A DNA stretch of 60,504 nucleotides from Pseudolactococcus hodotermopsidis (lineage in GTDB: Bacteria; Bacillota; Bacilli; Lactobacillales; Streptococcaceae). Location of the stretch: the NCBI RefSeq assembly GCF_011170085.1, contig NZ_BLLI01000005.1:1-60504 (forward strand), written 5' to 3'. Both the position numbers and the translations under genes were made by a program. The notes under the pieces are model-generated. The model did not search any database and had not been told where the DNA came from. It saw only the letters and a list, made by a program, of their open reading frames with translations. Shown piece after piece: positions 1 to 60,504 of this stretch; the first letter of the stretch is position 1, and each line of letters starts with the position of its first letter.

Positions 1-291
1 TGAACGACGAAGTCGTGAAGAGTTTAGGGAAGTAGCTATGCACAACGTGCCTTAGCGGTTTACCGCTTAGGCGTTGGGTTAGCTACTCCCTTAATGATTG
101 AACGACGAAGTCGTGAAGAGTTTAGGGCCTAGCTATGCACAACGTGCCTTAGTGGTTTACCGCTTAGGCGTTGGGTTAGCTACTCCCTTAATGTTTGAAC
201 GACGAAGTCATAAAGAATTTAGGCGCTTGTTACATACAACGTATCTTTACGATTTATCGCTTAGCTGTTGGAGGTAACTACTCCTAAAACA
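1..291. repeat. Tandem ~97-bp structured repeat, array A (three copies)
   Basis: Three head-to-tail units start at 1, 99 and 196; the window edge may cut off more. Units 1 and 2 are nearly identical and unit 3 is degenerate. Each unit has a small hairpin (arms ACGAC and GTCGT around GAA) followed by a long imperfect hairpin: outer arms AGTAGCTA and TAGCTACT, middle arms CAACG and CGTTG, and a terminal stem AGCGGT-TT-ACCGCT. The same family recurs at 48670-49200. The units carry no open reading frame and no unique spacers. They lie just beyond the terminator of the TPR gene. The family is not one I can name; its size resembles streptococcal RUP and BOX elements, but the sequence differs. Confidence 0.9.
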
Positions 292-313
292 TTTACTTCA
301 CAAATTATTTTAC

Positions 314-334
314 CAAAAAAGGCGGAAAACCGCC
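314..334 (-). terminator. Rho-independent terminator of the FUSC-GntR-TPR operon
   Basis: On the minus strand a GGCGG-TTTT-CCGCC hairpin is followed at once by a run of T. It lies 4 bp beyond the stop codon of the TPR gene and ends the three-gene minus-strand operon. Confidence 0.85.
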
Positions 335-338
335 ATGA

Positions 339-1583
339 TTATAACTCGTTAAAAAGCGCTTGTGAATTTTCATCATCTGGTACAAGTGTCAAATATTTTT
401 CAAGGACAGCTTTGGCATCGGTTTTCCGAGCATTTCTAAGCAAAATTTGAGCATAATCTCGTAAAAATTCTGGATTATCTGCTAAAACGCTCCCGCTAAT
501 CTCATCATAAATTGGCAGTGATTTTTCGTCATTGTCAAGCTCTTGATAAGCTTTAGCAATGTTCCACTGGGCAAGCGAGTGTTCCTCGTCTAGCAAAGTT
601 TCAAGCCCAATCACTGCCTCAAAATCGTTTTCTTCCATGTAGAGATTGGTCAGTAAAAAGACGGTTTCGTCATGCAAATCGGGCAAATCAAGCGCTTGGC
701 TCAGATAATTTTCAGCCTGTTTTAATTCATGCAAGGCATAGGCGATTCGGCTGGTCAGATGAATCAGCGGCACATCAGTCGGATTCTTCGCTAAGCCTGT
801 TTTAGCAACTGCAAATGCGCTGTCGAAGTCATTTTCTTCTACCAGTGCTTGTGCGTAAGGATAGGCATAGCCATCAAAATCTGGCGCTAGCGTGTCTAAC
901 TGTTTGAAATAATTAATGGCACGGCTAAATTCACCAATTGCAAAATTGACTTGCGCTAATTCAAATAAAACGTTGTCATCATGATCAAGTTCTAGTGATT
1001 TTTCAAGGAATTTCTCAGCATTTTCAAACTCACCTAGCAAGGCATATGCCGTGCCAATGCGCTGATAAGTTGAAATTTTTGTGAGTTCTAATATCTGCCG
1101 TTGGCTGAGTTTTGCGAAATGTTCGATTGCCTCACGCCATTTCCCTTGATTATAATAAAGCTCAGCAATGGCGAACGTGACTAATGGCGACTCTGTTAGA
1201 CTTGCCGCCTCATTGAGCTTAGTGAGAGCAGCCTCCCAAACACCGTCAGCTTGGTATAAATCAGCAATCATCACAAGAGCCGCAACATAGTTGTCATCAG
1301 TCGGTTCAATCTTGTAGAGAAGTTCCAGCGCGCCGTCAAGATCGCCGTCGTCGAATTTCATCTCAGCAAGATTGAGTAAACTGTCAGTATTTTGAGAATC
1401 AACTTGCAAAATTTTCTCATAAACTTTGCGACTTTCAGAAATAAATCCCATCATTGATAGATATTCCGCCAAATCCGTCAGCAAGTCCATGCCGTCAGTC
1501 GCAACCGCTTTGTCTAATTCAAGTGCCATTTCATCAAATTTACCCGCATGCAGTAGCTCGACTACTTTTTCAGAATGTGTCAT
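339..1583 (-). CDS. Tetratricopeptide-repeat protein
   Basis: A soluble 414-residue protein made almost wholly of TPR-type helical pairs (for example ALLGEFENAEKFLEKSLEL and similar ~34-residue units along the chain). It has no signal peptide, no membrane segment and no catalytic domain, so it is probably a cytoplasmic scaffold or adaptor. Close relatives are common in streptococci and lactococci as TPR proteins of unknown role. It begins 5 bp after the GntR stop codon, with its ribosome binding site GGAGAGG inside the end of that gene, so it is the last gene of an operon. No partner protein can be named from the sequence. Confidence 0.85.
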   Translation of the reverse strand: MTHSEKVVELLHAGKFDEMALELDKAVATDGMDLLTDLAEYLSMMGFISESRKVYEKILQVDSQNTDSLLNLAEMKFDDGDLDGALELLYKIEPTDDNYVAALVMIADLYQADGVWEAALTKLNEAASLTESPLVTFAIAELYYNQGKWREAIEHFAKLSQRQILELTKISTYQRIGTAYALLGEFENAEKFLEKSLELDHDDNVLFELAQVNFAIGEFSRAINYFKQLDTLAPDFDGYAYPYAQALVEENDFDSAFAVAKTGLAKNPTDVPLIHLTSRIAYALHELKQAENYLSQALDLPDLHDETVFLLTNLYMEENDFEAVIGLETLLDEEHSLAQWNIAKAYQELDNDEKSLPIYDEISGSVLADNPEFLRDYAQILLRNARKTDAKAVLEKYLTLVPDDENSQALFNEL

Positions 1584-1588
1584 GTTGC

Positions 1589-2290
1589 TTACCTCTCCAA
1601 ATAAAATTCAAAACGCTCGCCAACATATTGTGATAAAACGTACTCGAATGGTGTTTCATCGTTATTAGCAAAGTAAGAAATTTGTGTCAAAGCCAAAATA
1701 GCAGCGCCAGTCTTGACTGACAAAAAAGTCGCAATTTCTTTGTTGACAATTTTCGCTGAAATCACTTGCTCACTTCTGCCAATTTTTTTGCCTGCATTTT
1801 CCAAAGTTTCATAGAAATGATTGGTAATGTCGTGTTTGGCAAAATCAGCAATCAAACGGTAAGGTATGCTTGCGACTTCATAGCAAATCGGCAAGTCATC
1901 TGCATAGCGAATGCGCTCCATTCGGATAATTTGTGCACCTTTTTTGAGTTGTAATTTATCGCATTCGACTTCGTTTGCTGCTGTTTTTTGATAACTGAGT
2001 ACCTTTGAAGTCGGCGTTTTACCGAGATTTTTGATAATATCTGTGAAACTGGTTGTGCCACGCATTTTTTCACGCACACGGTCGCTAGCAACAAAAGTCC
2101 CAGAACCAACATGGCGTACTAAAATTCCCTCTTCGACTAAGCTGGTTACAGCTTGACGTAAAGTCATGCGCGACACACCAAACTCTTCTGCCAGTTCGCG
2201 CTCGCTTGGCAAACGTTGCCCCACTTCGTAAATGCCCATTTCGACTTGATGTTTGAGTTCATCATGTATTTTGATATATATAGCTGTCAT
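1589..2290 (-). CDS. GntR/HutC-family transcriptional regulator with UTRA domain
   Basis: A 233-residue regulator. Residues ~1-70 form the GntR winged helix (RLPSERELAEEFGVSRMTLR); residues ~85-230 match the UTRA ligand-binding fold of the HutC subfamily, which usually senses sugar phosphates, amino-sugar phosphates or related small effectors. Its start overlaps the stop of the FUSC gene by 4 bp (ATGA), indicating translational coupling. The effector and target cannot be read from the sequence; by position it may control its own operon. A GGAAG sequence precedes the ATG. Confidence 0.85.
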   Translation of the reverse strand: MTAIYIKIHDELKHQVEMGIYEVGQRLPSERELAEEFGVSRMTLRQAVTSLVEEGILVRHVGSGTFVASDRVREKMRGTTSFTDIIKNLGKTPTSKVLSYQKTAANEVECDKLQLKKGAQIIRMERIRYADDLPICYEVASIPYRLIADFAKHDITNHFYETLENAGKKIGRSEQVISAKIVNKEIATFLSVKTGAAILALTQISYFANNDETPFEYVLSQYVGERFEFYLER

Positions 2291-2832
2291 TTTTTTTCTT
2301 CCTGTTCTTTTTTTACAGATTTTTTAATCATCTTATCTATCGGCGCATCGTGGATGAGCGCTGTGTTCAGTACTGTTGCAACAATTACCCCAGAAAATGT
2401 ATCCAGTACGCGATTGACCGCATAAATCACGTAGTCGGTTTCAGTTATCGTTAGCGCGATAATCAAAAGCGTTGCGTTTGCGCCAACAAGACCTGGATGA
2501 AGGTCGAAACCGTCCATGATGACAATGTTGATAAGCACAAAGAACGGCAGCAAAATCACTTGAACAGCAAAGTTATGGTGACTCAGGATATAGAGAAAGT
2601 AGTAAACAACGGCAAGAAAGCCACCCAAAGCCGAGCCAATAAAACGCGCTTTAGAGGCGTGAAGTGTCGCTGTATAAGACTCTCGAATAGCAATTATCGC
2701 AGCAACACCCGCAATCATAGCGGCAGACTGCCCCCGATGAAAAAGATGTGTGAAAATGAGAATGATAAAAATTGCAAGCGCTGTTTTTATCGTCCGAAGT
2801 CCGAGACGAAATCGTCCAAATTGGAATGACAT
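2287..2832 (-). CDS. FUSC/aromatic acid exporter family membrane protein
   Basis: A 181-residue integral membrane protein with about four hydrophobic segments and a basic C-terminal tail (KKSVKKEQEEKK). The N-terminal pattern FRLGLRTIKTALAIFI, followed by a segment ending in the charged AIRESYTATL motif, is typical of the ArAE_1/DUF939 group of the FUSC superfamily. Related proteins are proposed to export aromatic carboxylates; the substrate here is unknown. The start has a GAAAGG site 7 bp upstream. It leads a three-gene operon with the GntR and TPR genes and is divergent from rpsT. Confidence 0.8.
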   Translation of the reverse strand: MSFQFGRFRLGLRTIKTALAIFIILIFTHLFHRGQSAAMIAGVAAIIAIRESYTATLHASKARFIGSALGGFLAVVYYFLYILSHHNFAVQVILLPFFVLINIVIMDGFDLHPGLVGANATLLIIALTITETDYVIYAVNRVLDTFSGVIVATVLNTALIHDAPIDKMIKKSVKKEQEEKK

Positions 2833-2884
2833 AAGAAACCTTTCAAAATAAATTATCTATACCAATTATACCACAAAATAACGT

Positions 2885-2913
2885 TTGCATTTTGTTTATT
2901 TTCATGTTATACT
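2885..2913 (+). promoter_or_regulatory. Promoter of rpsT
   Basis: TTGCAT (2885-2890) and TATACT (2908-2913) are separated by 17 bp, and a TGT before the -10 box makes it an extended -10. The start codon of rpsT lies about 53 bp downstream. Confidence 0.75.
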
Positions 2914-2965
2914 TATTAGGTATTGTGTTTATTGCAATATCTATCTTAAAATAAGGAGAACAAAC

Positions 2966-3220
2966 ATGGCTAACATTAAATCTGCCATCAAACGTGCTGA
3001 GTTGAACGTTGTTCAAAACCAACGTAATTCTGCTCAAAAAACAGCTTTGCGCACTCAAATCAAAAAATTTGAAACTGCCGTTGCTGCTGGCTCTGATGAT
3101 GCGCAAGCATTGTATGTCGCTGCATCTGCTGCAATCGACAAAGCTCATTCCAAAGGTTTAATCCATAAAAATAAAGCTAACCGTGATAAATCACGTCTCG
3201 CTAAAAAATTGGCGAAATAA
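2966..3220 (+). CDS. rpsT: 30S ribosomal protein S20
   Basis: This 84-residue basic protein binds 16S rRNA in the body of the small subunit. It begins [14 protein letters not shown] and is helical and lysine-rich throughout, at the usual length for bacterial S20. The reading frame is open further upstream (to 2885), but the ATG at 2966 has AAGGAG 7 bp before it and the family N-terminus, so I chose that start. It stands alone between its own promoter and a strong terminator, divergent from the FUSC operon. Confidence 0.97.
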
Positions 3221-3241
3221 GCTGATTTTGGATTAAAGATG

Positions 3242-3282
3242 AAAACTCCCAGATTCTTTTCAGAGAATTTGGGAGTTTTTGT
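3242..3282 (+). terminator. Terminator of rpsT
   Basis: A long stem (AAACTCCCA paired with TGGGAGTTT, extended by ATTCT and AGAAT inside) is followed by a T tract, 21 bp after the rpsT stop codon. Confidence 0.9.
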
Positions 3283-3308
3283 TTGGGAACACATTCAAAT
3301 TAGATGAC

Positions 3309-3515
3309 TTAGGCTTTATCATCACTGCCAACAACTTTAATCTTAGATGAAACCAAGCCATAGACTTCTTTCATGCCATATTCTCCGTATTTTTTAGGAT
3401 TAATGACTTTTTCATCTTGCAAGTCAGTCGCATAATTGACTTTACAAATACCACGTTTAATCGCCTTGCGAACTTGTTCATCAGGGACACCACTTTTAAT
3501 TGCATCAGTCTCCTA
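3309..3515 (-). pseudogene. C-terminal remnant of a class II (ketose-bisphosphate) aldolase
   Basis: On the minus strand an open stretch of about 68 codons ends at a TAA (3309-3311). Its segments SGVPDEQVRKAIKRGI and CKVNYATDLQ match the C-terminal part of the class II fructose/tagatose-bisphosphate aldolase family, where HGGSG(I/T)PDEQ is followed by the phosphate-binding (K)VN(I/V)(A/N)T(D/E) segment. The catalytic N-terminal two thirds, the zinc histidines and any start codon are absent. The fragment lies between rpsT and a transposon remnant, so it is the stub of a gene truncated when the island formed. Which aldolase subfamily it came from is uncertain. Confidence 0.75.
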
Positions 3516-3568
3516 TTTTTGGAATCTTTGCTTACACGAAAATGTAAGCGTATCTATCTTTATTTTAC

Positions 3569-3708
3569 TATACTCAATTCGTTAAAAATAAAGAACGCTT
3601 TCAATAGCTTCACTATCGGCATAAGCCAAAATTCTCTTTTGGATTGTTTTATCATAGGTCATACTTACAGTATATCGTGCGTTTCGCTTTTTTATCGAAT
3701 TGAGTATA
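3569..3708. mobile_element. RUP-like non-autonomous element derived from an IS630-family transposon (140 bp)
   Basis: The ends are inverted repeats TATACTCAATTCG (3569-3581) and CGAATTGAGTATA (3696-3708); the match continues into a TAAAAA block with one mismatch. Both ends carry the TA dinucleotide expected of IS630/Tc1-type target duplication. Inside, on the minus strand, an ATG at 3662 opens MTYDKTIQKRILAYADSEAI, which resembles the N-terminus of IS630 transposases, and stops after 26 codons. This is the plan of the pneumococcal RUP element: an internally deleted IS630 relative that must be moved by a transposase supplied in trans. It abuts the portal gene fragment. Confidence 0.75.
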
Positions 3709-3961
3709 AAAGCAAATACAAAGGGTGATTAATCGCTTTTTCCTTACTCGTTTCAGTTTGTTTATATAGCTGAAGTGGCAGACTTGCGACCGCCTCAGAT
3801 AAAATTCTCACACATGAATGAACTGCGGTCATCTGCATAGCACTTCGTTCTGTAACAGGTTTGCCAGCTGTTGTTCCTCCCATTAAAAAATGATAGCTAC
3901 TTCCAACAGTGCTATCGCTTGGTTTGTCTCTTGATTTGAATAAACCTGTAAGTATTCCCAT
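3709..3961 (-). pseudogene. Phage portal protein, N-terminal remnant
   Basis: About 84 codons remain of an HK97-type portal gene. It begins MGILTGLFKSRD with AAGGAGG 9 bp before the ATG at 3961; an earlier TTG/ATG pair is too close to that site. The segment MQMTAVHSCVRILSEAVASL is the first conserved helix of the family. The reading frame runs into the left-hand transposon remnant and stops there; intact portals have about 400 residues. It lies downstream of a terminase remnant in the same strand order as a phage genome (terL, portal), so both come from one decayed prophage. Confidence 0.8.
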
Positions 3962-3997
3962 ACACATCAACCTCCTTTCTGATTTTGGACATAAGAA

Positions 3998-4024
3998 AAG
4001 TACCTATCGACTTGATAGATACTT
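3998..4024 (-). terminator. Weak terminator after the Fic gene
   Basis: On the minus strand AAGTATCTATC and GATAGGTACTT form an imperfect stem with a 5-nt loop, followed by TTTTCTT. It separates the Fic gene from the portal remnant, which suggests that Fic is transcribed as its own unit. Confidence 0.55.
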
Positions 4025-4066
4025 AATAATAATTTTTGATTTTATCTCAATTCAATTTACGATATA

Positions 4067-4960
4067 TTAGTCGGAAAGCATTGTCAAATATGACTCTAGT
4101 CTCTCATCTACATATCCTGCAAATAATTTCTCCATAGCTGCTAGATTGTGTTTAACATGATAGTCATCAAAAGCTGTATAATAATTGACCCTATCAGTAA
4201 ACTTAATATCAATTGGCGGAAACCCTGCTTTCATCAACTCTAGGTTGACTAGCAATCGACCTGTTCTACCATTCCCATCAATAAATGGATGTATGCTTTC
4301 AAATTCAATATGAAATCGTGCCAACCGAGGAATAACATGTTCGTCACTCTCATGATATTTTTTCATTAACTGCTCCATACTTGGTGCAATCATATAAGGT
4401 TGAACAGGTTCATGTGCTGCTCCCATAATGCGTACAGGAACTTTTCGATAGATACCTCTATCTTCTTTCTTATCGGCCAAAACAAGATAATGAATTTGCT
4501 TGATGATACTTTCAGAAATTGGTGCATTTTCCTTCACTAAACTGCTAACAAATTCAAATGCTTCTTTATGACCAATCGCCTCCATATGGTCTTTTAACGG
4601 TTTCTTATCAATAGTGAGACCACGTAAAACCATATCTGTTTCACGAAGCGTTAAGGTATTCCCTTCAATCGCATTAGAATTATAAGTATATTCTACAATA
4701 AATTCTTCCGTCAACCTCTCTAATTCCCCTGAAGTTAGTGGACGTTTGGAATCAAGTTCACGTTTTTTTTCATCAATCTTTTTCAATTGATTCTCTTCTG
4801 ACTTGTACCTACCATCAGAAGGTTTTACAACATCATGAGGAATCTTCCAAGCACGTCCAAGTTGAATTGCACCAACTATTTTTCCTTCAGCACAAAGAAT
4901 CCTAACTCTTCTATCAGAAATCCCCCACTTCTCGGCGGCTTGTTTCACGGTAATATACAT
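4067..4960 (-). CDS. Fic-domain protein with N-terminal DNA-binding helix-turn-helix
   Basis: Fic enzymes transfer AMP or a related nucleotide part onto target proteins. The catalytic motif HPFIDGNGRTGR is intact at residues 224-235. SNAIEG at 95-100 matches the (S/T)xxxE(G/N) inhibitory helix that blocks ATP binding in the class with an N-terminal inhibitor, so the protein should be self-inhibited and need no separate antitoxin. Residues 1-47 (YITVKQAAEKWGISDRRVR) form an excisionase/MerR-like HTH. The ATG at 4960 has GGAGG 6 bp upstream and was preferred to one 21 bp earlier; this gives 297 residues. It sits between terL and portal remnants, so it is probably phage cargo. Target unknown. 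Confidence 0.88.
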   Translation of the reverse strand: MYITVKQAAEKWGISDRRVRILCAEGKIVGAIQLGRAWKIPHDVVKPSDGRYKSEENQLKKIDEKKRELDSKRPLTSGELERLTEEFIVEYTYNSNAIEGNTLTLRETDMVLRGLTIDKKPLKDHMEAIGHKEAFEFVSSLVKENAPISESIIKQIHYLVLADKKEDRGIYRKVPVRIMGAAHEPVQPYMIAPSMEQLMKKYHESDEHVIPRLARFHIEFESIHPFIDGNGRTGRLLVNLELMKAGFPPIDIKFTDRVNYYTAFDDYHVKHNLAAMEKLFAGYVDERLESYLTMLSD

Positions 4961-4983
4961 GGTATTCCTCCAATCTTTCACTA

Positions 4984-5051
4984 ATTATAACCTTTTATCG
5001 GAACAATAGCAACTTATCGGAATAACATGGAACGAATTAACGGAACAATAG
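4984..5051 (-). promoter_or_regulatory. Fic promoter with three direct repeats (putative operator)
   Basis: On the minus strand TTGCTA (5012-5007) and TATAAT (4989-4984) are 17 bp apart. Three copies of a 15-bp repeat lie over and upstream of them. In plus-strand form they are TTATCGGAACAATAG (4995-5009), TTATCGGAATAACAT (5014-5028) and TTAACGGAACAATAG (5037-5051). Because the Fic protein has its own HTH, autoregulation through these iterons is a plausible inference. Confidence 0.65.
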
Positions 5052-5060
5052 TAAGCTTTT

Positions 5061-5239
5061 TTAAATCACAAATAGCCCTCTATCATCATAGACACTTGCG
5101 CCGTTATCATTGCCACATCTAATTGCTCTATCAAGTGCCATAATAGTCGCAATCGCACCGTCAATCTTCTCCGTGGACTTTTCTTTATCAGCTTTGATAT
5201 TTCCTGCGGGGTCAGTTCGGATGAAGATAGTAAAAAAAA
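5061..5239 (-). pseudogene. Phage terminase large subunit, C-terminal remnant
   Basis: A minus-strand reading frame of about 58 codons ends at TAA (5061-5063). It contains IRTDPAGNIKADKEKSTEKI followed by DGAIATIMALDRAIR and ends in VYDDRGLFVI, the conserved tail of HK97-type large terminases (KIDG.VA..MALDRA). The ATPase and most of the nuclease domain are gone. It touches the end of hsdR, so the junction with the restriction locus lies at about 5240. With the portal fragment it shows that the restriction locus was inserted into, or recombined with, a prophage. Confidence 0.8.
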
Positions 5240-8200
5240 TTAAATTTCAAATCCATCTTCGAGTATAAATTTTCTAAGCAATTCATTTACTTTCATGTTC
5301 ACCTGAAAAGGTTTAATTTTTTCTCCTTCTAACTTTTCAATAAACTTTCTAGCTTTCTCTTTATCAACTGTATTTATTAAATCGTCAAAACGTCCAAATT
5401 CATTGATATTACCTTCAGTAACTCTCAAATTCATCAAATTACGAAGCTTTTTTTCGTCAATACCCAACGCAGTGGATATGTTGTGAATCTGATCATTTTG
5501 AGATTTTGCTTGGTACTCATTGATATAATCTCGTAATGTTTTACTGGCATCTGGTGTCTCAGCGCCACTTTGAATATCGTGCAAGAAAATATTGGCATAT
5601 TTCTGTTCTTCTTGCGACAAAGTTGCAAAAGTTTTGTGTAGTTCATCCAATGCTCTTTGTGCCTCTTCAGAACCGATAACTTTCAAATACTTAGAAAATC
5701 TAGAATTCATATAATCTGCATCAATTAGACCAGTATCAATTTCATTAATATATCCATCCAAATCAAACGGAATATCGTCCCCACTAGGTCCACCTCCACC
5801 ACCTGGACGCGTTAATTCTTTATACCGCAAGACGAGAATCAAATAGGTTTTCTTATCTATTTCTAAAGTAACACTCGTTTTCGGTTTCCCAGAACCATGA
5901 GAAAACTCATATGTTAATTGTTCCCAAGTAAATCCTTGAACCTCTGCCGCTTCTAAAAGATCATTAAAATCTTTAAACAGACTGGCAAATTTCGCTTTTT
6001 CTTCCTGTTCATTAGGTAAGTTTTCAAAATTTTCGACACCAGCATTTTCAAACACCTCTTTAATTTCATGGTAAATTTGATTCATCTTAGTTAAGTTCTT
6101 TTCTAACTTGTCCACAAATAAATCAATAGGTTTATCGCCTGAATATAATTTGAGTGCCGCATCGACGTTTTTCTCCATAGTATTTGGTTTTCGATAATAA
6201 CGGATGGTGCCATGTGGCTTTTCTTTTCCAAACAAACGATTCGTTCGAGAAAAAGCTTGAATAATATTTTCATACTTCATCAATTTGTCTAAATAAAGGG
6301 TATTTATCCATTTTGAGTCAAACCCTGTAAGCATTTGGTCCACAACAATTAATAAGTCAATTTGTTTTTTTGGTTCACGTTCAATAAATTTATATTGAAA
6401 CTTGTGTGCCAAGCGATGAGAAATATCTTGTTTGAATTTTCCGTGAGTGCCAATTTCAAAACTTTGCCCATATCTCTTATTGTAATCTTCAATAATTTCA
6501 ACAAGACCATCTTCTTTATAAGCAACGTCACCACCATTATCAATGGTTGAATCAAATAATGCGGTCGTTTTTAAGTCAGGTTTTGCAATTTTTAATAACC
6601 GATAATATTTAATAGCTTCTGGAATACTGCTAGTTGCAAAAATAGCATGAAATTTCCCCGCTCGGCTCAAAGTCATCCAATTATTAACAATATCTTCGAC
6701 CACTTTTTTTTGATGTTCGCTACCCACATTAATTTTTGTTGGATCTATATATAATTTTTTTAAACCAGGATATTGCGTTTTTGGTAAATAATCTTCTATT
6801 CCCTTGTGATAAATACCTTTATCATCTTTGAAGCCTGCCATTTTTATTTTATCCATAAATTTATAAAACACTTCAGATTTGGCGGGGTCGCTAATCGCTT
6901 CTTCTTCATTTGTTGCTTTTGCTTCGTGAATTGCCACAACTTTACGAACTTCGTTATCTTTGAAAGTTGATACTTTACAAGGGTCAAAACCAAGAACGTT
7001 TTTATCCCTAATGCCATCAGCAATTGTGTATCGATGTAACTCGTCACCAAACACATCTGAGGTAGTGTTATGTTTTCGTTCATTTTCATCTTTTATTGGC
7101 GTCCCAGTAAATCCGAAAAAGATGGCCTCTGGAAATGTTCTTTTTATCGTTAACAGCATATCTCCAAAAGTAGAACGATGAGCTTCATCTATAATAAACG
7201 CCATTCGTTTTTTATTCATATTTTCAATATCTTTGGCATTCATCCCCCCCTCATCATCTTTAATATTACTCATTTTTTGAATCGACGTCACAAGCAACGT
7301 ATCAGCTGGATTTGAACTTTTAAGTTTCGTTTTTAGCACTGCGGTATTTTCAGTAGCTTGAACAGATTCATTTTCATCAGCAAATCCACGATATTCTCGC
7401 AGTGATTGTGTGCCAAGCTCAATTCTATCCATCAAAAAAATGACTTTATCCGCATCTTGTGAGTTTGCAATAAGCTGTGCCGATTTGAAACTTGTCATGG
7501 TTTTTCCAGAACCAGTTGTGTGCCAAATATAGCCACCACGTTGATTTTTCTCATCCCATTGAGTTTTAGAAACCTTATCAGAAATAGCATTTGCTGCATA
7601 ATATTGATAACTACGCATGACTTTTAAAATGCCATCCGTATCATCTGCGACAGTGTAAAAACCAATCAATTGATGAGCCATCGGAATCGAAAGCAAACTC
7701 GCTGCAATGTCTTTCCAATTTTTTACAATTTCATTGTTAAAGTCTTCCCAGTGGAAATAATAGTCTGGGTTAAACTTGTTATCTGGTCCTGGATTTGCGA
7801 AATATTTTGTTTCATTAGGTTCCATCGCAACAAATATCTGAACTAAAGAGAATAGCCCTGTAAAGATTCCTTCGCCCGCATATTTCTCGATTTGATTAGA
7901 TGCTTGGCTTACAGGAATACCGCTTCTTTTTAATTCAATATGGAATACAGGCATTCCGTTAATCAGAAGCATGACATCTCCTCGGCGATTATTAAGGATT
8001 TTAGACTTCGTTGGAAACTTAGGCTGTTGCGCAATTTGATATCTGCTCTGTCCAGCTGCTATCTCACGACGATCATAAATCTTTAGACTTACTTCTTTCC
8101 CAAAATGAAGTATATCTTCTGAATTATCTCGTTTTATCGAAATGGTCTTCCCGTTAATGAAACTGTTTAATTTTAACGGTGTGCGTAAATTATTGATTTG

Positions 8201-8407
8201 TTCAATAATTTGTGCCATTTCACCCGATGTTAAAGGCTGACCATTTAAACGGTCTAGCTCTTTATTATTGTCATATAAAATTTTCGCCCAATTATCGATT
8301 AATTCTTGTTCTGTCGGATTTTTTAGTACTTTTCTCTCCCAGCCTTTGGTAAATAGGAGGTTGATTAAAGCTTCTTCAAAATCAGATTCTTTTGTAAAAG
8401 TTGTCAT
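5240..8407 (-). CDS. hsdR: Type I restriction enzyme, restriction/translocation subunit HsdR
   Basis: The motor and nuclease subunit of a type I restriction-modification complex; it pulls DNA through the HsdM/HsdS core and cuts when translocation stalls. The nuclease signature is visible at D144, E158 and K160 (RRGDVMLL...FHIELKRSG). Walker A HTTGSGKT lies at ~296-303, DEAH at 407-410, followed by FTGTP and the rest of the SF2 helicase core. A glycine run near residue 865 leads into the C-terminal helical domain that docks on HsdM. The 1055-residue length is normal. It starts 12 bp after hsdS. Its only evident promoter is that of the upstream regulator-hsdM-hsdS unit, within the invertible segment. 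Confidence 0.95.
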   Translation of the reverse strand: MTTFTKESDFEEALINLLFTKGWERKVLKNPTEQELIDNWAKILYDNNKELDRLNGQPLTSGEMAQIIEQINNLRTPLKLNSFINGKTISIKRDNSEDILHFGKEVSLKIYDRREIAAGQSRYQIAQQPKFPTKSKILNNRRGDVMLLINGMPVFHIELKRSGIPVSQASNQIEKYAGEGIFTGLFSLVQIFVAMEPNETKYFANPGPDNKFNPDYYFHWEDFNNEIVKNWKDIAASLLSIPMAHQLIGFYTVADDTDGILKVMRSYQYYAANAISDKVSKTQWDEKNQRGGYIWHTTGSGKTMTSFKSAQLIANSQDADKVIFLMDRIELGTQSLREYRGFADENESVQATENTAVLKTKLKSSNPADTLLVTSIQKMSNIKDDEGGMNAKDIENMNKKRMAFIIDEAHRSTFGDMLLTIKRTFPEAIFFGFTGTPIKDENERKHNTTSDVFGDELHRYTIADGIRDKNVLGFDPCKVSTFKDNEVRKVVAIHEAKATNEEEAISDPAKSEVFYKFMDKIKMAGFKDDKGIYHKGIEDYLPKTQYPGLKKLYIDPTKINVGSEHQKKVVEDIVNNWMTLSRAGKFHAIFATSSIPEAIKYYRLLKIAKPDLKTTALFDSTIDNGGDVAYKEDGLVEIIEDYNKRYGQSFEIGTHGKFKQDISHRLAHKFQYKFIEREPKKQIDLLIVVDQMLTGFDSKWINTLYLDKLMKYENIIQAFSRTNRLFGKEKPHGTIRYYRKPNTMEKNVDAALKLYSGDKPIDLFVDKLEKNLTKMNQIYHEIKEVFENAGVENFENLPNEQEEKAKFASLFKDFNDLLEAAEVQGFTWEQLTYEFSHGSGKPKTSVTLEIDKKTYLILVLRYKELTRPGGGGGPSGDDIPFDLDGYINEIDTGLIDADYMNSRFSKYLKVIGSEEAQRALDELHKTFATLSQEEQKYANIFLHDIQSGAETPDASKTLRDYINEYQAKSQNDQIHNISTALGIDEKKLRNLMNLRVTEGNINEFGRFDDLINTVDKEKARKFIEKLEGEKIKPFQVNMKVNELLRKFILEDGFEI

Positions 8408-8419
8408 TATTTTTGTCTC

Positions 8420-9610
8420 CTAAATAAACATTTTTTCAAGCATAGCTTTTTTGATATTTTTTAACTTATCAAGCTCACGCTGATGAAGGGTAATAAGATT
8501 GTCGAGTTGTTTGAAAAAGATGCCGATTTTCGTTTGTTCTTCATAACTAGGTGTCTTAATCTTCAAATCAGATAGTATTTTCTTATTTAGCCCTCCACGA
8601 GTTCCATCGCCAGATGATGACATTCGAAGTTCGTCGTATCTATTACCCAAGTTCTGAAATACAAACTCATAATATAATGTTTCGTCGGGTTCGATTGCTG
8701 CGATTGACTGATTTGTTGTAAGCTGAACCTCGTTAACAGCGACTATTCCACGAGTTTTACCTTGACCCGCTAACGCAATCAAAATTGAATTTTCTTTCAC
8801 CCATCTTGCACTTGAATTATCCAAACCTACTTTTGAAATCATGTCATTGGTACCAGTTAATCTTTTTTTATTAACTTCCCCTGAAGACATCCAAGGTATT
8901 TCTTTTGGCTCCCAATATTCGGGCTTCTGAGTGCTAGGTGTTCCACCCGCAAGAATATTTGAATGGTCACCTAACTTCCGCTGTTCCCAAGCGTCAGTAA
9001 ACCCATCAAAGCGAACTTCGGGAAATTTTTCTCCTTTTTTCGGGAACATTTTTTCAAGCATAGCTTTTTTTATATTAACAGTCTTTTCATACTTACGCTG
9101 ATGAAGGGCGATGAGGTTGTCGAGGTCGGCAAAGAACACGCCAACGCGTTTCTGTTCATCAATGTTCAATGGGATATTGATGTCCAACTCGGTTAACATA
9201 TCCATAACGATGTAAGGAATATTCCCCGTTCTTGCTTCTTCTGATATTTTGCGTGGAAGTCTATTTCCGATTTCTGAATATAAGAAACTCCTATCGGCGC
9301 GAAAACCTGTTAAGACGTATGTACGTTGGTATGCGTTGAATTTGCCATCCGCCAAGTGCATATATCCAACCGTTGCCCCATTGCCCGCTATGGTTATTGC
9401 AGGGCCTTCAAATGCAGGAATGTCGATTCTATACTTCTTTATACCTGATGTATAAAAATCAAATTTGCCGTCTTCGACCATTGCATTTGCATCCAACTTT
9501 CCCGTTGTCACATCAACGAACTCACCCAACTTCCGCTGTTCCCAAGCAGTAGCATTTTCTCCATTAAATTCTTTGAAACGAATCTCTGGAATTTTCTTTT
9601 TTTCTTCCAT
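8420..9610 (-). CDS. hsdS: Type I restriction enzyme, specificity subunit HsdS
   Basis: HsdS carries two target recognition domains (TRD) that read the two halves of a bipartite DNA site. TRD1 (~residues 20-165) and TRD2 (~210-370) are each introduced by AWEQRKLG and followed by the repeated linker NIKKAMLEKMF, the helical repeat that holds the TRDs and binds two HsdM subunits. The ATG at 9610 with AAAGGTGA upstream is better than the GTG at 9619; it leaves 1 bp after the hsdM stop. The TRD2 half is duplicated exactly, in inverted orientation, at 12695-13219. The sequence specificity cannot be read off. Confidence 0.93.
   Translation of the reverse strand: MEEKKKIPEIRFKEFNGENATAWEQRKLGEFVDVTTGKLDANAMVEDGKFDFYTSGIKKYRIDIPAFEGPAITIAGNGATVGYMHLADGKFNAYQRTYVLTGFRADRSFLYSEIGNRLPRKISEEARTGNIPYIVMDMLTELDINIPLNIDEQKRVGVFFADLDNLIALHQRKYEKTVNIKKAMLEKMFPKKGEKFPEVRFDGFTDAWEQRKLGDHSNILAGGTPSTQKPEYWEPKEIPWMSSGEVNKKRLTGTNDMISKVGLDNSSARWVKENSILIALAGQGKTRGIVAVNEVQLTTNQSIAAIEPDETLYYEFVFQNLGNRYDELRMSSSGDGTRGGLNKKILSDLKIKTPSYEEQTKIGIFFKQLDNLITLHQRELDKLKNIKKAMLEKMFI
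8477..9001 (-). repeat. 525-bp inverted repeat, copy inside hsdS (TRD2)
   Basis: By reading both copies side by side I found this stretch identical to 12695-13219 on the opposite strand. It covers TRD2 from the codons for FTDAWEQRKLG to LHQR. The two arms enclose the 5' half of hsdS, hsdM and the regulator (about 3.7 kb). Confidence 0.9.
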
Positions 9611-9611
9611 A

Positions 9612-12371
9612 CTACTCACCTTTAATCAGCGATTGAAATTCGCTAAGTCCTTTTATATCAAAGTCAGATCCATCAAGTTCTCCAATCATCTGAATCAATG
9701 ACTGTTCGACTTTTACTAATTCATCCGTAACATCCGCATATGTTACGGCATATTTATCGGTAAGCTCTGCAATTTCGCTAACTAATTTATTCAAAACAGT
9801 ATCTGGCAACTCGCTAATGCCATTAACAATAGGTGAAATCCACTTTTGTGATAATAATGCGCTTGCTTCATCATCTGACAGTGATTCAATAACCACCTTT
9901 GTTTTTAAATGAAGTTCGTTATCTGCTTTTTTCACTTCTGCTTTTATTCGCTTTTCTTCAGCCATTAAGTCTGAAACTATTACAACTTTAGCCTCAAAGC
10001 TATCCTCGGGGAAAGAGAATTTTGCTTGCAGTTGTTTCAGATAGGCATTAACTTTTGCTTTTGCATAGGTCTTATCTTTTTTGGATTCAATATGATGCCA
10101 TGCAACTTCGGTATGTTGCGCAATAAAATCTAGTTGTTCTGCCTTTTTAGCCTTTGCATCTAATAAACGACTATAAGCATTAAGTCCATCAATTTCAAGA
10201 TTAGACACTTCTGAATAAATTTCTTTAATTTGCTTATTCACCTCTGCAGTCACAAATGCGTCGTTTGAATCGTTTAGAATGCTTGAATCTTTTTCTTCTT
10301 CACTAAATGATTCAATGATTTCACTGTATTCATTGACAATTTCCAACAAACGATTTTGTTTCTCGGTCAATTTCAATAACTCTTCAGATAAAAGAGATTT
10401 CTGAACTAAGTCAAAAGGTAAGATATGTCCAATAAAACCGTCTTGAACTTCAGTATCTTTTCCATCTTTCTTCTTAATGACGATGTTTTCATCAACTTTT
10501 TTCACAGCCCCAAAACCTTCTGTTTGAATCATTTCAAGATCAATAGATATAATTTGCCATTCGTCATCTAGCACTTGATATGCTTGATATTTATCAACTA
10601 ACGGTGTCCCATTCAAGCTATCGAAAATATAATGACTTAACCTTGTTTCTTCTTGTGGTATTTTCACTTTGGTTGACTCATCAATAAGTTCTAGAACTAG
10701 GTATTCCCGCAACCCTTTAAACGCATTTTTATAATTTGATGTAAAAGATTTCACTTGTTTATTTGCAAGAATAGCTTGTTTCACGTTATCAACTTTAACT
10801 GTTACATAAGGCGAGCCATTGTCTTCAAATAAAGCTTGTTTTAAGTTAGGAAATGCTTCCCAATATCCGTTAAGACGATTAATTTCAGATTTTGGTATGC
10901 CACCAAACATGGTCGCATAAATATCCCATGATTCATTTGCTTCAGCTGAATCAATATACCGTGGAATATTTAAATTGTAGTCATTTTCTCGAATTTCATT
11001 TTTAGTTACCACTCGTGAATATTTTTCAATCTTTTCTCTATTTATAACCGTATCGACGATTTTTTTAATGTCGGATGCTTGTAATTTATTATTTTTCCCT
11101 TCTTTGATAAAGCCTTTTGAAGCATCAACGATCAGTACATCATCATTTTCTCGTTGTTGTTTGAGAACCAGAATAATAGTCGGGATGCTAGTACCAAAGA
11201 AAATATTTGCTGGGAGGCCAATAATTGCATCAATTTTATCTTTTTCAATTAGATTTTTCCGAATTTCTCCTTCTTCCCCACCACGAAACAGAACGCCATG
11301 AGGCAAAACGATCGTCATGATACCATTTGATTTAATATGAAATAAATCATGAAGCAGGAAAGCGTAATCTGCTTTTGTTTTAGGCGCAAGACCGTATTCT
11401 GCATAACGTGGATCATTGTCTTTATTTGAAGGGTCCCATTTTTGAGAATACGGTGGATTTGAAACAACGGCATCCACATATAAAGGGTCATAAGTATTTA
11501 CTGGATCATTATCATCAAAGAATGGCCAATCTTCTTCTAAGGTATCGCCATTTCTAGTCATAATATTATCAGGTAAAACCCCACGCATCACTAGATTCAT
11601 ACGAGTCAAATTATAAGTATTCCCTTTCAACTCTTGCGCGTAATACTTAATATTGTTTTCATCATTAATATGTTTAGCAACAGATTGACCAATATTAATT
11701 AGTAATGAACCCGAGCCACTCGTTGGATCATAAATTTTTATTTCATCACGATCCTTAACGTGATTTGCAACAATTTCTGACATCAATAATGAGACTTCAT
11801 GAGGCGTATAGAACTCTCCCGCCTTTTTACCAGCATTTGCGGCAAACATACTGATTAGGTATTCATAAATAAAACCGAGAACATCATAGTCCTGTTTACC
11901 ATTCATTGGAATTACCTTAATAAGTTGAATCAAACTACTTATTGCTTTGGTTTGTGAAGCAGCAGAATCACCTAACTTGGTTAATCCAGTTTCTAAAGTA
12001 GTAAAAATTCCATCAAAAACCTTCTTATGGCTTGAATTAATCAAACGACTAAAAGCAGATAATGCATCATGTACATCAGATACATTAAAGTCTATCCCTT
12101 TTTCAATCCATGTAGAAAACAAATTATCATATGAAATGAAATAACCAATATTTTGTTGGATAAATTTCACCTGTTCTTCATCTTCTTCGGTTAAATTTTT
12201 GATGTCCTCTTCATCGTAATCATTTTCCTTTAAAAAACGGACTTCCTTATCTGAAAGGAATTTATAAAAAACAAATCCTAAAATATAATCCTTATATTCG
12301 TTGGCCTCAATTTTTGAACGCATTTCATTTGCTGAAGCCCATATTTTTGATGCTAATTGCTGTTTGTTCAT
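9612..12371 (-). CDS. hsdM: Type I restriction enzyme, modification subunit HsdM
   Basis: The DNA adenine-N6 methyltransferase subunit. The N-terminal HsdM_N helical domain is followed by the SAM-binding motif DPTSGSGSLL at 215-224 and the catalytic NPPY at 305-308. GEFYTPHEVSLLM (~185-197) is the usual type I signature. At 919 residues it is much longer than a typical ~520-residue HsdM: a C-terminal extension from about residue 520 onward is helical and charged, with likely coiled coils near 690-830. Long HsdM proteins of this kind occur with some Gram-positive type I systems; the role of the tail is not known to me. GGAGGAAAG precedes the ATG. Confidence 0.94.
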   Translation of the reverse strand: MNKQQLASKIWASANEMRSKIEANEYKDYILGFVFYKFLSDKEVRFLKENDYDEEDIKNLTEEDEEQVKFIQQNIGYFISYDNLFSTWIEKGIDFNVSDVHDALSAFSRLINSSHKKVFDGIFTTLETGLTKLGDSAASQTKAISSLIQLIKVIPMNGKQDYDVLGFIYEYLISMFAANAGKKAGEFYTPHEVSLLMSEIVANHVKDRDEIKIYDPTSGSGSLLINIGQSVAKHINDENNIKYYAQELKGNTYNLTRMNLVMRGVLPDNIMTRNGDTLEEDWPFFDDNDPVNTYDPLYVDAVVSNPPYSQKWDPSNKDNDPRYAEYGLAPKTKADYAFLLHDLFHIKSNGIMTIVLPHGVLFRGGEEGEIRKNLIEKDKIDAIIGLPANIFFGTSIPTIILVLKQQRENDDVLIVDASKGFIKEGKNNKLQASDIKKIVDTVINREKIEKYSRVVTKNEIRENDYNLNIPRYIDSAEANESWDIYATMFGGIPKSEINRLNGYWEAFPNLKQALFEDNGSPYVTVKVDNVKQAILANKQVKSFTSNYKNAFKGLREYLVLELIDESTKVKIPQEETRLSHYIFDSLNGTPLVDKYQAYQVLDDEWQIISIDLEMIQTEGFGAVKKVDENIVIKKKDGKDTEVQDGFIGHILPFDLVQKSLLSEELLKLTEKQNRLLEIVNEYSEIIESFSEEEKDSSILNDSNDAFVTAEVNKQIKEIYSEVSNLEIDGLNAYSRLLDAKAKKAEQLDFIAQHTEVAWHHIESKKDKTYAKAKVNAYLKQLQAKFSFPEDSFEAKVVIVSDLMAEEKRIKAEVKKADNELHLKTKVVIESLSDDEASALLSQKWISPIVNGISELPDTVLNKLVSEIAELTDKYAVTYADVTDELVKVEQSLIQMIGELDGSDFDIKGLSEFQSLIKGE

Positions 12372-12393
12372 AGCTATTGCTTTCCTCCAATTG

Positions 12394-12609
12394 TTACTTT
12401 TCTTCTGATTTCTTAATTTCTATAATATCTCCAATATCAACTTCCAAGACTAAACAGATTTTCACCAATGTTTCTAACGACACAGTTTCATCTCGTCCCA
12501 TCTTTGCAATGATATTCGTGCTGATATTTGCTTCGTCCTTCAACTGAGTTTTGTTCATCCCTTTATCAATAAGAATTTTCCAAAGCTTATTATAGCAAAT
12601 CGGTATCAT
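12394..12609 (-). CDS. Cro/CI-type (XRE) regulator of the restriction locus
   Basis: A 71-residue single-domain HTH protein (NKTQLKDEANISTNIIAKMG is the helix-turn-helix). Small XRE regulators of this YozG-like type are often the first gene of type I restriction operons, where they are thought to delay or damp expression. It is 22 bp upstream of hsdM and shares its promoter. The ATG at 12609 is preceded by AAGGAGCTGACT. Confidence 0.85.
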   Translation of the reverse strand: MIPICYNKLWKILIDKGMNKTQLKDEANISTNIIAKMGRDETVSLETLVKICLVLEVDIGDIIEIKKSEEK

Positions 12610-12647
12610 CTAGTCAGCTCCTTCTATAAAACTACAAATACCATTAT

Positions 12648-12656
12648 ATTATATCA
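12648..12656 (-). promoter_or_regulatory. Extended -10 promoter of the regulator-hsdM-hsdS-hsdR unit
   Basis: On the minus strand TGATATAAT (TGN followed by TATAAT) lies about 38 bp before the regulator ATG. No good -35 box is visible. It sits between the two arms of the 525-bp inverted repeat, so it would turn together with hsdM if the segment inverted. Confidence 0.6.
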
Positions 12657-12694
12657 CGAAACATCAAGAAATAATACCATCTAAATCATCTTTT

Positions 12695-13219
12695 TTTACT
12701 GACGCTTGGGAACAGCGGAAGTTAGGTGACCATTCAAATATTCTTGCGGGTGGAACACCTAGCACTCAGAAGCCCGAATATTGGGAGCCAAAAGAAATAC
12801 CTTGGATGTCTTCAGGGGAAGTTAATAAAAAAAGATTAACTGGTACCAATGACATGATTTCAAAAGTAGGTTTGGATAATTCAAGTGCAAGATGGGTGAA
12901 AGAAAATTCAATTTTGATTGCGTTAGCGGGTCAAGGTAAAACTCGTGGAATAGTCGCTGTTAACGAGGTTCAGCTTACAACAAATCAGTCAATCGCAGCA
13001 ATCGAACCCGACGAAACATTATATTATGAGTTTGTATTTCAGAACTTGGGTAATAGATACGACGAACTTCGAATGTCATCATCTGGCGATGGAACTCGTG
13101 GAGGGCTAAATAAGAAAATACTATCTGATTTGAAGATTAAGACACCTAGTTATGAAGAACAAACGAAAATCGGCATCTTTTTCAAACAACTCGACAATCT
13201 TATTACCCTTCATCAGCGT
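12695..13219 (+). repeat. 525-bp inverted repeat, silent-cassette copy
   Basis: Partner of 8477-9001 on the minus strand, identical over its length by direct reading. The left edge contains the 26-bp segment starting GCTTGGGAACAGCGGAAGTT, which also begins TRD1 (9522-9547, one mismatch) and TRD2 (8967-8992) of hsdS, giving several possible crossover sites. Confidence 0.9.
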
Positions 13220-13243
13220 AAGTATGTTTATAATAATGAATAG
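12695..13243 (+). pseudogene. Silent hsdS cassette (one TRD, no start, no C-terminal helix)
   Basis: In frame from FTDAWEQRKLG through the whole TRD2 sequence of hsdS to LHQR, then KYVYNNE and a stop. The DNA 12695-13219 is identical to the TRD2 half of hsdS on the other strand. It lacks an initiating region and the C-terminal helical repeat, so it is unlikely to act alone; an internal ATG at 12806 is not a real start. Its right edge CTTCATCAGCGTAAGTATG (13208-13226) matches the end of TRD1 in hsdS, not of TRD2, so it is a chimera left by recombination. It stands next to a tyrosine recombinase, the usual setting of phase-variable type I systems. Confidence 0.88.
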
Positions 13244-13268
13244 TTTATAATAATGGATAGTTTATAAG
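13227..13268. repeat. 17-bp tandem repeat between silent cassette and recombinase gene
   Basis: TTTATAATAATGAATAG (13227-13243) is followed by TTTATAATAATGGATAG (13244-13260) and a third partial copy TTTATAAG. The repeat lies at the edge of the silent cassette and just before the recombinase ribosome binding site. It may bind the recombinase or form its promoter region (several TATAAT-like boxes); this is inference. Confidence 0.7.
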
Positions 13269-13283
13269 AAAGGAATGAATTAC

Positions 13284-14204
13284 ATGAACAACCAAGAATT
13301 TTTACACACCTACTTCAAAAAATGGGTAGCAACCTACAAAGTCGGCGCAATCCGAGATGTAACCATGACGAAATATCAAATGAGCCATCATTGGTTGCAA
13401 CAACTTGTGCCGAATCTTAAGCTTTGTGAGGTAACACGTTTATCCTATCAAGGACTACTAAACGACTATTCCCAATTCCATGAACGAATAACAACGATGG
13501 ATTTTCACCATCACGTCAAAGCAGCTATCTTGGATGCCGTTGACGAAGGGCTCATCGATCGAGATCCCACCCGACGTGCAATCATCAAAGGAAAACCACC
13601 ACGCCCAAAGAAAAGCAAATTTCTCAACCAGTTTGAATTACAATCTTTAATTAGCCATTTAAATCTAAAAGAAGAGATAAATTGGGACTGGCTTATCTTA
13701 TTAATCGCAAAAACTGGGCTCCGTTTTTCTGAAGCACTCGGTCTTACACCTAGCGATTTCGATTTTGCTAGACAGACCATCTCTATCAACAAAACTTGGG
13801 ATTACAAAAAAAATGGTGGATTTCAACCTACTAAGAACAAATCTTCCGTTAGAAAAGTGTCGCTTGATTGGATGACCGCTATTCAGTTTGTAGGGCTAAT
13901 TAAGGATAGACCTATCGACCAACCTATCTTCGTAAGAGAAGGGCAAAAAATTTACAATTCAACACCTAATGGCATTCTGGCTCGTCACTGCAAATCTCTA
14001 GGCATTACCATTATTTCAATCCATGGTTTGCGACATACACACGCTTCATTGCTTCTTTTTGCTGGCGTCTCAATCGCCAGCGTATCAAGGCGACTTGGTC
14101 ACTCTAGCATGAGTACTACGCAAAACACATATCTTCATGTTATTCAAGAATTAGAAAATCAAGATACAGACATAGTAATGCGGTGTTTAGCTAATCTTCA
14201 ATAA
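13284..14204 (+). CDS. Tyrosine recombinase linked to the type I restriction locus
   Basis: A 306-residue site-specific recombinase. The N-terminal SAM-like core-binding domain (~1-110) is followed by the catalytic domain with Arg in TGLRFSEALG, His-x-x-Arg in HGLRHTHASLL, His in RRLGHSSMSTT and the nucleophile Tyr in QNTYLHV. All key residues are present. The ATG at 13284 lies about 10 bp after AGAAAGG and was preferred to one 9 bp upstream. Its place beside an inverted, silent hsdS cassette suggests an hsdS-shuffling invertase; a prophage integrase is the alternative, since phage remnants lie in the same island. Confidence 0.88.
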   Translation: MNNQEFLHTYFKKWVATYKVGAIRDVTMTKYQMSHHWLQQLVPNLKLCEVTRLSYQGLLNDYSQFHERITTMDFHHHVKAAILDAVDEGLIDRDPTRRAIIKGKPPRPKKSKFLNQFELQSLISHLNLKEEINWDWLILLIAKTGLRFSEALGLTPSDFDFARQTISINKTWDYKKNGGFQPTKNKSSVRKVSLDWMTAIQFVGLIKDRPIDQPIFVREGQKIYNSTPNGILARHCKSLGITIISIHGLRHTHASLLLFAGVSIASVSRRLGHSSMSTTQNTYLHVIQELENQDTDIVMRCLANLQ

Positions 14205-14214
14205 CTATTTATGG

Positions 14215-14247
14215 ACTCTCCTGCACATTATTTAGCGGAGAGTTTTT
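14215..14247 (+). terminator. Terminator of the recombinase gene
   Basis: ACTCTCC and GGAGAGT form a stem around a 15-nt loop, followed by TTTTT, 10 bp after the recombinase stop. The next ~170 bp (14248-14415) hold no gene that I can see, only an isolated inverted repeat ACCGCTG/CAGCGGT (14346-14376). Confidence 0.75.
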
Positions 14248-14415
14248 ATTATTTTCCCAATATGATGTGTTCTATGACATCTATTTTGGAGTGACAACCT
14301 AAAAGCACAAAAAAGTATCCAAGCCACTAACTCAACAGCCCTTCGACCGCTGTAACCAACCCGCACACTCAGCGGTTACCCTAAAAATCGCATCATATCG
14401 CCATTTCAAACACTT

Positions 14416-14448
14416 AAAAAGGCTCTCTAGACACAAGTCCAGAAAGCC
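14416..14448 (-). terminator. Terminator of the RNA methyltransferase gene
   Basis: On the minus strand GGCTTTCTGGAC and GTCTAGAGAGCC pair with two mismatches around a TTGT loop, followed by TTTTT. It lies about 30 bp beyond the stop of the methyltransferase gene. Confidence 0.8.
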
Positions 14449-14479
14449 CAATAAGTCTTGTAAATAAAGGGTTCAAGCC

Positions 14480-15847
<1,368 letters not shown>

Positions 15848-15849
15848 TC

Positions 15850-15858
15850 ATTATAACA
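15850..15858 (-). promoter_or_regulatory. Extended -10 promoter immediately before the methyltransferase ATG
   Basis: On the minus strand TGTTATAAT ends only 5 nt (GAGAT) before the ATG at 15844; TTGTCA lies 15 bp upstream of the TATAAT. Transcription from it would begin at or next to the A of the ATG, giving a leaderless mRNA. Confidence 0.5.
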
Positions 15859-15885
15859 CATCTTTTGAGGTGACAAGTCTGCGCA

Positions 15886-15916
15886 TTAAAAAAACTGAGT
15901 TGTTTCACTCAGTTTT
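15886..15916 (-). terminator. Terminator of the murB-pot operon
   Basis: On the minus strand AAAACTGAG and CTCAGTTTT form a stem with an 8-nt loop, followed by more T. It lies 16 bp after the stop of the phosphatase gene, the last gene of the operon. Confidence 0.88.
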
Positions 15917-15931
15917 ACATATGAAAAATGA

Positions 15932-16735
15932 TCAAACCAACAAATTCTTCCGCAACTTCTCCTGTTCAGTCAAACTAAATTTCAAGCCTTCCGAAACAAA
16001 TTCATCAAATCCACCATACAAACGCAACATTTCATCATAAGCTACCTCAAGATTATCCTTTTTGACCGTCAGCATATCATACAAATTAGCCAACAAAACC
16101 GAATCACTGGTCACATCACGATAATCCGCCATTTTCGCCGTTACCATATCAGCATTATAAATATTTGTGAGCAGAAAATCTGCCAAAATCGTTTCTTTAG
16201 GCACACCTAAAATACCCAGAATTATCGCAACCCCAAAGCCTGTTCGGTCTTTTCCGCCACGACAATGCTGAATAATCCCGTAATTGTCCGCATTGAGATA
16301 AACTTCCAGCATTTGCCGATAAATAGCACGGTTGCCCGCATCTGTCACAAAAGTTTTCATCATGTCAAGCATATCTTGCCTAACAGTCATGAACTTCTCC
16401 GTTTTACCCGCTTGAATCAGCTCAACCGATGACTTGCGCACGGCGTTTTTTAAGTCGCGAGACTCACTCGCATACTCAGCAAGCTCGGCTTTGGGTGCAA
16501 GCGCATGGTAAGCAACACCACCTATCTCAGGATCGGGCTCAGTCGCCCGCTCAAAATCGCTGCGAAAATCAATAATCGTCTTTATCCCAAAATCATCCCG
16601 CAAGCTGTCTGCCTCTGCTGGATAAAGCTTAGAGAGTGCATCACTGCGGTATAAAATGCGAGACTTTACCTGACGACCAGATGTCGTCTCGTATCCACCA
16701 AAATCACGGAAATTATCCAATTTTTTGAAAGTCAT
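15932..16735 (-). CDS. Tyrosine-protein phosphatase family protein (DSP/LipA-like)
   Basis: The P-loop HCRGGKDRTGF matches the HCxxGKDRTG signature of the Y_phosphatase3 family, which removes phosphate from phosphotyrosine, phosphoinositides or small phosphoesters. FRDFGGYETTSGRQVKSRILYRSD near the N-terminus and IDFRSDFE, the general-acid region, also fit. The ATG at 16735 follows GAGGAGAAAA; a GTG 12 bp earlier would bury the ribosome binding site. It has 267 residues and no signal peptide, so it is cytoplasmic. It is the last gene of the pot operon, 27 bp after potD; its substrate is unknown. Confidence 0.85.
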   Translation of the reverse strand: MTFKKLDNFRDFGGYETTSGRQVKSRILYRSDALSKLYPAEADSLRDDFGIKTIIDFRSDFERATEPDPEIGGVAYHALAPKAELAEYASESRDLKNAVRKSSVELIQAGKTEKFMTVRQDMLDMMKTFVTDAGNRAIYRQMLEVYLNADNYGIIQHCRGGKDRTGFGVAIILGILGVPKETILADFLLTNIYNADMVTAKMADYRDVTSDSVLLANLYDMLTVKKDNLEVAYDEMLRLYGGFDEFVSEGLKFSLTEQEKLRKNLLV

Positions 16736-16762
16736 TTTTCTCCTCACTAAAACATCAGAAAA

Positions 16763-17836
16763 TTATTTCCGATACATTTTGAATTGTAAAAATAAGTCAT
16801 TATAAATCCCCAAATATTCGGGTCCGAGATTTTTATAAACTTCCAAATGCGCAATTACCGCCTCATCTGGATAAAATTGCTTATCATTTTTAATCTCGTC
16901 AGGCAACAAGCTTTCAGCTTTGCGGTTGGGGGTCGCATAGCCAACGTATTCAGCATTTTGCGCTGCATTTTCAGGGTCTAACATGAAGTTAATGAAAGCA
17001 TATGCCGCCTCGTAATTTTTGGCTGTTTTGGGTATCACGATATTGTCAAACCAGAGATTCGAGCCTTCGCTCGGTACTATATAATGCAGATGTTCGTTTT
17101 CATCGACCATTTCTGCCGCCTCGCCAGAAAAAGTTACCGCTGCCGCTGCCTCGTTGTTAATCATGTACTGCTTGATTTCGTCAGCAACAATCGCCTTGAC
17201 GTTAGGTGACAGCAACTTCAAATGTTTATAAGCCAAGTTGAGCTGCCCCATATCAGTCGAGTTGAGCGAGTTGTTTTCGGCATTTAGCGCCATGCCGATA
17301 ATCTCACGCGCACCGTCAATCAACATCAGATTATTTCGATAAGTCTCCGACCACAAATCATTCCAATGCTCAGGCGCATTTTTGACAAATTTATCATTGT
17401 AAACAATGCCGACTGTTCCCCAAAAATAAGGAATCGAATAGTTATTTTCAGCATCAAAATCAAGATCAAGAAAACGACTGTCAATATTAGCCAAGCCCTT
17501 AATCTTCGACTTATCAAGCTTGACCAACAAATTCTCCGAAATCATCTTGTCAATCATGTACTCGCTTGGAATCGCGATGTCATAAGTCGTCCCACCTTGC
17601 TTAACCTTGGTATACATGGCTTCGTTCGAGTCAAAGGTCACATAACTGACCTTATATCCCGTCTCTTTTTCAAACTTTTTGAGCAATTCTTCGTCAATAT
17701 AATCGCCCCAATTGTAAATGGTAAGCTGATTAGTGAGACTTGATGTGCCGCTATCCGCGGACAATTTGACGGAGAACACCCCAAGCACAGCAATAATAGC
17801 TAGAACGCCGCCCATAAAATACACTAATCTTTTCAT
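16763..17836 (-). CDS. potD: Spermidine/putrescine ABC transporter, substrate-binding protein
   Basis: An extracytoplasmic polyamine-binding protein of family 1. After an N-terminal hydrophobic segment (residues ~4-24) the mature part begins LTIYNWGDYIDEELLKKFEK, the typical PotD start, and PYFWGTVGIVYN and LWFDNIVIPK are conserved in the family. There is no lipobox cysteine, so the N-terminal helix probably serves as an uncleaved anchor, as in other streptococcal PotD proteins. The start codon overlaps the lemA stop by 1 bp (TAATG). Length 357 is normal. In most relatives potD follows potC directly; here two unrelated genes stand between them. Confidence 0.93.
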   Translation of the reverse strand: MKRLVYFMGGVLAIIAVLGVFSVKLSADSGTSSLTNQLTIYNWGDYIDEELLKKFEKETGYKVSYVTFDSNEAMYTKVKQGGTTYDIAIPSEYMIDKMISENLLVKLDKSKIKGLANIDSRFLDLDFDAENNYSIPYFWGTVGIVYNDKFVKNAPEHWNDLWSETYRNNLMLIDGAREIIGMALNAENNSLNSTDMGQLNLAYKHLKLLSPNVKAIVADEIKQYMINNEAAAAVTFSGEAAEMVDENEHLHYIVPSEGSNLWFDNIVIPKTAKNYEAAYAFINFMLDPENAAQNAEYVGYATPNRKAESLLPDEIKNDKQFYPDEAVIAHLEVYKNLGPEYLGIYNDLFLQFKMYRK

Positions 17837-18426
17837 TATTTATCAGAATCATCCGTCTCAAAATTAACTTTTGGTGCATTTTTTGCCGATTCATCAGCAG
17901 TGAAATATTCTGCCTTATCAGCACCTTTCATACTTGCCACGATTGAGCTTGGAAACATTGAGATTTTCGTATTATAGGTTTTGACAACCTTGTTATATCT
18001 CGTTCGCGCAACCGCTATCCGATTTTCAGTACCAGCGATTTCATCTGATAACTGGATAAATTGCTTGTCAGCCTTAATGTCAGGATAAGAAACTTGCAAA
18101 GCAACCATCGCACGATAAGCAGAAGTCAATTGGCTGTTTGCTGTCGCTGTTTCAGAAACCGTACTTGCCTGTTTCATCGCATTTTGCGCATTAGCAATCT
18201 CTTCAAAGATTTTATCCTCATGATTCGCATAACCTTTTACGACCTCAACCAAATTCGGAATCAAATCGTTGCGCCGTTGTAGCTGCGTATCAATGTTGGC
18301 ATAAGCCTCATCCACATTATTTTCTTGTTTCGCAATACCATTTCCAAGACCAAAAAATGCTACAATTACAAGCGCAAGAACGGCAACAAGACCAACCACA
18401 AGACCATTTTTTTTGATAAAATTCAT
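17836..18426 (-). CDS. lemA: LemA family protein
   Basis: A 196-residue membrane-anchored protein: one N-terminal transmembrane helix (LVVGLVAVLALVIVAFFGLG) followed by a helical bundle facing outside. NVDEAYANIDTQLQRRNDLIPNLVEVV is the classic LemA signature. The ATG at 18426 was chosen; the frame stays open for 55 more codons upstream, but that stretch is a low-complexity shadow of the glycine-rich tail of the preceding gene. LemA is often paired with a TPM-domain protein, as it is here, in an envelope-stress or membrane-protease context, though its biochemical role is not settled. It sits between potC and potD, which is unusual. Confidence 0.9.
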   Translation of the reverse strand: MNFIKKNGLVVGLVAVLALVIVAFFGLGNGIAKQENNVDEAYANIDTQLQRRNDLIPNLVEVVKGYANHEDKIFEEIANAQNAMKQASTVSETATANSQLTSAYRAMVALQVSYPDIKADKQFIQLSDEIAGTENRIAVARTRYNKVVKTYNTKISMFPSSIVASMKGADKAEYFTADESAKNAPKVNFETDDSDK

Positions 18427-18496
18427 TTTATTCTCTTTTCTATATATTAGCGCATTCAAATCAAAAAATGAACACACATTGTCATTATACCATAAA

Positions 18497-19300
18497 TTAA
18501 CGCCCAGCACCGCCACCAGAAGATGAGCCACTGCCAAAACCGCGACCACTCTTACGCGACGATGAGCCACCAGAACCACGACCACCGCCACGATTGTTGA
18601 GTAAGGTCATAATCAACCACAATATAATGTCGCCATGCCCTGTCGCAACCGCTAAAATGACACCGATAATGATGACAACAAGCAGAATAAGACCCGCAAA
18701 ACTATCATTTCCCTCCTCAGGTTTATTAACACCTGAATTTTGAGTTGACGTTTGCGCACCAGACACTTGCAATTGCCCCGTCAAAACACCTGAAATCGCC
18801 GTAATTGTCTTTGAAATTGCCGTATCATAATCATTTTTATCACGATAAGGTACAAAATCATCGTCCAAAATTCTACCAACTTTGCCGTCATTAAGCTCGC
18901 CCTCAAGCCCATCACCAACCTCAATCCAGACACGTTTTTCTTGCTTAGCAATTAAAACAAGCAAACCTTTATCACTATTACCACCAATTCCAGTTTTCTC
19001 GAAAACCGTATTAGCATAATCTTCAATCGTGTGGTCTTTCAGTGTTGGCACAGTCAAGACGATAACCTGCGCCACATCAGTCACATCAAGCCTATTCAGC
19101 TCACTATTCACAACATTTTCAGTCGTATCCGTCAGCATAGCTGCATCGTCATAAACATAAGTACCATTTTGCCAAACAATCTTTTCAATGTCGTCAGCAC
19201 CATTTTCATCGTTGCGCCATTTAAAAAAGCCAAAAACGCCAGCCACAGCCACTAGTACAACGGTTATCACGATAATTTTTTGCGTGAATTTATTTTTCAT
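18497..19300 (-). CDS. TPM-domain protein (YgcG-like), membrane-anchored
   Basis: An N-terminal signal anchor (residues ~9-27) is followed by a TPM domain (~43-165) with DDAAMLTDTTENVVNSEL, DKGLLVLIAKQEKRVWIEVG and GLEGELNDGKVGRILDDDF. A second hydrophobic region (~200-235) and a glycine/serine/arginine-rich tail (RGSGGSSSRKSGRGFGSG) complete it, the standard YgcG plan. TPM proteins have been linked to phosphatase activity and, in plants, photosystem repair; the bacterial function is unclear. It overlaps the potC stop by 11 bp and leads the TPM-lemA pair inside the pot operon. Confidence 0.87.
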   Translation of the reverse strand: MKNKFTQKIIVITVVLVAVAGVFGFFKWRNDENGADDIEKIVWQNGTYVYDDAAMLTDTTENVVNSELNRLDVTDVAQVIVLTVPTLKDHTIEDYANTVFEKTGIGGNSDKGLLVLIAKQEKRVWIEVGDGLEGELNDGKVGRILDDDFVPYRDKNDYDTAISKTITAISGVLTGQLQVSGAQTSTQNSGVNKPEEGNDSFAGLILLVVIIIGVILAVATGHGDIILWLIMTLLNNRGGGRGSGGSSSRKSGRGFGSGSSSGGGAGR

Positions 19301-20069
19301 CAGCAGACCTCATAATCATATAATAGCCAATAACAAGCAAAATTGAGAGGATAAAAACAAGTGCGCTCAAAGCGTTGATTTCAAGCGAAATGCCTTGTCG
19401 CGCCCGAGAATAGATTTCGACGGATAAAGTCGAAAAACCATTGCCTGTAACAAAGAAAGTCACGGCAAAATCGTCCAGCGAATAAGTAAATGCCATAAAA
19501 AATCCTGCAATAATCCCAGGTGTCAAAAAAGGCAAAATAACCTCTGACATAGCTTGACGATGTGTTGCACCCAAATCATAAGCCGCATTGACCATATCAG
19601 CATCCATTTCTTGCAAACGTGGCAAAACCATTAGCACAACAATGGGAATCGAAAAAGCAATATGCGCTAGTAAAACAGAGGTAAAACCGAGTTTAAAACC
19701 GATTGAGGTCAGCAATATCAAGAAACTTGCACCAATCATCACATCTGGCGAAACAAGCAAAACGTTATTTAAAGACAAAATCACATTTTGCGGTTTTTTC
19801 CTAGCTTGATTGATATAAATTGCACCAAATGTTCCAATAATCGTTGCCAAAAATGCTGAAAGAAATGCTAGTAAAAAAGTTTGTACGACAATCAGAATCA
19901 GCCGTTTATCAGCAAATAAATCTTGAAAATACTCGAAAGTAAAACCTGTAAAAGCAGTCATATTTCCATTTGCATTAAAAGCATAGAAAATGAGATAAAA
20001 AATCGGCAGATATAACAGTGCAAAGACGGCTATCAAATATAGATTTTCAAATTTGAATTGACGTTTCAT
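19290..20069 (-). CDS. potC: Spermidine/putrescine ABC transporter permease PotC
   Basis: A 259-residue inner permease with six hydrophobic segments. The cytoplasmic EAA loop, which contacts the ATPase, reads NAAYDLGATHRQAMSEVILP. It begins MKRQFKFENLYLIAVFALLYLPIFYLIFYAF, typical of PotC/PotI. It overlaps potB by 4 bp (ATGA) and the TPM gene by 11 bp. With PotB it forms the translocation channel of the polyamine importer. Confidence 0.93.
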   Translation of the reverse strand: MKRQFKFENLYLIAVFALLYLPIFYLIFYAFNANGNMTAFTGFTFEYFQDLFADKRLILIVVQTFLLAFLSAFLATIIGTFGAIYINQARKKPQNVILSLNNVLLVSPDVMIGASFLILLTSIGFKLGFTSVLLAHIAFSIPIVVLMVLPRLQEMDADMVNAAYDLGATHRQAMSEVILPFLTPGIIAGFFMAFTYSLDDFAVTFFVTGNGFSTLSVEIYSRARQGISLEINALSALVFILSILLVIGYYMIMRSADEK

Positions 20070-20869
20070 AGCTTATCACCTCGCTCCCGTGTCAAGAACA
20101 TGACCACAAACATTGTCACAATCAAAACCATACCAATGGTTGCACCCATGCCCCAATTTTGCGTGACGAGAAAATGTTCTTCTATCGCTGTGCCAAGCGT
20201 AATCACGCGATTGCCACCAATCAAGCGCGTTAGCATAAAGAGACTCAGACTAGGAATGAAAACTGCCTGAACGCCCGCTCTCACGCCATTCATAGACAGA
20301 GGAAAGATAATCTGAGTAAAACTCTGACGGCGCGTTGCGCCCAAATCGTAACCAGCATTAATCAAATTGTCATCAATCTCATCAATAGCGTTAAAAATGG
20401 GTAGCACCATAAAAGGAATCTCGATATAAGCCGCAACGAAAATGAAAGAGAAATCGGTAAAGAGAATCTGCTGCGAGCCAATTCCCATGAAATTCAGAAA
20501 ACCATTAACCGCACCATTTTGCCCGAAAATGCCGATAAAAGCATAGGCCTTGAGCAAAAGATTAATCCACGTCGGCAAAATAATCAGCATCAGCCAAAGT
20601 TGCTTATGCTTGAGTTTGGTCAGAAAATAAGCCGTCGGATAACTGATAATCAGCGTTGCGACTGTGATAATGCCCGCATAAATCACGGAATTGACCGACA
20701 TTTTCAGATAAGTCCAGCTGGTAAAATAAGTCGTATAATTACCCAAAGTCGCCCGACCGTCAATATCAAAAAAAGATTTGTAAATCAGCAAGATAATCGG
20801 CGCAATCACAAAGAGGAAAAGCCAGAGCCAATAAGGCGCGGCATAAAATTTATTTTTTTTAGTCATCAT
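20066..20869 (-). CDS. potB: Spermidine/putrescine ABC transporter permease PotB
   Basis: The partner permease, about 267 residues with six hydrophobic segments and the EAA loop NAGYDLGATRRQSFTQIIFP. The start is uncertain: ATG codons at 20869 and 20866 overlap the stop of the upstream membrane-protein gene by 8-11 bp, and no clear Shine-Dalgarno is visible, so translation probably depends on coupling. A TTG 18 bp further upstream is less likely. Other features fit PotB (APYWLWLFLFVIAPIILLIY at the N-terminus). Confidence 0.9.
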   Translation of the reverse strand: MMTKKNKFYAAPYWLWLFLFVIAPIILLIYKSFFDIDGRATLGNYTTYFTSWTYLKMSVNSVIYAGIITVATLIISYPTAYFLTKLKHKQLWLMLIILPTWINLLLKAYAFIGIFGQNGAVNGFLNFMGIGSQQILFTDFSFIFVAAYIEIPFMVLPIFNAIDEIDDNLINAGYDLGATRRQSFTQIIFPLSMNGVRAGVQAVFIPSLSLFMLTRLIGGNRVITLGTAIEEHFLVTQNWGMGATIGMVLIVTMFVVMFLTRERGDKL

Positions 20870-22052
20870 TTTTTTCCGTTTTTTCAATCAATTTAACATG
20901 CCAACGATGATCAGCCTGAGTCATTTCTTGCATTGTGTTAATCAGCATAACAAGCCAAACGAAAGCGATAGCAAAAGAGATAATCTCAAAAAAAGTAAGC
21001 GACAAATAATGAACCCCCTTAAAGAGAATCGCTGCTAATATCAACAGTCCCATTGTTACCGCCGAAACAATCATAAATTCCTTAGAAATATCGGGTAGCA
21101 GCCATTTTAACAAAAGAATCAAAACGCCAATAGACATGACAATCCCATAAGCTGCCCAGTTATGGACAAGGCGTGTCCATGAGCCGATATTAGCTGGAAA
21201 AATGCCAACGCAGGCAATCAAAAGCGCTAGCAGATAGTAGAAAAAGCGCACCACACGAGCCTTAGCCGTATAATAGCTACTGCGAGAAAACTCGGAAAAA
21301 AGATAATCCGTAATCGTCAGCAAAATCAGCGCCGAAAAAACCAACGTGAAGTTAAATTGCCAGTTATCTGTTGCCCTAGCCGTTCCTAAAAAACTGAAAT
21401 TTATCTGCCACCAATCCTTTTGACTATTCATCGCCATAGCAAGGAAAATACCGCCAATCGAAGTCGTAAAAAGCATATTTATCAGGTCAGACACTCGCAC
21501 AGAAACAGCAGCTGAAATCATAAAATAATTCATAATTGCCGAAAAAACTAGGACAAAAAGCGAGGCTGTTACTGGGTCAAAGCTAACACCGTTAAACGTG
21601 TGGCGCATGACATAGAAAATAATTGCCGCAATCGCCAAAATAACAAGTGTATAAGTCACTGTAAGCGTCAAAGTTTCACGTAATTTAGTCAACCAATGAC
21701 GTTTGAGCTTGATGTGTTGCGACTTGATATAAGCCACCAGAAAAGAGAAAAAACCAGTCACAGCACCAAAAGCAAGCGTAACATTCCCAACGGTTACAAT
21801 TTCATCGCCTGTCAAAATAATCTGCTCTTGTTTTGTCATGATAAAGGCAATCAAAGCAGCAAACCACGATAAAAGGCTCGGAATTAAAAGTCTGTGGAGA
21901 GAAAAATTTTGCCGACTCCCCGACACATTATCGGTCAGTTTGATAACAAATTTATCATCCCGCGTTTCAAGAATCAGCGCATTTTCCTTGCCAGCAACTT
22001 CTTCTGTGAGTTGGCGGGCTATCTCTTCAGGTAATTCAATGTATTTTTTCAT
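20859..22052 (-). CDS. Multi-pass membrane protein of unknown function inside the pot operon
   Basis: I do not recognise the family with confidence. The first ~55 residues are soluble and charged (YIELPEEIARQLTEEVAGKE), resembling a short DNA- or ligand-binding module. The rest (55-385) has about ten hydrophobic helices with short loops. AGAAAGG lies 8 bp before the ATG at 22052. It is 24 bp after potA and overlaps potB, so it must be co-transcribed with the polyamine transporter. It could be an accessory subunit, an independent transporter or a sensor; nothing in the sequence decides. It has 397 residues. Confidence 0.75.
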   Translation of the reverse strand: MKKYIELPEEIARQLTEEVAGKENALILETRDDKFVIKLTDNVSGSRQNFSLHRLLIPSLLSWFAALIAFIMTKQEQIILTGDEIVTVGNVTLAFGAVTGFFSFLVAYIKSQHIKLKRHWLTKLRETLTLTVTYTLVILAIAAIIFYVMRHTFNGVSFDPVTASLFVLVFSAIMNYFMISAAVSVRVSDLINMLFTTSIGGIFLAMAMNSQKDWWQINFSFLGTARATDNWQFNFTLVFSALILLTITDYLFSEFSRSSYYTAKARVVRFFYYLLALLIACVGIFPANIGSWTRLVHNWAAYGIVMSIGVLILLLKWLLPDISKEFMIVSAVTMGLLILAAILFKGVHYLSLTFFEIISFAIAFVWLVMLINTMQEMTQADHRWHVKLIEKTEKNDD

Positions 22053-22076
22053 GGTTTTACCTTTCTAAGAATAGTA

Positions 22077-23234
22077 TTAAACTTCTTGGTCAACCTCTTC
22101 TTCGCGAATCGCATTGATAATCCCTGCCTCAGCGACCTCATCCTCAACATACTCCTCAATCCGCGCATCAAATTCAGCCTCTGTCTCATTAAGTCGCATG
22201 ATGTGAATGTCCTCAGGCTCAAAATTCAAACCAATCACCTCGCCAACAATCGCTTGGCGCGTCGAGTGAATCATCCATTCTTGACCCAGCTCATCAACAG
22301 CAATAATCTCATAATGCACCCCACGAAAAAGCTGTGTCGTCACCTTGACAACCAGTTTGCCCTCGTCTGGCAAAGTCAACTGCAAATCTTCGGGACGAAT
22401 CACCACTTCAACCGGCTCATTCTTCTTCATACCGCCGTCAACCGCCTCAAACTGCTTACCATTAAACTCAACCAGATAATCATCCAGCATAATCCCCGTA
22501 ACAATGTTGGACTCGCCAATAAACGTTGCCACAAAGCGATTGATTGGCTCATCATAGATGTCAACAGGCGTGCCAGACTGGACAATTTCGCCCTCATTGA
22601 TAACAAAAATCCAGTCACTCATGGCAAGCGCCTCCTCTTGATCATGCGTAACAAAAACAAAAGTTATCCCAAGTTTTTGCTGCAATGCGCGCAGTTCATA
22701 CTGCATCTCCGTGCGCAATTTCAAGTCGAGAGCACTTAAAGGCTCATCCAAAAGGACAACCTTAGGCCGATTGACAATGGCACGGGCAATGGCAACACGT
22801 TGGCGCTGACCGCCAGACAATTTCTGAATCCGCCGATGTTCAAAACCAGTCAACCGCACCATTTTCAGCGCCTCTAAAACACGTCTGTCAATTTCAGCCT
22901 TACTGATTTTCCGAATTTTCAAAGGAAAAGCAATATTGTCAAAAACATTTTTGTGTGGCAAAAGCGCATAATTTTGGAAAACCGTATGCACATCTCGCTT
23001 GTTAATCGGCACATCATTGATACGCTCGCCGTCAAGAAAAATATCGCCACTCGTCGCATCCATAAGCCCCGCAATAATATTAAGAATCGTTGATTTCCCA
23101 GAACCCGACGCCCCGAGTAACGTATAAAATTTCCCCGATTCCAGCTCGAAATTGATGTCGTTTAGGACGACTTGACCGTTGTCGTCAAAGATTTTTTTGA
23201 CGTTTTTGAATTGGATGATTGGATTAGTTGTCAA
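22077..23234 (-). CDS. potA: Spermidine/putrescine ABC transporter ATPase
   Basis: The ATPase that powers PotBC. Walker [11 protein letters not shown]-loop FQNYALLPH, signature [15 protein letters not shown], Walker [13 protein letters not shown] and the H-loop FVTHDQEEA are all intact; the C-terminal TOBE region (~290-350) contains [12 protein letters not shown]. The last ~30 residues are acidic. No ATG is available near the family start. The TTG at 23234 ([12 protein letters not shown]) with GGGGGAAG upstream fits and overlaps the murB stop by 11 bp, giving 385 residues. In streptococci and lactococci murB and potABCD are similarly joined. Confidence 0.93.
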
Positions 23235-24138
23235 TTTTTTCTTCCCCCAAAATCCGAACCTCAGGCTCAAGCGTAATTCCCGAAGTTTTTTTAACCTGCG
23301 CAATCACATAAGCAATTAACTTCTCATAATCACTCGCCGTCCCATTGCCACGATTCACCATAAAACCCGCATGTTTTTCAGACACTTGCACGCCACCGAT
23401 TTGGTATCCTTGCGCGCCAGATTCTTGGATCAGCTGACCAGCAAACTGCCCAACTGGTCGCTTGAAAACTGAGCCACAACTCGGATAATCAAGTGGTTGT
23501 TTCAATTCTCGCAAATGCGTCAGACGTGCCATTTCAGCCTTGATAAGTTGATAATCGCCATTGGACAGAGCAAATTTTGCCGAAAGTGCGATATAATGCG
23601 CAGTCTGTAAGAGCGATCGGCGATAACCAAACTGCAACTCATTAGCAGAAATCGTAAATATCTTGCCATTTTTATCCATGACTTGCACGCTTGATAGAAT
23701 CGTTGCCATCTCACCACCATAAGCACCAGCGTTCATAAAAACAGCGCCACCGACAGAGCCAGGAATACCACAGGCGAACTCAAAACCAGTCAGCGAATTT
23801 TCAAGTGCAATCTGTGTCGTCTCAATCAAATTTGCACCTGCTTCAGCCTCAATTTCATAGCCGTCCGTGTGAATGGCGTTCATCTTTTCAAGTAAGATAA
23901 CAAAACCACGAATCCCGCCGTCACGTACAATCAAATTGCTAGCATTTCCGAGAACAAGAAAAGGGGTCTGAGTCGCATTTGCCAACTTGACTATTGTTTG
24001 TAACTGTTTTTTATCTTCAGGAAAAGCTAGAAAATCAGCCTTACCACCAACTTTTGTAAAGGTATAATTTGCCAAAGGTTCATCAAATTTGATCAAAATC
24101 TCTGGTATTTTCTTAATAATTTCATTTTTAGTTATCAT
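23224..24138 (-). CDS. murB: UDP-N-acetylenolpyruvoylglucosamine reductase
   Basis: MurB makes UDP-MurNAc with NADPH and FAD, the second committed step of peptidoglycan synthesis. The FAD-binding [17 protein letters not shown], the family motif [26 protein letters not shown], and the active-site serine segment [11 protein letters not shown] are all present, as is a C-terminal EPEVRILGE. It has 304 residues, as expected for the short type II enzymes that lack the extra loop. It is the first gene of the long pot operon and thus ties cell-wall synthesis to polyamine uptake at the transcript level. Confidence 0.95.
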
Positions 24139-24167
24139 TTTAAGCTCATTTCATATTAAAAAATAGC

Positions 24168-24185
24168 TTGTACATTTTCGTACAA
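24168..24185. promoter_or_regulatory. Palindrome upstream of murB (putative operator)
   Basis: TTGTAC (24168-24173) and GTACAA (24180-24185) are perfect inverted arms with a 6-bp spacer, 30 bp before the murB start. A TTGTAC on the coding strand could also serve as a -35 box. The cognate regulator is unknown. Confidence 0.45.
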
Positions 24186-24246
24186 TACTATTATTTTACC
24201 ATATTTTAGCTAATTTTATCAGCGCAAATCTCTACAAACAACATTT

Positions 24247-24410
24247 TTATTGACAAAAACGTTCTTTGAAATTTTCAATCGTTTTTGAGTCTTTACGACA
24301 AGATAAACCAGTTGAATATTTTAATTGCCTAATTTCTTTCTAAAATTATCAATCTGCAATTGTTGATATTCCCGTACTGTTTTTTGTTCGTCTAACAATT
24401 TATTGCTCCG
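24247..24410 (-). pseudogene. Degraded coding remnant of unknown origin
   Basis: Between murB and thrB the minus strand holds two short open stretches, in different frames: LLDEQKTVREYQQLQIDNF followed by RKKLGN and a stop (24321-24323), then SCRKDSKTIENFKERFCQ and a stop (24247-24249). Their composition (charged, helical) is coding-like, but neither has a start codon with a ribosome binding site. They may be pieces of one frameshifted gene. I do not recognise the family. Otherwise the 366-bp gap between murB and thrB shows nothing I can name. Confidence 0.35.
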
Positions 24411-24504
24411 CTATTATTTTTTCTTTTATAATATCTTACCATATATTGGCACTCGATTTCATGTTCTCATAATACCATTTTAAAGGCTTTCACTCAATAA
24501 GCAA

Positions 24505-25377
24505 CTATTTCACAACATTGACACCGACTGTGTCAACATGTAATTCTAGCAATTTGCCTGAAAAATTTTCAGCTTGAATTTTAGCTTTCAAATTCACCAG
24601 TTTAGCCACTGCTACCATGACCATAATCGTCGGCCCAGCACCTGATAAATAGGTCGCAAATGCTTGTTCAGCATGCCCAATCTCACGAATTTTCGCAAAT
24701 TCTGGCACTAGACTGCCACGATAATTTTCATGGAATAAATCTTCTTCAATCATTTGTCCCGCAAGCAACATATTGCCTGTTAAAAGCGCTGCAATGGCAA
24801 CATTTGCCACAGAACTGGCAGCTACGGCTGTTTTATAAGCAAACTCACTTGGTAGCACCTTGCGCGAATCGCTCGTTTTCAGCTCATAATCGGGAATAAA
24901 AGCAAGTAAACCAGTTTCTGGCATTTGCGCCACAACATGGCTTGTCTTGGCATCACGCGTACTGGCAATGACGAGATTACCAAAAATCGCAGGTGCCACA
25001 TTGTCAGGATGTCCCTCAATTTTCGTCGCAAGTGCCAATTTTTCAGTCGGCGTCAACTGCAAATTCCCAAGCTGATTGGCAAGCTCAATTCCCGCTACGA
25101 TAACCGAACTTGACGACCCAAGTCCGCGCGCTAGTGGAATATCACTCGTCATTTTAAGTTGATGAGGCGTGAGGTCGGCACACACTTCTAATGCCGTTTC
25201 AAGGAGCAGATTTCGTTCGTCGCAAGGCACTTCTGCACCCAAATCATGATGAATATGCCAAACATCCGATTGTGCCAGCACCTCAATTGTCAAATAAAGC
25301 GATACCGCAAGTCCAACAGAATCGAATCCTGGTCCGAGATTAGCAGATGTTGCGGGTACTGATATTTTCAAACTCAT
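24505..25377 (-). CDS. thrB: Homoserine kinase
   Basis: Phosphorylates homoserine with ATP on the way to threonine. It is a GHMP kinase of 290 residues: [19 protein letters not shown] at the N-terminus, the ATP-binding [16 protein letters not shown] in the middle, and the C-terminal glycine motif [13 protein letters not shown]. It lies 3 bp downstream of hom on the same strand, so the two form an operon that channels aspartate semialdehyde to threonine. No threonine synthase gene is in the window. Confidence 0.95.
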
Positions 25378-25380
25378 ATT

Positions 25381-26661
25381 TTAAATCACCTTAATCGTAT
25401 TACGCAAGGTAAAACCAGGCAAAGCTGAGATTTTCTCAACCAAACTATCAAACTGGTTCAAATCCATTTGATGTGAAATAATGGCAATACTTGCCCGATT
25501 TTCAGCCAAATTTTCTTGGAAAACTTGCCCAAATGACACATTTTCAGCCTCAAAAAGCTCAGCTAATTTCAAAAGTTGACCCGTTTTATCCTCAGTTTCA
25601 ATGGCAAAATAATATTTGTCAAGCAAATCTTCTTTTTTCGCATAAACCGTTTCACGCGCAAAATTGTTAAATGGCGCAACTTTTTCGCCTTTAACAATAC
25701 CATGCGCAAGGGCAATAATATCAGCAACAACAGAAGTAGCCGTTGGTTTTTGACCCGCACCAGGACCATAATACATGGCCTCACCAATACCGATAGATTC
25801 AACAAAGACAGCATTCATAACACCATTGACTGTCGCCAACTGATGATTTTTCGGCAAGAAAGTCGGCACAACCTCGGCATAAATACCAGATTCACGTTCA
25901 ACAATTTCACCAACAAGTTTGATAACATAACCAAGTTTTTGCGCCAAAGTCACATCTTCAGGTGTGATATGTCGGATGCCCTCATGTCGAACATCCTCAA
26001 AGTTAATCGTCATGCCAAAAGCAAATTGACTGAGAATGACCATCTTATAGGCCGCATCAATGCCGTCAACGTCGTTTGTTGGGTCAGATTCGGCATAACC
26101 AAGGCGACTAGCCTCAGCCAGAGCCTCGTCATAAGTCCACCCCTCATCCACCATCTTGGTCATCATAAAATTGCTCGTACCATTTGCCACAGCAAGAATT
26201 TTCGTGATTTTGTCAGCTTGATAAGCACTCGCAAGCGTGCGCAAAATCGGAATGCCGCCCGCAACTGCTGCCTCATAGTAAAGTGCCACGCCATTATCAC
26301 GCGCAATCGCAAGCAATTCAGCACCATGTACCGCAAGCAAATCTTTGTTAGCCGATACCACATGTTTTTTAGCTTGCAAAGCCTTTGTAATAAAAGTTTT
26401 TGCTGGTTCAATACGCCCCATTAGCTCGATAACGATGTCAATGCTAGCATCATTAAGAATTTCGGCAATATCCGTCACGAAATGATAAGCTTTTCCTTCC
26501 GCTAAAAGTGCATTTTTTTCAGCTTCATCCTTGACTAAAACCTTAGCAATTTTGATGTCAGCATTCGCCGCAGCCGTAATTTTCGCACCATTTTCCTTAA
26601 GCAAAAAAGGCACACCGCTTGCGACCGTCCCAAAACCGAGTAAAGCTATATTGATTGTCAT
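25381..26661 (-). CDS. hom: Homoserine dehydrogenase
   Basis: Reduces aspartate semialdehyde to homoserine, the branch point to threonine and methionine. The NAD(P)-binding N-terminus reads ALLGFGTVASGVPFLL; the catalytic domain has VVSANKDLLAVHG and GWTYDEALAEASRLGYAESD with the conserved lysine and aspartates; the last ~80 residues form an ACT domain for feedback control. It has 426 residues. The start follows AAAGGAGTCTAAT. It is first in the hom-thrB operon, and its product also feeds MetA, encoded at 45688-46620. Confidence 0.95.
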   Translation of the reverse strand: MTINIALLGFGTVASGVPFLLKENGAKITAAANADIKIAKVLVKDEAEKNALLAEGKAYHFVTDIAEILNDASIDIVIELMGRIEPAKTFITKALQAKKHVVSANKDLLAVHGAELLAIARDNGVALYYEAAVAGGIPILRTLASAYQADKITKILAVANGTSNFMMTKMVDEGWTYDEALAEASRLGYAESDPTNDVDGIDAAYKMVILSQFAFGMTINFEDVRHEGIRHITPEDVTLAQKLGYVIKLVGEIVERESGIYAEVVPTFLPKNHQLATVNGVMNAVFVESIGIGEAMYYGPGAGQKPTATSVVADIIALAHGIVKGEKVAPFNNFARETVYAKKEDLLDKYYFAIETEDKTGQLLKLAELFEAENVSFGQVFQENLAENRASIAIISHQMDLNQFDSLVEKISALPGFTLRNTIKVI

Positions 26662-26690
26662 ATTAGACTCCTTTATTTGAGCTTCAAACT

Positions 26691-26769
26691 AACTTTCTAG
26701 GAAAGTTTGCGACTTCGTCGCACCGCTTTCAGCATCATGTTTTTAAATATTGTTATTACAATTATAACA
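26691..26769 (-). promoter_or_regulatory. hom promoter and leader with two hairpins
   Basis: On the minus strand the extended -10 TGTTATAAT (26769-26761) gives a ~95-nt leader. The leader contains GCGAC-GAA-GTCGC (26721-26709), of the same form as the small hairpin of the repeat arrays, followed by AACTTTC-CTA-GAAAGTT (26707-26691). There is no T run after the second hairpin and no T-box sequence, so attenuation is not evident. The GAA-loop hairpin may be a solo relic of the repeat family. Confidence 0.5.
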
Positions 26770-26899
26770 GAATTTTCAGAACATTTCTATTGTCAGGCTT
26801 AGAAAGTTTTTATTATTTTTATCAGAATAATGCAACGATTAGCAATTTAGCGACTTTTCGTGTATAATTATATCAAAAGCAAACAAAGGATGTCAGCAA

Positions 26900-27637
26900 A
26901 TGAAGTTAATTTTAGAGAAAATCAATAAAAAATTCGCCGAAAAAACGCTCTTTACGGACGCATCATTTACATTTGAAACAGGCAAAATTTATGGTTTATT
27001 AGGTCGAAATGGTGCTGGAAAAACAACGCTTTTTAATTGTATTTCTAAAAATATGTCGCTTGACAGTGGGCAAATTGCGCTGACAGACGAAACAGGAGAA
27101 GCTCATCAAGACTATGATAACACGGAAATTGGCTTTATTTATACGCAACCAATTTTGCCTAATTTTATGACCGCGGTGGAATTTGTTCAATTTTTCATTG
27201 ACATCAACAGCACACGCCTTGTCACGCAAAAGACGGCGAGCGACTATCTGATTGCCGTTGGTATTCAAGAAATAGACCATAATAAATTACTCAAAGATTT
27301 TTCACATGGCATGAAAAATAAAGTTCAAATGTTAATCTCTGTCATAACCGAAACACCTGTTTTATTGCTTGATGAACCCTTGACAAGTTTTGATGTTATT
27401 GCTGCTCACGATATGAAAAAATTGATTTTATCTTTGAAAAAGGACACCGTTATCATCTTTTCAACGCACATTTTGCAACTAGCGCAAGATATGTGTGACG
27501 AAATCATCCTATTGCACAATGAAAAATTGACTGCTGTTAATCCTGAGATGATTCATGACAAGAACTTTGAGTCTGAAATCATTGAACTGTTAAGCGACAA
27601 TTATGGTGTTGCCGATAAGGAAACTGCTCATGAATAA
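26900..27637 (+). CDS. ABC transporter ATP-binding protein
   Basis: A 245-residue ATPase with Walker A GRNGAGKTT, Walker B VLLLDEPLTSFD and H-loop IFSTHIL. The signature motif is degenerate: FSHGMKNKVQM in place of LSGGQ..., a form seen in exporters of the lantibiotic-immunity/CcmA group. The ATG at 26900 follows AAAGGATG. Its stop overlaps the start of the membrane partner by 8 bp. The gene pair stands alone between divergent hom and convergent beta-glucosidase genes. The substrate is unknown. Confidence 0.88.
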   Translation: MKLILEKINKKFAEKTLFTDASFTFETGKIYGLLGRNGAGKTTLFNCISKNMSLDSGQIALTDETGEAHQDYDNTEIGFIYTQPILPNFMTAVEFVQFFIDINSTRLVTQKTASDYLIAVGIQEIDHNKLLKDFSHGMKNKVQMLISVITETPVLLLDEPLTSFDVIAAHDMKKLILSLKKDTVIIFSTHILQLAQDMCDEIILLHNEKLTAVNPEMIHDKNFESEIIELLSDNYGVADKETAHE

Positions 27638-29276
27638 TTTTATCAAACTCAACTGGTATTTTTTCCATTCTATCACTATCCATAAAGTTAATGGACTGAT
27701 TTATTTTGCCAAGAAACTCCCATTTCTTGGTCAACATATTTCAGATACAATTTATAAAGACAAAGTGATTAAAAACGTTTTCTCCGTTCTTGTTAGCATT
27801 TTTAGTTTTTTGACTAGAACACTTCTGAGTGCCTTGATAGTGGGCATTTTTGCAGTAGCTTTTTCGGTCTTGGACGGTTTGATTCACTCAGGCAGACCTA
27901 TGGGAATACTTGAGAAATCGCAGGCTCAAGCGGCCATTTTAGCCATGTTACTCATCACGGTTGTTTTGAAAAATAGCTTTAATCTTTTTTATGGGGCAAT
28001 TTCAGAAGATATACTCGACTTTATTACCTATTTTCAACTTTCATATGTCAAAACAGTTACAACTCTAAGTTTTTATAAAGAATTAAACAAACTATTTTTC
28101 TATCTCCTACCACTCTTTACCCTAGCTACTCTTGCCAAAGCACAGGCGTTAAACTGCCTTTTGACTTACATTGCCTTTCAACTTTTTTTCTTCACGCTAG
28201 CACAATTTTTATCACGGAAAACGATTCCAAGCAGACTCCCAAAATCTCTTAAACTTGGTCTGTTTAGCACTTTATGTCTCATTTTTATTGGTCTTTTCCT
28301 TGTTTTTTATCTATTCATTGGAACAGCTGTTCTCTTCTCTCTTCCCCTTGCTTTACTATTACTTGTTATGTCAGCTTTCTTTATACGTCAAATTCTTCTT
28401 TTCAAAGGCGAAAAAAACTATATTGAAACACTTGTTAGCTCGAGTTATCTCGCAGTTGATGAACGTGCTATTGTCAAGTTAGCCTTGAAAACTAAAGAGT
28501 TTAATGAGGGTATCGCCATGCAAAAAAAATTGACTTATAATGGTCAACAAAATTTTGGCAAAGGCACCAGCATGCTCAATAAACTGTTATTTTATCGCTA
28601 CAAAGATACTTTATATAAAGGGATTTACAAACGCCTTGCCTTATTTGGTCTCTTTTTGTTGCTCGTTATTGCAGCCGCTCTCATTTCTTTTGTCAATGGT
28701 AAACTTCTGTTCACGATAGATGAAAACGACTTATTAATTTTTTTTCCGGGTCTCTTTTTTCTCATGTATTGTATCGGCTATGGTAAAAAAATTGTTCAAA
28801 TGTGCTTTTTAAATTGTGATAGTGCCTTACTCTATTATCCATTTTACCGTAAATCACAGACGATTTTATCAGGTTTCAATGAACGTTTCAAGAAAACTTT
28901 CATGCTCAATGGTATTATCATTCTCTGTATTTTTGCAGATACTCTTATCCTTTGTCTCATTTTTGGCAACCATATTTCGCCCAATTTCTATCTGATTTTA
29001 ATACTCTTTTTAATCGCCTTGAACTTTCTCTTTTCATTCCATGAATTATTTGTTTATTACCTCTTACAACCTTATACCAGCGACTTAAACGTTGTCAATC
29101 CTGTTTATAGATTTATTTCATGGATTTTCTACATGATTTGTTATACGAGCTTGCAAATTCATCCAAAAGGTTATATTTTCCTTGCTATTTTGACGATTAT
29201 CAGTCTTCTTTACGTCAGTATCGGTTACCTCATCATCAAACGCTATGCCCCTAAAACCTTTAGATTCAAAATATGA
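27630..29276 (+). CDS. ABC transporter membrane protein (putative exporter)
   Basis: A 548-residue polytopic membrane protein with about 12 hydrophobic segments and no soluble domain. The ATG at 27630 lies inside the end of the ATPase gene (ATGAATAA), so translation is coupled; the frame is open 27 bp further upstream, but this start fits the overlap. The composition (rich in F, L, I, Y) is that of large two-gene ABC exporters found in lactic acid bacteria. No family motif identifies the substrate; peptide or drug export is a guess. Confidence 0.8.
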   Translation: MNNFIKLNWYFFHSITIHKVNGLIYFAKKLPFLGQHISDTIYKDKVIKNVFSVLVSIFSFLTRTLLSALIVGIFAVAFSVLDGLIHSGRPMGILEKSQAQAAILAMLLITVVLKNSFNLFYGAISEDILDFITYFQLSYVKTVTTLSFYKELNKLFFYLLPLFTLATLAKAQALNCLLTYIAFQLFFFTLAQFLSRKTIPSRLPKSLKLGLFSTLCLIFIGLFLVFYLFIGTAVLFSLPLALLLLVMSAFFIRQILLFKGEKNYIETLVSSSYLAVDERAIVKLALKTKEFNEGIAMQKKLTYNGQQNFGKGTSMLNKLLFYRYKDTLYKGIYKRLALFGLFLLLVIAAALISFVNGKLLFTIDENDLLIFFPGLFFLMYCIGYGKKIVQMCFLNCDSALLYYPFYRKSQTILSGFNERFKKTFMLNGIIILCIFADTLILCLIFGNHISPNFYLILILFLIALNFLFSFHELFVYYLLQPYTSDLNVVNPVYRFISWIFYMICYTSLQIHPKGYIFLAILTIISLLYVSIGYLIIKRYAPKTFRFKI

Positions 29277-29282
29277 AAAATA

Positions 29283-29318
29283 ATAAAGTCCAATTTCAAC
29301 CCTGAAACTGGACTTTAT
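29283..29318. terminator. Bidirectional terminator between the ABC transporter and beta-glucosidase genes
   Basis: ATAAAGTCCA and TGGACTTTAT pair perfectly, with TTTCA/TGAAA extending the stem inside. It lies between two convergent genes and can serve both, though its T tracts are short. Confidence 0.8.
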
Positions 29319-29334
29319 CTATAGTTATAATCAA

Positions 29335-31725
29335 TTACTTAGACTTTCCAAATAACCCTTTAACAGCTTGAACAGGCTTGTGATTCAGCAAATCAAGCAT
29401 GGCAGTTAAGCGTTTAGGTGTCACAACGCCTTCGCTCATCATCGCAAGCCCACGCAAGGGTGTTTCCATAAGCGAAGCCTCAAACATCTTACGCCAACCA
29501 TCGTCCTCCTCTTCTTTGGTACCCCCAGCCGTCAATGTCGCTTCTTGCTTGTTGCGCGCAACCTTGGCAATCGCTTTGCCGATAAGCGTGTGTTGAATAT
29601 CACCAAGCGTTGAGTTGGCATGATAAGGCTGAGTTGGTAACTCTTGCGGTAACTCATTACCATAGATTTTGGCAAACTCTTCGTCAGAAATACTGAAAAT
29701 ACCTGTCTCGTCAATGGCACTTGCAATATTTTGATAAACAGCATTAACAGTTTGTGAAGGCTCAATACCCTGAATTTGAATTTCCCCACTTGCTTTTATA
29801 TCACGGCTTGAAGCTGCGATTTGGACTGTATAAGTCCCCGTTTCAGTTACCCAGTCAGCTTTTTCAACATCATAATAAGCAAAAGTCCGATCATCGTATG
29901 AAAAATTGACGACTTTTTTCTCACCTGGATTGAGCGTAATTTTGTCGAATCCTTTGAGTTCGTGGGCGGGTCTTGGGCGTTTACTATCAGCTGGTGCTGC
30001 AATATAAAGCTGAACAATTTCAGCGCCTGTCATCTTGCCAACATTTTCAATCGTAACTTTAGCACCTGTCTCTGTAATCTGAGCCTTGCTATAAATAAAG
30101 TCGGTATAAGTCAAGCCGTAACCAAAAGGATAGGCAACATCGCAAGCCACCGTATCATAGTAACGGTAGCCAACAAAAAGGCTTTCGCGATAAGTAACAA
30201 GACGTGAGTTGGTCGCAAAATAGCGATAAGAGGGCGTGTCCTCAAGTTTCAAAGGCCAAGTTTCAGCAAGTTTGCCAGACGGCGACTGAGCACCAGTCAG
30301 CAAATCAGCAGTCGCTTGTCCTCCCGCCTGACCACAGAGATAAGTCAGCAAAATACCTTTAACTTTGTCTGCCCAAGGCATGGCAACAGGCGAACCACAT
30401 TGCAAAACGACAATTGTTTGAGAATTAGCCTTAGCGGCAGTTTCAATCATATGATTATGCGAGTCAGGCATGGCAAGGGTTTCACGGTCAAATCCCTCAC
30501 TTTCATAATCATCAGTCAATCCCACAAAAACAAGGACAAGGTCGCATTCACTTGCCAAACGTGTCACTTTCTCTAAGTCTTTGCCACTCGCGTACTCTAG
30601 CGCATAACCCGCAGTCTTTAGCGCATCAAAAGCGTTATCAACCTTAAATGGATTGATTCGACTTGAACCTGCACCTTGATAACGTGGTTTTTTGGCAAAT
30701 TCGCCAATAATCGCAATTTTCTTATCTGCTGAGATAGGCAAAATTTGCGCTTCATTTTTTAATAAGACGGCTGATTCTCTAGCAATTTTGCAAGCAAGTT
30801 GGTGGTGTTTTTCCTTGCTAAATGTCGCTGCAAAATATTTATTTTTCTTAGCTTTAAGTGCGAGTTCGACCAAGCGAATGACACATTTATCCAAATCAGT
30901 TTCTGACAACTGACCAGTTTTAACAGCTTCCGCAACAATTTTATCCAAAAAATTACCAGAATTTGGCATTTCAAGGTCAAGTCCTGCCCTAACACCAATT
31001 ACACGGTCATTTACCGCTGACCAATCGCTGATAACAACACCATCAAAGCCCCACTCATCACGCAAAATTTCCGTCAACAAGCGATGACTTTCACTTGTAT
31101 AAATACCATTTAGCTTATTGTAACTAGACATGACTGTCCACGGTTGCGCATTTTTGACACATTTTTCAAAAGCCGAGAGATAAATTTCACGCAAAGCACG
31201 CTCATCAACAATCGAATCCGATACCATGCGCCACTTTTCCTGAGAATTTGCCGCAAAATGCTTGAGCGATACACCAATTCCCTTACTTTGCACACCTTTG
31301 ATATAAGCTGTACCAAGTTCGCCAGAAATATAAGGATCCTCGCTAAAATACTCAAAATTTCGCCCACAAAGCGGACTGCGTTTAATATTGATACCTGGTC
31401 CCAAAAGCACTGAAACTTGCTCAGCACGTGCCTCTTCGCCTAGCGCCACCCCCATTTCATAGAGCAATTCACGGTCAAATGCCCCTGCTGAAGTTACAGC
31501 AGGTGGGAAAGCCGTTGCCTTTTTACTCGCATTAATGCCAAGATTATCAGACTGATCCTCTTGCTTACGTAAACCATGCGGTCCATCCGTCATCATCAAA
31601 CTCGGTACGCCCAAACGCTTAATTTCCTTAGTCTGCCACGTATTTTCGCCACTTAGTAAACTTGTTTTTTCGCTCAATGTCATCTGAGCAACAAGGTCGA
31701 TTGCTTTTTGTTTAAAATCAGTCAT
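29335..31725 (-). CDS. Glycoside hydrolase family 3 beta-glucosidase
   Basis: A 796-residue intracellular GH3 enzyme that splits terminal beta-glucosides. The N-terminal barrel holds MMTDGPHGLRKQ, the substrate-binding LKHFAANSQE and the nucleophile Asp in GVVISDWSAVN. The alpha/beta domain follows from ~310 and a fibronectin III-like domain from ~570 (GAEIVQLYIAAP); the final ~110 residues form an extra helical tail. There is no signal peptide. Its ATG overlaps the stop of the upstream transporter gene by 1 bp (TAATG), so the pair imports and cleaves a glucoside or oligosaccharide. The exact sugar is unknown. Confidence 0.92.
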   Translation of the reverse strand: MTDFKQKAIDLVAQMTLSEKTSLLSGENTWQTKEIKRLGVPSLMMTDGPHGLRKQEDQSDNLGINASKKATAFPPAVTSAGAFDRELLYEMGVALGEEARAEQVSVLLGPGINIKRSPLCGRNFEYFSEDPYISGELGTAYIKGVQSKGIGVSLKHFAANSQEKWRMVSDSIVDERALREIYLSAFEKCVKNAQPWTVMSSYNKLNGIYTSESHRLLTEILRDEWGFDGVVISDWSAVNDRVIGVRAGLDLEMPNSGNFLDKIVAEAVKTGQLSETDLDKCVIRLVELALKAKKNKYFAATFSKEKHHQLACKIARESAVLLKNEAQILPISADKKIAIIGEFAKKPRYQGAGSSRINPFKVDNAFDALKTAGYALEYASGKDLEKVTRLASECDLVLVFVGLTDDYESEGFDRETLAMPDSHNHMIETAAKANSQTIVVLQCGSPVAMPWADKVKGILLTYLCGQAGGQATADLLTGAQSPSGKLAETWPLKLEDTPSYRYFATNSRLVTYRESLFVGYRYYDTVACDVAYPFGYGLTYTDFIYSKAQITETGAKVTIENVGKMTGAEIVQLYIAAPADSKRPRPAHELKGFDKITLNPGEKKVVNFSYDDRTFAYYDVEKADWVTETGTYTVQIAASSRDIKASGEIQIQGIEPSQTVNAVYQNIASAIDETGIFSISDEEFAKIYGNELPQELPTQPYHANSTLGDIQHTLIGKAIAKVARNKQEATLTAGGTKEEEDDGWRKMFEASLMETPLRGLAMMSEGVVTPKRLTAMLDLLNHKPVQAVKGLFGKSK

Positions 31726-33083
31726 TATAATTTACCTTTCAATAATTCTTCTGCTTGTTCACGTGGCATTTTTCCTGTATTGACAGCGGTCATAATCTTT
31801 ACCGTTTCATCACGCAATTTATATTTGGCAAGAACTGGTAAAGAAATCAGCATGCCAAAAGCTGGCACAAGCAGATAAATTGCCCACAAATTATCGTTAA
31901 AACCCGCATTTTGCACAGCCCCTTCACCAACAGTAAAATGAATCAGCCAAAGCATAAGAGCCGCTGCCGCTGTTGAAATTGCAGCAACAATTTTCGCTGC
32001 AAAAGTTTGAATCGCAAAAGAAATTCCTGGCGCTAAAATACCTGTTTTATAATGCCCATACTCAGCACAATCAGGCGTGAACATGAACATCAAAACACCA
32101 ACAAAACCACTTGGAATCGCACGCAAAAATGAGAAGATATAAAGCACCAACAAGTTATCATAGCCGATAAAATAAGCTGCGACATTGAAAGCCACACCAA
32201 TCGCTGATGACCAAAAAAAGACGTAAAATTTATCTATCTTCCGTGTTACAATAGGAATCGCAACAGCTGCCAAGATTGACGGTACAGCCGTTAATAATGC
32301 CAAAGTCGCCATAAGTCCCTCATTGCCTAAGTTATATCTAGCAACATACATATGGAGCATTGAAGCAACATTAAAACCACCTGATAAGATAAAAGCAATA
32401 TAAAATATCAAGAGATACTTGTTATTTTTAACAAAAGAAAACATCTGTCCAAAGCTAATATCAATCTCATCATCCTTGGCTTTCACGCGCTCCTTTGCCG
32501 TAAAACAAATCGGTGCCATAAAAATAAGCGCCGCAATTGACAAAACGAGCGCCGATGGCAACCAACCACCAATCGACTCACGTACCAAGGGTACGATAAC
32601 ATAGACCGCTAAAGTCGCAATCATGGCAAAAATTCGCCCAATTGAAATCAACTCCGTCCGCTCTTCTTGCTGATCCGTCATCGTCGTCACAAGTCCAAAA
32701 ATCGGCACATCACAGACTGTATAAGAAGTATCCCAAAGAATATAGCCGAGCGCTGCCCAAGTGATTTTCAGCCAAATCGGTACATCACTAGGAATAGCAA
32801 AAAGAAAAATCGTTGTAATCGGAATCGCTAAAAGCGACATTTTTATCCAAGGTAGAAATTTACCCGATTTGAACTTAATTTTATCAACCATTCCACCAAA
32901 AATCGCATCATTAACTGCATCCCATACCTTGACCAATAAAGTAATGACAGTTACGGCAAGAACAGGAATACCAACATCAGTAAAGTAAGTCAAAAGATAA
33001 GTCAGAAGCAAATAATAAAAGATATTTTGCCCCATAAAATAGAGTCCATAACTGAACTTTTCAATCGTCTTTGTTTGTTTCAT
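31725..33083 (-). CDS. GPH-family sugar:cation symporter
   Basis: A 452-residue, 12-segment transporter of the glycoside-pentoside-hexuronide family. The start MKQTKTIEKFSYGLYFMGQN, the conserved VWDAVNDAIFGGMVDKIKFKSG loop, and DRT-like contacts near RTELISIGRIFAM are typical. The ATG at 33083 has AAAGGGG upstream; the frame is open further, but that stretch covers the promoter and cre site. There is no PTS IIA-like tail, unlike LacS. Co-transcription with the GH3 gene suggests uptake of beta-glucosides or related oligosaccharides. Confidence 0.9.
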   Translation of the reverse strand: MKQTKTIEKFSYGLYFMGQNIFYYLLLTYLLTYFTDVGIPVLAVTVITLLVKVWDAVNDAIFGGMVDKIKFKSGKFLPWIKMSLLAIPITTIFLFAIPSDVPIWLKITWAALGYILWDTSYTVCDVPIFGLVTTMTDQQEERTELISIGRIFAMIATLAVYVIVPLVRESIGGWLPSALVLSIAALIFMAPICFTAKERVKAKDDEIDISFGQMFSFVKNNKYLLIFYIAFILSGGFNVASMLHMYVARYNLGNEGLMATLALLTAVPSILAAVAIPIVTRKIDKFYVFFWSSAIGVAFNVAAYFIGYDNLLVLYIFSFLRAIPSGFVGVLMFMFTPDCAEYGHYKTGILAPGISFAIQTFAAKIVAAISTAAAALMLWLIHFTVGEGAVQNAGFNDNLWAIYLLVPAFGMLISLPVLAKYKLRDETVKIMTAVNTGKMPREQAEELLKGKL

Positions 33084-33100
33084 AAAACCCCTTTTATATT

Positions 33101-33149
33101 TGTAAACGTTTCCTTTTGTTATTCTACCATATTTAGTAATGATACTCAA
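33101..33149 (-). promoter_or_regulatory. Promoter and cre site of the transporter/beta-glucosidase operon
   Basis: On the minus strand TTGAGT (33149-33144) and TAGAAT (33126-33121) are 17 bp apart. TGTAAACGTTTCCT (33101-33114, plus strand) matches the CcpA cre consensus TGWAARCGYTWWCW at 13 of 14 positions and lies just downstream of the -10 box, a position that gives repression by glucose. Confidence 0.8.
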
Positions 33150-33251
33150 CTCAAGTGACAGTTGATGAAAGATTAGCAGGAAGTTTTGTCTTTGTGCTTG
33201 AACGCCTCTACATATTTATGCTATACTTTTTATTGTAAAGAGGTTAAAGAT

Positions 33252-34061
33252 ATGACAAGTGAACAACTTTTTGAACTAATTTTAAAAACTGGACGAGAAA
33301 ATAATGAGATTTTGATGATTGGAAGCGAGGGGTCACGCAATAATCCGTCGATTACACCTGATATTTATCAAGATTTTGACATTACTTATTTTGTCGAAAA
33401 TGAGCGTTTTGCTGATTTTAAAAGTTTTAATCGTACAATGTTCGGCGAGATAATGATTGAACAGATTTTGCCTGAAAGCAATCGTTGGTGCTGGCTCATG
33501 CACTTTATGGACGATAATCGACTAGATTTAAAGATTCAGCCTATCTCTAGCGTATCAAATTATCTGTTGGCAGATACGCTCAACACAATTTTACTCGACA
33601 AAACTGGCAAATATTTGACTTTACCTGCTACTTCTGAGCGCAGTCATTTTATTAAACGCCCAAATCAACAAGAATTTGACGACACGATTAACGAGTTCTT
33701 TTGGCTGGCAACTTATGTGGTCAAAGGTATTTTACGTCATGAATTTTTATATGCGACATATTTTTTTGAGCAACATGTTCGCCTTGAATTTTATAAACTC
33801 TTAGCTTGGCACGTTGGGATTGAAACTGATTTTTCTATATCTCTTGGCAAAGCTAATAAAAAATTACTAGATTATTTTTCTGAACTCACACAAACTTACG
33901 ACTTGTCAAGTTTATCTAAGATTGCTTTCGCCCTGAAATTTTCAGTCAACTTAGTCATCAATATTTTACCAAACTTGAGTCAAAACTTGCAATTAACCTA
34001 TGAGTTTTCAGCTGTTGAAAAAACAACAGACTACATTTTCCGCAAACTAAAAAGCCTGTGA
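33252..34061 (+). CDS. Aminoglycoside 6-adenylyltransferase-like nucleotidyltransferase
   Basis: A 269-residue member of the AadE/ANT(6) family, which adenylylates streptomycin. The nucleotidyltransferase motif GSRNNP...DIYQDFDITYFV is close to the family GSR.NP...D.YQDYDITF.V, with both metal-binding Asp residues present; the C-terminal helical domain is also recognisable (WHVGIETDFSISLGKANKKL). The ATG at 33252 follows GAGG; an upstream in-frame GTG/ATG lacks a site. No mobile element flanks it, so it looks like a resident chromosomal gene, and activity on an aminoglycoside is unproven. Confidence 0.82.
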   Translation: MTSEQLFELILKTGRENNEILMIGSEGSRNNPSITPDIYQDFDITYFVENERFADFKSFNRTMFGEIMIEQILPESNRWCWLMHFMDDNRLDLKIQPISSVSNYLLADTLNTILLDKTGKYLTLPATSERSHFIKRPNQQEFDDTINEFFWLATYVVKGILRHEFLYATYFFEQHVRLEFYKLLAWHVGIETDFSISLGKANKKLLDYFSELTQTYDLSSLSKIAFALKFSVNLVINILPNLSQNLQLTYEFSAVEKTTDYIFRKLKSL

Positions 34062-34077
34062 TGGCTTTTACTTTTTT
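34049..34077. terminator. Terminator shared by the nucleotidyltransferase and VTT-domain genes
   Basis: AAAAGCC-TGTGAT-GGCTTTT followed by CTTTTTTC. The stop codon of the plus-strand gene (TGA, 34059-34061) lies in the loop, and the stop of the minus-strand gene (34068-34070) lies at the stem edge. Confidence 0.8.
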
Positions 34078-34757
34078 CGTCTTGATTTTGTAATTATCAA
34101 CCAAGCCGTCACAAGAATAGCCAAAATAACAATAAGTAAAATCAGAGCTGTCTTGAAATCGCCATTTGATACACGCTCGCCAAGCAGGCAATAAAGAAAA
34201 GTAGACGGTACAGCTACTGTCAGCACAGATAAAATAAATGTTCGATAAGTCATACCTCGATTTGAAAAAACAATCGGCAATATCAGATTCGGCACAATCG
34301 GAACCAGATAGACAACAAAAATTACTTGTCTTTCCGACTTTGCCTTATCAATCAAGCTGCCAATTTTATTAGAAGCCTTGCTAGACGACTTTTCATCAAA
34401 AAGGAATGACTGAATCTCACGACTGAACAAAAATAAAAGTGAATTACTGATGAAAATGCCGACAATGCTGACCGCTGCACCCAAAAAAGCCCCGTAACAA
34501 AGCCCCGATAAAATGCTAACGGAACTTGGCGGAAAACCTGGAATAAAAAACGCTACGACTTGTAAAGCAAGTAAAACAGGTAGCGCTTTAGCACCATATT
34601 TTTCGATGTAAGAGGTTATATCAGCCATATCCTTAGGATGTTTGAGGATTTGCTGAAGTATCGGATATAAATTAACCGCAAGCAAAGAAAGGATGCCAAC
34701 AAAGATAACGGATACGAGAGTTATAAATATGATTTTTGATTTTTTCTGATTTTTCAT
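34068..34757 (-). CDS. TVP38/TMEM64 (VTT-domain) family membrane protein
   Basis: A 229-residue membrane protein. The central VTT/SNARE-associated domain includes the family motif FIPGFPPSSVSILSGLCYGAFLGAAVS, a re-entrant hairpin with conserved glycines and prolines, and VYLVPIVPNLILPIVFS. DedA-superfamily proteins of this kind act in membrane lipid translocation and homeostasis. One N-terminal and about four further hydrophobic segments are present, with a basic C-terminus (SRRKK). It is convergent with the nucleotidyltransferase gene. The lipid handled is not known. Confidence 0.85.
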   Translation of the reverse strand: MKNQKKSKIIFITLVSVIFVGILSLLAVNLYPILQQILKHPKDMADITSYIEKYGAKALPVLLALQVVAFFIPGFPPSSVSILSGLCYGAFLGAAVSIVGIFISNSLLFLFSREIQSFLFDEKSSSKASNKIGSLIDKAKSERQVIFVVYLVPIVPNLILPIVFSNRGMTYRTFILSVLTVAVPSTFLYCLLGERVSNGDFKTALILLIVILAILVTAWLIITKSRRKK

Positions 34758-34798
34758 TACATATTATATTATACACTAAAAAACGACAATTGCCATTC

Positions 34799-35305
34799 TT
34801 ATTTTTCTCTCACAAAAGTCTTAACAATCTCAGCAATATACATATCATGATAATCATGCTCAGGATAGTAGTCGTCAACACTTTTATCAAGAAAATACTC
34901 AGGCAAAATAGGTGCTTGATACAACTTTTTCATGACAAAAACGATTTCAGCCTCCTCAAAACCGACTGTTTCCTCAAACGAAATCGGTGTTAAACCAGAT
35001 TTAGCGATTTTAGCCTCATCACGACCACTCGTTTGCCCTAGATAAGTCAATTCTTGACGGAAACCACGACCAAAAAAACTCAAGGTAAACGTATCATTAG
35101 CGTCCACAAAGTTTTTGGTATAGCGTTGGGGACGAATGTAAATCGTCGCCACATTGCGCTGCCACAAAAAACCGAAACCGCCCCAACTTGCGGTCATTGT
35201 ATTATGTTTATCAGCCGTTCCCGCTGTAATCAGCAACCATTCTTTGCCAATTTTTGTAAAGGGATTCATGTCTAATTTATTGCTATTGATTTCTTTAAAT
35301 GCCAT
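34799..35305 (-). CDS. Flavin reductase-like (FMN-binding split-barrel) protein
   Basis: A 168-residue protein of the flavin reductase-like family. KEWLLITAGTADKHNTMTASWGGFGFLW is the typical N-terminal FMN-binding stretch, followed by ATIYIRPQRYT and FTLSFFG. Such proteins reduce flavins or related substrates with NAD(P)H; many in lactic acid bacteria are uncharacterised. The ATG at 35305 is preceded by GGAAATAAAATAATA, with a usable GGA site. It stands alone, downstream of a pseudogene. Confidence 0.82.
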   Translation of the reverse strand: MAFKEINSNKLDMNPFTKIGKEWLLITAGTADKHNTMTASWGGFGFLWQRNVATIYIRPQRYTKNFVDANDTFTLSFFGRGFRQELTYLGQTSGRDEAKIAKSGLTPISFEETVGFEEAEIVFVMKKLYQAPILPEYFLDKSVDDYYPEHDYHDMYIAEIVKTFVREK

Positions 35306-35341
35306 TATTATTTTATTTCCTTTTCTAACAAATGCCCTGAC

Positions 35342-35557
35342 TTATTTTCGATTTTTAATCACAAGCAATTTTATATCTTCGGCTTTATTTTCAAATGTTC
35401 AAACAAATTTCAAAAATGTCCGATAATCGCGGTCAAACAACTTTTCTTCCAATATAAGCCACTATACCAGCTCATGTTCCCGTACTTGCGAAAACGAAAA
35501 GAACGTTTCATCACTTGATAAAATAGACTTTCCACTACCCGATATACCGATAATCAT
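35342..35557 (-). pseudogene. Dead P-loop NTPase (topology-modulation/adenylate-kinase-like) gene
   Basis: From ATG at 35557 the minus strand reads MIIGISGSGKSILSSDETFF, with a Walker A motif (GISGSGKS). The same frame then meets an in-frame TAG, continues WLILEEKLFDRDYRTFLKFV to a TGA, and continues TFENKAEDIKLLVIKNRK to the final TAA (35342-35344). The whole is only 71 codons plus stops, against ~170 for the family, so the middle is deleted as well. The ends fit small shikimate-kinase-like NTPases annotated as topology modulation proteins. This fills the ~300-bp gap between the flavin reductase and purN. Confidence 0.75.
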
Positions 35558-35606
35558 TGTTTTTCATACGACTATTGTTCAAATTGACAAAAGAGCCTTA
35601 CGACTC

Positions 35607-36155
35607 TCATTTTTTTAACATCATTCTCTTCAAAACCTCAGGATAAAGCACATATTCCATATCATGAATGCGACTCTCAAACGATTCAAGTGTATCATTT
35701 GGCAAAATCGGCACACGTCGTTGGGCAATAATCTCGCCTGTATCAATCCCATTATCCACATAATGTACCGTTACACCACTCTCAGACACCCTAGCATGCC
35801 AAGCATCCGCAATGCCATGCGCACCCGGAAATTCTGGCAGATAAGCGGGATGAATGTTAATAATTCGCCCCGAGTAAACGTTTAGTAAAGTAGGGCTGAC
35901 GATTTTCATATAACCTGCGAGAACAATCAAGTCAATCTCATGTTTTGCTAATAAAGTCAATATCGCAGTCTCATAATCAACCTTGCTTTCAAATTCTTTC
36001 AACTCAAAGCAATAAGCGCTAACACCCAATTTTTCAGCACGTTCAAGCGCCTTAGCACCACGTTTATCTGTAAATAAGAACTCAACTGGAATCCCTTTTT
36101 TAACCAAATTTTCAAAATTCGTGCCAGAACCACTGGCAAATACTGCTAATTTCAT
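35607..36155 (-). CDS. purN: Phosphoribosylglycinamide formyltransferase (GAR transformylase)
   Basis: The third step of purine synthesis: transfers a formyl group from 10-formyl-THF to [20 protein letters not shown] is the N-terminal substrate-binding motif; catalytic Asn, His and Asp are visible in [18 protein letters not shown] and [14 protein letters not shown]. At 182 residues it is of normal length. It overlaps the purM stop by 4 bp, so the two are translationally coupled. The rest of the purine genes lie outside the window. Confidence 0.95.
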
Positions 36156-37174
36156 TTGATAATAACCGCTTTTGTGTCACGTTTGACGATTTTTCCGATT
36201 TCAAAACACTTGTCATCTAGCAAAGCCTTTGTCTGTGCGACATTTTCGGGAGAAATGGCAAGTACCATACCCAAGCCCATATTGAAAATTTCAAACATTT
36301 CCTTATGTTTGAGATTGCCTGTTTTTTCCATCAAGTCAAAAATAGGTAGAATCTCCCAACTGCCCTCATTTATCTCAGCCGCCAAATCGTCGCCAAACAT
36401 GCGCGGAATGTTTTCGATGAACCCACCACCTGTGATGTGGGAAATGCCGTTAATCACGCCAGCCTTGACCAAAGGTAGCAAGTCTTTGACATAAATCTTG
36501 GTCGGTGTCAGCAAGTTATCAATCAACTTTTGACCGCCAAGTTCAGCTATTTCAGCGTTTAAGTCAGAATTTTCAAAAACTTTGCGAACAAGAGAAAAAC
36601 CGTTTGAGTGAATGCCAGACGATGCCAAACCAATCAACACATCTCCCTCGGAAATTTTTTCGCCTGTGATAATTTGAGACTTCTCAGCCACGCCCACCGC
36701 AAAACCAGCAAGATCATAGTCATCTTCGCCATACATACCAGGCATTTCGGCTGTTTCGCCACCAACAAGGGCAGCATTTGATTGAACGCAGCCTTCAGCA
36801 ACACCCGCCACGACCTGTTCCAATTTTTCGGGAATATTTTTGCCAGTCGCAATATAATCAAGGAAATAAAGTGGCTCAGCCCCCGCAGCGATGATGTCGT
36901 TGACACACATGGCAACACAGTCAATCCCAATCGTATCATGCTTATCAGCCTCAATCGCAAGAAGCAATTTCGTGCCAACACCGTCCGTGCCAGACACCAA
37001 AACAGGTTCTTTAACACCCGTTGTTGTCAAGTCAAACATCCCACCAAATCCGCCAAGTGCACCCATAACACCCATACGTTCCGTGCGTTTCACGTGTTTT
37101 TTGATTCGCTCAACAACTTCATATCCAGCCTCTACATCAACTCCTGCTTGCGCGTAAGCATTTTTTTCAGACAA
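36152..37174 (-). CDS. purM: Phosphoribosylformylglycinamidine cyclo-ligase (AIR synthetase)
   Basis: Closes the imidazole ring to make AIR with [48 protein letters not shown] and [11 protein letters not shown] are family hallmarks. The natural N-terminus is (M)[20 protein letters not shown], which needs the TTG at 37174. An ATG 33 bp upstream is in frame, but it overlaps a TATAAT promoter box and has no ribosome binding site. The result is 340 residues, normal for PurM. It is first in a purM-purN unit with its own promoter behind a terminator. Confidence 0.93.
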
Positions 37175-37205
37175 TTTGATTCCAACTTTCTTTGTATTTA
37201 TTATC

Positions 37206-37211
37206 ATTATA
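37206..37211 (-). promoter_or_regulatory. -10 box of the purMN promoter
   Basis: TATAAT on the minus strand, 31 bp before the TTG start of purM and partly overlapping a spurious upstream ATG. No good -35 box or PUR box is apparent, so the promoter assignment is moderate. Confidence 0.5.
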
Positions 37212-37235
37212 GGCTAAATTTGTGGAAAATGATGA

Positions 37236-37262
37236 AAAAAACTGTCTTTTAGGACAGTTTTT
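37236..37262 (-). terminator. Terminator between the DUF1934 gene and purM
   Basis: AAAACTGTC and GACAGTTTT pair around a 6-nt loop with T runs on both sides. It ends the E1-DUF1934 operon and isolates purMN. Confidence 0.88.
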
Positions 37263-37306
37263 GCTTGTAATGTTCGGTTTTTTAGATTTTCAACATCCTA
37301 TTTTTA

Positions 37307-37684
37307 TCATTCAAATCTAACTCTCAACACATATTGCGCAAGCAACCGCTCATGTTGCCAAAACTGATATTGCGTTTGACAGCCGTCCGATAACTTTTCA
37401 TAACTTTGTGTTCTAATCTCAAAACGTTGTAAACCAAGTGGTGTGGCAATAGCGGTTGTCGTATTAATGTCTGGTAACAGTTTCATTATCATGTTAGGCT
37501 TTGAAAATCGTGTCATTATAAGCATTTTCTCATTATATTTCATGACGACTTTTTCATTTAATTCATTTTGATAAACAAGAAAAATCATGTCATTTTTCTC
37601 ATAAAATTCTCCTGAAAATTCTTCATGAATTTCTTCTTTTTCAGAATCAATTTCAATAAGATTGTCAATGATAATTTTCGTCAT
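37307..37684 (-). CDS. DUF1934 family protein (YwiB-like, lipocalin-type beta-barrel)
   Basis: A 125-residue soluble protein of alternating beta strands that ends in the family pattern QYVLRVRF. DUF1934/YwiB proteins are small calycin-like barrels of unknown function; in many Firmicutes they sit near argS or rpoE, but here it follows an E1 beta gene. Its ATG overlaps that gene's stop by 4 bp (ATGA), so the three genes form one operon. Confidence 0.7.
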   Translation of the reverse strand: MTKIIIDNLIEIDSEKEEIHEEFSGEFYEKNDMIFLVYQNELNEKVVMKYNEKMLIMTRFSKPNMIMKLLPDINTTTAIATPLGLQRFEIRTQSYEKLSDGCQTQYQFWQHERLLAQYVLRVRFE

Positions 37685-38631
37685 TTCAATAATTCCTCAA
37701 TTACCTGTAAAATAGCCTCTTCACTCGGAATCTGCTCAGATTCAATAGCTTTTGCAGCTGAAATTGGCATAAATTTACCACCCAAACGCTTGATTTTTCC
37801 TGTAAAGCCATTCTCCACAAGTTGCGCTAAAATCTCACCTGAAATCCCTGATTGCGCCACAGCCTCAGTTACTATCAGCACTTTCCTTGTTTTTTGGGCA
37901 GACGTCAATAAAATCGCAATATCCAGTGGCGAAATTGTAATCGGATCAACAATTTCAATTGACAGCTCAGTTTTTTCAGCTACTGATTTAGCAATTTCTA
38001 CCATACAACCTAGGGCAATAATCGTCAAATCAGTGCCAGTTTTGACAACTTTTGCCTGTCCTAAAGCTACTTCATATAGTTCTCTTGGCACTTTAGCTGT
38101 CACTTGATAAAGCGATTTCGGCTCAAAAATCATGACTGGATTGTTATTTTTGACCGCTGCAACCAAAATCCCCTTGGCATCGTAGGCGTTTGAAGGCATC
38201 GCAACAATCAAACCAGGGATATGGGCAAACCAATTCTCCAAACTCTGGGAATGCTGTGCACCTGCACCAGTTCCTGCACCACTCGCAGCACGAATCACAA
38301 TTGGCACAGACTGCTTACCATTTGACAAAAAATGAATCTTTGCAGCTTCATTGACCAACTGATCGACTGCAACCGTCAGAAAATCAGAAAATTGTATCTC
38401 TAAAATCGGTCGCTTACCTAAAAGTGCCGAGCCAGTCGCTACACCAGTAATTGCCGCCTCAGAAATCGGCGTATCAAGCACCCGATCAGGAAAATCAGCA
38501 ATCAATCCTTTTGTTGCACCAAATCCACCGCCATAAGTGCCAACATCTTCACCCAAAATATAGCTTTCGGGAATCGTCTCCAGAATCTGGCGTAAACCGT
38601 CATTAACAGCCTCTAAATATGTTTTAATCAC
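37681..38631 (-). CDS. 2-oxo acid (pyruvate/acetoin) dehydrogenase E1 component, beta subunit
   Basis: A 316-residue E1 beta of the transketolase-like superfamily. ESYILGEDVGTYGGGFGATKGL, DTPISEAAITGVATGSALLG with the catalytic Glu, and RAASGAGTGAGAQHSQSLE are characteristic. The start is a GTG at 38631, overlapping the end of the alpha gene, with GGAAGGCGG 7 bp upstream; the open frame extends further but is not family sequence. AcoB of acetoin dehydrogenase and PdhB are equally close by eye. No E2 or E3 gene is adjacent. Confidence 0.87.
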   Translation of the reverse strand: MIKTYLEAVNDGLRQILETIPESYILGEDVGTYGGGFGATKGLIADFPDRVLDTPISEAAITGVATGSALLGKRPILEIQFSDFLTVAVDQLVNEAAKIHFLSNGKQSVPIVIRAASGAGTGAGAQHSQSLENWFAHIPGLIVAMPSNAYDAKGILVAAVKNNNPVMIFEPKSLYQVTAKVPRELYEVALGQAKVVKTGTDLTIIALGCMVEIAKSVAEKTELSIEIVDPITISPLDIAILLTSAQKTRKVLIVTEAVAQSGISGEILAQLVENGFTGKIKRLGGKFMPISAAKAIESEQIPSEEAILQVIEELLK

Positions 38632-39577
38632 TGTAAACCGCCTTCCAGATGTCTGCAGAAAGGGTTGGCGCAATGTCTGAAAGCGCTTGTTTGGCCTCGC
38701 TAGAAAGTTGTGCATAGATTTTCTCATCAATCAAAGCCAACTCCTCAGACGACACATCATATTCAGCCAGCAGATTTTCGCGCAGTTTACGAATCGGATC
38801 TTCCCAGTTGAAAAATTCATCAGGCGTCCGATATTGCTCGCTATCCGAACGTGAATGCCCCTTGAAACGGTAAGTCACAGCCTCTATCAAAACAGGACCA
38901 TGGACCAAATCTTGACGTGCTTGTGCAAAAGTAGCATGGACAGCAAAAACATCCTGACCATCAACTTTGTAAGTTGACATCTGATAGTTTTTAGCGCGTT
39001 CCGAAATGCTACCTGCAATCATGACAGACGAGTCACTGGACATGGCATACTGGTTATTTTCAACGACAAAAATAATTGGTAACTGCCAAATACTTGCTAA
39101 ATTTAAACTTTCGTGAAAAGTGCCTTCATTTGTTGAGCCGTCACCCGAAAAACAGACAACGATATTATCAGAGTTATCCATTTTCAGCGCTTTGGCAAGT
39201 CCTAAAGCCACTGGATAATTTCCACCAACAATACCATTGCCACCGATATTACCGACTGAACGATCGCTGATGTGCATAGAACCACCATGACCCCCATTTG
39301 TTCCTGTCACTTTACCGAAAATTTCAGCAAACATGGCATAAGTTGCTGTTCCTTTGGCAATGGCGTGTCCATGATTGCGATGCGTTGAGAGAATCAAGTC
39401 TTGTTCTCTCAACAAATCACAAACCGCCGTGGCAATCGCTTCTTCGCCATTATACAAATGCGTTGTGCCATGCAAATGCCCTGCACGATTGCTATCATCA
39501 ATAATATTTTCAAAATTGCGAATCGTCATCATTGTCTGATACCAGTTCAAAGCACGATTTTTATCAATATTTTGCAT
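38624..39577 (-). CDS. 2-oxo acid (pyruvate/acetoin) dehydrogenase E1 component, alpha subunit
   Basis: A 317-residue TPP-dependent E1 alpha. The TPP/Mg motif begins GDGSTNEGTFHESLNLA and ends at VVENN; STHRNHGHAIAKG and GGHGGSMHISD line the active site; the phosphorylation-loop-like YRFKGHSRSDSEQYRT is present. The ATG at 39577 follows GAAAGGTTTT and gives the usual N-terminus (LNWYQTMMTIRNFE); an in-frame ATG 24 bp earlier covers the ribosome binding site. With E1 beta it would decarboxylate a 2-oxo acid or cleave acetoin; which one is not decided by the sequence. Confidence 0.88.
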   Translation of the reverse strand: MQNIDKNRALNWYQTMMTIRNFENIIDDSNRAGHLHGTTHLYNGEEAIATAVCDLLREQDLILSTHRNHGHAIAKGTATYAMFAEIFGKVTGTNGGHGGSMHISDRSVGNIGGNGIVGGNYPVALGLAKALKMDNSDNIVVCFSGDGSTNEGTFHESLNLASIWQLPIIFVVENNQYAMSSDSSVMIAGSISERAKNYQMSTYKVDGQDVFAVHATFAQARQDLVHGPVLIEAVTYRFKGHSRSDSEQYRTPDEFFNWEDPIRKLRENLLAEYDVSSEELALIDEKIYAQLSSEAKQALSDIAPTLSADIWKAVYSD

Positions 39578-39841
39578 AAAACCTTTCTTTATAGAATACA
39601 CCGGTTACAAAAACAAAGAGCATTCCATTATTTTTTTATTTTCAAAAGTACATGTATCTCTATTATACGACAATATCAGGTAATTTGTACAAGATTTATA
39701 TTTCAGTCATATTAAATTTACTATTTCACGTGCATTTTTGTCAATTTTAGGTTATAATAAAACTAAATAAACATTACAGAGTCTAAAACTCTAAGAAAAA
39801 CCGACTTTTTCAGATATTTTCATCTGTGTAGAAAGGAAATC

Positions 39842-41161
39842 ATGGCAACTCAAAAATTGGAAAAAGTTTTCCGCGATCCCGTGCATAATTATATTCCTGT
39901 CAATAATCAAACAATTTATGATTTGATTGCAACCAAGGAATTTCAGCGTTTGCGTCGTATTAAACAACTTGGCACTTCTAGCTATACCTTTCATGGCGCA
40001 GAACACAGCCGTTTCACGCATTGTTTGGGTGTCTACCACATTGCCAAGCAAATCACGGAAATGTTTACCAAAAATTATCCTGAGACTTGGTCTGCTGATG
40101 AAAATCTCGTTACTCAATGTGCCGCCCTCCTTCATGATGTCGGGCATGGCGCTTTCTCCCATACTTTTGAGAGCATTTTTGACACAGACCACGAGGCGAT
40201 TACGGTTGCGATTATTACTGAGTCCTCAACCGAAGTGAATGCTGTTCTGCGCAAAGTTTCACCTGATTTCCCCGAAAAAGTCGCAAGTGTCATCACACAC
40301 GATTACGGCAATCAACAGGTCGTTCAGCTGATTTCCAGTCAGATTGACTGCGATCGCATGGACTATCTTTTGCGCGATTCTTACTACACTGGTGCGACTT
40401 ATGGCGAGTTCGACCTGACCCGCATTATGCGTGTCATCACGCCAATTACGGATGGTATCGCCTTTAAAATTCAAGGCATGCACGCTGTCGAGGATTATAT
40501 CGTCAGTCGTTACCAGATGTATATGCAGGTTTATTTTCATCCAGCAAGCCGAGCAATGGAGGTGTTATTGCACCAACTGCTAAAACGTGCAAAACTGCTC
40601 TATCCGCTGCAAAAAGATTATTTTTGTATGACAAGCCCACGTTTGGTGCCATTTTTTGAAAATGATTTCAGTCTATCAGATTATCTCAATCTTGACGATG
40701 GCGTGATGACAACCTATTTTCAAAATTGGCAATCACATCCTGATGAAATTTTATCAGACTTAGCCACATCATTTGTGACTCGAAAATTAGCCAAATCAAT
40801 CAAGTATGACTGTGCAGATAAAAAAGATTTAGATGTTCTTCGTGATATTATTGCGAAAGTTGGTTTTGATACGGACTATTACACAGCTATTCATTCTAAT
40901 TTTGACTTGCCTTATGACTTATATCGACCAGAACTTAAAAGTCCGCGCACGCAAATTGAAATTATGCAAAAAGACGGCACATTGACTGAATTATCTGAGT
41001 TGTCAAGCCTTGTCAAGTCGCTAACTGGCACGTCACACGGTGATAATCGTTTCTATTTCCCACGAGAACTTCTCAAGTCTGACACACTTTTCAAAGCTGA
41101 ACAAGAAGCCTTTACTAGCTATATCAAAAATGACCATTTTTTAGGAAAAGGAACAAAATAA
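39842..41161 (+). CDS. HD-domain phosphohydrolase (YwfO/dNTPase-like)
   Basis: A 439-residue HD hydrolase. The start KVFRDPVHNYIPVNNQTIYDLIATKEFQRLRRIKQLG is the conserved entry of the YwfO group; metal ligands appear in HSRFTHCLGVYHIA, LLHDVGHGAFSHTFE and QIDCDRMDYLLRDSYYTG. Characterised relatives (for example the Enterococcus faecalis enzyme) hydrolyse dNTPs to deoxynucleosides and triphosphate, in a GTP-class-activated way. AGAAAGG lies 7 bp before the ATG. It is 1 bp upstream of the HAD phosphatase gene, so the two are one operon. Confidence 0.9.
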   Translation: MATQKLEKVFRDPVHNYIPVNNQTIYDLIATKEFQRLRRIKQLGTSSYTFHGAEHSRFTHCLGVYHIAKQITEMFTKNYPETWSADENLVTQCAALLHDVGHGAFSHTFESIFDTDHEAITVAIITESSTEVNAVLRKVSPDFPEKVASVITHDYGNQQVVQLISSQIDCDRMDYLLRDSYYTGATYGEFDLTRIMRVITPITDGIAFKIQGMHAVEDYIVSRYQMYMQVYFHPASRAMEVLLHQLLKRAKLLYPLQKDYFCMTSPRLVPFFENDFSLSDYLNLDDGVMTTYFQNWQSHPDEILSDLATSFVTRKLAKSIKYDCADKKDLDVLRDIIAKVGFDTDYYTAIHSNFDLPYDLYRPELKSPRTQIEIMQKDGTLTELSELSSLVKSLTGTSHGDNRFYFPRELLKSDTLFKAEQEAFTSYIKNDHFLGKGTK

Positions 41162-41162
41162 T

Positions 41163-41972
41163 ATGACAATTAAACTTGTCGCTATCGATATTGACGGCAC
41201 GCTCGTTAATAATAATCGCGAGATTACTCCCGAGGTTTTCGATGCGGTGCAACAAGCTAAGGCGGCTGGTGTCAAAATCGTTATTGCCACAGGTCGACCG
41301 CTTTTGGGTGTCAAAAATATTCTTTCGGCACTCAATTTGCTTGAGGCAGGCAACTACGTCATTACCTACAATGGTGCGCTAGTTCAGGCGACTGACACTG
41401 GCGAGGCCTTTATTGACGAGCCGCTAACCTACGAGGATTACCTTGATATTGAGACGGAGAGTCGTCGTCTTGAGACACCACTACACTCGATTACCATGCG
41501 CGCAATTTACACTCACAATCGTAACATCAGTAAATACACGGTCAATGAAGCTTATATCACAGGACTGCCACTGAAATATCGGACAGCTGCTGAGATGTCA
41601 GGCAAAGAAATTGTCAAAATGATGTATATTGATGAGCCAGAAAAACTTGATGAGACAATTAGTAAGCTGCCAACACGTTTTACTGAGCGCTATAATATCG
41701 TCAAATCAACACCATTCTATCTGGAAATTCTCAACAAAAACGCCAGTAAGGGCTTGGCTGTCCAACATTTGGCGGAAAAACTTGGCATTTCTCATGAGGA
41801 AACAATGGCAATCGGCGACGAGGAAAATGACCGTTCTATGTTAGAGGCGGTCGGCACTCCTGTCGTCATGGCAAACGGCAATCCTGAACTCAAAAAAATT
41901 GCCAAACACATTACCAAATCTAATGACGAATCCGGCGTTGCTCACGCAATTAACGAATGGGTTTTGAATTAA
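41163..41972 (+). CDS. Cof-type HAD-IIB sugar/nucleotide phosphatase (YidA-like)
   Basis: A 269-residue haloacid-dehalogenase hydrolase with a C2B cap. Motif I DIDGTLV, motif II VIATGRP, motif III lysine in NKNASKGLAVQHLAEKLGI and motif IV GDEENDRSML are intact. Family members dephosphorylate sugar phosphates, phosphoglycolate or flavin precursors with broad specificity. It follows the HD gene closely; coupled removal of nucleotides and sugar phosphates is a reasonable guess. The N-terminus TIKLVAIDIDGTLVNNNREI is standard. Confidence 0.92.
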   Translation: MTIKLVAIDIDGTLVNNNREITPEVFDAVQQAKAAGVKIVIATGRPLLGVKNILSALNLLEAGNYVITYNGALVQATDTGEAFIDEPLTYEDYLDIETESRRLETPLHSITMRAIYTHNRNISKYTVNEAYITGLPLKYRTAAEMSGKEIVKMMYIDEPEKLDETISKLPTRFTERYNIVKSTPFYLEILNKNASKGLAVQHLAEKLGISHEETMAIGDEENDRSMLEAVGTPVVMANGNPELKKIAKHITKSNDESGVAHAINEWVLN

Positions 41973-41983
41973 TATAACAAACG

Positions 41984-42062
41984 TACTTAACCAAGTATAA
42001 AAGGAAGGCAAATGCCTTGAGTTGACAGAAAATCTTGTCTTACTTTTATACTTGATTAAGTA
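41984..42062 (+). promoter_or_regulatory. tetR promoter inside a 20-bp inverted repeat, with an inner palindrome
   Basis: ACTTAACCAAGTATAAAAG (41985-42003) and CTTTTATACTTGATTAAGT (42043-42061) are inverted copies with one mismatch; one more outer base pairs. Between them lie the palindrome AAGGCA-AA-TGCCTT and a TTGACA (42022-42027). TATACT (42047-42052) in the right arm is a possible -10, but the spacing is 19 bp. The arrangement suggests an autoregulatory operator for the TetR protein just downstream. Confidence 0.65.
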
Positions 42063-42100
42063 TAAACTACTCTCTTACAAACAGAAAGGACATAATTATT

Positions 42101-42673
42101 ATGCCACGTAAAAAAGTTATCACAGACGAAATGCTTCTCGACTTCGGGTTTAAATACCTGCAAAAGTACGGCTTTGAAAAATTCACTGCCCGCGATGTCG
42201 CTAAAGAATTTAGCATTTCAACACAACCTATCTACGGCGCTTTCCAAAACATGGAAAAATACAAACGCGCTGTACTTGATCACGTTTTCCATTACATGTT
42301 TGATGTCAAATTGGCTGAAAAATATGCTGATGATCCACTCGTCTCACTCGGTATCGCTTTCATTCGCTTTTCTGAGGAAAATCCGAACCTTTACCGTGCT
42401 TTGTTCGTTGAAGGTTTTGCACGCAATCAAGACATGTTCGACTATTCTTTTGATAATTTCAAAAAACTTGTACTTGTCTCTGACAAATATAAAAATTTGG
42501 CTGCAGATCGTGTTGAAGCCCTTCACGTTCGCATTTGGGTTGTTGTCAATGGTATGGCTGCTTCAAGTATCGCAGGCATCCGTAGCTATAACGATGAGTA
42601 TTTGAAAGCTATTTTTGAAGAAATCATCACAGCTATCATCAACAATCCAAAATTAGTACCACTTTCTCGCTAA
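42101..42673 (+). CDS. TetR/AcrR family transcriptional regulator
   Basis: A 190-residue repressor. Residues ~8-50 form the HTH (YGFEKFTARDVAKEFSISTQPIYGAFQN); the remaining helices make the ligand-binding/dimer domain. AGAAAGGACATAATTATT lies before the ATG. TetR repressors normally control a neighbouring enzyme or efflux gene, but none follows: only a 36-codon fragment and a terminator. Its target may be itself, the HD/HAD operon upstream, or a gene now lost. An inverted repeat AGCTGTCAA/TTGACAGCT (42681-42720) follows the stop. Confidence 0.88.
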   Translation: MPRKKVITDEMLLDFGFKYLQKYGFEKFTARDVAKEFSISTQPIYGAFQNMEKYKRAVLDHVFHYMFDVKLAEKYADDPLVSLGIAFIRFSEENPNLYRALFVEGFARNQDMFDYSFDNFKKLVLVSDKYKNLAADRVEALHVRIWVVVNGMAASSIAGIRSYNDEYLKAIFEEIITAIINNPKLVPLSR

Positions 42674-42733
42674 GCTAGAAAGCTGTCAAAAATGCTTATA
42701 TTGATAAAAAATTGACAGCTAACAAATGGCAAA

Positions 42734-42844
42734 TTGCCCCCTGAATACTGGTTAGAAAAAGTGATGACTCCTGATTTAGTTGAACAATTTTATATAAATT
42801 GGATCGCTGAATTAAAAGAATTACAAAAGTATATTAAAAAATGA
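42734..42844 (+). pseudogene. Short C-terminal coding remnant downstream of tetR
   Basis: In frame to the TGA at 42842-42844 the plus strand reads LPPEYWLEKVMTPDLV followed by EQFYINWIAELKELQKYIKK. It is helical and coding-like and is followed at once by a terminator. There is no ribosome binding site, and an in-frame stop lies a few codons upstream, so it is probably the tail of a lost gene. Family not recognised. Confidence 0.4.
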
Positions 42845-42871
42845 TGCGTGAAATTGACGCATCATTTTTTT
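42841..42871. terminator. Terminator between the tetR remnant and nif3
   Basis: ATGATGCGT and ACGCATCAT pair perfectly around a 7-nt loop, followed by seven T. It serves the plus strand and possibly the minus-strand dnaD operon, whose stop lies at 42882. Confidence 0.88.
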
Positions 42872-42881
42872 GTCTTAACAT

Positions 42882-43652
42882 TTAAAACTGCACAAACGGA
42901 TTAGTGTTGCTCTTACTCTCAATAATGGTAACATCTGTGGCAAATTCTCGCAAAATTTCAGCGACTTTTCTAATAAATAAAACTTCAATGTGATGACCTG
43001 GGTCAATCGCCACAATTTTTTCAGCCAACATATCATGCGCCGTATGATAATATATATCTCCCGTGATATAAACATCAGCAGATTTTTGAATGGCATCCGT
43101 GTAAAATTTGCCACCACTGCCACCACAAATGGCAACACGCTTGATTTCTTGTGACAGACTCTTATCATAAGAAACGATTGACAGACCGTCAAGATTGAAA
43201 ACTTTCTTGATGGCTTCAGAAAATTCTCCCAAAGTTTGCGGTGTGATAGTCCCAACACGTCCCAAACCAAAATCGGTCAGATTTTCAGTTTCTGTGATGT
43301 TCAAAAGCTCACAAAACCAATCATTTAAACCATTTTCAACAATATCAATATTCGTATGGCTCGTATAAACGGCAATGCCCGCCTGCGCCAAATCAAGCAC
43401 GATTTTCTCTTGCGTATCAAGGTCGGTCAAATTCGCCAAAGGACGAAAAATAACAGGATGTTTAGCCAAAATCACATCAACATCTTTAGCAATCGCCTCA
43501 GCAACTGTCTGCTCACGGATGTCAAGTGTGACCATGAGTCGCTTGATTTCCTTGTCAAGCGTGCCAATTTGCAAACCGACAGGATCACCAGCCATAGCAA
43601 GTTCTTTGGGACAATAGGTTTCATATAAACTGAAAAAATCACGCGCTAACAT
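42882..43652 (-). CDS. Nif3-like dinuclear metal centre hexameric protein
   Basis: A 256-residue member of the Nif3/YqfO family. Metal ligands are visible in ILAKHPVIFRPL, SHTNIDIVENGLND and the C-terminal AIDPGHHIEVLF. The early segment LAMAGDPVGLQIG is also conserved. It lacks the ~100-residue inserted domain found in B. subtilis YqfO. The function is unsettled; the old name GTP cyclohydrolase 1 type 2 rests on weak evidence. It overlaps trmK by 14 bp, a linkage conserved across Firmicutes. Confidence 0.9.
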   Translation of the reverse strand: MLARDFFSLYETYCPKELAMAGDPVGLQIGTLDKEIKRLMVTLDIREQTVAEAIAKDVDVILAKHPVIFRPLANLTDLDTQEKIVLDLAQAGIAVYTSHTNIDIVENGLNDWFCELLNITETENLTDFGLGRVGTITPQTLGEFSEAIKKVFNLDGLSIVSYDKSLSQEIKRVAICGGSGGKFYTDAIQKSADVYITGDIYYHTAHDMLAEKIVAIDPGHHIEVLFIRKVAEILREFATDVTIIESKSNTNPFVQF

Positions 43653-44331
43653 TTAAAATCTCCTTAATTTTGGCAAGTTTTGCTGAAAATTCTTGTCGTT
43701 TTTGTTCGGCTGTTTCTGGTAAATTTTCTAAGATTTTGCTAACTGCTTTTTCTTCAGATTGCCATTTTTTTTGGAAAACATCATTTTTTTCTTTCAATAA
43801 AAATGGTCCAAAATTCAGCTCATCTTCTGTCAATTCAGACGCATTGCCATGATGAACAACAAGGATTTCATAAATTTTCTCATTTTCTGAGAGAATTTTT
43901 TCAGCTGAAATCTTAAAATTATGCTTAATTAACCATTTTCTCAGATAATATTCGCCGTTATTAGCTTGTAAGATTAAAGTGGACACCTTGTCCAATTTTT
44001 CGATACCATTTGCCAAAATGTCCGCAATTAAATGCCCACCCATGCCCGAAATGGTAATCGTGTCAATCTTATCAGACGGTTCAAAAGCAGCCAAGCCATT
44101 CGCCAGACGAACCCTTATTTTATCAGTCAAATTCGACTGCGCAACATTTTCACATGCACTATTAAAAGGGCCTTCTACAACTTCGCCAGCAATCGCAAAA
44201 GTAATTTTACCAGAGCTGACAAGATTTATCGGCAAATAAGCGTGGTCACTCCCAACATCAAGCAAACGCGCATTTTCAGGTACAAAATCTGCCACACTTG
44301 ACAAGCGTTTCGACAATTTTTCGTTAATCAT
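43639..44331 (-). CDS. trmK: tRNA (adenine(22)-N1)-methyltransferase
   Basis: Methylates A22 in the D-arm of tRNA-Ser and others. The 230-residue protein begins LSKRLSSVADFVPENARLLD with the SAM-binding VGSDHAYLPINLV, then ISGMGGHLIADILANG and LILQANNGEYYLRKWL, all family signatures. The C-terminal ~70 residues form a coiled coil (KNDVFQKKWQSEEKAVSKIL). It overlaps nth by 4 bp and nif3 by 14 bp in the dnaD-nth-trmK-nif3 operon. Confidence 0.93.
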   Translation of the reverse strand: MINEKLSKRLSSVADFVPENARLLDVGSDHAYLPINLVSSGKITFAIAGEVVEGPFNSACENVAQSNLTDKIRVRLANGLAAFEPSDKIDTITISGMGGHLIADILANGIEKLDKVSTLILQANNGEYYLRKWLIKHNFKISAEKILSENEKIYEILVVHHGNASELTEDELNFGPFLLKEKNDVFQKKWQSEEKAVSKILENLPETAEQKRQEFSAKLAKIKEILNVSA

Positions 44332-44972
44332 TGTATAGATAATTTTTCTCCAAATTTACAGTAGGGCAGGACAGGGCAGAGCGTGCATTTGGGACTGCGC
44401 GCGGTGCAGTGATAGCGCCCAAAAAAGATTAGGCGATGATGGGTCACGACCCACTCGCTTTCAGGCACAACTTTCATCAGCTTGTCCTCCACTTCCGTGA
44501 CCGTTGCTGACTGTTTGACCAATTGCAAGCGTTTCGACACACGCTCAACATGCGTATCAACAGCGATACCAGGAATGCCAAACGCATCGCCTAAAACAAC
44601 ATTCGCCGTTTTACGCCCAACACCTGGCAATTTTTGGAGCAAGTCCTTGTCATGTGGCAGTTCACCACCAAAGTCTGTCTCAAGCATTTCCGCCGTTCTG
44701 ATGATATTTTTTGCCTTGCTATGATACAGACCAATGGTCTTAATCAAGCTTTCAACGTCAGAAATATCAGCAAGGGCAAGACTTTTACTATCTGGATACT
44801 TGGCAAATAGTGCTGGCGTTGCTTTATTAACCCCCTTATCAGTTGCTTGAGCTGACAATATAACCGCTATCAGCATTTGAAATGGCGTGTCAGACCTCAG
44901 CTCGCCATGTGCACGAGGGAACATCTCAGCGATAATATCAAGAATTTTCAAAAAATTGGCTTTACTCAGCAT
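44328..44972 (-). CDS. nth: Endonuclease III (DNA glycosylase/AP lyase)
   Basis: Removes oxidised pyrimidines and cuts the abasic site. The helix-hairpin-helix LPGVGRKTANVVLGDAF carries the catalytic Lys, and the catalytic Asp is in AVDTHVERVSKRL. The [4Fe-4S] cluster motif C-x6-C-x2-C-x5-C is complete at the C-terminus (CTARSPKCTLCPVLPYC). The ATG at 44972 lies inside the end of dnaD (11-bp overlap) and follows GGGGG; the longer open frame covers dnaD sequence. It has 214 residues. Confidence 0.95.
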   Translation of the reverse strand: MLSKANFLKILDIIAEMFPRAHGELRSDTPFQMLIAVILSAQATDKGVNKATPALFAKYPDSKSLALADISDVESLIKTIGLYHSKAKNIIRTAEMLETDFGGELPHDKDLLQKLPGVGRKTANVVLGDAFGIPGIAVDTHVERVSKRLQLVKQSATVTEVEDKLMKVVPESEWVVTHHRLIFFGRYHCTARSPKCTLCPVLPYCKFGEKLSIQ

Positions 44973-45654
44973 TATCAAACCCCCAAGCCTTGCGTAAGGC
45001 ATCAGCTGAACTGAAAAACTCTTCTGAAAGTGGGGCAGCTGTTTGCTGATTAGTCTTGTAACTCTCACGTTCTTCACGATTATCAGCAACATCACGTGCT
45101 GTTACAATGCCGTCATTGCGCCAATTTCGCAAAATTGCCCGAATATAAGGGAGGGCAACTTTACGATTTAAGGCTGCCTCGCGTAAGGCTTGCAAAATCA
45201 AATCAGCCTCAAATTTATCTTCTGTCAGCCACTTTTGCAATTCTTCGATGTTAATCGGTGTCAATCCCCCTGGCATTTCTGGCTCAAATGCTGCAATTAA
45301 ACGAGAAATATCGGAAACTGAATCGTCATTTTCAGCACTCACTTCTGGCAAAGGACTTGCTAAAAGTTCGTCCAATTTAGCAAAAGCTAGACGTGTATCA
45401 AAACGCACGTTACCTGTTATTTCATCAAAATCTGCTGTCATGGTCTGCGATTCTGCCAAAATCTCAATCGTCTGGTTGACCTCAGCTGTCGTCATCTGCA
45501 AATAAGCTGCAACTTGACTGGGTGCTAGCGATTCATTACCATAAAAATAAAGCCACACGTTAAAACTCGCTAAGTTTGGAAAAATGTCCAAAAGATGTGC
45601 CAAAAACAGTTCTGGCAACACGATATTTTTTTTATACTGGTCATAAAATGTCAT
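44962..45654 (-). CDS. dnaD: DNA replication protein DnaD
   Basis: A primosomal protein that helps load the replicative helicase and remodels DNA. The N-terminal winged helix (~1-110; LPELFLAHLLDIFPNL) is followed by the DnaD C-terminal domain (~125-200) with EELQKWLTEDKFEADLILQALREAALN and the YIRAILRNW motif that marks the family. It has 230 residues. No Shine-Dalgarno sequence precedes the ATG; a TATAAT lies 6 nt upstream. It is first in an operon with nth, trmK and nif3. Confidence 0.93.
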   Translation of the reverse strand: MTFYDQYKKNIVLPELFLAHLLDIFPNLASFNVWLYFYGNESLAPSQVAAYLQMTTAEVNQTIEILAESQTMTADFDEITGNVRFDTRLAFAKLDELLASPLPEVSAENDDSVSDISRLIAAFEPEMPGGLTPINIEELQKWLTEDKFEADLILQALREAALNRKVALPYIRAILRNWRNDGIVTARDVADNREERESYKTNQQTAAPLSEEFFSSADALRKAWGFDNAE

Positions 45655-45660
45655 AATTTT

Positions 45661-45669
45661 ATTATACCA
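45661..45669 (-). promoter_or_regulatory. Extended -10 promoter abutting the dnaD start codon
   Basis: TGGTATAAT on the minus strand ends 6 nt (AAAATT) before the dnaD ATG. It lies directly behind the metA terminator. A TTGACC 19 bp upstream is a possible, badly spaced -35. Initiation 7 nt downstream would fall on the A of the ATG. Confidence 0.55.
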
Positions 45670-45688
45670 AAAAAACCACTCCTGTGGT
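45669..45688 (-). terminator. Terminator of metA
   Basis: On the minus strand ACCAC-AGGA-GTGGT is followed by seven T. The stem begins at the metA stop codon and ends at the dnaD promoter. Confidence 0.75.
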
Positions 45689-46620
45689 CAAAGATTAAAA
45701 TATTCATACTTTGCTAAATCGCGTAAATCGTAGGGCGTATCTTGATAGACAGCATAATTCAACCAATTCGAGAAAAATAAACTCGCCGCACTCGCCCAAT
45801 TCATGCGCGGCTTCTGTGTTGAATCGTCATTTGGGAAATAGTTGTCAGGCATAATATTTTCACCAAAAATTGCTTTATCACGCTGATATTCAAAATCTAA
45901 GGTCATGCGATCGTATTCCAAATGCCCAAAACTGTAAACTTCCCGTAAATTTTTCTTGACCGCAATTGCTAACCCTGAGCGCTCTCCACACGATAAAACC
46001 TCAAAATCATGTGGTAATTCACTGGCATAAGTCGTCGTACAGCGAGAATGAGGTGCAACAAAATCGTCATCAAAACCACGAAATAAAACATGTTTGGGAT
46101 TTTCGACTGTTTGATGATAGATACCCCAAAGTTTTTGTGTAAGCGCATGTTTCGGGATACCATAACGTGCATAAAGCCCCGCCTGTGCGCCCCAACAGAT
46201 ATGCAAAGTCGAGTAAACATGAAGACGTGACCAATCAAAAACCGTACTTAATTCCTGCCAATAATCAACTGCCTCAAAAGCCAAATTTTCAACAGGCGCC
46301 CCAGTCACAATCATACCGTCATAAAACTCATCCTTAATTTCATCAAAAGACTTGTAAAATGTATCCAAATGATTTTGCCTAATATTTTTAGATTGATGGG
46401 TCGCCATATACAAAAAATCAACGTTAATTTGCAAAGGTGTATTGGATAAAAGTGCCAAAAGTTGCGTTTCTGTGACCATTTTTCGGGGCATAAGATTGAC
46501 CACCAAAATTTTCAGCACGCGAATCTCTTGTTGCTCCGCCCGCTTGTCATCCATAACAAAAATATTATCCGACGCCAAAATTTTGACTGCTGGTAAATGA
46601 TGATTGACTTTTACAGGCAC
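45688..46620 (-). CDS. metA: Homoserine O-acyltransferase MetA
   Basis: Acylates homoserine for methionine synthesis. The 310-residue protein has the class I GATase-like triad: Cys in HICWGAQAGLY, His and Glu in SFGHLEYDRM. Glu in TGAPVENLAFEAVDYW is at the position where Glu (Bacillus type) selects acetyl-CoA and Gly (E. coli) selects succinyl-CoA, so acetyl transfer is expected despite the usual name. The start is the GTG at 46620 (VPVKVNHHLPAVKIL) with AAAGGGG 7 bp upstream; the frame extends to an unlikely start upstream. Confidence 0.93.
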   Translation of the reverse strand: MPVKVNHHLPAVKILASDNIFVMDDKRAEQQEIRVLKILVVNLMPRKMVTETQLLALLSNTPLQINVDFLYMATHQSKNIRQNHLDTFYKSFDEIKDEFYDGMIVTGAPVENLAFEAVDYWQELSTVFDWSRLHVYSTLHICWGAQAGLYARYGIPKHALTQKLWGIYHQTVENPKHVLFRGFDDDFVAPHSRCTTTYASELPHDFEVLSCGERSGLAIAVKKNLREVYSFGHLEYDRMTLDFEYQRDKAIFGENIMPDNYFPNDDSTQKPRMNWASAASLFFSNWLNYAVYQDTPYDLRDLAKYEYFNL

Positions 46621-46661
46621 AATATTACCCCTTTTCCTATTTTTATAAAAACCTATACTTA

Positions 46662-46698
46662 ATTTTATCACTTTTCATCATAGTTTGAAACTATGATG
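46662..46698 (-). promoter_or_regulatory. metA promoter region with perfect palindrome
   Basis: CATCATAGTT (46676-46685) and AACTATGATG (46689-46698) are perfect 10-bp arms around TGA. On the minus strand TGATAAAAT (46670-46662), an extended -10, follows, so the palindrome covers the -35 region. This is the position expected for a repressor or LysR-type activator; the regulator is unknown. Confidence 0.6.
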
Positions 46699-46715
46699 AA
46701 CTTATAGTTAGCTAT

Positions 46716-46743
46716 AAAAAAAAACTATAACAAAATATAGTTT
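46716..46743 (-). terminator. Terminator of the DUF1054 gene
   Basis: AAACTATA-TTTTGT-TATAGTTT followed by a run of T on the minus strand, directly after the stop at 46745. Confidence 0.8.
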
Positions 46744-46744
46744 T

Positions 46745-47332
46745 CTAAGCATTCAAAGCTTGATAAAGCGGAAATAACAGCTCAAACGTTTCTAAAATAT
46801 AACTTTCTGGCGTTTCTTGCCAAATTTTCGACTTACGAAGAATGACCCGCCCGACTTCAAACTCGCCTTTCTTGACATCGTGGAGACGTTTAATGCCAGT
46901 CTCTAGTTCTTCAGAGACGGAAAAATAGTCAGCTTTCGTATGATCCAAAGAATAGACAAAATCGCTCGGAAAGTCATGATGGTCAGCCAAATACTCCGCA
47001 TATGCTACACGATTCACAGGATTATCAATGATTGACAGATACATAAAGATATAATCACCCCAAATTCCCAACTGCAAATGCGCTTGAGATTTATAGCCAC
47101 GTTTATTGTCAGAAATCGCTGCCCACGTATTTTCTGGCGCATATTTCGTCCGTCTGCGATGTTGGGCAATGTGAACAAAAGTCTCATTTCCCGTGAAAGC
47201 TGTCAAACGATGAGAAACCTCTGCCATTATCTCCGCAAAAATCGGCTGAATTTTCGACCGTATAGCTGCCATTCTGTCATCTAAACCAATAACATCAAAA
47301 ACCTCAAAAGAACTATCATCAAACATTAACAT
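46745..47332 (-). CDS. DUF1054 family protein (YktB-like)
   Basis: A 195-residue soluble protein. The start MFDDSSFEVFDVIGLDDRMAAIRSKIQPIF, HIAQHRRRTKYAPENTWAAI and SQAHLQLGIWGDYIFMYL are the landmarks of the YktB/DUF1054 family, whose function is unknown. Two ATG codons precede the chosen one; the first touches GGAGAG directly, so the ATG at 47332, 7 bp after GGAGA, is more likely. It is a single-gene unit with its own terminator. Confidence 0.85.
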   Translation of the reverse strand: MLMFDDSSFEVFDVIGLDDRMAAIRSKIQPIFAEIMAEVSHRLTAFTGNETFVHIAQHRRRTKYAPENTWAAISDNKRGYKSQAHLQLGIWGDYIFMYLSIIDNPVNRVAYAEYLADHHDFPSDFVYSLDHTKADYFSVSEELETGIKRLHDVKKGEFEVGRVILRKSKIWQETPESYILETFELLFPLYQALNA

Positions 47333-47400
47333 TTTCATCTCTCCAATTTAAATAGCTATCAACGCTTGTTCTTCAAATTAAATAACACAATGCACTATAA

Positions 47401-48669
47401 TCAAACTTCATGATAAACAATCTCTCCGTCACAAATCGTATATTTAACAACACCTTGTAAACTATCACTAATAAATGGCGAATTACTAGATTTTGAGGCA
47501 AAATCAGCCAAAATTTCACGACTTTCATTGGCATCAAAAATTACCAAATCAGCTGGTCCATTTTCCGCCAAATAACCTGTATCAAAACGATAGACTTTCG
47601 CAGGATTTATCGTCATTTTCTCAAGCAATTCTAATAATGTCAAATGCCCCTTTGCTACCAAATGCGTTATTCCAAGCGCAAGCGACGTTTCAAGCCCAAT
47701 CATACCACTCGGTGCTTTCTGCAACTCTTGATTTTTTTCATCATGGGTGTGGGGGGCATGATCGGTCGCAATCATATCAATCGTGCCGTCTTTTAAGCCT
47801 ATTATCAACTTTTCAATATCTGCTTGACGGCGCAAAGGCGGATTGAGCTTGGCGTTTGTGCCGTGCGACAAAATCGCATTTTCCGTAATTGAAAAATGTT
47901 GTGGCGTCACCTCACTTGAAACATTCGCGCCCATATTTTTGGCAAAACGCACAACAGCCACCGATTCCCCAGCTGATAAATGCTGAAAATGGACACGCGC
48001 CTTGGTATCAAGCGCAAGCATCGCATCGCGCGCCACCATACTGTACTCAGAAACGGTCGGCGCACCATTAAACCCACAGTGATGCGAAATTTTACCGTCA
48101 TTAATCCCCAAAACACCCGTCAGCTGTGGATCTTCCTCATGCAAAGACAAGAGCGTGTCAAACTCGACCGCCTTTTGCATCGCCTCACGCACCTTGCCCG
48201 CATCAGTAAAAGGAATGCCGTCATCAGAAAAGCCCGCCGCCCCCGCTTGTAAAAGCGCCTCAAAGTCAGTGAGCGTTCTGCCATCAAAGCTATTGGTAAT
48301 GGTCGCAACACTCTTAACATGAATCTTTTCATGCGCCCCAGCAGCCAAAACCTCTCTCAAAGTTTCAACAGTAGAAACCGTCGGATTGGTATTTGCCATC
48401 ATGACAACAGTCGTAAATCCACCGCGCGCCGCAGCAAGCGAACCAGTATGAATATCTTCCTTATGTGTCTGACCTGGCTCTCGAAAATGCACATGACAAT
48501 CAATCAAACCTGGCGCAACGATTTTATCCGTCGCATCAATAACATCAGCCTTTTCAGCCGACAAATTTCGGCCAATTTTGACAATTTTCTTGCCATCAAT
48601 CAAAACATCAGCAATCTCATCAAATTTAGTTTTCGGGTCAATAACACGACCGTTTTTAATTAGTAACAT
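47401..48669 (-). CDS. pyrC: Dihydroorotase
   Basis: Closes carbamoyl aspartate to dihydroorotate in pyrimidine synthesis. The 422-residue type I enzyme shows metal ligands in [16 protein letters not shown], the active-site [24 protein letters not shown] and [12 protein letters not shown]. Its ribosome binding site AAAGGAG, 5 bp before the ATG, is the last piece of a repeat unit of array B. The array separates it from pyrE upstream on the same strand. Confidence 0.95.
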
Positions 48670-49200
48670 GGCTACTCCTTTAGTGATTGAAGCATGAAAT
48701 GCCGAAGAACTTAGGGAAGTAGCTATCTACAACGTGCCTTAGCGGTTTAACGCTTAGGCGTTGGAGTGGCTACTCCTTTAGTGATTGAGGCATGAAATGC
48801 CGAAGAACTTAGGGAAGCAGCTATCTATAACGTGCCTTAGCGGTTTAACGCTTAGGCGTTGGAGTGGCTACTCCTTTAGTGATTGAGGCATGAAATGCCG
48901 AAGAACTTAGGGAAGTAGCTAGGCACAACGTGCCTTAGCGGTTTAACGCTTAGGCGTTGGAGTGGCTACTCCTTTAGCGATTGAGGCATGGAATGCCGAA
49001 GAACTTAGGGAAGTAGCTAGGCACAACGTGCCTTAGCGATTTATCGCTTAGCCGTTGGATGACCTTATGAATTCCGTTAGGTTAGCTACTTCTTTAATGT
49101 TTAAGGAACAAAGTGAGGGGCAACTTAGGAGCTTGCTACACACAACACGCTTTAATAATTGTGCGACGAAATCATGGAAAATATCACTCCTCATTCCCAT
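48670..49200. repeat. Tandem ~98-bp structured repeat, array B (four to five copies)
   Basis: A partial unit (48670-48687) is followed by units starting at 48688, 48786, 48884 (98 bp each), 48982 (120 bp, with a ~22-bp insert before its right arm) and a degenerate one from 49102. They share most of their sequence and orientation with array A, but the small hairpin is GGCAT-GAA-ATGCC instead of ACGAC-GAA-GTCGT. The terminal stem of the large hairpin reads AGCGAT-TT-ATCGCT in unit 4. The array fills the 570-bp gap between pyrE and pyrC and would be in their transcript. I see no gene in it. Confidence 0.9.
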
Positions 49201-49241
49201 ACAAAAATAGTTTGGTTAAAAGCAACCAAACATATTTTGTA

Positions 49242-49874
49242 TTAATCTTGCCAAGTCGTCTGATTTTCCTTGAATTTCTTCAAAAGTTGCAATTCATCTG
49301 CATTGACATAGCCAATTACCTTAGCAATTTCAATCAAATCAGAATAATTTGACAAAGTAATCAAAGGCAAGTTTGCTTTGGCAAAATTTTCGATACCACG
49401 TGGCAATTCATAAGTGAAAATCGCAGCAACACCAAGTACATCAGCACCTTCACGACGCGCAGCCTCAGCTGTCCCAATAACAGAGCCACCCGTCGAAATC
49501 AAATCTTCGATAATGACCATTTTTTGCCCTTTGGTAATCCGCCCCTCGATTTGATTGCCAGCACCATGGTCTTTAGCTTTGGCACGAATGTAAACCATCG
49601 GCAAATCAAGAATTTCAGCCACCCAAGCAGCATGTGGAACACCACCAGTTGCTGCTCCCGCAATCACTTCAACATCTGGAAATTCCGCACGAATCCGCTC
49701 AGCAAACCCTTGCGCAATACGACGGCGCACTTCTGGATAAGAAATCGTAATCCGATTATCTGTATAAATCGGCGATTGGATACCACTCGCCCAAGTAAAC
49801 GGCTTAGTTGGCTGAAGAAAAACCGCCTTGATGTCAAGCAAATCTTTGGCAATTTCACGGGATAAATTTTGCAT
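49242..49874 (-). CDS. pyrE: Orotate phosphoribosyltransferase
   Basis: Joins orotate to PRPP to make OMP. The 210-residue protein contains [55 protein letters not shown] and the PRPP loop [13 protein letters not shown]. It lies upstream of pyrC on the same strand but is separated from it by repeat array B. The first ATG (49874) was taken; a short GAG lies upstream (AAAGTGAGACTAAC). Confidence 0.95.
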
Positions 49875-49889
49875 GTTAGTCTCACTTTC

Positions 49890-49913
49890 AAATAGTCTTA
49901 AACTATTTTATCA
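49890..49913 (-). promoter_or_regulatory. pyrE extended -10 overlapped by an inverted repeat
   Basis: On the minus strand TGATAAAAT (49913-49905) is an extended -10 candidate. AAATAGT (49890-49896) and ACTATTT (49902-49908) are inverted arms around a 5-bp centre that cover its downstream edge, so a regulator bound there would block initiation. No PyrR attenuator sequence is seen. Confidence 0.45.
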
Positions 49914-49967
49914 TAAAATACCACTTTATGCTAAAAATTTTAACTACTTTTCACCACAAACACAACC

Positions 49968-51296
49968 TCAAATATCTCTCACTGTTAAAGAAGTAATAGT
50001 TAAAGTCACACCTGCTTTTGCAATTGCACCAGATGAAATAGCAACACCCTCACGATTACGCAAGTCAATCTCAAATTCTGTGTCAAAAACAACAGGTTCA
50101 TCTGCCTTAACATCAAAATAGGTCACTATCCGTAAACTATCCCCACCTATGTTATTTTTGGCAAAAGATAAGAGTTTAAGACCATTAACATCTTCTGATA
50201 AGGTAAATTCCAGATGTAATTTAACATGATGTGCTTTAAGTTTCAAAAGTTCTGAAAATGGGAAACGTACCCAATCTGTCCCATCATTAACCGTTTCATA
50301 AGTCATCGGTGCAGATTCAAGCCAAGTTGAACCAAATGAAATTTGCTCACATGCAATGCCACCTTGCCCAATCAGCTTAGACAATTGAACATTGTAAAAG
50401 TCCATAACCTCAAAGGTCGCCATATCTTGCAAAATAATCTCAGATTTTATTTTAAACTTTTGATAATAGAAATTTAGCTCAGGAAAACCGTCTGATAACA
50501 TTGTTTGAAAAGTCTGCTTATGTGCTTTCGCCCAAAAACCATATCTGTTGACCATGTGAATAAAACGTGTCGGATGTTGCATAAAATCAGCACTTTCAAT
50601 CCGATTTATACCATGCTTAACATCATCACGCTTGGCATAAAGATAATGCCCCTCAAGCGCAACATACATCAGACCTTGGTCAGCGAAAAAATGAAAAGGT
50701 GTTTGGAGCAAATTTTTGTTATAAATCGGTTGTTCTTGATTTAATTTGTCTGCAACATTAATAAAAAAATGATAATCAATCTGATGCTCACGATAAGCCG
50801 CAACATCAATCAATAAAACACCAGAATTGGTAAAACCGCCTAAACGTTTTTGATTCCAAGTAAATGTTTCAGGTGGTGTCCAATCACCAAAATTCGCCGC
50901 ATAATTCCCTTGTAAATCCATGTCATAGATTGGCCAAATATCCTCGAAAAAGAGAATATCTAAATCAAAGTAGATGATTCGTTTAACAGTTTCAGGTAAA
51001 TATTTTGCTACCAACATATGATAATATGTTTGCTTAGGCCAGCGTTCAATCCCCGCCTCGTAAGAAGCCAACTCAGAAAATTCAGCATCAATAATCTGGA
51101 TATAAGTCACTTTTTGATTGTAAAAATCAGCAATTCTTGTAAGATTTTGCACATGCACATCAGACATATAATCTGTAAAAGCATAAAAATGAACATCATA
51201 ATCTTGATGTAGCTCGTAAAAATTTGTCATAAATGTTGGTGCATATTGGAAATATGACTCATCTCCAGCTATTAAAACATTAAGTTCTTTCTTCAT
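49968..51296 (-). CDS. Glycosyltransferase family 8-like protein (second of a tandem pair)
   Basis: A 442-residue retaining glycosyltransferase with a GT-A fold: NVLIAGDESYFQYAPTFMTN at the start, the metal-binding DxD in IIYFDLDILFFEDIW, and GFTNSGVLLIDVAAYR and FADQGLMYVAL further on, as in GT8. From about residue 300 a beta-rich C-terminal domain of ~140 residues follows, similar to that of its upstream neighbour. Donor and acceptor are unknown. It overlaps the neighbour by 17 bp and ends the ABC-F-glf-GT8-GT8 group. Confidence 0.83.
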   Translation of the reverse strand: MKKELNVLIAGDESYFQYAPTFMTNFYELHQDYDVHFYAFTDYMSDVHVQNLTRIADFYNQKVTYIQIIDAEFSELASYEAGIERWPKQTYYHMLVAKYLPETVKRIIYFDLDILFFEDIWPIYDMDLQGNYAANFGDWTPPETFTWNQKRLGGFTNSGVLLIDVAAYREHQIDYHFFINVADKLNQEQPIYNKNLLQTPFHFFADQGLMYVALEGHYLYAKRDDVKHGINRIESADFMQHPTRFIHMVNRYGFWAKAHKQTFQTMLSDGFPELNFYYQKFKIKSEIILQDMATFEVMDFYNVQLSKLIGQGGIACEQISFGSTWLESAPMTYETVNDGTDWVRFPFSELLKLKAHHVKLHLEFTLSEDVNGLKLLSFAKNNIGGDSLRIVTYFDVKADEPVVFDTEFEIDLRNREGVAISSGAIAKAGVTLTITSLTVRDI

Positions 51297-52620
51297 TTTC
51301 AGCTACACTTTCTTCTATCGTCAAATCAATCACATCAATTCGCGTACCAATCACATCCATTGCCGCATTTGAAAAACCGACACCTGAATAATCTCTCCAG
51401 CCAAAATTAATTCTAGCTTCAAAAACAGTCAGCTCATCTTTGACAACGTTCAAACTTTGCAAAACTTGAAATCTGCCACCATAATAACCGATGAAGTTAA
51501 AACCTGAAATAGCCTCAGAAGATTTAAAAGTCAACTTAACCACATATTCTTGAGGTTTTTTCTCAAAATAGTGTGAAAAGTAGAAATTAAGTCGCCACAT
51601 TCTTCTCTCAGTATTGAGATAAGATGCCAAAAATTTTGACGGCACACGCTGCCAAGCAAGAACAGCATAAGGAATCTCAAAATCTTTATGCGCAATGCGT
51701 GGTGTAAACGATTTATTAAAATAATTCAAAACATAAGTCGCAGAAATATTTTGCGTAATTGTCAAGGCCTCAAGTTTATAATAGTGATAAGACCAGTAAA
51801 TATCAGGGTTTGGCGCACCAATCAAATCGCCTGGTTCAGACTTGTGTGGCTTAACATGCAGATGATTAAAGTGAACAATCGCTGCTTTTTGATAATGCGC
51901 ACGATAATGAGCATTTGACCAATGAATCACATCAAGATTATCTTTAATGACAAGTTGCGTTCTCAAGGCAGCGTTAATCAACCCTTGATCAGCGAAAAAG
52001 AGCCGACCAGAATTATTACCCTTTATTGTATAGTTCCCTTTAGGAACAATTTCAGTATCAATATAATTTTGGAAAAATGTCGCTTCAAGGTTATTTTTCC
52101 GCATTTTTTTGACATTAAGTAACAGCACGCCCGCATTGACAGGATTGCCTTTGCGATACAAATCACGTTCAAGCCAGTCACTCATATCAACCAAAGGCTC
52201 CAAATCAAGCCAACCAATCAGATATTTATTTTCAAAATCATCAAAATAGAAATTTTCAATCGAACGGAAAAACATGACGTCAAGGTCAACTTTCAGAATA
52301 CGATCAACATCGTGCGGCAAATATTTCCCAGCCAAAAGGTAATAATACAAATGTTTTGGCCAACCAACAAGACCACCAGGATAATCACTCATAAAGGCAA
52401 ACTCAAACTCAGGAATTTCGATAAAAATAAATTTCGCATGATATTTATTAGCGATTTTGGTCAAATCGTCACGATTTTTCTTAGAAATAAAGTCTGAAAA
52501 AGCGTACAAAGTTACCTCAAACTCTTTGTGCAAGGTCAAAAAGTTCACAAAAAGTGTCGGCGCATAGGTTAAATAGCCATCGTCGGATGATAATAATAAA
52601 TTAATTGTTTTCTTTGCCAA
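51280..52620 (-). CDS. Glycosyltransferase family 8-like protein (first of a tandem pair)
   Basis: A 446-residue paralogue of the next gene. INLLLSSDDGYLTYAPTLFV opens the GT-A domain; the DxD is in RILKVDLDVMFFRSIE; GNPVNAGVLLLNVKKM and LFFADQGLINAAL follow. A similar C-terminal beta domain (~305-446) is present. The start is the TTG at 52620, 6 bp after GGAGG and 20 bp inside the end of glf; no ATG fits. Probable role: building a cell-surface polysaccharide or glycoconjugate with galactofuranose supplied by glf. That link is inferred from position only. Confidence 0.83.
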   Translation of the reverse strand: MAKKTINLLLSSDDGYLTYAPTLFVNFLTLHKEFEVTLYAFSDFISKKNRDDLTKIANKYHAKFIFIEIPEFEFAFMSDYPGGLVGWPKHLYYYLLAGKYLPHDVDRILKVDLDVMFFRSIENFYFDDFENKYLIGWLDLEPLVDMSDWLERDLYRKGNPVNAGVLLLNVKKMRKNNLEATFFQNYIDTEIVPKGNYTIKGNNSGRLFFADQGLINAALRTQLVIKDNLDVIHWSNAHYRAHYQKAAIVHFNHLHVKPHKSEPGDLIGAPNPDIYWSYHYYKLEALTITQNISATYVLNYFNKSFTPRIAHKDFEIPYAVLAWQRVPSKFLASYLNTERRMWRLNFYFSHYFEKKPQEYVVKLTFKSSEAISGFNFIGYYGGRFQVLQSLNVVKDELTVFEARINFGWRDYSGVGFSNAAMDVIGTRIDVIDLTIEESVAENEERT

Positions 52621-53740
52621 ATTCTTCCTCCACTGCAATTAAAGCGGCATGGAAAACTTGATCCATGTCGTAATATTGGTAATTCCCAAGACGCCCACCC
52701 ATGATAACCTTAGCAACTTTTTTCGATTCCTCACGATATTGCTTGAATAATTCAGAATTTTTGCTATCATTAACAGGATAATAAGCTTCTTTCGTGCGAT
52801 CCCAATCTTGTGGGTATTCACGGGTCAAAATTGTAACATTTTCATCGCCTTTTTGATCGAAATGACGCCATTCCATGACACGCGTATAAGGTGTATCAGC
52901 ATCTGTATAGTTGATAACTGAATTGCCTTGCGCATTTTCTGTTGGCAAAGTTTCAGACTCAAAACGCACGCTCCGATATTCTAATTCGCCAAACTTGTAG
53001 TCGAAAAATTGGTCAATCATCCCTGTGTAAACAATGCGCGGAAATTCCGCTAAATAAGTTTCTTTATCAGCAAAAAAGTCTGTATCAAGTTGCACATCAA
53101 TCAGGTCACTGTCAAGCATTTTATCAAAAATCGCCGTATAGCCATCCACTGGTACACCTTGGTAACGATGATTGAAATAGTTGTTATCAAAAGTAAAACG
53201 CGTCGGCAAACGACGAATAATGAAACTCGGCAATTCAGTTGCTCTTCTGCCCCATTGTTTCTCAGTGTAACCCTTAATCAATTTTTCGTAAATATCTGTA
53301 CCAATCAAAGAAATTGCTTGTTCTTCAAGATTTTTGGGCGTGCCTGAAATCCCCGCAGCTGCACGCTGTTCAGCAATCTTTGCTTGCGCCTCTGCTGGCG
53401 TTTTAACCCCCCACATCTGATAAAAAGTGTTCATGTTAAAAGGTAAATTATACAAGTCTCCTTTATAGTTTGCCACAACTTGATTGATATAGCCATTAAA
53501 TTCTGTGAATTGATTGACATAATCCCAAACTGGTTTGTTATCTGTGTGAAAAATATGCGCACCATATTCATGAACATTAATACCATTTTTCTTGTGCGTA
53601 AACGTATTGCCACCAATGTGTTTACGGCGCTCAATAATGAGCGAACGTTTGCCACGTTTAGCTGCCTCATGTGCAAAAATTGCGCCAAATGGTCCTGCAC
53701 CAACAATTAAATAGTCATAGTTTTTGGTGTTATGTTTCAT
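52601..53740 (-). CDS. glf: UDP-galactopyranose mutase
   Basis: Converts UDP-Galp to UDP-Galf with reduced FAD. LIVGAGPFGAIFAHEAAKRG binds FAD; HIGGNTFTHKKNGINVHEYGAHIFHT and the substrate loop with KGYTEKQWGRRATELP and RLPTRFTFDNNYF are family hallmarks, and GRLGNYQYYDMD near the C-terminus is the conserved end. It has 379 residues. It lies 4 bp after the ABC-F gene and overlaps the first GT8 gene by 20 bp. A free-standing glf with only two transferases, outside a large exopolysaccharide cluster, is notable. Confidence 0.95.
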   Translation of the reverse strand: MKHNTKNYDYLIVGAGPFGAIFAHEAAKRGKRSLIIERRKHIGGNTFTHKKNGINVHEYGAHIFHTDNKPVWDYVNQFTEFNGYINQVVANYKGDLYNLPFNMNTFYQMWGVKTPAEAQAKIAEQRAAAGISGTPKNLEEQAISLIGTDIYEKLIKGYTEKQWGRRATELPSFIIRRLPTRFTFDNNYFNHRYQGVPVDGYTAIFDKMLDSDLIDVQLDTDFFADKETYLAEFPRIVYTGMIDQFFDYKFGELEYRSVRFESETLPTENAQGNSVINYTDADTPYTRVMEWRHFDQKGDENVTILTREYPQDWDRTKEAYYPVNDSKNSELFKQYREESKKVAKVIMGGRLGNYQYYDMDQVFHAALIAVEEEFGKENN

Positions 53741-53744
53741 TTAT

Positions 53745-55655
53745 TTACTCTCCCAATTCTTCCGATTTTTCTAGCCAAACTTCTTCAGCTAATTCTTTTT
53801 CTACTGAAATTGTGTCTAATTCTTTTTGCAAAATTCCTAATTTAACGAAATCTTCTGACGATACAATCATTTCTTGATGTAAAACATCGATTTTTTCGTC
53901 AAAAGTTTGTAGCTTTACCTCCAGTTCAGCAATTTCTCGTATCAGCTTTCTGCGCCACTTTTGGTCGGCTTTTGAGGCTTGATAATCTGACGTTGCGATT
54001 TCTCCTGCGTTTTTATCAGCTTCCGTTGAAAAAAGTGCTACGATTTCAGCCTCCTCAGCTTTTTTTTCCAAATAATAATCATAATCTCCTAGATATAGCT
54101 TGCTGCCTTCGGCAGAGATTTCAAGGACTTTATCGGCAACTCTGTTAATAAAATAACGGTCATGACTAACAAAAAGGAGCGTGCCATCAAAGTCAATCAA
54201 GGCATTTTCAAGTACCTCGCGGCTGTCAATATCTAAGTGGTTAGTCGGTTCATCAAGCACCAAAAAATTATCGTTTTGCATGGCTAATTTTGCCAAGAGC
54301 AAACGTGCTTTTTCGCCACCCGACAGCATGCCAACAGCCTTTTCTACGTCATCTCCTGAAAAGAGAAAAGCACCTAAACGATTGCGAATCTCAACCTCAG
54401 GTGTCAAGCTATGATTATGCCACAGCTCCTCCAAAACGCTGTTAGACGGTGTCAAATCACGCTGTTCTTGATCATAATAGCCTAGCGCAACGTTAGCACC
54501 GAGCTTAATTGTTCCCTGAATTAACGGTGTCTTACCAACGATGGATTTAATCAGTGTTGACTTGCCAATGCCATTTGGTCCGACAATCGCAATCGAATCA
54601 TATTTTCGTTCATCCAAATTAATCGGTCTTGATAAAATGGTATCACCATAACCAATTGCAGCATTTTCAACTGTCAAAACAACATTTCCTGATTCAATTG
54701 CAGGTTGAAAAGCAAAATTTGCTGACTTTTCATTGCCTGTTGGCTGCGCCAAGCGTGTCATTTTCTCAAGTTTTTTACGCCTAGACTGAGCCCGTTTAGT
54801 CGTTGAGGCGCGTGCCAGATTACGATTGACAAAATCTTCTAAACTTGCAATTTCCTTTTGCTGCTTGTCGTATTGCTTGGCTTGCGTTGCTAATTTTTCA
54901 GCCTTTAAGTCGATATATTTACTGTAATTTCCGACATATCTTTCAAGCTGACCACGCGATAATTCCAATGTTTCAGTTGTCACTTTGTCCAAAAAATAAC
55001 GGTCATGGCTAACAATCAAAATTGCGCCACGATAATTTTTCAGATAATTTTCCAACCACAGCAAGGTTTCAATATCCAAATGGTTAGTCGGCTCATCCAA
55101 TATCAAAAATTGCGGATTTTCCAGTAAGATTTTCGCCAAAGCCAAGCGCGTTTTCTGCCCACCTGACAAACTTGCCACCGTTTGCTGCCAAAAACTGTCA
55201 TCAAATTTAAAACCGTTCAGCACATTTTTGATGTCAGATTCATAGGTAAAGCCTTTATTTTGACGAAATTCCTCGGTCAAGGTGTCGTAACGTAACATCA
55301 GAGATGCTAATTCCTCGCCTGATAACTCGCCCATTTGCGACTCCATTTGGCGAAGTTGCTTTTCTTGTGCAATAAGCGTGTCAAAAACGCTAAGCATTTC
55401 ATCATAAACTGTACGTTCTGATGAAAAATTGGTCTCTTGTGCCAAGTAAGACAGGGTCAAATTTTTAGTCTTTGACATCTCGCCTGAGCTTGGCGTTTCA
55501 ACGTCTGCAATAATTTTCAGCAATGTTGACTTGCCTGCACCATTTCTCCCAACAAGCGAAACCCTAGAATTATCCTGAATTGTAAAATTTATTTTCTCAA
55601 ACAAAACATCTGCGCCAAAAGTTCGCGAGATGTTATTTCCTTGTAGTAAAATCAT
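53745..55655 (-). CDS. ABC-F family ATPase
   Basis: A 636-residue soluble protein with two ABC domains and no membrane part. Domain 1 has GRNGAGKST, LSGGQKTRLALAKIL and ILDEPTNHLD; domain 2 has GPNGIGKST, LSGGEKARLLLAKLA and VLDEPTNHLD. The ~80-residue basic linker (KAEKLATQAKQYDKQQKEIA...TTKRAQSRRKKLEKMTRL) and a C-terminal coiled coil are typical of translation-factor or antibiotic-protection ABC-F proteins (YdiF/Uup-like). It acts on ribosomes, by family. It is followed by glf after 4 bp and is divergent from rex. Confidence 0.92.
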   Translation of the reverse strand: MILLQGNNISRTFGADVLFEKINFTIQDNSRVSLVGRNGAGKSTLLKIIADVETPSSGEMSKTKNLTLSYLAQETNFSSERTVYDEMLSVFDTLIAQEKQLRQMESQMGELSGEELASLMLRYDTLTEEFRQNKGFTYESDIKNVLNGFKFDDSFWQQTVASLSGGQKTRLALAKILLENPQFLILDEPTNHLDIETLLWLENYLKNYRGAILIVSHDRYFLDKVTTETLELSRGQLERYVGNYSKYIDLKAEKLATQAKQYDKQQKEIASLEDFVNRNLARASTTKRAQSRRKKLEKMTRLAQPTGNEKSANFAFQPAIESGNVVLTVENAAIGYGDTILSRPINLDERKYDSIAIVGPNGIGKSTLIKSIVGKTPLIQGTIKLGANVALGYYDQEQRDLTPSNSVLEELWHNHSLTPEVEIRNRLGAFLFSGDDVEKAVGMLSGGEKARLLLAKLAMQNDNFLVLDEPTNHLDIDSREVLENALIDFDGTLLFVSHDRYFINRVADKVLEISAEGSKLYLGDYDYYLEKKAEEAEIVALFSTEADKNAGEIATSDYQASKADQKWRRKLIREIAELEVKLQTFDEKIDVLHQEMIVSSEDFVKLGILQKELDTISVEKELAEEVWLEKSEELGE

Positions 55656-55709
55656 ATTCCCATTTTATCATAAAATGACAAGATTATCTAATATTTTATC
55701 ACTTATTGT

Positions 55710-55746
55710 TTGACAACTTCACAAACTTTTGGTAACATATTCACAA
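55710..55746 (+). promoter_or_regulatory. rex promoter with a Rex-type operator
   Basis: TTGACA (55710-55715) and TAACAT (55733-55738) are 17 bp apart. TTGGTAA-CATA-TTCACAA (55729-55746) matches the Rex consensus TTGTGAA-N4-TTCACAA with two mismatches and covers the -10 box, which suggests autorepression at low NADH/NAD ratio. Confidence 0.65.
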
Positions 55747-55763
55747 AGAATACTTTTTAGAAA

Positions 55764-56447
55764 ATGGAGTTTACTCAAAAAATGGTCGTTACAAAATTTA
55801 ATGAAGTGTTGCCCAAGGCAACTGCCAAGCGGTTGCCACAATATTATCGAATTTTTAAGCAATTTGTTGCTGACAAGATTGAACGTACAAATTCACAAGC
55901 TATCGCCGCAAAACTAGGCGTTGATTCAGCAACAGTCCGCCGTGATTTCTCACTCTTTGGCGAACTCGGACGTCGTGGCTATGGCTATGATACCGCTGTT
56001 CTTCGCGACTTTTTCAGCGACCTACTTGGCGACTCAGCCGAAACAAATATTGCCCTTGTCGGTGTCGGCAATCTTGGACGTGCGCTCATCAACTATCGCT
56101 TTCATGACCGCAATAAAATGCGAATTACCCAAGCCTACGATGTTGCGGGCAATCTGCTTGTTGGGACAACAACAGATGATGGCATCCCTGTTTATAACAT
56201 TTCAGACATCAAAAAGAACCTCCCAAATTCCGATATTGAGACAGCTATCATCTCCGTTCAAACAGATAAAGCACAAAAAGTCGCAGACATACTCATTGAT
56301 GCAGGCATTAAAGGTATCCTCAATTTCACACCGCACCGTTTAGAAGTCCCTGATGAGATTACCGTCCAATCTGTTGATTTGACAAGTGAACTCCAAACGC
56401 TCCTCTTTTTTATGAATGATAAAAAAGAAACTGCTAAGAAAAAATGA
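55764..56447 (+). CDS. rex: Redox-sensing transcriptional repressor Rex
   Basis: Binds operators of fermentation and redox genes when NADH is low. Residues ~15-80 form the winged helix ([43 protein letters not shown]); the Rossmann NADH-binding domain has [12 protein letters not shown] and the C-terminal domain-swapped helix follows. The first ATG (55764) gives 227 residues, with a poor ribosome binding site; an ATG 18 bp downstream has GGAG 12 bp upstream and is possible. It overlaps the amidotransferase gene by 4 bp. Confidence 0.94.
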
Positions 56448-57151
56448 CAACTTTACAACCAATTATCGGTGTTGCTGCAAATGAACGGCGCGATGCAGGT
56501 GGAGAAATGGGGCATATGGCGATTTCCTACAATCCGTCTGGTTATATTAAAGCTGTTCAACTTGTCGGCGGTCTACCCATCATGTTGCCAATCGGCGATC
56601 CGATGAATGCTAAACGTTATGTTTCGATGATTGACAAGCTCGTTTTAGCTGGCGGTCAAAATGTTGCACCCGAATTTTACGGTGAAGTTGAAACAATTAA
56701 GTCTAACGACTACAATCGTGAACGTGATGCTTTCGAGATTGCGCTAATTAACGAAGCCATCAAGCAAAATAAGCCGATTCTCGGTGTCTGTCGCGGTATG
56801 CAGCTAGCAAATGTCGCCCTCGGTGGGTCGCTTAATCAAAATACACCCAATCATTGGCAAAGTACGCCTATCACACAAACTTCTCATGATGTGTTAATAA
56901 ATAACGCATCTCCGCTGATGAAAATTTACGGTCAAAAAGCGCAAGTCAATTCATTTCATAGGCAAAGCCTCAAACAGATTGCCCCTCAACTCGAAATTAT
57001 CGCTAAATCTATCGGTGACGATGTGATTGAAGCCGTTCAGTCAACTGACCCGAACTTACGTTTTCTCGGTGTTCAATGGCATCCGGACTTTATGTATAAT
57101 GTCCGTGACGAGGATTTGGCTTTTTTTCGTTATGCGGTTTATCATTTATAA
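56444..57151 (+). CDS. Class I glutamine amidotransferase-like (gamma-glutamyl-gamma-aminobutyrate hydrolase family)
   Basis: A 235-residue peptidase C26-type hydrolase. The nucleophile is in [17 protein letters not shown] and the His/Glu partner region in [11 protein letters not shown]; the entry [13 protein letters not shown] and [16 protein letters not shown] fit PuuD-like enzymes, which release glutamate from gamma-glutamyl amines. It is translationally coupled to rex (ATGA overlap), as in other lactic acid bacteria. The true substrate in this organism is unknown. Confidence 0.88.
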
Positions 57152-57173
57152 AATTCAAAAGTTTTATATACAT

Positions 57174-57204
57174 GATTTTCACATTATAATATTATGTGAA
57201 AATC
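57174..57204. terminator. Bidirectional terminator-like hairpin between the amidotransferase and radC
   Basis: GATTTTCACAT and ATGTGAAAATC are perfect 11-bp arms around a 9-nt A/T loop, between two convergent genes. There is no long T run; the radC stop codon overlaps its right edge. Confidence 0.7.
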
Positions 57205-57925
57205 ACTTATTCTGTTGCGCTTTTGCCTCTATAAAATCAAAAGGTGATAACATTAGACCATTTTCTTGAAACGAAAAATATCGAGAATGTCCGATAACGA
57301 TATGGTCAATGAAATTGATCCCAACATTATCGCAAGCATTTTCCATACGCTCGGTAAAAATCATATCTGCATCGGATGGTTGCGGATCGCCAGACGGATG
57401 ATTATGCGCAATCAAAAGACCAGCAGCCAAAGTTTTGAGCGCAAAATGTAAAATTTCACGCGGATTAGCACTTGCTGAATTAACGGTACCAACAAAAATG
57501 GTTCGTTTTTTTATAATCTTATTTTTACCATCAAGATAAACGGCAACCAAATGTTCTTGATCAAAATCTGACATCTCGTCCATCAGCACACTTGCAAATT
57601 GTTGCGAGCCCTTGACCTGACCATAACGCTTGCGTTCAGTCGTCTGAATCCGTTTACCAAGCTCAATCATCGCACGAATTTCAACTGCTTTTGTCGTGCC
57701 AATTCCTGGAATTTTCATCAATTCCTCAACACTTGAGCGCCGAAAATTTTCTAGCGTTTCAAAATGCTTGAGAATTTGCCCTGATAAATCTAAAACAGAT
57801 ATTTTTGACGTACCTGTTCGCAATAAAATTGCCAGAAGTTCCTGATCTGACAAATATTTTTCGCCAAGCGCTCTCAAACGTTCGCGTGGCATCATGGGAT
57901 AGTCTGTTTCTCTAATTTCGTACAT
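57203..57925 (-). CDS. radC: RadC/JAB-domain protein
   Basis: A 240-residue protein with an N-terminal helix-hairpin-helix part (IPGIGTTKAVEIRAMIELG) and a C-terminal JAMM metalloprotease-like domain with the zinc motif HNHPSGDPQPSDAD. RadC was first linked to DNA repair, but that role is disputed; JAB domains cleave peptides or isopeptides elsewhere. The ATG at 57925 follows GAGGTAAAAAAT; the open frame upstream is not family sequence. It is convergent with the rex operon. Confidence 0.92.
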   Translation of the reverse strand: MYEIRETDYPMMPRERLRALGEKYLSDQELLAILLRTGTSKISVLDLSGQILKHFETLENFRRSSVEELMKIPGIGTTKAVEIRAMIELGKRIQTTERKRYGQVKGSQQFASVLMDEMSDFDQEHLVAVYLDGKNKIIKKRTIFVGTVNSASANPREILHFALKTLAAGLLIAHNHPSGDPQPSDADMIFTERMENACDNVGINFIDHIVIGHSRYFSFQENGLMLSPFDFIEAKAQQNK

Positions 57926-57989
57926 ATTTTTTACCTCTACTATCTTATACGTAAAAAATCTTGTTTTTGCTTGGGGAATTTGTGTCTGA

Positions 57990-58082
57990 ATTATCAAAAT
58001 ACCACTGTTCTTTGTTAAGTACGGTGGCGGACTTGAGTCTACTCTGATTATGCTTGAAGAGGTTGAGAAAGGGGTGAAATAA
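57990..58082 (+). pseudogene. Short coding remnant of unknown origin
   Basis: After an in-frame TGA the plus strand reads IIKIPLFFVKYGGGLE followed by STLIMLEEVEKGVK and a TAA, then a terminator. It looks like the C-terminus of a lost gene: coding-like composition, correct place before a terminator, no start. Family not recognised. Confidence 0.35.
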
Positions 58083-58084
58083 AA

Positions 58085-58120
58085 AATACACTGTCTTAAT
58101 CAAATGACAGTGCATTTTTT
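58085..58120. terminator. Terminator between the remnant and the GIY-YIG gene
   Basis: CACTGTC and GACAGTG pair around a 10-nt loop, with A and T runs on both sides (bidirectional). It lies 70 bp beyond the stop of the GIY-YIG gene. Confidence 0.82.
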
Positions 58121-58190
58121 ATTGTTTGATTTAAAATTTATGCTGTATTTCATTTTGTCTCAAATAATATAATTTTCCACTATCATCAAC

Positions 58191-59348
58191 CTAATCAAGC
58201 AAATTCGTTACCAATTTATTGATTTCATACTGAATTTCCTCAAAACTGACGATATACCACTCAGTTGCATCCACTTTTCTACCATTTACTGCTTTCATAT
58301 CTATTTGTAGCTGCTTGTCAGCAAATATATCATGAAGATATTTTTCAACTTTTCTAGCACTCATATTTTGAATTTCAAATTTAGCAATTAAATTAACTTT
58401 CGCATACAAGTATGTTGCTTCATTTTCAGTATTTTTTAATCGTGATTCGACATTTTCAGAATAGCCGATTTTATACAAGTTTTCTAAAGAACTTAATTGG
58501 CTATCATCTCCAGCATATTTTACAACATAAATAAACCCAGTCGTTTGATATATTGGATTATCTTCTCCCAATAAAGGTAAATCATCAATTTTTTCTGAAA
58601 TCATTTTCCCCGTTCTTTCACTAGAATACAGTGATGACGCTAATGAACGATAAAGCATATCACTTTCTGTTCCATTTTCATAAATAACATGTATTTTAGT
58701 ATTTTTTTCTTGAGATTTAGAAGTCACAAACCACTCATCTCCCATACTTTCGACATATAACATAACGCCTTTTAAAATATAAAAACGCCCCGGTGATATA
58801 TTATATTCTCCATTAATTCTTTTATTTTTATTACCGAATTTTAAAATTTTTCTCTCGCCATTTGCAATTTCAGCATGAACTTTTTTAAACATCCTGTCAT
58901 ATTTATCAAATTCTTTAGCTTTTTTCCGAACACCAATTTTATCAGCAGCTCTCACAGTTCGCGAATATCTGGACAAATCAAATAATGAATGATGATTTTC
59001 TAAATCAGTAAAAAGTTCATCATCATTTAAAATATCATCTAGTGAATTTAAAACTGGTATTTCATCAGTCACATTATCAAGTAAATCAAATTCATCATAA
59101 TCTTTTAATAACGCCGTTTTTTGACTATCTCCTCTAATTCCTTTCAAGCGTGCCGCAAGTGCTCTTTCAATTCTATCAGCACGCTTTACTGGTTCTTTCC
59201 CGTTATGCTCTCTTATCCAATCATTGATTTCTTGAAATTTTTTAATTTCTGGATTTGCCGAACTAATTTTTTCAGGCACCTTACCTTTAATGACCTCATC
59301 AAATTCTGGGTCATTAAATATATCATCAAGACTATTAAATTTATCCAT
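58191..59348 (-). CDS. GIY-YIG (T5orf172-type) nuclease protein, partner of a helicase
   Basis: A 385-residue protein. The C-terminal GIY-YIG domain reads GFIYVVKYAG (271-280), LYKIGYSENVESRLKN (291-306), then EKYLHDIF (335-342) and the closing EWYIVSFEEI, the order expected of T5orf172 nucleases. The N-terminal part carries an internal duplication, NSLDDIFND at 5-13 and NSLDDILND at 101-109, and is acidic and helical; residues ~185-265 form a separate beta-rich module. The ATG at 59348 follows AAAGGGAAAG and overlaps the helicase stop by 8 bp. Helicase plus nuclease suggests a DNA defence module; target unknown. Confidence 0.82.
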   Translation of the reverse strand: MDKFNSLDDIFNDPEFDEVIKGKVPEKISSANPEIKKFQEINDWIREHNGKEPVKRADRIERALAARLKGIRGDSQKTALLKDYDEFDLLDNVTDEIPVLNSLDDILNDDELFTDLENHHSLFDLSRYSRTVRAADKIGVRKKAKEFDKYDRMFKKVHAEIANGERKILKFGNKNKRINGEYNISPGRFYILKGVMLYVESMGDEWFVTSKSQEKNTKIHVIYENGTESDMLYRSLASSLYSSERTGKMISEKIDDLPLLGEDNPIYQTTGFIYVVKYAGDDSQLSSLENLYKIGYSENVESRLKNTENEATYLYAKVNLIAKFEIQNMSARKVEKYLHDIFADKQLQIDMKAVNGRKVDATEWYIVSFEEIQYEINKLVTNLLD

Positions 59349-60395
59349 TTCTTTCCCTTTTAAGTTCAATAATTCTTGCAAGTCCAAAGGCTAATCGTTG
59401 CTCTAATTCATCATGACTTGTTTTTTCTGGATTTCGACCATTTTCAGCTTTAAATTTTTTGATTAGCGGATAAAGTTCTAAAATTTCAGCCTCAGTGAAA
59501 TCTTTTCGTTTGCTATCAAATGTTGATTGAATTAAGCGTAATGTTGTACTATCAATATCTTTTGATAAAATCTCATAAGCACGTTGAAATGGATTGATAG
59601 AATCAATTAAATCAATTCCCAAATCATCAATATTGATAAATTTATCAGCCATTTTGATAATATTTCGATTATCTGAATCATGCTCAGAAGTTTTTAAAAC
59701 CATATCAGCGATTAAATGCTGGCGAACTTCTTCACTTTCCACATTATTCAAATCTGGATATATTGTTGAAATAATTCGTGGAATAATCTGCTTATTGATA
59801 ATCTTTGCATCAGCACCTGTTGCAATCGCTGCTTGAATCGTACTATCTTGTAAAATACTAGCCTTTAAATCATTCAAATCTTGCTCAATAATTTGTTTTG
59901 AGCGTTCACTACTCGGTGCAGCAAGCCCCTTGATATAAATATTAACACCATTTGATTTTTGCTCTTCACTATCCTTTGGCTTAAATCTATAAACAGGTGC
60001 AAGAACTTGCTCCATTAGTAAACTAGAAGTTATCGCTTTCATGACATTATTGATAGCATATTGAACTTCATCATCTTGAGCATCTGGTTGCGCTAATAAA
60101 TTTGTAAATTGCGCATGCGTTTTATTACTGCTATCTCTTGTCACGCGCCCTATAATTTGAACAACTTCTGTTAGTGAATTTCTATAACCAATCGTCAGTG
60201 CATATTCTGCAAAGGGCCAATCAAAGCCTTCTTTTGCCATACCAAGTGCGATAATCATATCCAAATCATCTATATCTTGCATTTTATCAAGATAAGCGAT
60301 TACTTTCTCTCGTCCTTCTTCTGTCACAAGGTCAGCAACTTTTAGTAATTTGTTATCTTTTGTTCGGATAATAAGAATAGACTTGTTCCTAAACC
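59341..60395 (-). pseudogene. SF2 DEAD/DEAH helicase, 5'-truncated (C-terminal half)
   Basis: In-frame from about 60395 to the stop at 59341, roughly 350 codons. IIALGMAKEGFDWP and VVQIIGRVTRDSS are helicase motifs V and VI; the Walker A and DEAH half is missing. The open frame continues upstream of the GTG at 60327 (NKSILIIRTKDNKLLKVADL), so that GTG is not the true start; the coding sequence breaks off where an insertion sequence begins. The remaining tail is an alpha-helical domain of ~200 residues. It is translationally coupled to the GIY-YIG gene. If the IS has only inserted, the 5' half may lie beyond the window. Confidence 0.75.
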
Positions 60396-60399
60396 ATAC

Positions 60400-60504
60400 A
60401 AAAAATGTTAAACTAATGTTATGGAAGATATTTACGCAAAAACTAGCTCACTTAATGACAGTTTATTCAAACAACTTATTGGTGTGAAGCGCTCGACATT
60501 TACT
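60400..60504 (+). mobile_element. Left end of an insertion sequence (IS5-like) with transposase start
   Basis: From ATG at 60421 the plus strand reads MEDIYAKTSSLNDSLFKQLI and then GVKRSTFT to the window edge, with no stop. The pattern F..L.GVKR.TF is the N-terminal helix-turn-helix of IS5-type transposases. The preceding ~20-30 bp should hold the terminal inverted repeat; its exact edge cannot be fixed because the other end is outside. It interrupts the helicase gene. Confidence 0.6.

What the first reader, a model, noticed from the sequence alone, without database searches (positions are those of the whole stretch)
8477..13219. A 525-bp perfect inverted repeat could flip regulator-hsdM-hsdS away from hsdR
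TRD2 of hsdS (8477-9001) and the silent cassette (12695-13219) are identical and inverted. The segment between holds the operon promoter, regulator, hsdM and the 5' half of hsdS, but not hsdR. Inversion would place hsdMS on the plus strand with a shorter HsdS C-terminus (KYVYNNE) and leave hsdR without that promoter. This predicts a switch between restricting and modify-only states, different from the usual specificity switch.
Basis: partly seen in the sequence, partly recalled or inferred. Interest (0 to 1): 0.75.

Follow-up and report, generated by a model that had tools for sequence, protein, structure and literature searches.

The report
Copied specificity cassette in restriction-modification locus
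A bacterial DNA-defence locus keeps a silent spare copy of one of its target-recognition pieces next to a DNA-shuffling enzyme; the copy is a perfect mirror-image repeat, most likely left by cassette copying that changes target specificity, though it could also occasionally flip the genes away from the cutting enzyme.

Summary

Comparison with 125 other loci shows a recurrent kind of type I R-M locus with silent single-TRD cassettes running from x (TTGGGAACAGCG) to y (CTTCATCAGCG), both nearly fixed at synonymous positions. Near-perfect silent/expressed duplicates recur. Seven blocks at six loci, window included, all begin at x and end at y; four are inverted and three direct. So the repeat is a copied cassette, not evidently kept for flipping.

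Inversion remains feasible. L124 looks like a natural product splitting the operon at x sites; E. gilvus has hsdM with a C-truncated hsdS and no hsdR found on its plasmid. But hsdR is on hsdM's strand in 15 of 16 loci, window included, where a flip would put them on opposite strands, and flipped HsdS would lose its C-terminal helix. Best reading: recombinase-linked specificity-cassette switching; the restricting/modify-only switch is a possible side state, unproven.

The parts
5240..8407 (-). hsdR, 1055 aa, EcoR124_C-type C-terminus
   Evidence: HSDR_N, SWI2_SNF2, EcoR124_C; TIGR00348
8420..9619 (-). expressed hsdS, 399 aa, two TRDs and two conserved helices
   Evidence: Methylase_S, 2 stretches; matches 1yf2
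8477..9001 (-). inverted-repeat arm 1 = TRD2 of hsdS (x2 to y2)
8420..8476 (-). hsdS 3' end coding ELDKLKNIKKAMLEKMFI plus stop, the C-terminal helix absent from the silent cassette
9522..9547 (-). site x1, start of TRD1; 25 of 26 (96%) identical to x2 and to the cassette's x
   Evidence: D2, I3
9612..12371 (-). hsdM, 919 aa, N6_Mtase
12394..12609 (-). small HTH_26 (Cro/C1-type) regulator, 71 aa
12610..12694 (-). operon upstream region with an extended -10 (TGATATAAT, starting at 12656 on the - strand); promoter inferred
   Evidence: the consensus scan of 12300-13400 found 2 promoter-like sites against 4.3 expected
12695..13243 (+). silent single-TRD cassette; 12695-13219 is arm 2; frame ends KYVYNNE, no C-terminal helix
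13275..14204 (+). tyrosine recombinase, 309 aa (Phage_integrase family); R, HxxR, H and Y of the family seem present (motif recalled, read by eye)

Best explanation
This is a recombinase-associated, phase-variable type I R-M locus of a single-TRD-cassette kind. The silent cassette is a one-TRD archive running from site x (TTGGGAACAGCG, start of a TRD) to site y (CTTCATCAGCG, end of a TRD). The adjacent tyrosine recombinase, acting at x and probably y, with or without homologous recombination, moves or copies cassettes between the archive and the two TRD slots of hsdS and so changes DNA specificity. The perfect 525-bp repeat is the footprint of a recent cassette copying event (archive to TRD2 or the reverse), by gene conversion or by cassette exchange between sister chromosomes. 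While both copies are identical, a single inversion would not change TRD2. It would move promoter-regulator-hsdM-hsdS to the recombinase side, give a C-truncated HsdS and strand hsdR: a possible, probably rare or transient by-product. Shown: anatomy, conserved edges, recurrence of cassette-sized duplicates in both orientations, one natural split configuration. Inferred: recombinase action at these sites, copying as the cause, expression states.
For: Recombinase beside the cassette; relatives in 85 of 395 order genomes and 30 of 335 family genomes at E<=1e-90, own genome included; 98 of the 100 recombinase loci fetched hold an hsdS-type TRD within about 10 kb. Edge codons against TRD interiors, in truncated cassettes whose edges fit the residue pattern (68 x, 51 y): y-Leu CTT 51/51 against 18%, y-Gln CAG 46/51 against 26%, x-Gln CAG 50/59 against 26%, T before TGG 66/68. 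The core of the pneumococcal CreX-dependent repeat, ATTATGGGAA (passage of PMC6620402), shares TGGGAA with x. Silent/expressed duplicates of 99% or more recur: L100 (both TRD slots, 523/523 and 511/511), L108 510/510, L129 519/520, L037 497/499, L188 531/535, and L095. In 7 of 7 blocks examined TTGGGAAC starts at block position 3-13 and the block ends 1-6 nt after CA(G/A)CG; L095 was not in that check. Direct and inverted duplicates both occur. Such a pair is in 5 of 38 class-2 and 0 of 48 class-1 loci, Fisher p=0.014; without the window 4 of 37, p=0.033.
Against: No reads or experiments; copying direction unknown. Conservative inversion alone makes no duplicates, so an extra step must be assumed. 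The loci are related, the p values are weak, and the class rule was made after seeing the loci. In class 1, L122 (96.5%) and L163 (91.6%) have less similar silent/expressed pairs and L131 has TRD1 almost equal to TRD2. The exact pneumococcal 15-mer, or two copies of its 10-mer core, is in none of the loci scanned, so use of x by this recombinase is not shown. No different TRD is left in this genome, so switching here could at present only put this TRD into slot 1.
Confidence: 0.7

Rival explanations
1. One reading: inversion at the 525-bp repeat is an evolved switch between restricting (hsdM-hsdS-hsdR) and modify-only (hsdM-hsdS*, hsdR silent) states.
For: Geometry and in-silico inversion; recombinase adjacent. 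L124 looks like an inversion product at x sites: hsdR, hsdS leader, truncated TRD and recombinase on one strand, headless TRD1-TRD2 and hsdM on the other. E. gilvus keeps open frames for hsdM (74% identical) and a C-truncated hsdS, with no hsdR match on its 919-kb plasmid. M. pulmonis hsdS rearrangements can abolish R-M activity (passage of PMC4948785).
Against: hsdR shares hsdM's strand in 15 of 16 comparable loci. Flipped HsdS loses the C-terminal helix. The same duplicates occur in direct orientation. L124 leaves hsdR with the operon head and disconnects hsdM, the opposite of a modify-only state. The E. gilvus recombinase is a remnant, and the hsdR search there had no positive control.
Confidence: 0.1
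2. Inversion at x, then at y, is a two-step cassette exchange whose intermediate lacks hsdR and co-expresses the recombinase.
For: Flipping puts the recombinase gene 31 nt behind hsdS; in L124 the recombinase lies just behind the truncated hsdS cassette. In S. [quoted passage not shown]
Against: Does not by itself yield identical copies; no intermediate seen in this species.
Confidence: 0.12
3. The perfect repeat, or the orientation of the middle segment, is an artefact of assembling a mixed population.
For: Draft of 138 contigs; the repeat may exceed read length.
Against: Similar duplicates in assemblies given as one or two contigs (G281, G579, G027); a majority consensus of conservative exchange should not give duplicates (reasoning).
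Confidence: 0.08

Closest known systems
S. suis SsuCC20p phase-variable type I R-M (PMC10790761; sections 6 and 11 and passages read)
   Same: [quoted passage not shown] recombinase required
   Different: Its repeats are the 14-mers TAAATCATCATTTA/TAAATGATGATTTA; exact matches in my loci are one each in L182 and L188, about 9 kb from their cassettes. Here the silent and expressed TRDs are identical and hsdM lies inside the interval
S. pneumoniae SpnIII / cod locus with PsrA/CreX (passages of PMC4948785, PMC7096588, PMC6620402, PMC12324116 read)
   Same: hsdS TRD exchange with a tyrosine recombinase; hsdSB is a 553-bp TRD-sized cassette; site core shares TGGGAA; strain G54 has a TRD duplication
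   Different: Inversions run among the hsdS genes, hsdR and hsdM not moved; repeats of 15, 85 and about 300 bp
S. pneumoniae SpnIV tvr (passages of PMC6265443 read)
   Same: TRD-encoding sequences shuffled with recombinase TvrR
   Different: Excision and reintegration of a circle through direct repeats
Mycoplasma pulmonis hsd loci (one passage in PMC4948785 read; original papers not held, layout recalled)
   Same: hsdS inversions by a tyrosine recombinase, some abolishing R-M activity; recalled: hsdM and hsdR lie between inverted hsdS genes
   Different: Two full hsdS genes flank the pair (recalled); recombinase HvsR; a Mollicute

Membership tests
Type I restriction-modification system | hsdR, hsdM and hsdS with their domains, adjoining on one strand | tested here: met
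Recombinase-associated phase-variable type I R-M (PsrA/CreX/XerD kind) | Tyrosine recombinase gene in the locus | tested here: met
   identity to PsrA/CreX itself not measured
Recombinase-associated phase-variable type I R-M (PsrA/CreX/XerD kind) | Silent hsdS or TRD sequence in inverted orientation | tested here: met
Recombinase-associated phase-variable type I R-M (PsrA/CreX/XerD kind) | Silent TRD differs from the expressed one, so that recombination changes specificity | tested here: not met
   525/525 identical to TRD2; no other TRD over the cut-off in the genome. It does differ from TRD1, so a move to slot 1 would change specificity. Membership is therefore claimed for architecture, not for present switching
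Recombinase-associated phase-variable type I R-M (PsrA/CreX/XerD kind) | Mixed orientations or alleles in a population | not testable with these tools
   no reads; one genome per species
Recombinase-associated phase-variable type I R-M (PsrA/CreX/XerD kind) | Short recombinase site at the TRD edge | tested here: inconclusive
   TGGGAA shared with the pneumococcal core and nucleotide-level conservation; exact pneumococcal 15-mer, or two copies of its 10-mer, in no locus scanned
SpnIV tvr excision-reintegration kind | Silent TRDs in direct orientation relative to the expressed hsdS | tested here: not met
   cassette inverted
Restriction on/off (modify-only) inversion switch | Flipped state present or common in related loci | tested here: inconclusive
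   15 of 16 on one strand; L124 split, L022 without hsdR

The most novel reading that the evidence does not exclude
Specificity is changed through a safe intermediate: one inversion at x puts hsdM, a re-specified hsdS and the recombinase gene under the operon promoter while disconnecting hsdR, so new sites can be methylated before a second recombination at y restores hsdR. The locus geometry itself would provide restriction alleviation, and the perfect repeat would record an inter-sister cassette exchange.
Probability: 0.12. Interest if true: 0.75.

Novelty: new variant of a known kind. Interest (0 to 1): 0.45.

Why it matters
In the recombinase-linked pneumococcal system, hsdR and hsdM stay put. 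Here, in 17 of 38 class-2 loci an inverted silent cassette encloses hsdM or hsdR, against 1 of 48 class-1 loci. That raises a testable question: how does a cell change type I specificity without cutting its own unmodified genome? Seven cassette-sized duplicates with edges at two conserved sites, in both orientations, suggest that TRDs are copied between archive and expression slots, not only flipped.

Tried and rejected
Other TRDs in the same genome as hidden switch partners: none over the cut-off. Promoter for hsdR inside the stationary part: 2 promoter-like sites in 8300-9700 against 3.9 expected, neither between hsdR and arm 1; only weak 8-of-12 sites; such scans cannot exclude one. Plasmid search with TRD2: 155 records match, none with one place covering 80% of it. 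L. salivarius plasmids as a within-species test of orientation: of 42 such records I opened six; two carry a half-length hsdS and in the other four the recombinase lies by other genes, mostly adhesin-type, so they could not serve. The S. suis 14-bp repeat and the pneumococcal 15-mer as general sites: rejected. Five paper searches listed 30 of 65, 15 of 64, 15 of 30, 15 of 24 and 12 of 14 papers; in the titles and abstract beginnings shown I saw none on an invertible segment that holds hsdM but not hsdR. This is not proof that none is in print. The binomial figure for 36 of 37 printed is not used: in most of those loci a flip would not separate hsdM from hsdR.

Rows dropped: L021 (same contig as L119) from the tallies. 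The 38 + 48 loci need hsdM next to a two-TRD hsdS and, except L022, a recombinase; 30 loci with a TRD domain are left out (listed), among them L037 and L095, which have duplicates, and L183, an odd state. Hits of L018, L133 and L149 (302-356 bp) come, by their coordinates, from overlapping flanks of adjoining fragments and are not counted. 14 places were not fetched (second or weaker matches: G225, G298, G012, G180 and G285 one each, G252 two, and G373, G028, G247, G324, G297, G155, G352).

Full report
Observation. The two arms are a perfect 525-bp inverted repeat at the coordinates given. The repeat finder extends it to 528 across one mismatch. Between them lie 3,693 bp with the operon upstream region, a small HTH regulator, hsdM and the 5' part of hsdS; hsdR lies outside, 12 nt downstream of hsdS. 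The genome is a 2.30-Mb draft in 138 contigs, the window being the whole of contig C5, so the real orientation of the middle is not established.

What the arms are. Arm 1 is TRD2 of hsdS. Arm 2 is a single-TRD cassette with no leader and no C-terminal conserved helix; its frame ends LHQRKYVYNNE. I mapped hsdR, hsdM, TRD domains and recombinases in the window and 125 other loci, two of which (L021, L119) are one contig. Of the 115 loci with TRD domains, 58 hold at least one truncated TRD domain ('class 2') and 57 none ('class 1'). The truncated cassettes typically begin at codons for W-E-Q-R-K and end just after L-H-Q-R, with departures such as ANQR or no match.

The edges are conserved as DNA. 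In truncated cassettes whose edges fit the residue pattern (68 x, 51 y sites), synonymous positions are nearly fixed. At y: Leu CTT 51/51 against 18% in TRD interiors, His CAT 51/51 against 75%, Gln CAG 46/51 against 26%. At x: Gln CAG 50/59 against 26%, Glu GAA 56/60 against 76%, and T in 66/68 before TGG. Domains with the helix show the same trend, less strictly at y-Gln (98/140) and before TGG (164/219). The core given for the pneumococcal repeats, ATTATGGGAA, needed with CreX for the 15-bp repeat (passages of PMC6620402), shares TGGGAA with x. The exact 15-mer, or two copies of the 10-mer, was found in none of my loci, so x as this recombinase's site is inference.

The repeat is a copied cassette. 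Silent/expressed TRD pairs of at least 99% DNA identity over about 500 bp occur in the window, L100 (both slots), L108, L129, L037, L188 and L095. Seven blocks at six loci (window, L037, L100 twice, L108, L129, L188) were checked for edges: in all seven TTGGGAAC starts at block position 3-13 and the block ends 1-6 nt after CA(G/A)CG of y. Four are inverted (window, one of L100, L129, L188) and three direct (L037, one of L100, L108). Direct duplicates cannot serve inversion, so the duplication needs another cause: gene conversion, or exchange of cassettes between sister chromosomes at x and y (inference). Among loci with hsdM next to a two-TRD hsdS, 5 of 38 class-2 and 0 of 48 class-1 loci have such a pair (Fisher p=0.014); without the window, which prompted the search, 4 of 37 (p=0.033). 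The loci are related and the class rule was made after looking, so this is suggestive only. Against it stand L122 and L163 in class 1, with silent/expressed pairs of 96.5% and 91.6%, and L131, whose two expressed TRDs are nearly equal.

Would it flip? In-silico inversion gives hsdM-hsdS(388 aa)-recombinase on the + strand, the regulator ahead of them, and hsdR behind a 156-aa hsdS remnant. In the 40 class-1 loci whose inverted interval holds only the recombinase gene, that gene is co-directional with hsdM in 22 and opposite in 18, as free inversion would give. In class 2, an inverted silent cassette encloses hsdM or hsdR, never both, in 17 of 38 loci, so that a flip would put hsdM and hsdR on opposite strands. 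L022 has no hsdR; of the other 16, window included, 15 have both on one strand. If both states were equally likely and the loci independent, 15 or more of 16 would have probability 17/65,536; neither condition is assured.

Two exceptions matter. L124 has hsdR, an hsdS leader, a truncated TRD and the recombinase on one strand, and a headless TRD1-TRD2 frame with hsdM on the other; the headless frame starts close before an x site and the leader joins the cassette at an x site. The other 14 class-2 loci of hsdS-hsdM order have hsdR on hsdM's strand. I read L124 as a natural inversion product, though one that disconnects hsdM rather than hsdR; it is an 11-kb contig of a draft, and no unflipped relative of the same species was compared. 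E. gilvus (L022; hsdM 74% identical) has the order hsdS-hsdM-regulator-inverted cassette, but its hsdS lacks the C-terminal helix, a recombinase remnant abuts it, and no hsdR match was found on the 919-kb plasmid (no positive control, chromosome not searched).

What the flipped protein would do is open. The solved S subunit 1yf2 aligns through the C-terminal helix, and such helices pair in antiparallel (passages of the review PMC3874165). The same review reports an EcoR124I HsdS that lacks about 160 C-terminal residues and stayed active, with a palindromic specificity from its first TRD. So the flipped state could be modify-only with the old motif, modify with a new motif, or inactive. Expressed hsdS keeps the helix in 37 of 38 class-2 and 47 of 48 class-1 loci.

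Known systems. SpnIII/cod and SsuCC20p exchange TRDs with a recombinase; the SsuCC20p authors describe two concurrent inversions or TRDs switching place and leave the mechanism open (sections 6 and 11 of PMC10790761). SpnIV uses excision-reintegration (passages of PMC6265443). M. pulmonis hsdS rearrangements can abolish R-M activity (passage of PMC4948785; original papers not held). A REBASE survey of inverted-repeat hsdS loci is PMC7394358 (passages). A TRD duplication is on record in pneumococcal strain G54 (passage of PMC6620402), so duplicated TRDs as such are not new. The window is a variant of this known kind. Unusual here: the silent and expressed TRDs are identical, and hsdM with the upstream region lies inside the interval; hsdM also lies inside in L014, L022, L025, L093, L184 and, with a full-length silent hsdS, L122.

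Verdict. The repeat is real and the flip possible, but the best-supported reading is cassette copying in a specificity-switching locus.

Noticed in passing
L201 6950-7847 and 8929-9826: On an L. salivarius plasmid the same recombinase family sits beside GbpC/Spa and isopeptide-forming adhesin genes that share an 898-bp, 99.7% inverted repeat; a possible invertible adhesin. GbpC/Spa-type genes also lie by the recombinase in L198 and L199, where no repeat of 100 bp or more over 88% was found.
   Followed up: partly
L100 4562-5084 with 8958-9480; 5182-5692 with 10436-10946: Both TRDs of the expressed hsdS are perfect copies of two silent cassettes, one direct and one inverted.
   Followed up: yes
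L014, L025, L027, L143, L144, L150, L157, L173: Head-to-head TRD cassettes whose starts lie only some 7-51 bp apart by the domain coordinates; role of the short gap unknown.
   Followed up: no
L183: hsdM followed by leader plus one truncated TRD, then an inverted TRD with helix, a truncated cassette and hsdR: another odd arrangement.
   Followed up: no
L095: Four copies of nearly the same TRD, three in tandem before the recombinase gene and one next to hsdM.
   Followed up: partly
4067-4981 (-): Fic-family protein with an N-terminal HTH_17 domain just downstream of hsdR.
   Followed up: no
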